Source: Archaeoglobi archaeon
GTDB taxonomy: Archaea > Halobacteriota > Archaeoglobi > Archaeoglobales > Archaeoglobaceae
Direction: 5' to 3'
NCBI GenBank assembly: GCA_004347865.1
Contig: QNUZ01000002.1
Span: forward strand, 1-37,757
DNA length: 37,757 bases
Positions 1 to 37,757 of the stretch are shown here, piece after piece. A program made the translations under genes and the position numbers. Position 1 is the stretch's first letter. Each line of letters begins with the position of its first letter. Under the pieces are notes generated by a model. It searched no databases. It was not told the DNA's origin and worked only from the letters and a program-made list of their open reading frames with translations.

Positions 1-1
1 G

Positions 2-196
2 AAAAGGGTTATAATACTCACAGATTACGATAAAAAAGGCTTTGAGATTGAAAAAGGGCTTTCAAGAGCGCTGCTGAGCTACGGAAACGTTCCCAATACC
101 GAGCTCAGGAGGAGGATTTTCAGGTATATAAGAAAGGATATAACAAAGGTGGAGGAACTTGAAAGCTTCATTAGGAGGGAGAAAAATGAACTATGA
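2..196 (+). CDS. C-terminal fragment of a Toprim-domain protein (5' truncated by window edge)
   Basis: Frame 2 is open from the window start to TGA at 194-196: [64 protein letters not shown]; 'TDYDxxG' is a Toprim-like DxD motif. Confidence 0.6.
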   Translation, partial: KRVIILTDYDKKGFEIEKGLSRALLSYGNVPNTELRRRIFRYIRKDITKVEELESFIRREKNEL

Positions 197-998
197 AGAT
201 GTCGTGAACGCAGTTTCCGAGTTAATCGTTAGGGCCCAGACAGAGCTACCTTCAGATGTCGTTCAGGCTTTGAGGAGGGCTTATGAGATTGAGGAGAGCG
301 AGATAGCAAGGAAAAACCTAGAAGTAATACTCCAGAACATAGAAATTGCAAGAAGATCGAAACTTCCGATTTGCCAAGACACGGGAATACCCTTCTTTTT
401 TGTGGAGGTTGGAACAGAACTGAGATTAGATTTTGACATAAAGAAGGCTATAAGGGAGGCTGTTAGAAGGCTCACACCGTCAGTTCTTCGTCCCAATGCC
501 GTCCATCCGCTTACAAGGGAGAACTCTGGAGACAACACGGGCCTAGGTGTCCCCATTGTGAACATAGATCTGGTCGATGGTGACAGGCTTCGAATTTCCT
601 ACATGCCCAAGGGTGCCGGAAGCGAAAACATGTCCCAGCTAAAGATGTTACTGCCAATGGAAACAGGTAAAATAAAAAGATTTGTTGTGGAGACTGTTGC
701 AAGAGCGATGGGGATGCCTTGCCCGCCAGTTATTATTGGTTTGGGTATCGGGGGCAGTTTCGATGTCTCAGCAAAGCTCGCGAAAAAGGCCTTACTCAGG
801 AGCCTAGACAGCATGAACGAATTCGAGCTCGAAATTCTAGAAGCTGTAAATTCGCTGGGAATCGGACCAATGGGTCTTGGAGGGAAAACTACCGCTCTGG
901 CCGTGCTTTCAAATCTAAACCACTGCCACACCGCCTCACTTCCGGTGGCCGTTAACATTCAGTGCTGGGCAAATCGAAGAGCAGAGGTGATCTTGTGA
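186..998 (+). CDS. fumA: Fumarate hydratase class I, alpha subunit
   Basis: Motifs '[17 protein letters not shown]', '[13 protein letters not shown]', '[14 protein letters not shown]', '[12 protein letters not shown]'. ATG at 186 preferred to the longer track start at 159. Confidence 0.9.
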
Positions 999-1537
999 TC
1001 CTAAACTGTGTGGACGAAAGAATTCTGGAATTAAAAGCAGGAGATATAGTCTATGTAACAGGCGAGATTATAACCGCAAGGGATAAAGCACATGCCAGGG
1101 CCGCTGAGATGCTTAAAAATGGACAGAGGCTTCCATTCAGCTTCAATCGCTCTATTGTCTATCACTGCGGACCGATAGTTAGCGGTGACCGAGTGATCTC
1201 TGCCGGGCCTACTACGTCGGAAAGGATGAGCCCCTACGCTCCAAATATCCTGAAGAACGTCGAGCTGATGGTTATGATCGGAAAAGGAGGAATGAACAGG
1301 GAAGTTGTAGAGGCGATGAAGGGCAAGGCTGTTTACCTAGCATTCCCGGGAGGTGCTGGGGCTCTTGCTGCGAGCAAAATAAAGAAAATTAAGGGTGTAT
1401 TCTGGGAGGATTTAGGAATGGCTGAGGCTGTTTGGGTTTTCGAAGTCGAAAATTTCGGGCCATGTGTGGTTGCGATCGATTCAGAGGGAAAGAATCTTTA
1501 TGAAGGGGTTGAGAAAAGGGTCAGGGCCAGATTATGA
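995..1537 (+). CDS. fumB: Fumarate hydratase class I, beta subunit
   Basis: '[24 protein letters not shown]', 'VYHCGPIV', '[10 protein letters not shown]', 'MIGKGGM'; GTG start at 995 overlaps the stop of the alpha subunit (GTGA). Confidence 0.9.
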
Positions 1538-1779
1538 TCGTCCTACATCTGGCGGGGCATTGTATAGAAACAGCTGCTAAGAGAAGGTACGAAGAATTGG
1601 TGTCTTACCTGCTCCGGCATGAAGACGAAGAGAAGGAGAGAGAACTCGAGTTTTTGGTAGAATTCTTGGATAAAGCGGATTTTTCTGAACTTAGAAGAAG
1701 GGGATTTGACGGCAGAGAGGAGATGCTAGTTGGGATAAAAAAAGAGGGGGAGAAATTCGTCGTCGAAAAGCTAGGTTAG
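1534..1779 (+). CDS. Small conserved-looking hypothetical protein downstream of the fumarase genes
   Basis: 81-aa ORF starting with an ATGA overlap with fumB; charged, coding-like composition. Confidence 0.5.
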
Positions 1780-3357
1780 GGCATAACCGTAGACTTTCGA
1801 ATACGCAACGTTGTTCGAGTTGTCTACTGCTACGATGTAGAACTCTACAGCATTTTGAACCTGGAGCTTGGCAATATAAAGCTCCTCAGAAAGCCCGTAG
1901 CCGCCTATCGGCTCTCTTACGTACTTTCTCCCGATCTCCATGTCTTTGTAATTCCACTTTCCGCCCTCTATTGAATAAGCTATGAGAACTCTGTGGAGAG
2001 CGCTTTCGGGATCTTTGATGAGCGCGGAAATGCTTAATTCATTCCCTTCAGCTTTAACATCTATAGATACGATCTCCGGTGGAGTTAAATCTGCCAGCCT
2101 GTATAATTTCTGGGAGCTTTTATTTTCCGAGAAAACAACATAAATGTTTCCCTTGGAAACTGCAACCTTGGGTGTAAGAACTTCTGCACCCTCGTGCTTC
2201 AATTCGTAGAGCTTTTCAAGCCCGCGCCAGAGGATGTATATCCTTCCGTAACTGTCTGTTTTGACGGGTAGGATCACCACGTTGTCTGAGACCACAGGAA
2301 ATCCTGGTATCTCGTTTGCGCTAAGATTGAAGGTTCCAATCATATTTCCGTCGAAGTCCACGATCTGAAGATCCAGGTTCTTATCTCCGATGGTCTTTGG
2401 AATGAAGAGCGCATTTTCATTTGCAGAAAGTAGTGGGTTACAATTTGAATCCTCACCTGCCCCAAAATATCCCTTCCAGAGCTCTTTTCCATATTCGGAA
2501 AATGCATAAACATATCCTTGGCGGGAAACAAAGATCTTTCCATTCTTATATAGCGGTGCGGAATAGCCTTTATCGATTTCCCATACAGGCTTTCCTGTTT
2601 TCAGTTCAAAGGCATAAAGCTTGTCCGAGGATACAAAGAGCTTGCCATTTCCAGCCGCAAACCCGTTGACAGTTCCCGCAACCTTTGCCTTCCATTTCAA
2701 CTCTCCTTTTTGAGAGAAGCACATGACCCATGGGTCTAAGTTGTCTGTCCCTACACAGACTAGCTCCTCCACAATCAAAGCAGAGACGCTTCCCGCGATG
2801 TTAATCTCATTATGCCAAACAATTTTACCGTTCTCTTTTTCAAAAGCAATCAGAGAGAAACCCTTTTTGCCAGCGGTAGTCCCAACGAATAGGTAATCTC
2901 CGATCCCGTAGGCCTTTATTTCTTTTTCAAATGACTCATGGATATCAAAACTCCATAAAAGCTCCCCGTTGTTGTAGGCATAAACCCTGTAGTTGTCGAA
3001 TAGGAACACGATATCATCCGCAACAGGCGTGGCAAGTTCCCCTCTGAAATTGACGCTGACATTGGTAACCCCAACCAATTTTGGTTTTCTTGGAATTTCA
3101 GAAGCGTAGAAATCGCTATTCTCCGTCCCTTTCACCAAATTCCAAGGTTTCAAGTTTAAAAGGAATTCGTTGGGTATCTCTTCTCTTTCCTTTACGGGCG
3201 TTACCTCCCTGAGCTCTTTCTTTTCAGATGTTGTTGGTGGAGGAACAGTTTTTTCAGGTGTCACAGTCGGCTGAGGTACTGGAGTCTCATTTTTCGCCAC
3301 TTGCTGAACGCAGCAGGAAAGCAAAAGTATCAGGAGTACGGCCAAAATCCATCGCAT
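1771..3357 (-). CDS. Lipoprotein with PQQ-type beta-propeller repeats
   Basis: N-terminal signal and lipobox 'LLILLLSCCVQQ', Pro/Thr-rich linker, then repeats such as 'LYAFELKTGKPVWEIDKG', 'GELLWSFDI', 'NGKIVWHNE'. Confidence 0.75.
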   Translation of the reverse strand: MRWILAVLLILLLSCCVQQVAKNETPVPQPTVTPEKTVPPPTTSEKKELREVTPVKEREEIPNEFLLNLKPWNLVKGTENSDFYASEIPRKPKLVGVTNVSVNFRGELATPVADDIVFLFDNYRVYAYNNGELLWSFDIHESFEKEIKAYGIGDYLFVGTTAGKKGFSLIAFEKENGKIVWHNEINIAGSVSALIVEELVCVGTDNLDPWVMCFSQKGELKWKAKVAGTVNGFAAGNGKLFVSSDKLYAFELKTGKPVWEIDKGYSAPLYKNGKIFVSRQGYVYAFSEYGKELWKGYFGAGEDSNCNPLLSANENALFIPKTIGDKNLDLQIVDFDGNMIGTFNLSANEIPGFPVVSDNVVILPVKTDSYGRIYILWRGLEKLYELKHEGAEVLTPKVAVSKGNIYVVFSENKSSQKLYRLADLTPPEIVSIDVKAEGNELSISALIKDPESALHRVLIAYSIEGGKWNYKDMEIGRKYVREPIGGYGLSEELYIAKLQVQNAVEFYIVAVDNSNNVAYSKVYGYALT

Positions 3358-3449
3358 GGAACATGTTTCACATTGTGGTATAAAAACTTTGCAGTAATCC
3401 TTTTTGAACGAGCGTAAGGTTTAACGTTCAGGATAAAAAAAGAGATCTT

Positions 3450-4202
3450 ATGCTAACTCTGGTCGGCTTAGGTCTGCAAGATTTCAGGGACATAACTCTA
3501 CGAGGATATGAAGCGGTAAAAAAAGCCGAGGAGGTGTATCTGGATACCTATACCTCAAGGATTTCTTCATCGATTGAAGATTTGCAGAGATTTTTTGGCA
3601 AGAAAATAATAGAAGCTAAAAGGAGCGACCTAGAAGAGGGGGGCAGAAAAATAATTGAGAGAGCTAGGGAGAGAGACGTCGTTATACTCATTCCGGGGGA
3701 TCCGACAATAGCGACTACCCATATCGCTCTGGTTTTGGAAGCAAGAAAAGCGAATGTTGAAACAAGAATAATAAACAACGCGAGTATAATCAATGCGGTC
3801 TGCTCGTTAACAGGGTTGCAGAACTACCGCTTTGGAAAGTCTGCGACGATCAGCTGGTTTCGTTCGAGAGCCTTTATTGACACGATTTATGCAAATCTAA
3901 GCATAGATGCTCATACATTGCTTTTTTTGGATTTGAATCCCCCAATGACCATAAAAGAAGCAGTTAGTCGAATTTTGGAGCTTGATAGCGGCTTTAAAGA
4001 CCACTTCGCTGTCGGAGTGGCAAGAGCGGGAAGCGAAGATGCAGTTGTCAAGTGCGACCGACTCAAGGAACTGGCTTATTTCAGCTTTGGGGAACCGCTC
4101 CATTCCCTAGTAATTCTATCAAAAAAGCTTCACGTGCTCGAATACGAATGCCTAGTCTACTTTGCTTCCGCTCCTGAGGAGCTGAGAGAATGGGTTTTAT
4201 AA
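3450..4202 (+). CDS. dphB: Diphthine synthase
   Basis: N-terminus 'MLTLVGLGLQDFRDITLRGYEAVKKAEEVYLDTYTS', 'VILIPGDPTIATTH'; tetrapyrrole-methylase-like fold typical of DphB/Dph5. Confidence 0.92.
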   Translation: MLTLVGLGLQDFRDITLRGYEAVKKAEEVYLDTYTSRISSSIEDLQRFFGKKIIEAKRSDLEEGGRKIIERARERDVVILIPGDPTIATTHIALVLEARKANVETRIINNASIINAVCSLTGLQNYRFGKSATISWFRSRAFIDTIYANLSIDAHTLLFLDLNPPMTIKEAVSRILELDSGFKDHFAVGVARAGSEDAVVKCDRLKELAYFSFGEPLHSLVILSKKLHVLEYECLVYFASAPEELREWVL

Positions 4203-4242
4203 ATAATAAAGAGATGGATTCCTGTTTAGCTTCGGTGGTGTT

Positions 4243-4608
4243 ATGGAAGGACATGAAAGGATGAGAGAGATCAAGGAACGATTCGGAGATCTTATTGACG
4301 AGGAAACAGCCAATGCGCTTGCCAGATATTCCCCAAATTTGGAGGAATTCACGAAGATCTCTGAAATAGTACCCGGAAAGGTAAACATTCGGGGAAAAGT
4401 GAGCGGAATCGGAGATCCCGATATCGGGAGAGAAATATACCTCTCAGACGAAACCGGAAGGGTTAGAATTATTGTCTGGGATAAGGAGGTATACAAAAAG
4501 GCTGAAATTGGGATGACAGTCGAGATACACAACGCTTATGCTAAAGAAGGAAAGAAGGGGGTGGAAGTTCATGTAAACAGGTACTCAATTGTAAAATTTT
4601 TAGAGTAG
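4243..4608 (+). CDS. OB-fold nucleic-acid-binding protein (RPA/SSB-like)
   Basis: 'PGKVNIRGKVSGIGDPDIGREIYLSDETGRVRIIVWDKE' is an OB-fold anticodon/RPA-like motif. Confidence 0.75.
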   Translation: MEGHERMREIKERFGDLIDEETANALARYSPNLEEFTKISEIVPGKVNIRGKVSGIGDPDIGREIYLSDETGRVRIIVWDKEVYKKAEIGMTVEIHNAYAKEGKKGVEVHVNRYSIVKFLE

Positions 4609-4913
4609 AAGAGATGAGAGTAGCAACTGCAGTCCGAGCATCCAAAGCCTTTAATCGGGGTCAGTTTGATCTTATGCGCCAGTTCGCATTCTTCAAGGTT
4701 GATGAGGATCGCCCCGAGCACCTCAAAGACCTCCGAGATATAGTCTATATGCCATTTTTTCCTTTTACTGCCAAAATGCCTTTTCACTCTGCTCAATCTT
4801 TCCGCGCTGCCCACGTAATAATAGAATCCTGGTTCAAAATCAAATGTTCCGAGCTTTCCAACCCTGACTACTCGATTTCTGCTATTATACAAGATAAGAA
4901 GGTAGGATACCAC
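4569..4913 (-). CDS. DUF123 / GIY-YIG-like (Uri superfamily) endonuclease domain protein
   Basis: 'PGFYYYVGSAERLSRVKRHFGSKRKKWHIDYI', 'GFGCSDCSCYSHLFY'. Confidence 0.8.
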   Translation of the reverse strand: MVSYLLILYNSRNRVVRVGKLGTFDFEPGFYYYVGSAERLSRVKRHFGSKRKKWHIDYISEVFEVLGAILINLEECELAHKIKLTPIKGFGCSDCSCYSHLFYSKNFTIEYLFT

Positions 4914-4942
4914 AGGGGCTGTTGAATAAAAAATAAAAAGAT

Positions 4943-5263
4943 TTACTGTTTCTTCTTCTCTTCCCTTGGAGCCATTTCGAGCATCTTGCTGTAAATTTCA
5001 TCTTGTTGCTTCTCAAGCTGGTCTAAAAGCTTTTTGAAGTTCTCAAAAACCTTTTCCTGAGACTCTGTGTAGAGCTGTATTGCCTTCTTAACACTTTCGA
5101 AGCTCTCTCCCGGCAAGAACTGCCGCAGATAGAACTCATACATGCTGACGTAGTTATCCATGCTAACTTTCAGCAAGTCCAAGGTTGTCTTGGCTACCCC
5201 AAAACCCATCTTGTAGAAACCCCTACCCGCTTCCACTAACTCCTTCATCTCCATATTTTTCAC
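4943..5263 (-). CDS. Phasin-like / PhaE-like coiled-coil protein
   Basis: 106-aa helical protein 'FYKMGFGVAKTTLDLLKVSMDNYVSMYEFYLRQF...QEKVFENFKKLLDQLEKQQDEIYSKMLEM'; overlaps the upstream AbrB-like gene. Confidence 0.5.
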   Translation of the reverse strand: MKNMEMKELVEAGRGFYKMGFGVAKTTLDLLKVSMDNYVSMYEFYLRQFLPGESFESVKKAIQLYTESQEKVFENFKKLLDQLEKQQDEIYSKMLEMAPREEKKKQ

Positions 5264-5510
5264 CTCCTTCCTTCACGATAATTACCTTGACAACATCACC
5301 ATCTTCGAGCCTTAATGCAATTTTTTCGGCTTCTGGAATGGAAATTCTTCCACCAGCCTGTATCCTTGCTCTGAATACCGCGATCTCTTTACTCATAAAG
5401 CTAAATCCAGAGAAGAGCTTTATTGTTGATGAAAGTGACTCGATAAACTCTTTCTGAAGTCTCAATGTCTCCTCCCAGAGTCGCTGTATGTCTGCAAAAT
5501 TTGGCACCAT
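5223..5510 (-). CDS. SpoVT/AbrB-like DNA-binding protein with N-terminal helical segment
   Basis: Swapped-hairpin signature 'FRARIQAGGRISIPEAEKIALRLEDGDVVKVIIVKE'; N-terminal ~50 aa amphipathic helix. Confidence 0.75.
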   Translation of the reverse strand: MVPNFADIQRLWEETLRLQKEFIESLSSTIKLFSGFSFMSKEIAVFRARIQAGGRISIPEAEKIALRLEDGDVVKVIIVKEGGEKYGDEGVSGSG

Positions 5511-5518
5511 TTAATGGT
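5506..5518. promoter_or_regulatory. Palindrome ACCATT-T-AATGGT overlapping the start codon of the AbrB-like gene
   Basis: Exact 6-bp arms around a 1-nt centre; TATA-like ATATATATAC lies just upstream (about 5532-5545 on +). Confidence 0.45.
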
Positions 5519-5703
5519 AATTGCAGCCATAGTATATATATTTTTTTGTCAACCCACAGCGAGCAATTAAAAAGGATATCATGCTTCAATTTTACACTCA
5601 AGTGCATTTTTATTTTTTGATGCTGCGGACAAAACTAAAAGGCGAATTATTGATCTATGAATAACCAAAAAACTCATAAACCTAAAAAAATAAAGATTGA
5701 AAA

Positions 5704-5786
5704 GCGGGGGTTGCCGAGTGGCCAAAGGCGTAGGATTCAGGGTCCTATCCCGTAGGGGTTCGGGGGTTCGAATCCCTCCCCCCGCA
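5704..5786 (+). tRNA. tRNA-Leu (anticodon CAG)
   Basis: 7-bp acceptor GCGGGGG/CCCCCGC, anticodon arm TAGGA-TTCAGGG-TCCTA, variable arm, T arm 'GGGGGTTCGAATCCCTC', discriminator A. Confidence 0.93.
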
Positions 5787-5827
5787 TTAATTTATCACCA
5801 AATTTTAGATTGCATATCACGCCCAAA

Positions 5828-5890
5828 CCAAACAGGGGAAAGACCGATACCATCAAAGAGAAGGCGATCTACGTTTATCTTCCATCCTGA
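5828..5890 (+). pseudogene. Remnant of a small integrated-element-type DNA-binding protein (possible ribbon-helix-helix)
   Basis: Frame reads PNRGKTDTIKEKAIYVYLPS then TGA; 'KTDTIKExAIYVYLPS' resembles the N-terminus of small proteins of archaeal integrated elements (from memory); located just 3' of tRNA-Leu. Confidence 0.35.
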
Positions 5891-5927
5891 ATGGATCCTA
5901 CAGCCCCAGTTGCTCGTTAATGCCACA

Positions 5928-6743
5928 CTACTGTGTCGCCCGACTTGAGGGGTAGAGTTCATCGAGACGCGCGGCTAGGTGCTTCTCGATCATTATCCTC
6001 TCGAAGTGGAGGTATATCTCCCTCGGCTCGGGCATCCTCTTGTAGATGACACCCTTCCCGACGGGATCCTCCCCTGACCGCACGAGCTCCTTTATCCTCT
6101 TGTCCCTCTCGAAGATCTTCGCCAGATAATCGTCGAGCCTCTTCAGGATCTCCTCAGTGCCGCTGACTGGCTTCCCGTGGGAGGGGATTGCGAGGCTTAC
6201 CCCTCTTTTCCTCACCTCATTCTTTATTCTCTCGATAGAGAGGACGAAGTCCCTGACGTCGCAGTCGAGGCAGCCGTACCACGGACCGAAGGACGTGAGG
6301 TCCACGTCCGCGAGGAAAATCACGCCGCCGATCACAAAGCAGCTGTGCCCGGCGGAGTGCCCGGGGGTATGGAGGACCTCTATCTGGACCCCCTCGAACT
6401 CGAAGACGTCGCCGTCCTCGAATGTCCTGTCGACTCTCCCGAACTCGAAGTTCACGAAGAGCTTGACAAGGTCTCCGAGCGCGTACCTCCTCTTGAACTC
6501 CTCGTAGTCCTGGACGGCCTCGGCGTCTAGGTAGTGGGCCGCGACCCTCCTCCCGACTCTGTTCAACGCTATGTGGTCCTCGTGCCAGTGGGAGTTCAGG
6601 ATCCAGTCGACCCTGACGCCCTTGAGGGTCTCGCCAGCCCCCGCGTCTATCAGACAGCTCCTGCCCACGAGCAAGCTGTTGCTGTATGGGTACCTCCCGA
6701 AGTCGGGGCCCTCGATTATCTGCAAGTTTTTGCGGACTTCCAC
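5928..6743 (-). CDS. MBL-fold metallo-hydrolase
   Basis: HxHxDH motif 'NSHWHEDHIAL', 'LHTPGHSAGHSCFVIGGVIFLADVDL', 'AIPSHGKPV'; distinctly more GC-rich than its neighbours. Confidence 0.88.
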   Translation of the reverse strand: MEVRKNLQIIEGPDFGRYPYSNSLLVGRSCLIDAGAGETLKGVRVDWILNSHWHEDHIALNRVGRRVAAHYLDAEAVQDYEEFKRRYALGDLVKLFVNFEFGRVDRTFEDGDVFEFEGVQIEVLHTPGHSAGHSCFVIGGVIFLADVDLTSFGPWYGCLDCDVRDFVLSIERIKNEVRKRGVSLAIPSHGKPVSGTEEILKRLDDYLAKIFERDKRIKELVRSGEDPVGKGVIYKRMPEPREIYLHFERIMIEKHLAARLDELYPSSRATQ

Positions 6744-6823
6744 ACCCCCTCGAACGAATGGAATTTTATAAGCTTTCCTCTAGGTGTTTACAATGTCCTT
6801 TCGCACTTCACAACAAATTCGTT

Positions 6824-7030
6824 GAAGCTTCGCCCTTCAGGGCGGGGAGGAGGTCAGAGATCGCCCAGCTTTGCAAGAACAGGAAGGTGACTACGACTTG
6901 GCGAGGAGGCCTTGGGAGCAAAGGAGTCCTGTGTGTGCTACTCCACGGCTAAAGCCGGGAGCTTCCGGCGTTAAGGGATGCTTTACACCCTTTCCCTCAT
7001 CTGCCGGAGCTAAAGCTCTGGGTTTTCTGG
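6824..7030 (+). mobile_element. Decayed IS200/IS605-type end(s): RE-like sequence plus hairpins, no intact transposase
   Basis: 6824-6857 GAAGCTT-CGCCC-TTCA-GGGCG-GGGAGGAGGTCAG; further hairpins CGGCTAAAGCCG (6946-6957), GCCGG-GAGCTT-CCGGC (6954-6969), GAGCTAAAGCTC (7007-7018). Confidence 0.45.
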
Positions 7031-7087
7031 GCACAATTTTTATAACAAAATGTATCAAAAACTTTGGCCTGAATTTTAGTCAAGAAC

Positions 7088-7906
7088 CTAGTTTAAAGCT
7101 TCCTCAATCCTCTTCACTATTCTCTCGAAAGCCTTTGAGGTCTGCGATTCGAAGTCCACGACAAAGGGCATCCCGCTGTCCGCCTCCTTAGAAATCTTCG
7201 GATCCAACGGGATCTCGCCCAGCAGCGGCACTCCAAAGGCTTCGGCAATCTTCTTCCCGGCACCTGTGTTGAAAACCTCTATCCTCTCCCCGCACTTCGG
7301 GCAGACAAGGTAGCTCATGTTCTCAACTATCCCGAGAACCCTGAGCTTTAGCAGCTCTGCGAATTTCACGGACTTCTTCACAACGTTCTCCGAAACCTCC
7401 GAAGGAATTGTAACTATCAAAACGCCGTCCATCTCTGGCAGCAGCTGGGCAATGCTCAGCGGTTCGTCGCCCGTGCCGGGAGGGAGGTCTATCAGCAGGT
7501 AATCAAGCTCGCCCCACTCAACCTCAGCGAGTAGCTGGCGAAGTGCAGACATCTTCAGCGGTCCGCGCCAGACTACAGGGTCCTCATCGCTCTGCAGGAG
7601 AAAGTCCATTGAAACAACCTTCATGTTCATCGGTCCCAGTACTGGAATTATCTCGCCATCTTTCGAAACCCCAAGCCTTCTCCCTTTAAGTCCGAGCATC
7701 TTCGGAATGCTTGGCCCGTGCATGTCAGCGTCAAGAATTCCGACAGCATAGCCCTTGAGGGCAAAAGCCATTGCGAGGTTTGCAGTTACCGTGCTCTTTC
7801 CAACTCCGCCCTTTCCGCTGATCACAGCTATCTTGTGCCTCACTTTTGCCATCTTTTCCCTGATCTTTCTGTCCTGCTCTTCGATTATCTTCTTTCTGTC
7901 TTCCAT
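7088..7906 (-). CDS. Mrp/NBP35 (ApbC) family P-loop Fe-S cluster carrier ATPase
   Basis: 'KIAVISGKGGVGKSTVTANLAMAFA', 'DLPPGTGDEPLSIAQLLP', 'ENMSYLVCPKCGE'. Confidence 0.92.
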   Translation of the reverse strand: MEDRKKIIEEQDRKIREKMAKVRHKIAVISGKGGVGKSTVTANLAMAFALKGYAVGILDADMHGPSIPKMLGLKGRRLGVSKDGEIIPVLGPMNMKVVSMDFLLQSDEDPVVWRGPLKMSALRQLLAEVEWGELDYLLIDLPPGTGDEPLSIAQLLPEMDGVLIVTIPSEVSENVVKKSVKFAELLKLRVLGIVENMSYLVCPKCGERIEVFNTGAGKKIAEAFGVPLLGEIPLDPKISKEADSGMPFVVDFESQTSKAFERIVKRIEEALN

Positions 7907-7909
7907 CTA

Positions 7910-8266
7910 TTAATCCCCCTCGCATTCGGCCTCAGTTATTGGCTGGAGTTTTCCGGCCATGAATGCAGAAATGACCTCTCTCACCGATTTGCCTTCAGCC
8001 TTATAAATTTTTACCCTATTTTTCAGCTTTGCCAGAGCTCCCGCTCCGATTTGATATACTATTAAGACTTCGGGTTTTAGATCGAGAATTTTCTGCGATA
8101 CTCTCCTGCCACGACCGCCAATTTCTTCATGCTCAACGTTTCTTTCAAAGCTTATCTTAGTCTCGCCATCCAAATCAACAACAGCAAAAAAATTTGCCCT
8201 ACCAAAATGTCTGCTTAATTTTGCATCAGTTCCGTTCGTGTCCTCTACCGGAATCACTATCCTCAT
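7910..8266 (-). CDS. NifX/NifB-associated (dinitrogenase FeMo-cofactor) family protein
   Basis: 'MRIVIPVEDTNGTDAKLSRHFGRANFFAVVDLDG', 'GGRGRRVSQKILDLKPEVLIVYQIGAGAL'. Confidence 0.85.
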   Translation of the reverse strand: MRIVIPVEDTNGTDAKLSRHFGRANFFAVVDLDGETKISFERNVEHEEIGGRGRRVSQKILDLKPEVLIVYQIGAGALAKLKNRVKIYKAEGKSVREVISAFMAGKLQPITEAECEGD

Positions 8267-8571
8267 TCAGACTCCCCTTTCTTCAGCTCTTCCAGCCTCT
8301 TTTCAACTTCTCTCAGTTCCTCCTCGATGCTAGCCTTTTCATCCTCAAGCTCCTTTTTGTATTCTTCCAGTGCTGAAATTTCCTCGCTTCTTGACAAACT
8401 TGCTATTCTTGGATATCTCAGTCGGAGAGCCCTAGGTGAGAGACGAGAAGCGAAATAAGCCCAGCATGCGCCTCTTCCGAACAGCCATCCAGGTCTTTCC
8501 CAAGGCGGCAGATGAGAGAAGGGTCCGAATCCCGGCCAAATTCCTGCCTTCCACAATCTTCTTCCGGGCAT
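8263..8571 (-). CDS. DUF5320-like small protein with C-terminal coiled coil
   Basis: 'MPGRRLWKAGIWPGFGPFSHLPPWERPGWLFGRG' then 'LEEYKKELEDEKASIEEELREVEKRLEELKK'. ATG at 8571 (with RBS) preferred over the GTG at 8601. Confidence 0.65.
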   Translation of the reverse strand: MPGRRLWKAGIWPGFGPFSHLPPWERPGWLFGRGACWAYFASRLSPRALRLRYPRIASLSRSEEISALEEYKKELEDEKASIEEELREVEKRLEELKKGESE

Positions 8572-8586
8572 AGCATCACCTCCTAT

Positions 8587-8604
8587 TTTGTGCTTATGCA
8601 CAAA
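8587..8604. promoter_or_regulatory. Inverted repeat TTTGTGC-TTAT-GCACAAA in the divergent intergenic region, with a further half-site GCACAAA at 8630-8636
   Basis: Perfect 7-bp arms read directly; lies between the DUF5320/NifX/Mrp operon and the DUF134 regulator. Confidence 0.55.
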
Positions 8605-8644
8605 TTTTTGGCAAGATATTTAAGCTTTTGCACAAATTCGTGAT

Positions 8645-8974
8645 GTGTGGCAGAAGAGGTACAGGTGCGGAAAACGAGGTAGGTGCCCGAAACCTGTAAT
8701 GCTGAGCTCGACCCCCGTGATTCAGAGCTTTATTCCAAACCCAATGCTGAATCCGGAGCCTGTTATTCTCGACCCAGCGGAACTCGAAGCTATAAGGCTG
8801 ATAGATCTTGAGGGCCTTTCTCAGGAGGAGGCAGGGGAAAGAATGGGCGTTTCAAGGGGAACGGTTTGGAGGCTGCTTAAGAACGGCAGGAGAAAGGTTG
8901 CCACGGCCCTGAGTGAGGGTAGGGCAATTGCGGTTTTTTCAGCCCCTGAGGAACTAAATAAAGGTGAAGATTAA
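8645..8974 (+). CDS. DUF134 family predicted DNA-binding protein
   Basis: 'LDPAELEAIRLIDLEGLSQEEAGERMGVSRGTVWRLLKNGRRKVATALSEGRAI' HTH typical of DUF134/UPF0251; GTG start. Confidence 0.88.
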   Translation: MWQKRYRCGKRGRCPKPVMLSSTPVIQSFIPNPMLNPEPVILDPAELEAIRLIDLEGLSQEEAGERMGVSRGTVWRLLKNGRRKVATALSEGRAIAVFSAPEELNKGED

Positions 8975-10245
8975 ATCCTTTCGACGATCATCGCCATTCC
9001 CATCCCTCCGCCCACGCATAGCGTTGCGAGTCCGTAGTCCACCGCTCTGCGCTCCATTTCATGTATCAAAGTCGTTAGAATTCTTGCTCCCGTGGCTCCA
9101 ATCGGATGGCCGAGGGATATTCCGCTTCCGTTAACGTTCGTGATGTTCCAGTCCAGTCCGAGCTCTTTTATGCATGCCAAAGCCTGTGCTGCAAAGGCCT
9201 CGTTAAGCTCTATCAGTCCTATTTCGCTCAGCTTCATGTTCGCCTTCGAAAGCACTTTTCTCACCGCAACTATGGGTCCGAGGCCCATGTAGGCCGGATC
9301 TACGGCTCCCGAAGCGTAGGCGACGATTTTAGCCTTTGGAACCAGCCCGATTTCTTTTGCGCTCCTCTCATCAGCTAAAAGCAATGCAGATGCTCCGTCG
9401 TTAACTCCGCTTGCATTTCCGGCAGTAACAGTACCATTCTTCTTGAAAACCGGAGGCAGAGCTGCGAGTTTTTCAAGACTCGTATCCCTTCTCGGGTGTT
9501 CATCAATTTCGTGCCTCATTATTTCCCTCTTCTGCCTTATTTCGACGGGTATTATTTCTTCCCTGAATTTTCCCTCATCCGTTGCCCTTACAGCTCTCAT
9601 GTGACTTTCATACGCGATCCTGTCCTGTTCCTCCCTCGTTATCCCGTATAGCTCTGCGATATTCTCTGCTGTAAATCCCATGTGATAGCCGTAGAACTTC
9701 TCCCACAGCCCGTCAAAAACCATCAGGTCCACGATCTCGTCAAAAGCGTTTACGGACATTCTGTAGCCCCATCTCGCCTTCCTCAATGCGTACGGAGCGT
9801 TGCTCATGCTTTCCATTCCCCCGGCGATCGCGAACTTTGCATTTCCGGAATCGATACTCTGGGCTGCCAAGGCCACCGCCTTAAGGCCGCTGGCGCAGAC
9901 CTTGTTCACGGTAAAAGCCGGGACCTCTTTAGGAATTCCAGCGTAGATCAAGGCCTGTCTTGCGGGATTCTGTCCCTGCGCGGCCTGCAGAACATTTCCG
10001 AATATAACTTCGTCGATTGGAACCTCAACTCCATCGTAGTCGAATGCCTTTTCAAGCTCGATCTTTCCCTTTGGGAGCTTGCTTGGATAGAACTCCAGCG
10101 ACTCCCTTGTAGGGACTGGCTTTATGGCGAGCTTTTTTAGCAGACCCCTTACAACTATTGAACCCAGTTCATAGGCCTGGAAATCCTTTAAAATTCCGCC
10201 AAATCTTCCAACGGGGGTTCTGACACCCTCGACAATAACAGCCAT
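8971..10245 (-). CDS. Acetyl-CoA acetyltransferase (thiolase)
   Basis: 'VNKVCASGLKAVALA', 'GGMESMSNAPY', 'NVNGSGISLGHPIGATGAR', 'CVGGGMG'. Confidence 0.93.
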   Translation of the reverse strand: MAVIVEGVRTPVGRFGGILKDFQAYELGSIVVRGLLKKLAIKPVPTRESLEFYPSKLPKGKIELEKAFDYDGVEVPIDEVIFGNVLQAAQGQNPARQALIYAGIPKEVPAFTVNKVCASGLKAVALAAQSIDSGNAKFAIAGGMESMSNAPYALRKARWGYRMSVNAFDEIVDLMVFDGLWEKFYGYHMGFTAENIAELYGITREEQDRIAYESHMRAVRATDEGKFREEIIPVEIRQKREIMRHEIDEHPRRDTSLEKLAALPPVFKKNGTVTAGNASGVNDGASALLLADERSAKEIGLVPKAKIVAYASGAVDPAYMGLGPIVAVRKVLSKANMKLSEIGLIELNEAFAAQALACIKELGLDWNITNVNGSGISLGHPIGATGARILTTLIHEMERRAVDYGLATLCVGGGMGMAMIVERI

Positions 10246-10354
10246 GAAAAAAGGATTCTCGGTAAGTTAAAAGCTTTGTCATTTTTACAATTTTTAATTT
10301 TTAATGCTTTTTTGAGCTTCGATAAGCTTAAAAATTTCCCTGATAAGCGAAGAT

Positions 10355-11179
10355 GTGCAGAGAAACATAGCGATCTACGGAAAGGGTGGAATAGGGAAAT
10401 CGACCGTTTCAAGCCATCTGGCTGCTTTTTGGGGGCTGAACGGACTGAAGGTTGCACTGATAGGATGTGATCCGAAAAGAGATACCACTCTTCTGCTGAC
10501 CGGTAACAGAAGGATAAAACCTGTGCTGCAGGCTTTAAAGAACGGCGAGAATCTTCAGGAATGCTTTTTCAGGGGTTATGCGAATGTCCTTTGTTCGGAA
10601 ATCGGCGGGCCTGAGCCGGGTGTAGGATGTGCAGGGCGCGGGCTTCTTTTGGCTTTTGAAGTAATAGACCGCCTAGGAGTTTTGCGGGATACAGAGATCG
10701 TTCTTTACGATGTTCCCGGCGATGTTGTATGCGGGGGCTTTGTGGTGCCGATGAAGAGGGATAGCGAGGTATACATCGTTACCTCTGGGGAATACCTCTC
10801 AATTTACGCTGCAAACAACATCTGCAACGGCGCAAGGAATTCAGGGACAAGAGTCGGTGGGTTGATTCTTAACTCCAAGTTCGACCTCGAGCTGGAGCGC
10901 AGGATTGTGGAAGAATTTGCAGAAGCGGTTGGTACCGAATTGGTTGGAGAGATCCCGTATCTTAAAAGGCTTAAGGAATGCGAAATTTCGGGAAAAACTG
11001 TTTTTCAGCTTTCGGGGACAGATTACGAAGCGGGCATCTTTTCCAGCATAGCGCAGAGAATCTTCAAGAGTAGACCCTCCAGAAAGGTTGAAGGCCTAGA
11101 AGACGAGGAGCTGATCGAGATCTTCGGAAAATTTTATTCCTCAAGCTTTTCACAGACACAGAACTCGCAGAAGGAGTAG
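10355..11179 (+). CDS. cfbC: NifH-like Fe protein, Ni-sirohydrochlorin a,c-diamide reductive cyclase component (CfbC)
   Basis: NifH-like P-loop 'AIYGKGGIGKSTVSSHLAAFWG', 'GCDPKRDTT', 'GGPEPGVGCAGRG', 'DVPGDVVCGGFVVP'; cfbD, cfbE and cfbB present in the window and no nifDK seen. Confidence 0.85.
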   Translation: MQRNIAIYGKGGIGKSTVSSHLAAFWGLNGLKVALIGCDPKRDTTLLLTGNRRIKPVLQALKNGENLQECFFRGYANVLCSEIGGPEPGVGCAGRGLLLAFEVIDRLGVLRDTEIVLYDVPGDVVCGGFVVPMKRDSEVYIVTSGEYLSIYAANNICNGARNSGTRVGGLILNSKFDLELERRIVEEFAEAVGTELVGEIPYLKRLKECEISGKTVFQLSGTDYEAGIFSSIAQRIFKSRPSRKVEGLEDEELIEIFGKFYSSSFSQTQNSQKE

Positions 11180-11607
11180 GGATTTAGCTGTTTCTCCTTT
11201 GCCGGGCAGAAGTATTTGTCCCCCAGCTGCCTGATCCCCTGACCGCCTGGGAATTTTATTCTGGGTGAATGAATAGGCTTTCTGGCAATGAAGATCAGAT
11301 ACGGCACGACAACTCTTGAGATTTTCAAAAAAGCCTTTTCGTATTCGTTCTCTGACTCCTTTTTAAGCCTTTCCATCAGTCCTTTGAGTTTTTCCTCTTC
11401 TATCTCGCCCTCTTCATCGCTTTTGCGCATTAACTCGAAAAGGTTTTCCGCAAAGTAGCCCGTGATCTCCTCGATCCAGGCTCTGCTCAGGTTCTCCGGA
11501 ACGAATTTGAACTCCTCAGCCAGATATCTCTCAGCCAGGGCAAAATCGAGGTGGGTAATCTTCAAAGCTTCCTTCCTAAGCGCTTCCAGCAACTCCCTTT
11601 TTTGCAC
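11134..11607 (-). CDS. DUF2115/UPF0305-like protein, last gene of the mcr operon
   Basis: Better start is GTG at 11607 (VQKRELLEALRKEALKI...); C-terminal 'RKPIHSPRIKFPGGQGIRQLGDKYFCPAKEKQLNPYSFCEFCVCEKLEE' matches my memory of UPF0305; 29-nt gap after mcrA. Confidence 0.65.
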   Translation of the reverse strand: MQKRELLEALRKEALKITHLDFALAERYLAEEFKFVPENLSRAWIEEITGYFAENLFELMRKSDEEGEIEEEKLKGLMERLKKESENEYEKAFLKISRVVVPYLIFIARKPIHSPRIKFPGGQGIRQLGDKYFCPAKEKQLNPYSFCEFCVCEKLEE

Positions 11608-11636
11608 GAATTGAGTTTTAAAAAAGTATAAAAAAT

Positions 11637-13307
11637 TTAGTGCGGCGGAATAACCGCGTCTCTTTCGCCGTCCGGGAAGAATTCTCTCAGGGCTCCCTTT
11701 GCGAACATCTTTCTTGGCTCTGTCCAGTCGAATTTGAGCGATGGATCTGCGAATGCAACCTTTACTATCGGGTTCACGCACCAGGCGTGCTTGCAGGCAG
11801 CATGGGCTCCAGCGACGATACCTGCGTACTCTCCGCTGTGTCCGACGTTCATTGCGTAGTTCGGGTAGTTCACGCCTCTCAGCTCCAGCGGCAAGCCCTC
11901 GTCGCTTCTGTAGGAGAAGCTGTTCGTCATACCGAGCTGATCCTGCTGGTCGTAACCGTAGAATCCGAGCCTGCCCATGTGCTCCTTGTGGAGGATCATC
12001 GACAGATACCAGCCGTTAACTCCTGCCTGGGCATCTCCAGTTGCGATAGCTGTTCCAACACCGGAAGCTGCTGCAAGAACTGAAGCCCTCTGCGAACCGC
12101 CGAAGTGTGTCTCCATCAGTGCCGGGAAGCGCTCGTACTGCTCCAGGCCGTATAGCGTTGCTTCAGTTGCCACGTCGAGAACTGTGTCCATCGTTCTTGG
12201 GGCCTTTGCAAATCCACCGTACTTCTTCTTCACGTAGTCTGCAATGTAGTAGCAGAAGTCGTCGAGTATGTCGTCCGTGTAAACTGCCGTGGCGTACTGG
12301 GTGAATCCAACTCCGCCCGACATGTATATTCCGAACCAGAGCTGGTCATAGATCACGCTTCCCGCAGCGAGCGTTTCAAGGGCGACCTTTACTGGGTCGT
12401 CAGGATACTTCCTGCTCGTCTGGACAATGTCCGCCAGGTAACCGAATGCAAGTCCGCCCGGCTCATTTGGTCCCCTTGCCCTCCTCCATGGAGTTAGCGT
12501 GGCCATCTGGATAACTTCTGCGTGCTTTGCGGCGTATGCAAACTCCGCAATTGCTGCCTCGCCTGCCATCAGCTTGTATGAAGCGATCATCGCCATGCTG
12601 ATCTGCATCGCAGACCATCTCGAAATCGTGCCTCCGTCAGCAGCCCTTCCGACGATAATTGGAACCCTTGTTACCTGGTAGAGCGATTTGCCGATCGCTT
12701 TCTTCAGAGCTTCGGCCTGCTCAGGTGGGAACTGCTTGTTTATGTCTATAAGGAACCTCTTGTCGATCTGGTCGGCAAGCTCGTCGTTGCCCGTGAAAAC
12801 CTTTACGTAGGAGTCCGCAACCAGCGCCGGATGTATTTCGACCATGTGCTCCTGAACGACCGCACCGCCGGGCAGTGCGTGGTTCACAACCTCCAGATAC
12901 TGGTTGATTGTTTCAGGAGTGACTTCCTTACCCAATCTCTTTTCAAGCAACGCATGAGGAGCATCGAGACCGACGATGACGGTTCTTCTGATGTCATCCC
13001 ACATCTGCTGCATTGCGGCGTTGTTTATGTAGTGCAGATCGTCGCCCTCGACGTAAACGTCTGTGCCGGAGATCTTGTACGGCATCAAGACTCTCTGACC
13101 GACCGGAATTCCGCCCAGGTGCATTTCGGGGTTGTATCCCGGAATTCCCCTCTCCTTTGCGAGCTTCTGAGCCCATTCAACGAATTCCCTCTTTCTTGCG
13201 GACTGCTTCCAGCCGTCGTAGATATAGAATCTCGTCTGCTTTTCAGTCGGGTCCTCTTTGAACTTCTTCTTCAGAGCATCAATAAACAACTTCTTTTCAG
13301 CTACCAT
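11637..13307 (-). CDS. mcrA: Methyl-coenzyme M reductase subunit alpha
   Basis: '[32 protein letters not shown]', '[11 protein letters not shown]', '[30 protein letters not shown]', '[15 protein letters not shown]'. Confidence 0.98.
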
Positions 13308-13317
13308 CTAAATCACC

Positions 13318-14112
13318 TCATAACTTTTCAGCTTTTTCAAGCCTGAAACCTGCTAGAGTTCTCAGCAGGTGAATCCTCTTTACCCAGTTCAGCAGTTCGG
13401 GGTCATCCCTTGTGGAGACACCGTCCACCCTGTAGATCGTGGTCATCTTCTTCAGCTGTTCTTCTGGCAGCGGCTTTCCAACCCTTACTGGGGTGTCGAG
13501 AGGAACGCCGACCTGATCCTTGACGTATACGACCTCGCCGGTTTTCTTGTCAAAGGTGTACCTTCTCAGAGCATCGAACATCATTCCGTTCTCGTCAAGT
13601 CTCAGCGAGTGTCCGTGGACTGTAGCGCCCCTAACGCCAACCCTAGCCGGATCAAAGACTTCGGTTTCAAGCAGTTCCTTTGCCACAAGCTCAAGATCGC
13701 GCTCTCTCATTTCTAGAGGAGCTCTTCCTGAAAGCGTTCCCGGGTCAACACCCCTGTATCTCCAGAATGCCATCCAGGATCTGACGTATGGAGCGAGCGG
13801 AGCGAAGTAGACTGAATCCGTGAACTGGATGTATCTGATTCTGTCCCCCGCTTTGGCACCAGGTGTTGGTTCGACAAGCTCCCTGATCGGGCATGCCGGT
13901 TCTCCTAGCTCCTCAAGCGGTGGATGTACAGACTTGTAAGCTTCTCCTGGGACCCTGTGTCCCAAAAGCCTCACAACATCCTCGTCGGAGATCGATCTCA
14001 GCTTCTTAAGCTCGTATCCGGGATCAAGATATTTTCTCCTGTTCTCCGCAACTATGCTCTGCCCCGGATATGCGGGCTTATACTTTCCACCCTTAACTTT
14101 TATTTCGCTCAT
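13318..14112 (-). CDS. mcrG: Methyl-coenzyme M reductase subunit gamma
   Basis: '[58 protein letters not shown]', '[21 protein letters not shown]'. Confidence 0.98.
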
Positions 14113-14732
14113 ACATTCACCCCCAAATGCGACTTAACCTTCATACATATCTCGTCTATTTTTTTCGGCGGGCAATTTTGCCCTCTTACGACGTCTGTAA
14201 CTATCTCAACAACCTCTCCCAAGGTTTCGGGTTTTTCGGGGCTTACAACTCTCGTCCTAACCCCTGCTTTTGCAAAATCCTCGAATGTAACCGGGCACTG
14301 GCAAACGACTACGGCTTTTATCGGCACGTATCTAAGGATTGCCTTGGCTTTTCCAATTACATGATGCTTTACATTGCCAAGATGGATTATACAGAGCTTG
14401 TGCTTTGAGATTCTGTCTATTTCCTCGAATTTAAGTCCAAAGTGGGATCCATAACCACCTTTCGCCGCTGAAGCCCCAGGAGGAGCACTTGAGCCAGCGT
14501 CAAGAACGAGTACGCTGGGATTTATTCCTTCTCTCCTAAGCCCAGCGGTGATCTCGCAAACAGGCTTTGTTACGTGTCTTGTCGAAGGGGACATCGAGAT
14601 CACGATGACATCGGACTTCTTGGCTCCGCAGTAGCCCAAAGAAACTGTCCCCCTCTGGGCCAGGCCTCCACCAAGGCCTATGCCCATCGCCTCTCTACAG
14701 TCAACGAACTGCGTTTCTCTGCCGATCTTCAT
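14109..14732 (-). CDS. mcrC: Methyl-coenzyme M reductase I operon protein C
   Basis: '[28 protein letters not shown]', '[23 protein letters not shown]', '[19 protein letters not shown]'; position in mcrBDCGA. Confidence 0.95.
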
Positions 14733-15118
14733 TCTTCGTCCCCTTCCTCTCTGCTCTCTCTCAACTGCATTATGTATGCGACTTTGTAATCATGGAGAGT
14801 GGGATAATCCTTGGTGAACTTCCCGATCCGAATTGAGTAGCCGAAGGGCATTAACTCTCTGCAGATATCATGGATTTTTTCTACAACTCTGTCTGCATTC
14901 TTCGATTTCAGAATTATCCTGCTGACAGCTACTGAGAGCTCCATTTCCTTGCCTTTAAAGACTATTTTCTCCCGAGCGTCGCTCTTCACTCTGGGTCCTT
15001 GAATTATAAACCCCTCTACATCCTCTATTTCCGAGATTCTGTCAAGCAACCTTTCGGCTGTCTTAGCCCCCAAAATTCTGTTCGGGAAGATCTCTATATC
15101 CTCGGGAGAGGGTTGCAT
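14729..15118 (-). CDS. mcrD: Methyl-coenzyme M reductase operon protein D
   Basis: 'IEIFPNRILGAKTAERLLDRISEIEDVEGFIIQGPR', 'MPFGYSIRIGKFTKDYPTLHDY'; position in operon. Confidence 0.93.
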   Translation of the reverse strand: MQPSPEDIEIFPNRILGAKTAERLLDRISEIEDVEGFIIQGPRVKSDAREKIVFKGKEMELSVAVSRIILKSKNADRVVEKIHDICRELMPFGYSIRIGKFTKDYPTLHDYKVAYIMQLRESREEGDEE

Positions 15119-15123
15119 GATAG

Positions 15124-16455
15124 TTACACCGTCTTCTTAACCTCCGCAGCACCCTTTGCAACGTGGACTATTGGCTCCCTGAGCGCCGGTATCGTGCTGA
15201 ACACGCGTCCAATGATTCCCGCTATCCTGTCCGGGCTGTAGTAGACTGTTCCAGCATCTAGGGCGATCGCAGCGGCAATTGCCGGTGCAACAAATCCCTT
15301 GCTGTGTCTTGTAACGATGTGGTTTCCGTGGAACACTACTGGGCTTCCACCACCGTAGATCGAGTGGCTGAAGAACGAGAACTCTACACCCAGACCGAGA
15401 GCTCTGCCGAAGTCAACAGACGGCAGTCCGGTTTGTCTTTCGAGCAAGTCGTTGTAGTAGATCGTAACACCAGAAATGCTCTGCATTGCCCTCTGGGCAC
15501 CGCAGTTCACCATTGTGGCTGCGAGGAATCCAGCAGCAGCATAGGCGTTCCACAGCGCGATATCGTCTGTGGTGTACGTTACGTAGCCGGATTTGCCTTT
15601 TCCATTTGGTTTGATAACCTTGTCTTCAACAGCCCTCTCAACGAGGCTTGCAACTACAGTTCCAACCGACCCGCTCTTTCCGTTCTCCTTTACCAGCTCG
15701 TATACGAGGTTGTTAGCATTTAGCCCCTGGTATGCGAGGCCGAGCAGATGAAGTCTCTCGAAGGAACCTATTGCGTCGCCCATTTCGATCATTGCAGTCT
15801 GCTCGAAGATCGAAGCCAGAGATGCAGCGTTCATTGCATTTTTCTTCGTAATAGTCGATATGTATGAAACGGGCACGTTTCTCAGCGCATATCCTAGGCC
15901 CTCATTCTGCTGCGGTACGGAGAGCAGTGACTGAACGTTTGCACCCATCAAATCCACGCTCTGTGGATATCTGCCCCAAACGGCTGCCTTAACCATGGGT
16001 GCATCGAACATGTCGACTTTGAAGAGTTCGATAATCGCTTCTGTTACAGCAGCTGCGGTTGCTGTAATGGGTGCCGTGTACTCTACGGCTTTCAGAACCC
16101 TGATCGTCGGAACCTTCACGAGAAGGCTTCTACCCTCATCCAGGATCTGGACTTCTGTGTCATCATCCTTTTTTACCTGTATAATGCTCCTAATCTTGTC
16201 GGCAATGGCTCCCGCGTTGCCCACGATATCAAGCTTTAAGGACTTTCCAGGAATTATGCACTTCTCTCCACCAACCGCCCCGGTTTCCAAGGCCTTCTGG
16301 ATTCCCTGCAGGTTCACAGCCACGGATCTCTGCACTGTCTTTATTATGCTCTCTATGGCAGGGTTGAACAATGGGCTAATCGCTTCGAGTGGCACTTCCG
16401 ATTCAAGCAACTTTCCTTTGTCGTCATAAAGGTCTATTTTGTCCTTATATTTCAT
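15124..16455 (-). CDS. mcrB: Methyl-coenzyme M reductase subunit beta
   Basis: 'KYKDKIDLYDDKGKLLESEVPLEAISPL', 'SFFSHSIYGGGSPVVFHGNHIVTRHSKGFVAPAIAAAIALDAGT'. Confidence 0.98.
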   Translation of the reverse strand: MKYKDKIDLYDDKGKLLESEVPLEAISPLFNPAIESIIKTVQRSVAVNLQGIQKALETGAVGGEKCIIPGKSLKLDIVGNAGAIADKIRSIIQVKKDDDTEVQILDEGRSLLVKVPTIRVLKAVEYTAPITATAAAVTEAIIELFKVDMFDAPMVKAAVWGRYPQSVDLMGANVQSLLSVPQQNEGLGYALRNVPVSYISTITKKNAMNAASLASIFEQTAMIEMGDAIGSFERLHLLGLAYQGLNANNLVYELVKENGKSGSVGTVVASLVERAVEDKVIKPNGKGKSGYVTYTTDDIALWNAYAAAGFLAATMVNCGAQRAMQSISGVTIYYNDLLERQTGLPSVDFGRALGLGVEFSFFSHSIYGGGSPVVFHGNHIVTRHSKGFVAPAIAAAIALDAGTVYYSPDRIAGIIGRVFSTIPALREPIVHVAKGAAEVKKTV

Positions 16456-16514
16456 AAATCCACCCCCTTTTTTTTAATTCGTCTCGCTTTCTGCATTATC
16501 ATGGCTGCACACTA

Positions 16515-16526
16515 GTTTAAATACTT
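16515..16526 (-). promoter_or_regulatory. Predicted TATA box of the mcr operon promoter
   Basis: Minus strand AAGTATTTAAAC, about 60 nt upstream of the mcrB ATG; strong RBS GGGGGTGG next to ATG. Confidence 0.45.
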
Positions 16527-16671
16527 TCTTATTTTTTCCAGCCATTAAAAAGACTATAATTTAAAATTCAGAAGTTTAATTCTTTATTTTCGTTTTAAAT
16601 TAAATTGAATTGTCAACACAAAAAGGGCTGAATTTCAAAAACCTTTTTAAGCCAAGCCTGAATTAAGGCCA

Positions 16672-17613
16672 ATGGCTGATTTAGATCTAGAAAAGATCGT
16701 TGCCGAACTGCGAAGCTGGCCAGGTTTGGTAAGGAAAAAATTCGCAGGAAAGCTTGCGGAGCTTGTTGATGAATTTTTTGGGGAAGATGCGGGTTACTTC
16801 ACCCTTGACGATCACGAGGTTGTTTTCACGGTGGATGGAATCTGGCACAGGGTTCTGGAGGAAGATCTTTACTGGGGAGGGTTTATATCCATACTCGTAA
16901 ATGTCCACGATGTTTATGCAATGGGGGCAAGGGCAAGATATGCGGTCAACGTGATCTCTGTTAGGGACACAAATGCGTTGGAAAGCATCAAGAGAGGGAT
17001 GCTTGACGCGGCTCAAAAGTACGGAATCAAGATCCTGAAAGGCCACGTGCATCCCGATGCACCCTTCAACTCTGTAGAAGTGGCTATGATCGGTTTTGCA
17101 AAAAAAGGCTGCTTGATAAAATCCAATACTGCAAGAGGGGGGGACAGCATCATTGTTGCCGTCGACACCTTGGGCAAACCGCATGGAAGGCTGATCTTCA
17201 ACTTCGATTCGACAGACAAGCCTGCAGAGGTTTTGAGAAGACAGTTTGAGTCAATGGTTGTTCTTGCTGAAAACAGACTCGTGAGTGCGGGCAAGGATTT
17301 GAGCAATGCAGGAATAATAGGAACGATTGCAATGATGCTTGAGGTGAGCAAAAAGGGAGCAACCGTGGAACTTGAAAAGATCCCAAAGCCCGGAAACGTA
17401 GATATGGTACAGTGGTTAAAGAGCTATCCAGCTTGCGGATTTTGCGTGGCTTCAGATCAGCCCGAAGAGGTAAAGAAGGTGTTTGAGGCCCACGGTCTTA
17501 AAGCCGAAGTAGTCGGGGAAGTTAATTCCTCTAAGGTCCTTGATTTGAAATACAAGGGCGCCATAAAGACTTTCTACGATTTTAGAAAGGAGAGCGTTTT
17601 GGGCCTGTTTTAA
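16672..17613 (+). CDS. Methanogenesis marker protein 2 (PurM/SelD-related)
   Basis: AIR-synthase-like: 'WGGFISILVNVHDVYAMGARARYAVNVISV', 'DLSNAGIIGTIAMMLEVSKKGATVELEKIPKP'; divergent from the mcr operon. Confidence 0.85.
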   Translation: MADLDLEKIVAELRSWPGLVRKKFAGKLAELVDEFFGEDAGYFTLDDHEVVFTVDGIWHRVLEEDLYWGGFISILVNVHDVYAMGARARYAVNVISVRDTNALESIKRGMLDAAQKYGIKILKGHVHPDAPFNSVEVAMIGFAKKGCLIKSNTARGGDSIIVAVDTLGKPHGRLIFNFDSTDKPAEVLRRQFESMVVLAENRLVSAGKDLSNAGIIGTIAMMLEVSKKGATVELEKIPKPGNVDMVQWLKSYPACGFCVASDQPEEVKKVFEAHGLKAEVVGEVNSSKVLDLKYKGAIKTFYDFRKESVLGLF

Positions 17614-18965
17614 CTTTTTGCGTATTCTTTGCACTTTTCAAGAAATCTCTTTGCGTTTTTCTGCTGCAAAAGGCTGTGCATGTAGCTTGCTAAGCATTCG
17701 TGGGTAATAACTCCGTCATGAATTCCATCAATTCCAAAACCTCTTTCCATTTCGTATGCATATTTGGTGTCGCCGTCTACTTCGAGATATGAATAGTGAA
17801 ATTCATGACCCAGAAGGATCGCTCCTTTTCCTGACAGAACGTTGTCCTCTAAAACCCTGGCTTTTGTATATCCCAGGAATCTTCTAGAAATATCGAAAAC
17901 GGCTTCTGCAGAGATAACCCCCGCCCCTTCAAACTTTCTTCCGCTTACAACGAGCTTCTTGCAAAGAAACATCAGCCCACCGCACTCAGCGTAAGCCGGG
18001 CAATCATCCTCGATCTTTTTCTTGAGGGAGCTCATTGAATCCCTGTTGAACTCGCTTGCAAATATCTCGGGATATCCTCCGCCTATTAGAATTCCGTCAG
18101 CGTCTTCAGGGAAATCGGGCTCTAATGGGCTGAAAAATGAAAAATCCGCTCCCATGGATTTGAGAAGGTCGAGATTTTGGACATAGTAGAAGTTAAAGGA
18201 CTTGTCGAGAGCGACAGCAACTTTGGCATCTATATCTTTTTCTATAATTTTTCTCTCAACTTCCGGGAGTTCTTCCGCTTTTTCGGCAATTTCCAAGAGC
18301 TTTTCTAGGTCGATTCTCTCATTAACGACTTCAGCCCATTTATCTATCTTATCCTCCACTTCTTTCTCGATTTCTTCCACCGTGATGAGCCCAAGATGTC
18401 TCATTCCGATTTCAAGCTCCTTTTTTCGGGGAATGGATCCCAGAACTCTGATCCCTGCAAGCTCTTCCACGGCTTTTCTTGCTTTCAGCTCGTGTATTTC
18501 TCCTCTCGACGAATTCAGGATCACTCCTCTGATATCAGCGTTAAAAAGATCGGCGAATCCCTTTACAATTGCAGCCGTGCCCATGTTCAGACCCCGAATG
18601 TCAACTACGAGCAATATAGGTGCTTTGATGATTTTAGCCACGGAGAAAGTGCTGCCTTTCAGGCTTAGAGGATCCGAGGAGTCGTAAAGACTTCTCACAC
18701 CCTCAACAATCGCCAAATCCGCGCCCTCACAGTAATACTCGAAGTCTCTCAGGATCTCTTCTTCGCTCATCAGCCATGAATCCAAATTGACGGCTTTGCG
18801 GCCTGAGGCGATCGCGAGATATTTAGGGTCTATGAAGTCAGGCCCAACCTTAAAAGTCTGAACTTTGTAGCCCCTACTTCTCAAGGCTCTTGCAATACCG
18901 CACGCAAGCATCGTTTTCCCGCTTCCGCTGTTTGACGCAGATATTACTATTCTCGGGATCCGCAT
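17610..18965 (-). CDS. cfbB: Ni-sirohydrochlorin a,c-diamide synthase (CbiA-like amidotransferase)
   Basis: 'SNSGSGKTMLACGIARALRSRGYKVQTFKVGPDFIDP', 'GGGYPEIFA', 'AECGGLMFLCKKL', 'GHEFHYS'; adjacent to cfbD/cfbE. Confidence 0.9.
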   Translation of the reverse strand: MRIPRIVISASNSGSGKTMLACGIARALRSRGYKVQTFKVGPDFIDPKYLAIASGRKAVNLDSWLMSEEEILRDFEYYCEGADLAIVEGVRSLYDSSDPLSLKGSTFSVAKIIKAPILLVVDIRGLNMGTAAIVKGFADLFNADIRGVILNSSRGEIHELKARKAVEELAGIRVLGSIPRKKELEIGMRHLGLITVEEIEKEVEDKIDKWAEVVNERIDLEKLLEIAEKAEELPEVERKIIEKDIDAKVAVALDKSFNFYYVQNLDLLKSMGADFSFFSPLEPDFPEDADGILIGGGYPEIFASEFNRDSMSSLKKKIEDDCPAYAECGGLMFLCKKLVVSGRKFEGAGVISAEAVFDISRRFLGYTKARVLEDNVLSGKGAILLGHEFHYSYLEVDGDTKYAYEMERGFGIDGIHDGVITHECLASYMHSLLQQKNAKRFLEKCKEYAKS

Positions 18966-20038
18966 ACTTCTCTAATCGCATTGCCCAAATGCGATCTAAC
19001 AATCCTTCTTCTTCCAAGAACGCTGACATGCGCCCCCTCCTCGTTTATAGCCCTTGTGTATCCGAGTTCCCTGAGCCTGGTCATTGTTCTTTCTCCTGAA
19101 GACACTCCGACGGAGTAATCGAATTTTTTCGGATTTAAGGCCTGCGGTATCCCCAGAATGACCGCTGAATGGCAATCGAATTCCTCGGAAAGTTCCAGTG
19201 CTTTTTCTGCCGAGTAGGCGTACTCGTCAAGGGAACCGCTGAATCTGTCGATTTCGATTCCATTCTCTTTTAGTTCATTTGAAATGTTCTTGGCATCTTC
19301 CCGAACCTTTGGCAACCCCCTGTCATCTTCGAGGTTCGCAATAACGGCAAATTCACCGCCAAGCTGATTTTTTGCGGAATTTATTGCGAGTATGATGTCC
19401 GCGTAAAGGTATGCGGTTTCTTTTTTTGCATTCAGGATAACTAGCAACCCCTCTTTCAGCTTCTCGACGAGTTCTTTTGCAACCTTCCCGAAGTCATCAC
19501 CCTCGCTTGGGGCTATGTAGCCGGGAATCGCAACTCCGCGCTCTCTCTCAACTTTGCTTGCCATCCTTAGGATTCTGATCTGCCTTTCAAGCTCTATGCT
19601 GTCAATTATACCGCATTTGAACGCAGATTCCAGAATTCTAATCGCTCCCTCGGTGTTATCTCCGCATCCGGAAACATTCGCGCAGACAACCTTCGCAGGA
19701 AGCTTTGCTTCTGAAACCTCTGCTTCCAGATCCTCGCCTATTATGGTCGTACAGCAGGTTCCGACAACTCCGATTATCTCCGGTCTGAAGTCGCTGTAAA
19801 CAGCTTCGAGCACCTCCAAAAGCTTCTGCTTACCTCCGAGAACAACGTCGAAGTCGTTCATTGAAGTGGTAAAGATCTTGACGCCATCTTTCTCCAGAAG
19901 TCTCAGGGCTCTGAAATTGCATCCAGGGGGTCCGTGCAAAACGATGTGCCTGCAGTTGATGTCTCTAAGTGTGTAAAGCGCTGCGGCTATTGGATTTGGT
20001 CGCGGATGGACTGCGTAAGGCAGACTTTTAAGCCTCAT
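18947..20038 (-). CDS. cfbD: NifD-like Ni-sirohydrochlorin a,c-diamide reductive cyclase component (CfbD)
   Basis: 'HPRPNPIAAALYTLRDINCRHIVLHGPPGCNFRALRLLEKDGVKIFTTSMNDFDVVLGG', 'GVVGTCCTTIIGEDLEAEV'. Confidence 0.92.
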   Translation of the reverse strand: MRLKSLPYAVHPRPNPIAAALYTLRDINCRHIVLHGPPGCNFRALRLLEKDGVKIFTTSMNDFDVVLGGKQKLLEVLEAVYSDFRPEIIGVVGTCCTTIIGEDLEAEVSEAKLPAKVVCANVSGCGDNTEGAIRILESAFKCGIIDSIELERQIRILRMASKVERERGVAIPGYIAPSEGDDFGKVAKELVEKLKEGLLVILNAKKETAYLYADIILAINSAKNQLGGEFAVIANLEDDRGLPKVREDAKNISNELKENGIEIDRFSGSLDEYAYSAEKALELSEEFDCHSAVILGIPQALNPKKFDYSVGVSSGERTMTRLRELGYTRAINEEGAHVSVLGRRRIVRSHLGNAIREVCGSRE

Positions 20039-21407
20039 TGCTGAAAAATAGAATTAGGGGATTATTAAACCTTGCTGAAAGCCTTTCTACCTCATTTTTA
20101 CTTAAATTTTCAACGAATTCCCCCTGGATTCCCAGCTCTGCAAGCCTTCTGCCGAGCGCTCCGGAAAGAATTATGAGGTCTATATCCCTCTTCTTCAGTT
20201 CTTCGCCAAGTCTTGGCGTGTCGATAATTTCGCAGGTAGCCCTTTCCGAGCCGGAAAAAACCGCCACGATCCCGTCGGCCTTAACGCCTTTGAGAGATTG
20301 CGCCTCATCTATCGCGCTCAGCATTGCGGTAACGTTAACTCCGCGGTTTGAGCAGTTGACAAAAATACCCCTTTCCGTTTTCTCTGCCAGAGCCCTACCT
20401 TTGACTCCTTTAAAGCTCTCAATAGACTTGCACGCCTCCTCAACTTCCAGCCCCAATGAGGCAGCGGCAGTAAGAGCTCCAAGCGCGTTTAGAATCTGAA
20501 ATCTTCCAAAAAGATTCTGCTGGAGCTTGAAACCGAATTGGCAATTTACTTCTCCTCCCGATACTGTGTAAAGGTGCTCAATAACCCCCTCAACTTTTTC
20601 TCCTATTCTCTTCACCTTTACTTCCTGCCCACTTTCGATTCCGTAAACGTTGGATCTACCAAAAAATACGTGAGCGAATCTTCTTGCGATGTTGTCTCCG
20701 TTCAGCACTAAGATTCCGTTTTTCATGTTTATCGCCATCTGGAGCTTGCTGTTAAATGCGTTCCTGAAGAAGGATGCCCTGTAGTTCTCGTAGATTCCGG
20801 TAAGAACCCCTATGTCTCCGGCCCCAGTCCCGCCGAGTGAAATCTCGAATACTGCGTAGTCAAGATCGTAATTTTCTGAAAGCCTGAAGGCCTTGAGCAC
20901 GTTGGCGGGTGTTATGCTCAGCCCCTTTCTTAGCAAAAATTCTCCAGAATCCTTTAAAATCCTCGTACTCAGGCTGTCATGGATCAGGACCGTTCCGCCA
21001 GAATCACAAATGATCTTTGCTAAAATGTTTGCAGTGGTCGTCTTTCCGTTTGTTCCTGTTATCTCGACTATCTTTAAAGAACCCTTTATTTCCGAAACTA
21101 TGATACCTACAGCCCTTGAATGGCTAATGACCGGCACTCCAAGCTCTAAAGCGTAACTGAATAGCTTCATGGTTGGGTCGGCATGCTGGACGATGATTGC
21201 ATCGTATTCCTCAACCTTCAGATCCTTTTCGTCGGAGAATACTTTAATCCCTCTTGAGTTCAGAAAATCGATTTCTTCTTTCTTCAGCGTCCTGTGATTG
21301 TCGAGTGCATGCACTTCACAGCCCCTTTTAAGCAGTTCCTCGCATAAGACTTTTCCTCCATGCGTCATGTCGACTACAAGGGCTTTGCAGTCTGTCAGCG
21401 GCCGCAT
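20028..21407 (-). CDS. cfbE: Mur-ligase-like coenzyme F430 synthetase
   Basis: 'VEITGTNGKTTTANILAKII', 'FEISLGGTGAGDIGVLTGI', 'SFKGVKGRALAEKTERGIFVNCSNRGVN'; operonic with cfbD and cfbB. Confidence 0.9.
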   Translation of the reverse strand: MRPLTDCKALVVDMTHGGKVLCEELLKRGCEVHALDNHRTLKKEEIDFLNSRGIKVFSDEKDLKVEEYDAIIVQHADPTMKLFSYALELGVPVISHSRAVGIIVSEIKGSLKIVEITGTNGKTTTANILAKIICDSGGTVLIHDSLSTRILKDSGEFLLRKGLSITPANVLKAFRLSENYDLDYAVFEISLGGTGAGDIGVLTGIYENYRASFFRNAFNSKLQMAINMKNGILVLNGDNIARRFAHVFFGRSNVYGIESGQEVKVKRIGEKVEGVIEHLYTVSGGEVNCQFGFKLQQNLFGRFQILNALGALTAAASLGLEVEEACKSIESFKGVKGRALAEKTERGIFVNCSNRGVNVTAMLSAIDEAQSLKGVKADGIVAVFSGSERATCEIIDTPRLGEELKKRDIDLIILSGALGRRLAELGIQGEFVENLSKNEVERLSARFNNPLILFFSNEA

Positions 21408-21443
21408 GAAAAGAATGGGGAATATGCGATAAAAGACTTCTGA

Positions 21444-22190
21444 TCAGCTCTGGATTAGCCTGAATATTTTTGCTCTCAGGTCTATGAATTCCTTTGAGAA
21501 TCTGTCTCTGGGTCTCTCCATTTTGACCTCTGCAAGATCGAGGAGCTTTGCAGGTCTCTTGGAGAGAACAACGATTCTGTCCGCCATGTAAACAGCTTCC
21601 TCTATGTTGTGGGTCACGTATATGATTGTTTTTTTCGTTTCACTCCATATCCGAACAAGTTCTGATTGCATTACGTTTCTTGTCTGGGCATCGAGAGCGC
21701 TCAGCGGCTCATCCATCAAAAGTATCTCGGGCTCACAGACTAAGGCTCTTGCAAGGGCAACACGCTGTCTCATGCCTCCAGAAAGCTCATGAGGATAGGA
21801 TCTCTCAAAACCTTCCAGCCCCACAAGCTTTATGAACCTATTAGCCTTTTCTAATGCCTCCTTTTTTGGTATATTCCGAATTTCAAGCCCGAAGAGAATG
21901 TTTCCAATTACATTTCTCCAGGGGAACAGTGCGTAGTCCTGAAATACCATCGCCCTGTCCTGCCCGGGCCCCTTTATGGGCTTTCCTCTGAGAAGAACCT
22001 CTCCTTCATCCTGCTTTTCCAGGCCGGCAATTATCCTGAGCAGAGTAGTTTTTCCGCAACCGCTCGGACCGACAATGCCTATAAATTCCCCTGCCCTGAC
22101 GTCAAAGCTGATACCATCGAGTACCAATAGCTTCTTTCCTTCGCTGTTGAACCATTTCCGAACGTCTTTGATCTGCAGGATTTCACTCAA
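21444..22190 (-). CDS. ABC transporter ATP-binding protein, SsuB/TauB type
   Basis: 'GIVGPSGCGKTTLLRIIAGL', 'RAMVFQDYALFPWRNVIGNI', 'ELSGGMRQRVALARALVCEPEILLMDEPLSALDAQTR'. Confidence 0.93.
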   Translation of the reverse strand: MSEILQIKDVRKWFNSEGKKLLVLDGISFDVRAGEFIGIVGPSGCGKTTLLRIIAGLEKQDEGEVLLRGKPIKGPGQDRAMVFQDYALFPWRNVIGNILFGLEIRNIPKKEALEKANRFIKLVGLEGFERSYPHELSGGMRQRVALARALVCEPEILLMDEPLSALDAQTRNVMQSELVRIWSETKKTIIYVTHNIEEAVYMADRIVVLSKRPAKLLDLAEVKMERPRDRFSKEFIDLRAKIFRLIQS

Positions 22191-22986
22191 CCACGAATCC
22201 CCTCCTCCATTTCAGAAGGCGGTTCTCCGTTCCCCTGTATAGCCTGTCAAGGATTAGCCCGATAATACCGATGGCCAGCATGTATGATATAACCACATCC
22301 GGAGAATGATAAAGCCTTGCAAGCTGTATTTTGTAACCCAAACCGTATTGAGACACTCCAAAAAGCTCTGCGGCAACCACGCACATCCAGGCTACGCCGG
22401 AGCCAACCCTCAAGCCGTTAAAGAATGCTGGCATCGAAGCCGGAATTATCACCTTCTTCAGCAATATGGCTGTTTTCGTTGCTCCGAGTGTCATCGCTGC
22501 TTCTACGTATTTTTTCTCAACCGAAGAGACGCCGTACATAGTATTAAGAAGGATCGGAAATACGGCTCCTATGAATATGATGAATGCTGCGGCTGTATGC
22601 GTTAGCTTCAACAGAAGGATCGCTATAGGGATCCAGGCTATTGGCGGGATGGGTCTGATGAGCTCTATGACTGGATAGAGAAACTTCTCAACCTTCTTTG
22701 ACCATCCAGCAATGAGCCCCAAGGAAAAACCGATGAGGATTGCAATAGAAAAGCCGTAAAGGTAGTGGTAAAGGCTATAAAGCATGTCCAAAGGCATGGA
22801 AAAGCCCGTTTCGGCGAATTTTGGATCTCCGATGACCAGCTGAACAAAAGTTACCAGAACCTTTGAGGGCGGAGACAAAATGAAAGGATTTTTAACAAAT
22901 ATCCAGTAATATGCTTCCCATAGGGCCAAAAAAAGCCCAATTGAGGCAAAGAAAATAAAAAAGTCTTTTACTCTTTCGAGCCTCAT
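22183..22986 (-). CDS. ABC transporter permease, SsuC/TauC type
   Basis: 'LIRPIPPIAWIPIAILLLKLTHTAAAFIIFIGAVFPILLNTMYGV', 'EAAMTLGATKTAILLKKVIIPASMPAFFNGLRVGSGVAWMCVVAAE'. Confidence 0.93.
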   Translation of the reverse strand: MRLERVKDFFIFFASIGLFLALWEAYYWIFVKNPFILSPPSKVLVTFVQLVIGDPKFAETGFSMPLDMLYSLYHYLYGFSIAILIGFSLGLIAGWSKKVEKFLYPVIELIRPIPPIAWIPIAILLLKLTHTAAAFIIFIGAVFPILLNTMYGVSSVEKKYVEAAMTLGATKTAILLKKVIIPASMPAFFNGLRVGSGVAWMCVVAAELFGVSQYGLGYKIQLARLYHSPDVVISYMLAIGIIGLILDRLYRGTENRLLKWRRGFVVE

Positions 22987-24014
22987 TTCAAACCCAACTC
23001 GGATTTAATCTTGGGCACCAGTTTCAATGCCTCCTCGTAAAGGCTGGAATCAACGACTTCGGAAGGATTGACCCTAACAGGATTTCCTGAAGCATCCTTC
23101 GTGATCTTGAGCTGGAACTGGGCGTCGCAGAGCATATCAAGCCCTTTTATCCAATCTTCGTTTCTCGGATCTGTCTGAAGATTCGTCGTTCCGGGGAACA
23201 TATCTGCAACACTCTCGTTGATGTTCAGCCACTTTATAAGAATTGCTTTTATTTCTCCCTTGTTTTTCGGATCTTTCGCGTATTCGCTCGCAATTATATG
23301 CAATGCGAGGAACTTTACTGCAAGCTCTCTGTTCTCCCTCATGAAATCTCCACGCATTAAGACCACGCAGCAAGGATGGCTGGGAACGAGCTGTGAAGAG
23401 TTAACCACGATCTTGCCGTAACCTTCGATCTCAGCAACGTAAGGACTCGGGTCGGGGAAGAATCCGAAGTCGATAGCCCTGGCTTTGAGAGCTTCTCTGA
23501 TCTCTTCAGGTCCTCCGGATTTAACTTCAACCTTCGATACATCCACTCCGTTATCTTTAAGCCATTTCATCAGCACCGTGTGCTGAATGGAGCCGGGCGG
23601 ATAAGTCATAATCTTTTTACCCTCGAGCGACTTGGGGCCTGTATAATTAACCCCGGGCGCTGCGACTATGGAAGAGCCCTCGGTGTTTGCAACGGCAACT
23701 ATTTTTGCATCGAAACCCTTCGAAAGCAGCGAAAGCGGCGGGGCTGCGCCGACATAAGCTATTTGGTGTTCTTTGGCAGCGAAAGCATCCATTTGCGGTG
23801 GACCTGAAGGGAACGGGGTTGCAGAAATTTTCGCTCCGAGAACCTTCTCATCCCATCCCTTCTCTATTATTACGAAAAGCGCCGTATGGTGCCAGCTTGG
23901 CTGGTAACTAACTTTTATTTCATTCAGATTCTCCTGCGAAACGCAGAAGGCAAATGCTACTACCAGCGCAGAAACCGCGAGCAGCAAGTAGGTTCGCCCC
24001 CTCATTATTCTCAC
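22983..24014 (-). CDS. ABC transporter substrate-binding lipoprotein, SsuA/TauA/NMT1 type
   Basis: Lipobox-like 'VVAFAFCVSQ', 'VSYQPSWHHTALFVIIEKGW', 'HQIAYVGAAPPLSLLSKGFDAKIVAVANTEGSSIVA'. Confidence 0.88.
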   Translation of the reverse strand: MRIMRGRTYLLLAVSALVVAFAFCVSQENLNEIKVSYQPSWHHTALFVIIEKGWDEKVLGAKISATPFPSGPPQMDAFAAKEHQIAYVGAAPPLSLLSKGFDAKIVAVANTEGSSIVAAPGVNYTGPKSLEGKKIMTYPPGSIQHTVLMKWLKDNGVDVSKVEVKSGGPEEIREALKARAIDFGFFPDPSPYVAEIEGYGKIVVNSSQLVPSHPCCVVLMRGDFMRENRELAVKFLALHIIASEYAKDPKNKGEIKAILIKWLNINESVADMFPGTTNLQTDPRNEDWIKGLDMLCDAQFQLKITKDASGNPVRVNPSEVVDSSLYEEALKLVPKIKSELGLK

Positions 24015-24149
24015 CTCAGATATTCACCGAGTGATGCAACATTATAACTTTTTCCATTTTTGCCATACAGATATCCTAAATGAGAAAATTTTAAATTTCT
24101 GATTTCCTATTAATATCAATTTTTTTGGACATTTGGATTACTGAGCGCT

Positions 24150-24198
24150 TCTATGCCCTAAAGGGCGAAGCTTCCTTTAAGGGCGGTTCGGTTCCCTC
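24150..24198. mobile_element. Short IS200/IS605-like hairpin remnant
   Basis: GCCCTAAAGGGC (24155-24166) followed by GAAGCTTCCTTTAAGGGCGG; same [..CTAAAG..]-GAAGCTTCC layout as at 6.8-7.0 kb. Confidence 0.4.
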
Positions 24199-24228
24199 TA
24201 TATCTGTTCGAGGCCACTGTGCAAGAAA

Positions 24229-24501
24229 AATTGGATAAGCTTGCAGGATTTCAGAAAACCGGATTGGAAAAAATGGCTAGAATTCACTGCTGAGGAATTT
24301 GATGACTATGCGGAAAGAAATACTGGAAAAATTTCGATACCCTAACAGAACCAAGAAGCTTTTCGGTTTCTCCGGAAAATTCTAGGAAATAGCATAATGC
24401 TGCACACCTCGGGTACGTCTGGGAAGCCCAAGTACTATTTGTTGAGTGAGATCGCACTAAAAAATAATTGGATGCCAGGCATAAGTATTCTATTCTGGTG
24501 A
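24229..24501 (+). pseudogene. Fragment of an AMP-binding (adenylate-forming) enzyme, interrupted by a stop
   Basis: One frame reads KKNWISLQDFRKPDWKKWLEFTAEEFDDYAERNTGKISIP*QNQEAFRFLRKILGNSIMLHTSGTSGKPKYYLLSEIALKNNWMPGISILFW*; 'TSGTSGKPK' is the adenylate-forming P-loop signature. Confidence 0.55.
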
Positions 24502-24535
24502 GTATATTTCATTCTATAGCCTCTAAATTCCTAGA

Positions 24536-24564
24536 AAGGCAAAAATTTATTAGTTTGTTGCCTT
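24536..24564. promoter_or_regulatory. Inverted repeat AAGGCAA-N15-TTGCCTT flanking a TATA-like element upstream of the HTH regulator
   Basis: Perfect 7-bp arms; AATTTATTAG lies between the arms, 10 nt before the predicted GTG start at 24574. Confidence 0.5.
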
Positions 24565-24573
24565 AGTGCATGT

Positions 24574-25095
24574 GTGGATGTGAACAGCATGATCTCCTCC
24601 CTGATTCTGAATGAGAATTTTAGTGAGGAGTTGGAGAACATTGTAAAGAAAAGGTTGAGGATGAGCATTAAGGAGTTCGCTAAGGAGGCGGGAATTCCGC
24701 AAAGCACCCTTTACAAACTTCTTTCAGGGGAAAGAGAGCCAAATTTGAGCACTCTTAGAAGGATTGCCGAAACGATAGTCAGACTTACGAAGAGCTCCGA
24801 TGAATTCGTTGCAGTTATTGCCTCAAGATCTGCGCTGAATCAGCTTACAAGCTATGAGCTCGAGATCGAGGGTAAGAAGGTCAAAGTTAGGGAATATCCG
24901 GCCAACTCCTTTGAAGAAGCGGTCGTTTCTGCTGTTAGGGCAGAAAGAGATGGCGCGAAGGCAATAGTTTGCGCCCCAATCCTCAGCCCTGTGCTTGAAA
25001 AGATTCTTAATGTCCCTATTGTTACAATAATCCCTAGGAATGACCTTCTGGAGTCGATAAGAATTGCCGCAAAAAAAGGATTTTCAAGGGCTTAA
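24574..25095 (+). CDS. HTH (XRE/Cro-like) transcriptional regulator, COG1709-like
   Basis: 'MSIKEFAKEAGIPQSTLYKLLSGEREPNLSTLRRIAETIVRL' HTH followed by an archaeal C-terminal domain. Confidence 0.82.
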   Translation: MDVNSMISSLILNENFSEELENIVKKRLRMSIKEFAKEAGIPQSTLYKLLSGEREPNLSTLRRIAETIVRLTKSSDEFVAVIASRSALNQLTSYELEIEGKKVKVREYPANSFEEAVVSAVRAERDGAKAIVCAPILSPVLEKILNVPIVTIIPRNDLLESIRIAAKKGFSRA

Positions 25096-26849
25096 GCACC
25101 GCAACTTCCGCCCCTATTCATTTTCTCTATCATTCCCTCCTCTTCGCTTGCTGCTGTTACCTCTAAGGAGCAGGTAATCTTAAGCTCCAGTTCTTTGAGT
25201 CTCCTGATCATCTCCTCAGGCGTTCCTATTCCCTCAAGTTTTCCTTGGAGCATCAGAGCAACTCTGTCGCATGTGAGCTTTGTGAATTGCATGTCGTGAG
25301 ATATAATCAGTATAGTTGTCTTGAACTCTTCCCTGATTTTTTTGAGGGTTTTCGCAACTTCTACCTTCGTTACGGGATCCATCGTGCCTGAAGGCTCATC
25401 GAGTATCAGTATTCTTGGTTCTCTGATCATAACCTGTGCTAAAGCAACCCTGTGTCTCTGCCCTTCGCTGAGCTCATCGGGATATTTCATCAGTATCGCT
25501 TCTGCTTCAGCTTCGCTGAAACCTATCCCTGTTAGAATGTCTATCGCCCTGACTCTTGCAAATTCTGATGGTAGATCAAGGCTTATGCTGTCTGTAAGAT
25601 TGTCGAGAACGGTTCTGTGAGGATATAGGCTGTACTCCTGGTGTAGAATTCCGATGTAAGGCGTGGCTTTTCCTCTGCCCGAAATTCCAGGAGCTCTCAT
25701 ATCCACCCAATCGTCACCTATGCGTACATAGACTTCTCCACTTGTAACGTCAGCTATTCCGGCAATTATCCTTGACAGAGTGGTCTTCCCGGAACCGCTT
25801 GGCCCAAGGATCCCGAAGATTTCGCCCTCCTTAACTTCGAAAGATACGCCATCAACGGCTTTAACCACGCCCCTGCTCACGGAGTAATAGTATTTTTTAA
25901 CGTCTTTTAGCCTTAAAATTTCCTTTTCAAGCCTGATTTCAGTTCTAATCTCTTCTTCGCTTACCTGAGCCAGGAATTTCTGTATGAGTTCTTCTGGTCT
26001 GCCTTCGGCCAAAATCTCGCCCTTATGCAGCCACAAAACTCTGTCGGAGAGCTCTTTGACTACTTCGGGAATGTGGGAAGTCAGTATCATTGTTTTTCCG
26101 GCATTCTTTATGTACTTTCTCAGTGTCTCCAGTATTATTCTGGTGTTTTCTGGATCCAAGGTGCCTGTTGGCTCATCTGCCAGCAGTAGAACGGGATTTA
26201 TGGCAATCTGCCTGGCAAGGATAACTCTTTGCTTCTCTCCACCGCTCAGGTCTCTCGCAATTGTAAGAATTCGATGTCCTAGATTTACTGCCTTTAGAAG
26301 CTCCAAGGCTCTGTTTGCAACGTTGTTAGAATACTCTGCCTTTTCGAGTATGTCTCTTCTTGTAGTAGTTCCCACAGAAATCCTGCTTTCGGTTTCAGAG
26401 CTGATGATGGCCTCCATTACGTTCTCAAGAGCCGACTTTTCGCTGAAAAGGGCAAACGTTCTCTGGAGCATTATTCCAACTTTCTTCCTGATGGCCGAAG
26501 CAAGCTCCCTGTCTTCAAGCTTCCAGATATCTATTTCCCTTTTCTTAAGCCTTCCACCACATCTCGGGCAATTTTGGCCGTCTTTGCTCGGCGAATCCAC
26601 CCAGTAGCATTCGGGGCATACCGAGAGAATGTATATGACCCTCCCCTCGGTCGGCTCGTAGTCTTTATAACCCCTTATGAGATGAATAAGAACGGACTTC
26701 CCGCTACCGCTGATGCCAATAATGCCAAGGGTTTCTCCCTCCTTGATGCTCAGGTTGATGTTTCTGAGAGCAAAATTATCGCCAAACTTTTTTGAGACAC
26801 CCTCCAAGCGGATGATCTCTTCCGGCAATATTTCCACCTCCAATTCCAA
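25092..26849 (-). CDS. atwA: Methyl-coenzyme M reductase activation component A2 (double ABC ATPase)
   Basis: Two ABC cassettes ('GIIGISGSGKSVLIHLI' and 'GILGPSGSGKTTLSRIIAGI'), zinc-ribbon insert 'CPECYWVDSPSKDGQNCPRCGG' as in AtwA, and genomic context. Confidence 0.9.
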   Translation of the reverse strand: MELEVEILPEEIIRLEGVSKKFGDNFALRNINLSIKEGETLGIIGISGSGKSVLIHLIRGYKDYEPTEGRVIYILSVCPECYWVDSPSKDGQNCPRCGGRLKKREIDIWKLEDRELASAIRKKVGIMLQRTFALFSEKSALENVMEAIISSETESRISVGTTTRRDILEKAEYSNNVANRALELLKAVNLGHRILTIARDLSGGEKQRVILARQIAINPVLLLADEPTGTLDPENTRIILETLRKYIKNAGKTMILTSHIPEVVKELSDRVLWLHKGEILAEGRPEELIQKFLAQVSEEEIRTEIRLEKEILRLKDVKKYYYSVSRGVVKAVDGVSFEVKEGEIFGILGPSGSGKTTLSRIIAGIADVTSGEVYVRIGDDWVDMRAPGISGRGKATPYIGILHQEYSLYPHRTVLDNLTDSISLDLPSEFARVRAIDILTGIGFSEAEAEAILMKYPDELSEGQRHRVALAQVMIREPRILILDEPSGTMDPVTKVEVAKTLKKIREEFKTTILIISHDMQFTKLTCDRVALMLQGKLEGIGTPEEMIRRLKELELKITCSLEVTAASEEEGMIEKMNRGGSCGA

Positions 26850-26917
26850 AAGCTATTCCCCCGTGTATATTTATCCTTTGCTAAATTTTCCAAGACTTCA
26901 AAACGATTTGGAAGAAA

Positions 26918-27135
26918 CTGACCCCCTCCCGACTAAAGGCAAAATTCCTTAGGGCGTTCCCCACATCTTTTCGGAACCACATCTGCCATTTGCGAGGCAG
27001 ATGAGGTGGTCAGAGAGACCCGGATATGGGCTCCAACCGTTCCAGAGCCTCCTTCTCAATGTTTAGCATGGCTATACTGTCCTTGTCATCCTCCCATCCC
27101 CCTACTCTGAAGGGCGGGGCTTTTAGTTGTAAAAA
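26918..27135 (-). mobile_element. IS200/IS605-type remnant, about 0.2 kb, retaining both end-like sequences
   Basis: Minus strand begins ACAACTAAAAGCCCCGCCCTTCAGAG and ends CCTTTAGTCGGGAGGGGGTCAG; the RE-like end resembles the 6824-6857 sequence. Confidence 0.55.
26933..27087 (-). pseudogene. TnpB C-terminal remnant (frameshifted)
   Basis: Minus strand reads DKDSIAMLNIEKEALERLEPISGSL* and, in a shifted frame, SLTTSSASQMADVVPKRCGERPKEFCL*; DxDxxAxxNI plus a 'TAPQMxDVxPxR'-like tail match archaeal TnpB C-termini from memory. Confidence 0.6.
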
Positions 27136-27174
27136 TCGAATAAATTAAATACTGATCTGCCAAATGGTTCGTGC

Positions 27175-28665
27175 ATGAGGATAAAGCTTAACGGGAAGGA
27201 AATTGATGCTCCCCAGAACACCTCCCTCGCCGATCTTTTGCCTGAAGAAGATAATCTTGTCGTTATAGTTCGGGAAAGAAAGGCTCAGGAGAAGTTGACG
27301 GACACCTTCAAATTGAAGATTGGGAAAGAGAGCATAACTCTAAAGGTGGAAAACGAAGCGCTATGGAACTCAGTTAGGGATAAAATTCAGGGATTGGAAG
27401 TTGCGTGGAGAACTAAGAGGGTTCTGGCTTTTGGCCCTTTTTCCTGCGATCTGCAGTGCTCTAAAGTGCAGCACGACTACGAGCCCGGGGAAATTTTTCT
27501 CAGCCTTGCCGGTGGAAGTAAAGAGAGCGCATATCTGATGTTTGCGGTAACGAGATATCAGCTCGGCCACTGCACGGTTGGTGATGGAGTAATCGGAAGG
27601 GTGATTGAAGGATTCAGGGCATTAAGATTTCTCGAAATTGGTGAAAAGATTGAAAAAATAGAGCCAGTCTTCGACAGAGTGGTTTCGGCCGGGATTAAAA
27701 CAAGAGCTGAAATGACCGAAAGAATCCTTGAAGGCGATGAAATCTATTCCCAGGTTACAGTTGGGCTAAAAAAAGAAGTTGCAAATGCATCAGATTACGC
27801 AATGGCCGTTTTGGAGAGAAACCCCAAGGTGGAGGAAGTGACCAACACCTATGTGAGATTTAAAGGTATAGCGGGTATTGAGATAGGGGAAGAGAATCCG
27901 GAGAAGAGGTTTAGAGGAGCTGTTAGTATAAGAAGGACAGGAAAGAACACAGGAGACATCTACATCTATCTTCGGGACAGAATGCCACACAGAGATCACT
28001 GCGTTGTAGGGTTTGTTGAAAGCGGTATAGAGCTCCTTGAAGTGGCTAAAAAGGGCGATAAGATAAGGATAGTCACCAATCCGGGCAGAATAGATCTTGT
28101 TGGTCTAACCCAGCTACAGGCACAGAAATTGCTTGGGGAAAAGGGTATAAGGCAGCTTAGGGAAGGAGAAACGGATGACAATGCGATAGTGGCTTCGCAG
28201 ATTCCCGAAACGACTTTTGAAATTTTATCGAGAGGAGTGGTTACAACCTTCGGTGTTGCGCCCAATAAGATTGTAAAGGTAAAATTATTCCAAGAACTAG
28301 CACCGAAAACGGCTAGCTATTTCAGAATCGCCACCGGGTTGGTGAACAAAAAGGTGGGAAAGCTGCAGGTGTATTTCAAGACAAAAGATCTTGCGGTTTT
28401 TAGGCCGAATGTTACCTTCGAAGAGCCATTGATTCCGGAGAACACCCCAGAGGAGATCGTGAAGCCCGGAGAGATAGGAGTTACAAACATGTCTAGGAAG
28501 CATGCGGGGCTTATAGGCGTGAGATTCATTGAAAGCAGAGATTTTGGACCCACCGCAGAGCGTTTCGAATCCACGAACCTTGTCGGTGTGGTTTTGGAAA
28601 ACTTTGAGGTTATAAAAAATTCAAAGGAGGGGGAAGTGATCTACTTCATGGAGGTAATGGAATGA
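27175..28665 (+). CDS. Methanogenesis marker protein 3 (UPF0288)
   Basis: 'MRIKLNGKEIDAPQNTSLADLLPE', 'GPFSCDLQCSKVQHDYEPGEIFLSLAGG', 'ATGLVNKKVGKLQVYF', 'NMSRKHAGLIGVRF'. Confidence 0.9.
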   Translation: MRIKLNGKEIDAPQNTSLADLLPEEDNLVVIVRERKAQEKLTDTFKLKIGKESITLKVENEALWNSVRDKIQGLEVAWRTKRVLAFGPFSCDLQCSKVQHDYEPGEIFLSLAGGSKESAYLMFAVTRYQLGHCTVGDGVIGRVIEGFRALRFLEIGEKIEKIEPVFDRVVSAGIKTRAEMTERILEGDEIYSQVTVGLKKEVANASDYAMAVLERNPKVEEVTNTYVRFKGIAGIEIGEENPEKRFRGAVSIRRTGKNTGDIYIYLRDRMPHRDHCVVGFVESGIELLEVAKKGDKIRIVTNPGRIDLVGLTQLQAQKLLGEKGIRQLREGETDDNAIVASQIPETTFEILSRGVVTTFGVAPNKIVKVKLFQELAPKTASYFRIATGLVNKKVGKLQVYFKTKDLAVFRPNVTFEEPLIPENTPEEIVKPGEIGVTNMSRKHAGLIGVRFIESRDFGPTAERFESTNLVGVVLENFEVIKNSKEGEVIYFMEVME

Positions 28666-29441
28666 AGGTTCGATATTTCGTTCTTTCCCCTGATGCGGGC
28701 ACGACGCCAGAGGAGTTAGTTTTCAGGATAATCGAATCTGGTTTTGACGGAATCGTAAAAGAAACTTGCTTCGGGGCAATAATAGAGGGCGAAGATGAAA
28801 GGGTTGACAAAATAGCTGAAATCCTTCGCGGAGAATATTACTACGTTTTTTCCAAGGAAAGAGGTTATTCCATCGGGGATAAGAGGATATGCAGGGCTGA
28901 GCGCGGAGGTGGGGCAAGGACAGGATTTTACCAAATTGAATATGAGTCGGAGTTCCTCCCGCTGATAGCGGAAGCCATAAAGGACTTTAAAATTGAAAAG
29001 ACCAAGAAACCAAAAAATGTAATTGTTCACCCTATCAACAGTTTGATTTTAGCGGATCTGGTCGAAAGAAGCGGTCATAAGCCTTTGACGATGATGACAG
29101 AAATCGCAAAGCTCGTTAGAAACCCGGAAATCGATGCACCACCCAGAAATATAACCACAGAAGACGTGATAAGGGGCCTGAAGTACGCATCAATAGAGAT
29201 GCCCTCCGGTATCAGGGGAAGACTGGGAGTTTGGGACGAGCTCATACAGAATGCGGAGGCCGGATTGGTTGCGAACTACGAATACGCCTTCGGGTGCGCC
29301 GGTTGCACGCACAACGACATGCTTATATACCTGATAAAGCAGAGGGGAATTCCCTTCATAAAGTTGGATCTTCCTAGGAATCAGGAAGAGGCCAAAAAAT
29401 TCGTGGAAGACATTTTCGTATTTCTAAGCAGTTTGGGGTGA
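28662..29441 (+). CDS. Fused methanogenesis marker 6 (N-term) and methanogenesis marker 5 (C-term) protein
   Basis: 259 aa; N-half 'VRYFVLSPDAGTTPEELVFRI...GTCFGA-like' Mmp6-like; C-half 'NVIVHPINSLILADLVERSGHKPLTMM...PSGIRGRLGVWDELIQNAEAGLVANYEYAFGCAGC' Mmp5-like. Confidence 0.75.
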   Translation: MKVRYFVLSPDAGTTPEELVFRIIESGFDGIVKETCFGAIIEGEDERVDKIAEILRGEYYYVFSKERGYSIGDKRICRAERGGGARTGFYQIEYESEFLPLIAEAIKDFKIEKTKKPKNVIVHPINSLILADLVERSGHKPLTMMTEIAKLVRNPEIDAPPRNITTEDVIRGLKYASIEMPSGIRGRLGVWDELIQNAEAGLVANYEYAFGCAGCTHNDMLIYLIKQRGIPFIKLDLPRNQEEAKKFVEDIFVFLSSLG

Positions 29442-30700
29442 TTTTAGTGGTAAAGGTAGCCCTGCTTTCATGCGGTGCTGAATACAGCGGTGTTTACCAC
29501 GAGATCCAGAAAGCGATCGAAATGGTCGGCGGCGAGCTCGTGATTCCTGAGGTGGATCTCCAGGACGTGAAAGAAGTCGACGAAGAGTTCGGAATAGTTG
29601 TAAAGGGGGGAGATCTGAAGCTGATGATGGCAAGAGCGAAGTCAGTTGCCGAAGAGAGATGCGATGCAGACGCTGCATTTGTAGCAACATGCTTCAGATG
29701 TGCCGAGGGCGCTTTGGTTAGAAATGCGGTCAGGAAATACCTTCAGGATTTCCGGGTTCCGGTTGTAGCGTACTCATTTACGGAAAGAAGTAAGGCTGCG
29801 AACTTTTTGCTGAGGATGGAGGCCCTTGTGAACATAGTAAGGAGAAAGCATCTTCTTGCGAGAACGAAGCATGAAGGGATTACGGTTGGCGTTGATTCAG
29901 GATCAACGACTACGAAAGCCGTTGTTATGATAGACAACGAAATCATTGGCGCAGCTTGGCGACCTACGGTCGACATAATTGAAACCGCAGATAAGGTTCT
30001 TGAGGAGGCACTAACAAAGGCGGGAGTGAAGTTGTCTGAAGTTGAAGTGATTGGGACCACTGGCTACGGCAGATTTCTGATTGGAAAGCATCTGAACGCT
30101 GGAATAATTCAGGATGAAATCACTGTTGGAGCAAAGGGTGCAACCTTTCTTGCGGGAAAGCAGAGGGGTGATGTGACGATCCTTGATATAGGCGGAATGG
30201 ACAACAAGGCAATAACAGCCCATGACAGCATTCCAGACAGCTTTACGCTCGGAGGAATCTGCGCGGGTTCTTCAGGAAGATTTTTGGAAACAACTGCGAG
30301 AAGGCTCGGGGTTGACATAATGGAGTTTGGAGAGATGGCGACTCGAGGAGATTACAGAAAGATAAGGATGAACTCATACTGCATAGTTTTCGGAATGCAG
30401 GATCTGACCACGGCTCTAGCTGGCGGAGCAAAGGCCGAGGATGTTGCAGCAGCTGCATGCAGGAGCGTTATAGACCAAATTGTGGAGCAGCAGCTTCAGG
30501 AGATAACGCTCAGAGAACCCATAATCGAGGTTGGCGGTACCTCGCTGCTGAAGGGACTTGTAAAGGCCGTAAGAGAGGCATTGGGAATGGAAGTGATCGT
30601 ACCAAAGTTCTCGCAGTTTGCCGTTGCAACGGGAATGGCCTTCGTAGCTTCAGGAGTGAGGGGGGAATCGAAATATGAGGTTAGCAGTAGAGTCGCCTGA
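29438..30700 (+). CDS. Methanogenesis marker protein 15 (BadF/HgdC-type ASKHA ATPase)
   Basis: 'GVDSGSTTTKAVVMIDNEIIGAAWRPTVDIIETADKVLEEAL', 'ILDIGGMDNKAITA', 'GGICAGSSGRFLETTARRLG'. Confidence 0.92.
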   Translation: MILVVKVALLSCGAEYSGVYHEIQKAIEMVGGELVIPEVDLQDVKEVDEEFGIVVKGGDLKLMMARAKSVAEERCDADAAFVATCFRCAEGALVRNAVRKYLQDFRVPVVAYSFTERSKAANFLLRMEALVNIVRRKHLLARTKHEGITVGVDSGSTTTKAVVMIDNEIIGAAWRPTVDIIETADKVLEEALTKAGVKLSEVEVIGTTGYGRFLIGKHLNAGIIQDEITVGAKGATFLAGKQRGDVTILDIGGMDNKAITAHDSIPDSFTLGGICAGSSGRFLETTARRLGVDIMEFGEMATRGDYRKIRMNSYCIVFGMQDLTTALAGGAKAEDVAAAACRSVIDQIVEQQLQEITLREPIIEVGGTSLLKGLVKAVREALGMEVIVPKFSQFAVATGMAFVASGVRGESKYEVSSRVA

Positions 30701-31229
30701 TGAAGAAGGTAAAATGGCATACGAGAGGACAATAAGCACTGTGCTTGCAGAATCAACAATTAAGGGGCTAATGAGGAGTGTTTACGCTTACGGAGATCCA
30801 AGAGAACCCGTATTCATTCTTATAATTCAGCTTGCGAGGGGTGGAGGGGTTTTGAGGTTCTCAGAGGTTGTTACGATGAAACCCGCTAGGGATGGCGTCA
30901 TCGTTGTTTGCGAGAACGACAAGCTAATGCCAGAAGTTTTGAGGATTCTTTGGAAAAAATACGGCAGAGAAAAGGTGGAACAGCTGAGCAGATACGAGAT
31001 AATGGTTAAAGACCAAATCGGTGAGGATGTGCTTAACGAAGTGGTTTACGATCCGGAGAAGGAGCTTATGGTCGGTCTGATGGACGTAATTCTGAGAATA
31101 GTACCCGAAGGCTTCAGAGTCAGGCGATATATTAGAAAAGATGACATAATCGCTGTAATCGCCTCCGAGGATCCGATAAAGAATGAATGGGTTGAAAAGG
31201 CCTTAAGGCTTATGGAGGAAAAGCTATGA
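30675..31229 (+). CDS. Methanogenesis marker protein 17
   Basis: 184 aa between Mmp15 and Mmp7 genes with overlapping stops/starts; sequence consistent with Mmp17. Confidence 0.85.
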   Translation: MRLAVESPDEEGKMAYERTISTVLAESTIKGLMRSVYAYGDPREPVFILIIQLARGGGVLRFSEVVTMKPARDGVIVVCENDKLMPEVLRILWKKYGREKVEQLSRYEIMVKDQIGEDVLNEVVYDPEKELMVGLMDVILRIVPEGFRVRRYIRKDDIIAVIASEDPIKNEWVEKALRLMEEKL

Positions 31230-32113
31230 TACCCCTGATCTTCAACGGAGGAGTTTACGGACATCAGGAATTCGAGGATCTCGTCTACGACCTCGGCGGA
31301 TTTGTTATCATGAAAAACTTCGCACAGACTGAAGTTACGATATTTTTCATAGTTCCCGAGGAGGATGTTGAACGGGTGAAGGAGAAGGCCTTGGAACTGA
31401 AGGCCGAGCTGAGAGAAGCTCCGTTGGCTGGCTCTGAAGTTGCAGTTGTGGTTCCAACCATCTCGATCTACCATCTGCCGCACCATTCATGCGACGTTGC
31501 CGAGTACTTGCGGAGGAAGGGTGCAAAGACGAACATGGTTGGGTTGTCGAGGGGCGTTGGAAAAAGGCTTGCTAGGCTTACAGCTTTCGAAAGAGACCTC
31601 ATCAATGAGCACGACATTGCAGTTTTTTTATTCGGGAACTTCAGGGAGTGCGTAAGTGAGAAGCTCGGGAAAATGCTTAGGGAAATCACGATCCCCGTTG
31701 TTGCAACAGGTTTTCCAAAGATCGAGCCCCCTGAAGGTGTTGAGTACGTGCCGAATTTGGGGAGAATAGTGGGGAAGTTTAGCAGAGATAGCGACATAGA
31801 GCTTCTCGAGAACGTTGCAAAAGCGGTTGAGAAGCAGGTGGAGAAAAAGAGAAGGATATTTGAAAGATTCGAAGTGCCCCCTTATTATCTCAAGGTTGAG
31901 ATCGAGAATCAGATCCCCGAAATCGAAGAAAGCCCATCACCGGCGCCAGTAACTGTTAAGCTCGACGGACTCAGGGTAAAGCTCCCGTATGAAAAGTTTG
32001 CCGAGAAAATAAGGAATGTCCGTATCCTTGACTTCAAACTGGGGGATATCTGCAACGTTTTGCCTTCGGTCATCGAGGGACATACATTGGTTAGATTTTG
32101 GAGCGCTTTTTAG
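31226..32113 (+). CDS. Methanogenesis marker protein 7
   Basis: 'PLIFNGGVYGHQEFEDLVYDLGGFVIMKNFAQTEVTIFFIVPEEDV', 'LPHHSCDVAEYLRRKGAKTNMVGLSRGVGKR'. Confidence 0.9.
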   Translation: MIPLIFNGGVYGHQEFEDLVYDLGGFVIMKNFAQTEVTIFFIVPEEDVERVKEKALELKAELREAPLAGSEVAVVVPTISIYHLPHHSCDVAEYLRRKGAKTNMVGLSRGVGKRLARLTAFERDLINEHDIAVFLFGNFRECVSEKLGKMLREITIPVVATGFPKIEPPEGVEYVPNLGRIVGKFSRDSDIELLENVAKAVEKQVEKKRRIFERFEVPPYYLKVEIENQIPEIEESPSPAPVTVKLDGLRVKLPYEKFAEKIRNVRILDFKLGDICNVLPSVIEGHTLVRFWSAF

Positions 32114-32168
32114 ACGCTGACACGTTCTATTTTTATCATGAATATTTTTCTCCAGAAAAAAAAAGAAA

Positions 32169-32228
32169 GCATAATATATAGCAACTCAGAGTTTTTTGGT
32201 GGATGAATTCCGGAATTGCTTCCGGAAT
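32169..32228 (+). promoter_or_regulatory. mtr operon promoter/leader: TATA-like GCATAATATATAGC followed by perfect inverted repeat ATTCCGGAA-TTGC-TTCCGGAAT
   Basis: IR at 32207-32228 with 9-bp arms and 4-nt loop, 32 nt before the mtrE ATG. Confidence 0.6.
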
Positions 32229-32260
32229 GAAATTAGAAAAAGCGAGTTGGAGGGATAAAA

Positions 32261-33157
32261 ATGATGGACGTAAACACAGGATTGGGGCTTGTTGCACTCA
32301 TGGGTGCAGCAGCTACAATTGCCGGAGCAGCAGAGGATCTTGAAAGTGATATCGGTTCTCAAAGCAATCCAAATTCGCAAGTTCAGTTAGCACCGCAGGT
32401 AGGAGTTCTGCACAGAATCTTCAACAAGGCAATCTCTGGCGAGCCCCCGGCTTATGCCTTTTACTCGAGCATAGCCGCAACTGTGGCATGGATTCTGATG
32501 AATGCAAACTTCAACATAATAGCGGCATTTGCAATCGGAGCATTCGTCGCATCGATATTCCATGGAATTTACGCAAGCACGGCATACATGGGCAGAATTG
32601 CAAGCCAGCGGAGATATGGACAACCCATTTACTTGGATGTCATCTACAATCATCTACCGCCGATTATGGCCCACGGCTTTGTAGCCACCTTCTGCATTCT
32701 TGGTCTCTCGTACATTCTTTGGCATTTCTTTGAGCACCCATTCCCGTTTGTTATGCTGGCGTTCATCTGGGGAATAACGGTTGGAGCCATCGGCTCTTCA
32801 ACTGGAGATGTGCACTACGGTTCTGAAAGGGAATATCAGAACAAACCTTTCGGTTCTGGACTAAATGCAGCGCTTTCAGGAAAGATTGTGACCAAAGCAG
32901 AGATAGGCACGAGGAGCAGCATCGACAACGCCTGGTTCTGTGCAAAGTTCGGGGGACCTGCAACTGGAATTACCTTCGGCCTCATAGTTTTCTTGGATAA
33001 CTGGAGAACCCTCGTTTTTGACCAGTTTATGGCCATCGTGGTCGGATTCGTCATCGTTGCCTTGCTGATCGTGGCCAACTGGCTCCTCGAGGTCTGGGCG
33101 AGGAAGAGCTACGGGCCATACCCAGAGAAGCTTGCAATGCTCGAAGGAGGTGCTTAA
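32261..33157 (+). CDS. mtrE: Tetrahydromethanopterin S-methyltransferase subunit E
   Basis: 'LGLVALMGAAATIAGAAEDLESDIGSQSNPNSQVQLAPQ', 'GSSTGDVHYGSEREYQNKPFG'. Confidence 0.96.
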   Translation: MMDVNTGLGLVALMGAAATIAGAAEDLESDIGSQSNPNSQVQLAPQVGVLHRIFNKAISGEPPAYAFYSSIAATVAWILMNANFNIIAAFAIGAFVASIFHGIYASTAYMGRIASQRRYGQPIYLDVIYNHLPPIMAHGFVATFCILGLSYILWHFFEHPFPFVMLAFIWGITVGAIGSSTGDVHYGSEREYQNKPFGSGLNAALSGKIVTKAEIGTRSSIDNAWFCAKFGGPATGITFGLIVFLDNWRTLVFDQFMAIVVGFVIVALLIVANWLLEVWARKSYGPYPEKLAMLEGGA

Positions 33158-33158
33158 G

Positions 33159-33848
33159 ATGGATCCGATAACCATAATTCTCGGTCTCATAATTGCTGGA
33201 ATACTGATCGTCATAGGAGTTCACTTCATTCCAGTCGGTGGGGCTCCGGCAGCGATGGCGATGGCAACTGGCGTTGGAACTGGAACAGTTCAGCTTGCAA
33301 CTGGCGCAGGACTAACGGGTTTGGTTAGTGCCGGGTACATGTATCATTTCGCAAACGTACCAATGAGCTATGTTCTTCTGAGCGGTGCGGTCGGAAGCAT
33401 GCTTATGCTCGGAATTACGATGCTAATAGGAAACGTGATATACATTTTCGGCGTTGGCGTCCCTCCTGCCTCTGCTAAGGTAAAGTTTGACCCGATAACG
33501 AAATACAGGCAGGACATATACGTATCGCCGGGCACAGAAGGTCAAGGAATTCCAACAGTGTGCTTTGTTAGCGGAATAATCGGGGCGTTCTTGGGAGGTG
33601 TTGGCGGCGCCCTTACCTACGTCCTGCTCAATGAACTCGGCCTCTCTCCAGCGATCTCTGCCCTCATTGCGATAGGCTTCTTCCTGGCGAATGCCGTGCT
33701 CGCAGCTTACAACATTGCAGGAACAATTGAGGGATTCCACGATCCAAAGTTTAAGAGGTTGCCAAGAGCAATTGTTTCGAGTTTGATCGTTTCAGGCTTC
33801 ATTGCTGCCATTTTGGTTCTTGCCGCTATGGGGGGTGTCGTGCTATGA
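33159..33848 (+). CDS. mtrD: Tetrahydromethanopterin S-methyltransferase subunit D
   Basis: 'HFIPVGGAPAAMAMATGVGTGTVQLATGAGLTGL'; ATG at 33159 preceded by GAAGGAGGT. Confidence 0.95.
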   Translation: MDPITIILGLIIAGILIVIGVHFIPVGGAPAAMAMATGVGTGTVQLATGAGLTGLVSAGYMYHFANVPMSYVLLSGAVGSMLMLGITMLIGNVIYIFGVGVPPASAKVKFDPITKYRQDIYVSPGTEGQGIPTVCFVSGIIGAFLGGVGGALTYVLLNELGLSPAISALIAIGFFLANAVLAAYNIAGTIEGFHDPKFKRLPRAIVSSLIVSGFIAAILVLAAMGGVVL

Positions 33849-34654
33849 CCGGTTCTTCCTGCAATGCAAAGGCTGAGGCCGTTGCGGAGAAGAAAATATC
33901 AAACAACCTTATTGCAGCCCTCGGCATTGCCGTTCCGCTGCTCGGGATATTTGCGGCATCTTTCAACAGCTTATTTGCCTTCATGGGTGGGATAGCCATA
34001 ATTTTCGCGACTCTCTGGGGAGCGAATGGTGTCAGAACTGTGGCAAAATACGGTATTGGTACGGGCGTCCCCTCAATAGGAATGGTTGCCCTTGGTGGTT
34101 CAGTCGCTGCCGTCGTTGCAGCTGCACACCTCGCGAGCAAAACGGTTCTGCTCATCCCAGTTATCGCCCTGATTCTTGCATTGCTCTCTGGTTTGCTCAT
34201 AGGGATTTCGGCGAGATACATTTTGAAGATGAACATCCCCGTGATGATCCGATGCAAGACCGAGATTTGCGGAGCCGGTGCGCTGCTGATTCTCAGCCAT
34301 GTTGCTACGATTACAGGTTCTTTCGACTTGCCCGGCCTGAAAAACGTGTCTGATACTGGGATAGTGCTCTTCATCTTTATAATCGGAGCCCTTGGAATTC
34401 TGCATCCTTACAACGCCTGTCTTGGAGCAGACGAGAGACAGGGAAGAACTTTGAAATTGTCTCTAGCTACAGGAAGTGCTCAGGTGATTTTGGCTGGAAT
34501 AGCGTCGCTTTATTTCATAGGGCTTCCTGGAATGATCACGATTCTCTTCGGAGCCCTCGCATGGTTCGTAACCTACAGCATGTTTGTCAGAACGTCCTTT
34601 GAGGAGGGTATTGTTATGAATACTGGGCTCATACCGGAGGTCGAGCATAAATGA
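33845..34654 (+). CDS. mtrC: Tetrahydromethanopterin S-methyltransferase subunit C
   Basis: Polytopic membrane protein in mtr order; 'WGANGVRTVAKYGIGTGVPSIGM', 'HPYNACLGADERQGRTL'. Confidence 0.94.
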   Translation: MTGSSCNAKAEAVAEKKISNNLIAALGIAVPLLGIFAASFNSLFAFMGGIAIIFATLWGANGVRTVAKYGIGTGVPSIGMVALGGSVAAVVAAAHLASKTVLLIPVIALILALLSGLLIGISARYILKMNIPVMIRCKTEICGAGALLILSHVATITGSFDLPGLKNVSDTGIVLFIFIIGALGILHPYNACLGADERQGRTLKLSLATGSAQVILAGIASLYFIGLPGMITILFGALAWFVTYSMFVRTSFEEGIVMNTGLIPEVEHK

Positions 34655-34947
34655 CGTACGCAAAAGTTTCTTCGGAGCCGGGATTAGTGCTTGACGCAGT
34701 TCGAGGAGTTCTCGGTGAGGAAAGGGAAGATCTGGTCTTCTATCCGCTTTCTGATGTAGAGCAGTCGGTGAAGAAGCTCGAAGAGATCGCAGACGATCTC
34801 GTGAATTCCCTAGACCCGCTGAAGAACTTCAAGGCCTCATATCAAGGGAGGGAGAAGAGCCTTTACTACGCCGGAATGACTACCGGGATCTTCTACGGAC
34901 TTATTGTTGGATTGCTTATAGCCTTCCTGATTGCGTGGGTGATGTAA
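34651..34947 (+). CDS. mtrB: Tetrahydromethanopterin S-methyltransferase subunit B
   Basis: 98 aa, 'LEEIADDLVNSLDPLKNFKASYQGREKSLYYAGMTTGIFYGLIVGLLIA'. Confidence 0.93.
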   Translation: MTYAKVSSEPGLVLDAVRGVLGEEREDLVFYPLSDVEQSVKKLEEIADDLVNSLDPLKNFKASYQGREKSLYYAGMTTGIFYGLIVGLLIAFLIAWVM

Positions 34948-34948
34948 T

Positions 34949-35677
34949 ATGGCGAACAAGGTAGAGCCAGCCCCCGGATGGCCAAAGATTAAAGGAGAGT
35001 ACATGGTTGGCGATCCGAAGAGCTGTGTTGTAGTGGCAACTCTTGGAAGCCATCTTGATGAAAAGAAGCTGATTGAAGCTGGTGCAGGGATGGCAGGGAT
35101 ATGCAAGACGGAAAACATTGGAATTGAGAAGATGGTCGCAAATATCATTGCAAATCCGAACATAAGGTTCCTGATCCTCTGCGGGGCCGAAGTTACTGGG
35201 CACCTGACCGGAGATGCGATAGTGAATTTGTACAAGAACGGAGTGAAGAACAACAGGATAGTCGGCGCCAAGGGTGCAATCCCATACGTTCAAAATCTGC
35301 CAGAGAAGGCTATAGAGAGATTCAGGAAGCAGGTGGAGCTAATTGAGATGATCGGTGTTGAAGATCTCTCAGCGATCACTGCCAAGATCAAGGAGTGCAT
35401 ATCAAAGGATCCAGGAGCTTTCCCAGAACCACCGATGATCGTGGAAATTAAAGAAGAGGCAAAGGAGGAGATTGCCGAGGGAGAAGTGTTCCCAGTACCT
35501 GGAGAAATCGCGAATATAGAGTCCTGGGTTAGGGATATCGAGCTAAAGGTTAAGGAAGTGGCGCTGCTCAACAAATTCTCAGCGGGACTATATGCGGGAA
35601 GATTCCAGGGATTCTGGATCGGATTAACTCTGGCGATGCTTGTCCTTGGTATAATGATGTGGAGGGCGGGAATATGA
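34949..35677 (+). CDS. mtrA: Tetrahydromethanopterin S-methyltransferase subunit A (corrinoid protein)
   Basis: 'APGWPKIKGEYMVGDPKSCVVVATLGSH', 'LCGAEVTGHLTGDAIVNLYKNGV', C-terminal TM helix. Confidence 0.97.
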   Translation: MANKVEPAPGWPKIKGEYMVGDPKSCVVVATLGSHLDEKKLIEAGAGMAGICKTENIGIEKMVANIIANPNIRFLILCGAEVTGHLTGDAIVNLYKNGVKNNRIVGAKGAIPYVQNLPEKAIERFRKQVELIEMIGVEDLSAITAKIKECISKDPGAFPEPPMIVEIKEEAKEEIAEGEVFPVPGEIANIESWVRDIELKVKEVALLNKFSAGLYAGRFQGFWIGLTLAMLVLGIMMWRAGI

Positions 35678-35874
35678 GCGGATTTCCGAGGATAATGAAA
35701 CCTAAAGCTATAAGAATAGGCGAAATCGTTAGCAGAACTGAATACAGTGCCCAGTTAATTGCAAGGGCTCAGAAGTTGGAAGCAGGAATAAACATGGCAG
35801 GCGTTACGGGTTTCGTTCTCGGATTGCTGTTCGCAGTGCTGCTAGTTCTTATCCCGTTACTCTGGATGGGGTGA
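35674..35874 (+). CDS. mtrF: Tetrahydromethanopterin S-methyltransferase subunit F
   Basis: 'PRIMKPKAIRIGEIVSRTEYSAQLIARAQKLEAGI' plus TM; ATG at 35674 overlapping the mtrA stop. Confidence 0.9.
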   Translation: MSGFPRIMKPKAIRIGEIVSRTEYSAQLIARAQKLEAGINMAGVTGFVLGLLFAVLLVLIPLLWMG

Positions 35875-35878
35875 TCTG

Positions 35879-36106
35879 ATGGACAAGAAGGAGAAGGAAA
35901 TTCCGAGAGCCTATGTCGACACGGCTGAATACATGGCACTGCTGGAAAGGATAAAGAAAGTGGAAGGGAAAGTGGAGTTCTTCCAGGCTGAAGTTGCACA
36001 GCAGGTAGGCAAGAAAGTTGGCAGGGATCTCGGAATACTTTACGGGCTTGTTTTAGCCCTGATTTTGGTAATTATATACCTTTTGCTTAAGGTGCCTTGG
36101 AGGTGA
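35879..36106 (+). CDS. mtrG: Tetrahydromethanopterin S-methyltransferase subunit G
   Basis: 75 aa, 'EYMALLERIKKVEGKVEFFQAEVAQQVGKKVGRDLGILYGLVLAL'. Confidence 0.92.
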   Translation: MDKKEKEIPRAYVDTAEYMALLERIKKVEGKVEFFQAEVAQQVGKKVGRDLGILYGLVLALILVIIYLLLKVPWR

Positions 36107-36110
36107 GAAC

Positions 36111-37046
36111 GTGTTCAAATTTGAGAAGGAACAGAAGGTGTTTGAGTTTGGAAAGATAAAGGTTGGCGGTCAGCCGGGCGAACATCCGCCCGTGTTAGCC
36201 GGAACGATCTTTTACAAGGGGCACAAGATCGTAAGCGATGATCACAAGGGAATTTTTGACAAGGATAAGGCTGAGGAGCTGTGGAAGATGCAGCAGGAGT
36301 TCTCGGATCTCACTGGGATTCCATGCATGCTTCAGATAGTCGGAGAGTCGAGCGAAGCCATGCAGAAGTACATAGAGTGGTTTGCAAACATCTCAGACGC
36401 TCCTTTCCTGATAGACTCAACAGACCCCAATGTGAGGATCGCTGGTGCAAAATTCGCAACCGAAATAGGTGTTCATAGCAGGGCGATTTACAACTCGATA
36501 AATCCAAGCCTTACACCGCAGGAGGTTGAGGCTCTAAAGCACAGCAAGGTTGACTCTGCAATCGTGCTGGCTTTCAATCCAACGGATAACACGGTGAAGG
36601 GCAGGCTGGATATACTGCAGAAGGGAGGAGCCGGGCTATCGAAGGGACTTCTGGACATTGCAGCAGAATGCGGAATAAAGAAGACTCTGATCGATGTTGC
36701 TGCTACCCCTCTTGGAGCGGGGGCGGGAGCAACATTCAAATCTGTAATGGCGGTAAAGGCAAAGCTTGGCCTTCCTGCTGGCGGTGCACCGCACAACATT
36801 CCTTCAGCCTGGCCGTGGATAAAGAAGCTAAAGAAAGAGAGGAAAGAAGTCTTTCCGCCTGCAGACATAGGCTCGAATCTGATAATGCAAATACTCGGTG
36901 CTGACTTTCTGCTCTACGGACCCATTGAGAACGCTCCAATGATATTTCCGAGCACGGCCATGGTTAGCATAATCGTCGCCGAAGCCGTTTCGGAGCTTGG
37001 GATATCCGTTCAGGCGGAGACCCATCCGATAAAGAAGCTTGTCTAG
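36111..37046 (+). CDS. mtrH: Tetrahydromethanopterin S-methyltransferase subunit H
   Basis: 'KFEKEQKVFEFGKIKVGGQPGEHPPVLAGTIFYKGHKIVSD', 'DSTDPNVRIAGAKFATEIG', 'GAGATFKSVMAVKAKLGLPAGGAPHN'. Confidence 0.97.
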   Translation: MFKFEKEQKVFEFGKIKVGGQPGEHPPVLAGTIFYKGHKIVSDDHKGIFDKDKAEELWKMQQEFSDLTGIPCMLQIVGESSEAMQKYIEWFANISDAPFLIDSTDPNVRIAGAKFATEIGVHSRAIYNSINPSLTPQEVEALKHSKVDSAIVLAFNPTDNTVKGRLDILQKGGAGLSKGLLDIAAECGIKKTLIDVAATPLGAGAGATFKSVMAVKAKLGLPAGGAPHNIPSAWPWIKKLKKERKEVFPPADIGSNLIMQILGADFLLYGPIENAPMIFPSTAMVSIIVAEAVSELGISVQAETHPIKKLV

Positions 37047-37055
37047 GGTGCAGGG

Positions 37056-37472
37056 ATGGATGACGCAGTGGCCCTGCTCATAGGGCATGGAAGCAAACTC
37101 GAAATTCAGAAGAAGATGATTGAGAGGCTTGCGGAGAGCGTAAAAAACAGAGGAGTTTTCGCAGATGTATTCTATGCCTTCATGAACGTTAACAGGCCAA
37201 CTATAAGGGAGGCTATGACCGAAATAGTTAAAAAAGGCTATAGAAAGGTCATAGCCATCCCCGTATTTCTTTCTGAGGGTGTGCACACGACAGAGGATAT
37301 ACCCAGTGAACTCGGGCTAAAGAGCGGACAGCGAGAGGGAATTGTAGACTTCAACGGAGCGAAAGTAAAAGTTTTATACGCAAGAACGATCGGTTTCGAT
37401 GAAAGAATTGCCGATATCCTTGTAGAAAGGGGGAAGGAAGCGGTTGGGACTTCAAAGGAATTTTCCCGATAG
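37056..37472 (+). CDS. cfbA: Sirohydrochlorin nickelochelatase/cobaltochelatase (small CbiX type)
   Basis: 138 aa, 'ALLIGHGSKLEIQKKMIERLAE', 'VFYAFMNVNRPTIREAM', 'VIAIPVFLSEGVHTTEDIPSELGL'. Confidence 0.9.
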   Translation: MDDAVALLIGHGSKLEIQKKMIERLAESVKNRGVFADVFYAFMNVNRPTIREAMTEIVKKGYRKVIAIPVFLSEGVHTTEDIPSELGLKSGQREGIVDFNGAKVKVLYARTIGFDERIADILVERGKEAVGTSKEFSR

Positions 37473-37514
37473 CGTTATCTTTTTTGAAACCTTCAATTTT
37501 TGTGGGGTGATGTC

Positions 37515-37757
37515 ATGAACGAAGTTAAAGAAATTCCTAGCTCAGATTGGGACTTGCAAAGGTACCTGTACACTAGGGACATTTCCAGCGCTCCTGTGAT
37601 AAGCTTGCTTTTAAAGCGGGTTGACGTTATATATCAGCCCAGGGATGAGAGAGAAGTTCTGGAGGTTTTAAGGATAGCAAAAGAAGAGGGCGCAACCGTG
37701 GTCCCTCGAGGTGCGGGTACTTCAGGCTACGGCGGAGTTTTACCGCCTAAGGACATA
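37515..37757 (+). CDS. FAD-binding oxidoreductase, GlcD/D-lactate dehydrogenase type (3' truncated by window edge)
   Basis: MNEVKEIPSSDWDLQRYLYTRDISSAPVISLLLKRVDVIYQPRDEREVLEVLRIAKEEGATVVPRGAGTSGYGGVLPPKDI; 'VVPRGAGTSGYGG' is the FAD-PCMH motif. Confidence 0.75.
   Translation, partial: MNEVKEIPSSDWDLQRYLYTRDISSAPVISLLLKRVDVIYQPRDEREVLEVLRIAKEEGATVVPRGAGTSGYGGVLPPKDI

Follow-up and report, generated by a model that had tools for sequence, protein, structure and literature searches.

In one heat-loving, methane-related genus of the Archaeoglobaceae, two marker proteins of methane metabolism, Mmp6 and Mmp5, are encoded as a single chain, and we regard it as virtually certain that this natural in-frame fusion is real. 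The Mmp5 half shares ancestry, on good evidence, with the alpha/beta domain at the C-terminus of HGD-D proteins, and the gene directly downstream, mmp15, encodes a second domain of this kind joined to an activase of the HgdC type. We propose, tentatively and with slightly less than even confidence, that the genus-specific fusion is an iron-sulfur-binding partner of the Mmp15 ATPase and serves methyl-coenzyme M reductase (MCR). New here are the fusion itself and the finding that both Mmp5 and the N-terminal domain of Mmp15 are related to HGD-D; in the open-access literature, to which our search was confined, we found no description of an Mmp6-Mmp5 fusion, nor of Mmp5 as an HGD-D-like protein.

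Domain content and anatomy of the fusion

The fusion gene lies in the window, by which we mean the whole 37.8-kb contig (C112) that was analysed. The source genome is a metagenome-assembled genome (MAG) of an Archaeoglobaceae member (1.51 Mb, 220 contigs, 95% complete), and in it Mmp6 and Mmp5 are each single-copy, with one locus per family. Both proteins, so far uncharacterised, are used to recognise methane metabolism.

28662-29441, + strand: mmp6-mmp5 fusion gene, 259 aa, ATG start; the ATG overlaps the mmp3 stop codon (ATGA)
28662-28979, + strand: Mmp6 core domain (DUF2102), aa 1-106; TIGR03272 and Pfam matches; ferredoxin-like in the model
28767-28769, + strand: Cys36 of Mmp6 (KETCFG), invariant (29/29 sequences)
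28890-28892, + strand: Cys77 of Mmp6 (DxRxCR), invariant (29/29 sequences)
28980-29015, + strand: junction or linker, aa 107-118; occupies the place of the C-terminal tail of split Mmp6 and is the most divergent part of the fusion
29016-29438, + strand: Mmp5 domain (DUF2112), aa 119-259; TIGR03271 and Pfam matches; similar to the HGD-D C-terminal domain
29295-29306, + strand: CxxC (Cys212, Cys215) within the FGCxGC motif of Mmp5, invariant (23/23 sequences); at the last conserved HGD-D cysteine

The initial annotation had read this open reading frame as two marker families joined, and four family models (TIGR03271, TIGR03272, DUF2102 and DUF2112) do match within the same frame. Both NCBIfam models that had been proposed as a check find the protein, Mmp5 above its curated cut-off and Mmp6 below its own. 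Residues 120-258 match TIGR03271 (Mmp5) with 165.7 bits over profile positions 2-142 of 142, against a cut-off of 140.25, and residues 6-129 match TIGR03272 (Mmp6) with 115.9 bits (E 1e-33), 10 bits below the cut-off of 125.95; this second match spans profile positions 1-128 of 132, and its final part extends into the start of Mmp5. The Pfam models score 103.2 bits for DUF2102 (PF09875) at residues 5-106, where KETCFG and DxRxCR are present (gathering score 25), and 166 bits for DUF2112 (PF09885) at residues 119-258 (cut-off 25). The two-domain join is real, while its placement at about residues 118-122 is somewhat loose: the Mmp6 core ends at about residue 106, and the linker comprises about residues 107-118.

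How are the two proteins joined? The C-terminus of most split Mmp6 proteins is a variable linker followed by a helix of the LDxxKLxxIIExE type (alignment A2). In the fusion this tail is absent, and the core helix (..LIAEAIKDFK) is followed almost at once by the first Mmp5 strand; the missing tail is probably the reason for the Mmp6 score below cut-off. The Mmp6 core domain ends where the two proteins join, and both folds are intact. Since the tail is gone too, mere loss of a stop codon is rejected as the origin of the fusion. The notion that fusion substitutes for tethering by the Mmp6 tail is likewise weakened, since the Mmp6 of family f7, which is neither fused nor linked to mmp5, stops at the same point and is also without a tail. 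Compared with split Mmp5 proteins (TIGR03271/PF09885), the fused Mmp5 keeps all invariant residues, including FGCxGC, and matches over its full length, but it has Mmp6 N-terminal to it, no start methionine of its own and small gaps near the CxxC (alignment A2). Compared with split Mmp6 proteins (TIGR03272/PF09875), the core with KETCFG and DxRxCR is the same, the differences being the absent tail and the score below the TIGR03272 cut-off.

An AlphaFold2 model of the fusion, built from a ten-row alignment (pLDDT 76.6, pTM 0.81), predicts a ferredoxin-like beta-alpha-beta-beta-alpha-beta unit for Mmp6 and a four-strand alpha/beta domain for Mmp5, and the pTM suggests a defined arrangement of both domains. 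From the natural fusion we may soundly infer that the Mmp6 and Mmp5 halves would interact physically. Two observations complicate this view: mmp6 lies apart from mmp5 in families f7 and f17, and mmp5 is paired more tightly with mmp15 than with mmp6. For expression and structure work, the fusion provides a useful single-chain construct with a fixed Mmp6:Mmp5 ratio.

Conservation, distribution and origin of the fusion

In four other genomes of the same genus (G050, G051, G052 and G053) a single uninterrupted frame spans both domains, and in another (G049, 73% complete) the frame passes the junction, the contig stopping shortly after it at '...NPKKVIVHPINSL'. With the window, the fusion is uninterrupted in five genomes and cut by a contig end in one; the contigs of the congeners bear titles of Archaeoglobaceae or Archaeoglobales MAGs. 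Protein identity between the window copy and three of the congeneric fusions is 71-87%, variability is highest in the linker, and whole-gene dN/dS is 0.02 and 0.06 in the two computable pairs, synonymous sites being mostly saturated. That the fusion is maintained under purifying selection across the genus is supported.

How widespread is the fusion? A profile built from the fusions and from concatenated split pairs (alignment A2) was run on 394 Halobacteriota genomes. It found 248 positives, and a full-length match free of stop codons occurs only in the five fusion genomes. The survey that the initial annotation had suggested for other archaea thus confines the fusion, within this phylum, to one Archaeoglobaceae genus, with no second fusion lineage among the 248 positive genomes. 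The fusion is a lineage-restricted variant of two known families. Open frames of 240-310 residues around mmp5 in G165, G367, G271, G247 and G203 were considered as further fusions and rejected; their Mmp6 lies in another frame. A contig scan with a genus-biased alignment returned only six loci, and the viral contigs searched held no relatives of the fusion.

In 67 other genomes, by our count, one or more stop codons interrupt the full-length match, mmp6 and mmp5 being separate genes in the same frame. The stop between such genes (for example in G108) is mostly TGA. Their number is not far from the third of adjacent gene pairs that would share a frame by chance, and we do not read the stop as recoding. 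An even draw of 100 genomes contains 61 positives by our own count: 3 are fused, 16 have neighbouring genes that share a frame but are parted by a stop, 28 have them adjacent in another frame, 12 have them non-adjacent (ten of family f7 and two of f17, the families in which mmp6 is unlinked from mmp5), and in 2 only Mmp6 was detected. In the related family f2 of the Archaeoglobi, which includes JdFR-42 (L013), mmp6 and mmp5 are in different frames and share about 29 bases. Two minor observations concern Mmp6 alone. The tailless f7 Mmp6 (L030-L036, L038), encoded far from mmp5, is unlike that of most other Halobacteriota. Genomes of family f11 have a second, weak Mmp6-like frame (E 6e-14 to 2e-9; G066:C1:1863461, G075:C1:14979, G084:C8:76548 and G093:C76:11449), a possible paralogue.

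In the Mmp5 tree the five fusions form one clade (100/100) on a long stem, which points to a single origin; the clade is not sister to the f2 proteins, and in the Mmp15 tree the fusion genomes likewise stand apart from f2. We propose that adjacent mmp6 and mmp5 would have been joined in frame, with the Mmp6 tail missing, in the ancestor of the genus. Within the genus, mcrA is found in five of ten genomes, precisely those with a complete fusion, and the four congeners without any Mmp6 or Mmp5 match are also without mcrA. One of these four (G048) is 99% complete, so block gain or loss of the MCR genes is possible.

Is the fusion, though real, a neutral accident, in which a small deletion joined two adjacent, often overlapping genes, the domains work no differently from the separate proteins, and little about function can be learned? 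Few mutations would be needed, since most lineages have the two genes side by side (44 of the 61 have them adjacent and split) and in those 67 genomes they share a frame, with a stop between them, and the fusion arose once; however, it has been kept over mostly saturated synonymous sites and down to 71-87% protein identity, though one mutation could split it, its join at the end of the Mmp6 core leaves both folds intact, and the predicted model positions the two domains with a pTM of 0.81. We consider a neutral accident unlikely, though still a substantial alternative. An artefact of assembly or sequencing that merged two open reading frames, named at the outset as a possible error near position 29010, is refuted by the independent uninterrupted copies in four congeneric MAGs and the read-through in G049 and has next to no probability: although all genomes involved appear to be MAGs, five assemblies, and a sixth in part, show the identical frame and join; their DNA has diverged, and the tail is lost in the same way.

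Relation of Mmp5 to the HGD-D family

What kind of domain is Mmp5? In a Foldseek search with the model of the fusion, the best PDB match is the 2-hydroxyisocaproyl-CoA dehydratase subunit HadB (3o3m_B; E 0.009, probability 0.91, TM about 0.3), and the next are benzoyl-CoA reductase BzdNO (8s02) and the double-cubane cluster protein DCCP (7yyl); the small ferredoxin-like proteins MJ1052 and TM0486 are also among the matches. Because these E-values are weak alone, profiles were compared. HHalign, with profiles of 23 Mmp5 and 47 HGD-D sequences, aligns Mmp5 to HGD-D positions 278-375 with a score of 51.2 and a probability of 93.3%, placing the Mmp5 CxxC at the final conserved HGD-D cysteine. As controls, none of 60 column shuffles exceeds a score of 19.4, the reversed profile scores 20.3, and profiles of CfbD, CfbA and activases, constructed identically, reach at most 19.7; the probabilities of the controls are under 2%. 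Mmp6 shows no convincing relation to HGD-D in the same comparison (score 23.7, 4.8%). The Pfam HGD-D model (PF06050) is absent from the fusion at E 0.1 and from seven Mmp5 sequences at E 10, its gathering score not being reached, and sequence searches of the PDB found no relative of the fusion and did not reach HGD-D.

The homology of Mmp5 to the HGD-D C-terminal alpha/beta domain is well supported, and we hold it to be highly probable. Mmp5 has this domain in common with 2-hydroxyacyl-CoA dehydratases, class I benzoyl-CoA reductases and double-cubane cluster proteins. However, HGD-D enzymes have three domains, with the cluster between the N- and C-terminal ones, whereas Mmp5, at about 140 residues, corresponds to roughly one third of such an enzyme and is without the N-terminal and middle domains.

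Mmp15 as a likely partner

The 3' end of the fusion gene runs into mmp15.

29438-30700, + strand: mmp15, N-terminal HGD-D-like domain and BadF/HgdC-type activase; the start is more likely the GTG at 29447
29447-29880, + strand: N-terminal approximately 143 aa of Mmp15, no Pfam match; similar to the HGD-D C-terminal domain, with three invariant cysteines (C9, C82 and C85, numbered from the GTG at 29447)

The N-terminal 143 residues of Mmp15 align with HGD-D in HHalign with a score of 50.6 and a probability of 92.9% (controls at most 22.1). In a structure search with the model, the C-terminal half resembles the activase structures HgdC, HadI and DCCP-R in fold, the full-length model being poor (pTM 0.44). 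Both activase cysteines are kept in Mmp15, in common with 11 other activases.

The gene mmp15 lies directly 3' of mmp5 in 22 of 23 organisms (the exception is L026), including members of families f7 and f17 in which mmp6 is elsewhere; the tightest gene pair is mmp5-mmp15 and not mmp6-mmp5. Similarly, HGD-D genes and HgdC-type activases are neighbours in several of the loci compared (L043-L072). The arrangement characteristic of an ATP-dependent HGD-D/activase module, an adjacent HgdC/BcrAD-type activase with both cluster cysteines, is thus present next to mmp5. It differs from the HGD-D systems in that a second HGD-D-like domain sits on the activase itself. By analogy with these systems, we favour Mmp6-Mmp5 as a functional partner of Mmp15, with better than even confidence. 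If Mmp5 and the N-terminus of Mmp15 are indeed related to HGD-D, three uncharacterised proteins acquire a specific and testable hypothesis.

A putative role with methyl-coenzyme M reductase

What might the fusion protein do? The genes around it are the following.

11637-13307, - strand: mcrA, on the same contig
25092-26849, - strand: component A2 (AtwA), ABC ATPase of MCR activation; TIGR03269, 742.7 bits
27175-28665, + strand: mmp3, MCR activation complex subunit; TIGR03268, 433 bits
30675-31229, + strand: mmp17, MCR activation complex subunit; TIGR03291
31226-32113, + strand: mmp7, MCR activation complex subunit; TIGR03274, 333 bits (cut-off 349); Pfam MCR_C, 326.7 bits (cut-off 25)

The neighbouring marker gene order is retained, as had been noticed at the outset: mmp3, the fusion, mmp15, mmp17, mmp7. 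Positions 10355-37472 hold nearly a whole MCR kit, with mcrA, mcrG-, mcrC- and mcrB-like genes, cfbA, cfbB-E-like genes, A2, mmp3, mmp6-5, mmp15, mmp17, mmp7 and mtr; only some of these genes were matched to family models, and the names mcrB/C/G and cfbB-E rest on reading the translations. The gene content of the window (mcr, A2, mmp3, mmp17, mmp7, cfb and mtr) fits a role with MCR. The MCR activation complex purified from Methanococcus maripaludis contains McrC, Mmp7, Mmp17, Mmp3, A2 and a DUF2098 protein (PMC12176620). The genes for its Mmp3, Mmp17, Mmp7 and A2 flank the fusion here, whereas Mmp5, Mmp6 and Mmp15 are neither mentioned nor named as subunits in the main text on that complex (PMC12176620) and therefore may act before, beside or only transiently with it.

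The initial annotation gave no function, and the HGD-D relation supplies a candidate. We propose that the fusion product would be one subunit of two modules, a ferredoxin-like Mmp6 and an HGD-D-related Mmp5, and that its partner would be Mmp15, in which another HGD-D-like domain is attached to an ATP-driven [4Fe-4S] activase. The invariant cysteines of Mmp6 (two), Mmp5 (two) and the Mmp15 N-terminal domain (three) would hold at least one Fe-S cluster; for Mmp6-Mmp5, cluster binding is predicted by analogy at about even odds. The Mmp15 activase would then hydrolyse ATP to place low-potential electrons onto the clusters, as HgdC, BcrAD and DCCP-R do for their partners, and the electrons, or a cluster, would help to activate or mature the MCR system whose genes share the window. 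A physical Mmp6-Mmp5-Mmp15 complex, the electron transfer and its target are conjectured, and the putative role of Mmp6-Mmp5 in MCR activation or maturation we rate a little short of even. More speculatively, and with lower confidence, Mmp6, Mmp5 and Mmp15 may be an ATP-dependent module, so far unrecognised, that transfers low-potential electrons in MCR archaea; assembled from two single HGD-D-like domains (Mmp5 and the N-terminal domain of Mmp15) and the ferredoxin-like Mmp6, with an Fe-S cluster shared among them, it would stand beside A2, McrC and Mmp7, and two of its parts are fused here. If true, a second ATP-driven redox machine would take part in MCR activation or maturation.

Alternatively, Mmp5, Mmp6 and Mmp15 might build or insert Fe-S clusters, for example those of the [8Fe-9S-C]-like kind in McrC and Mmp7, instead of feeding electrons to MCR during its activation. 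We know of no HGD-D/activase pair that is a cluster-assembly factor, and the characterised pairs are, to our knowledge, reductases or dehydratases; nevertheless, mmp7 lies three genes downstream of the fusion. McrC and Mmp7 carry complex clusters, and the silence of the main text on Mmp5, Mmp6 and Mmp15 in the purified complex is as expected of an assembly factor (PMC12176620); furthermore, double-cubane [8Fe-9S] proteins are among the HGD-D relatives (PMC11971306). On balance, cluster assembly appears to us an unlikely but substantial competitor of electron supply to MCR.

Far less probable is that these Mmp proteins reductively activate a corrinoid, such as Co(II) of MtrA. Although ATP-dependent activating enzymes do reduce corrinoids (PMC6739815), and the mtr genes (mtrEDCBA) directly follow mmp7 in the window, Mmp15 is of the HgdC/BcrAD type, with an HGD-D-like partner, and the fusion tracks mcrA within the genus. 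A service to MCR is the reading that we prefer. Finally, among the mtr products, the C-terminus (aa 186-237) of MtrA (34949-35674) matches MtrF models.
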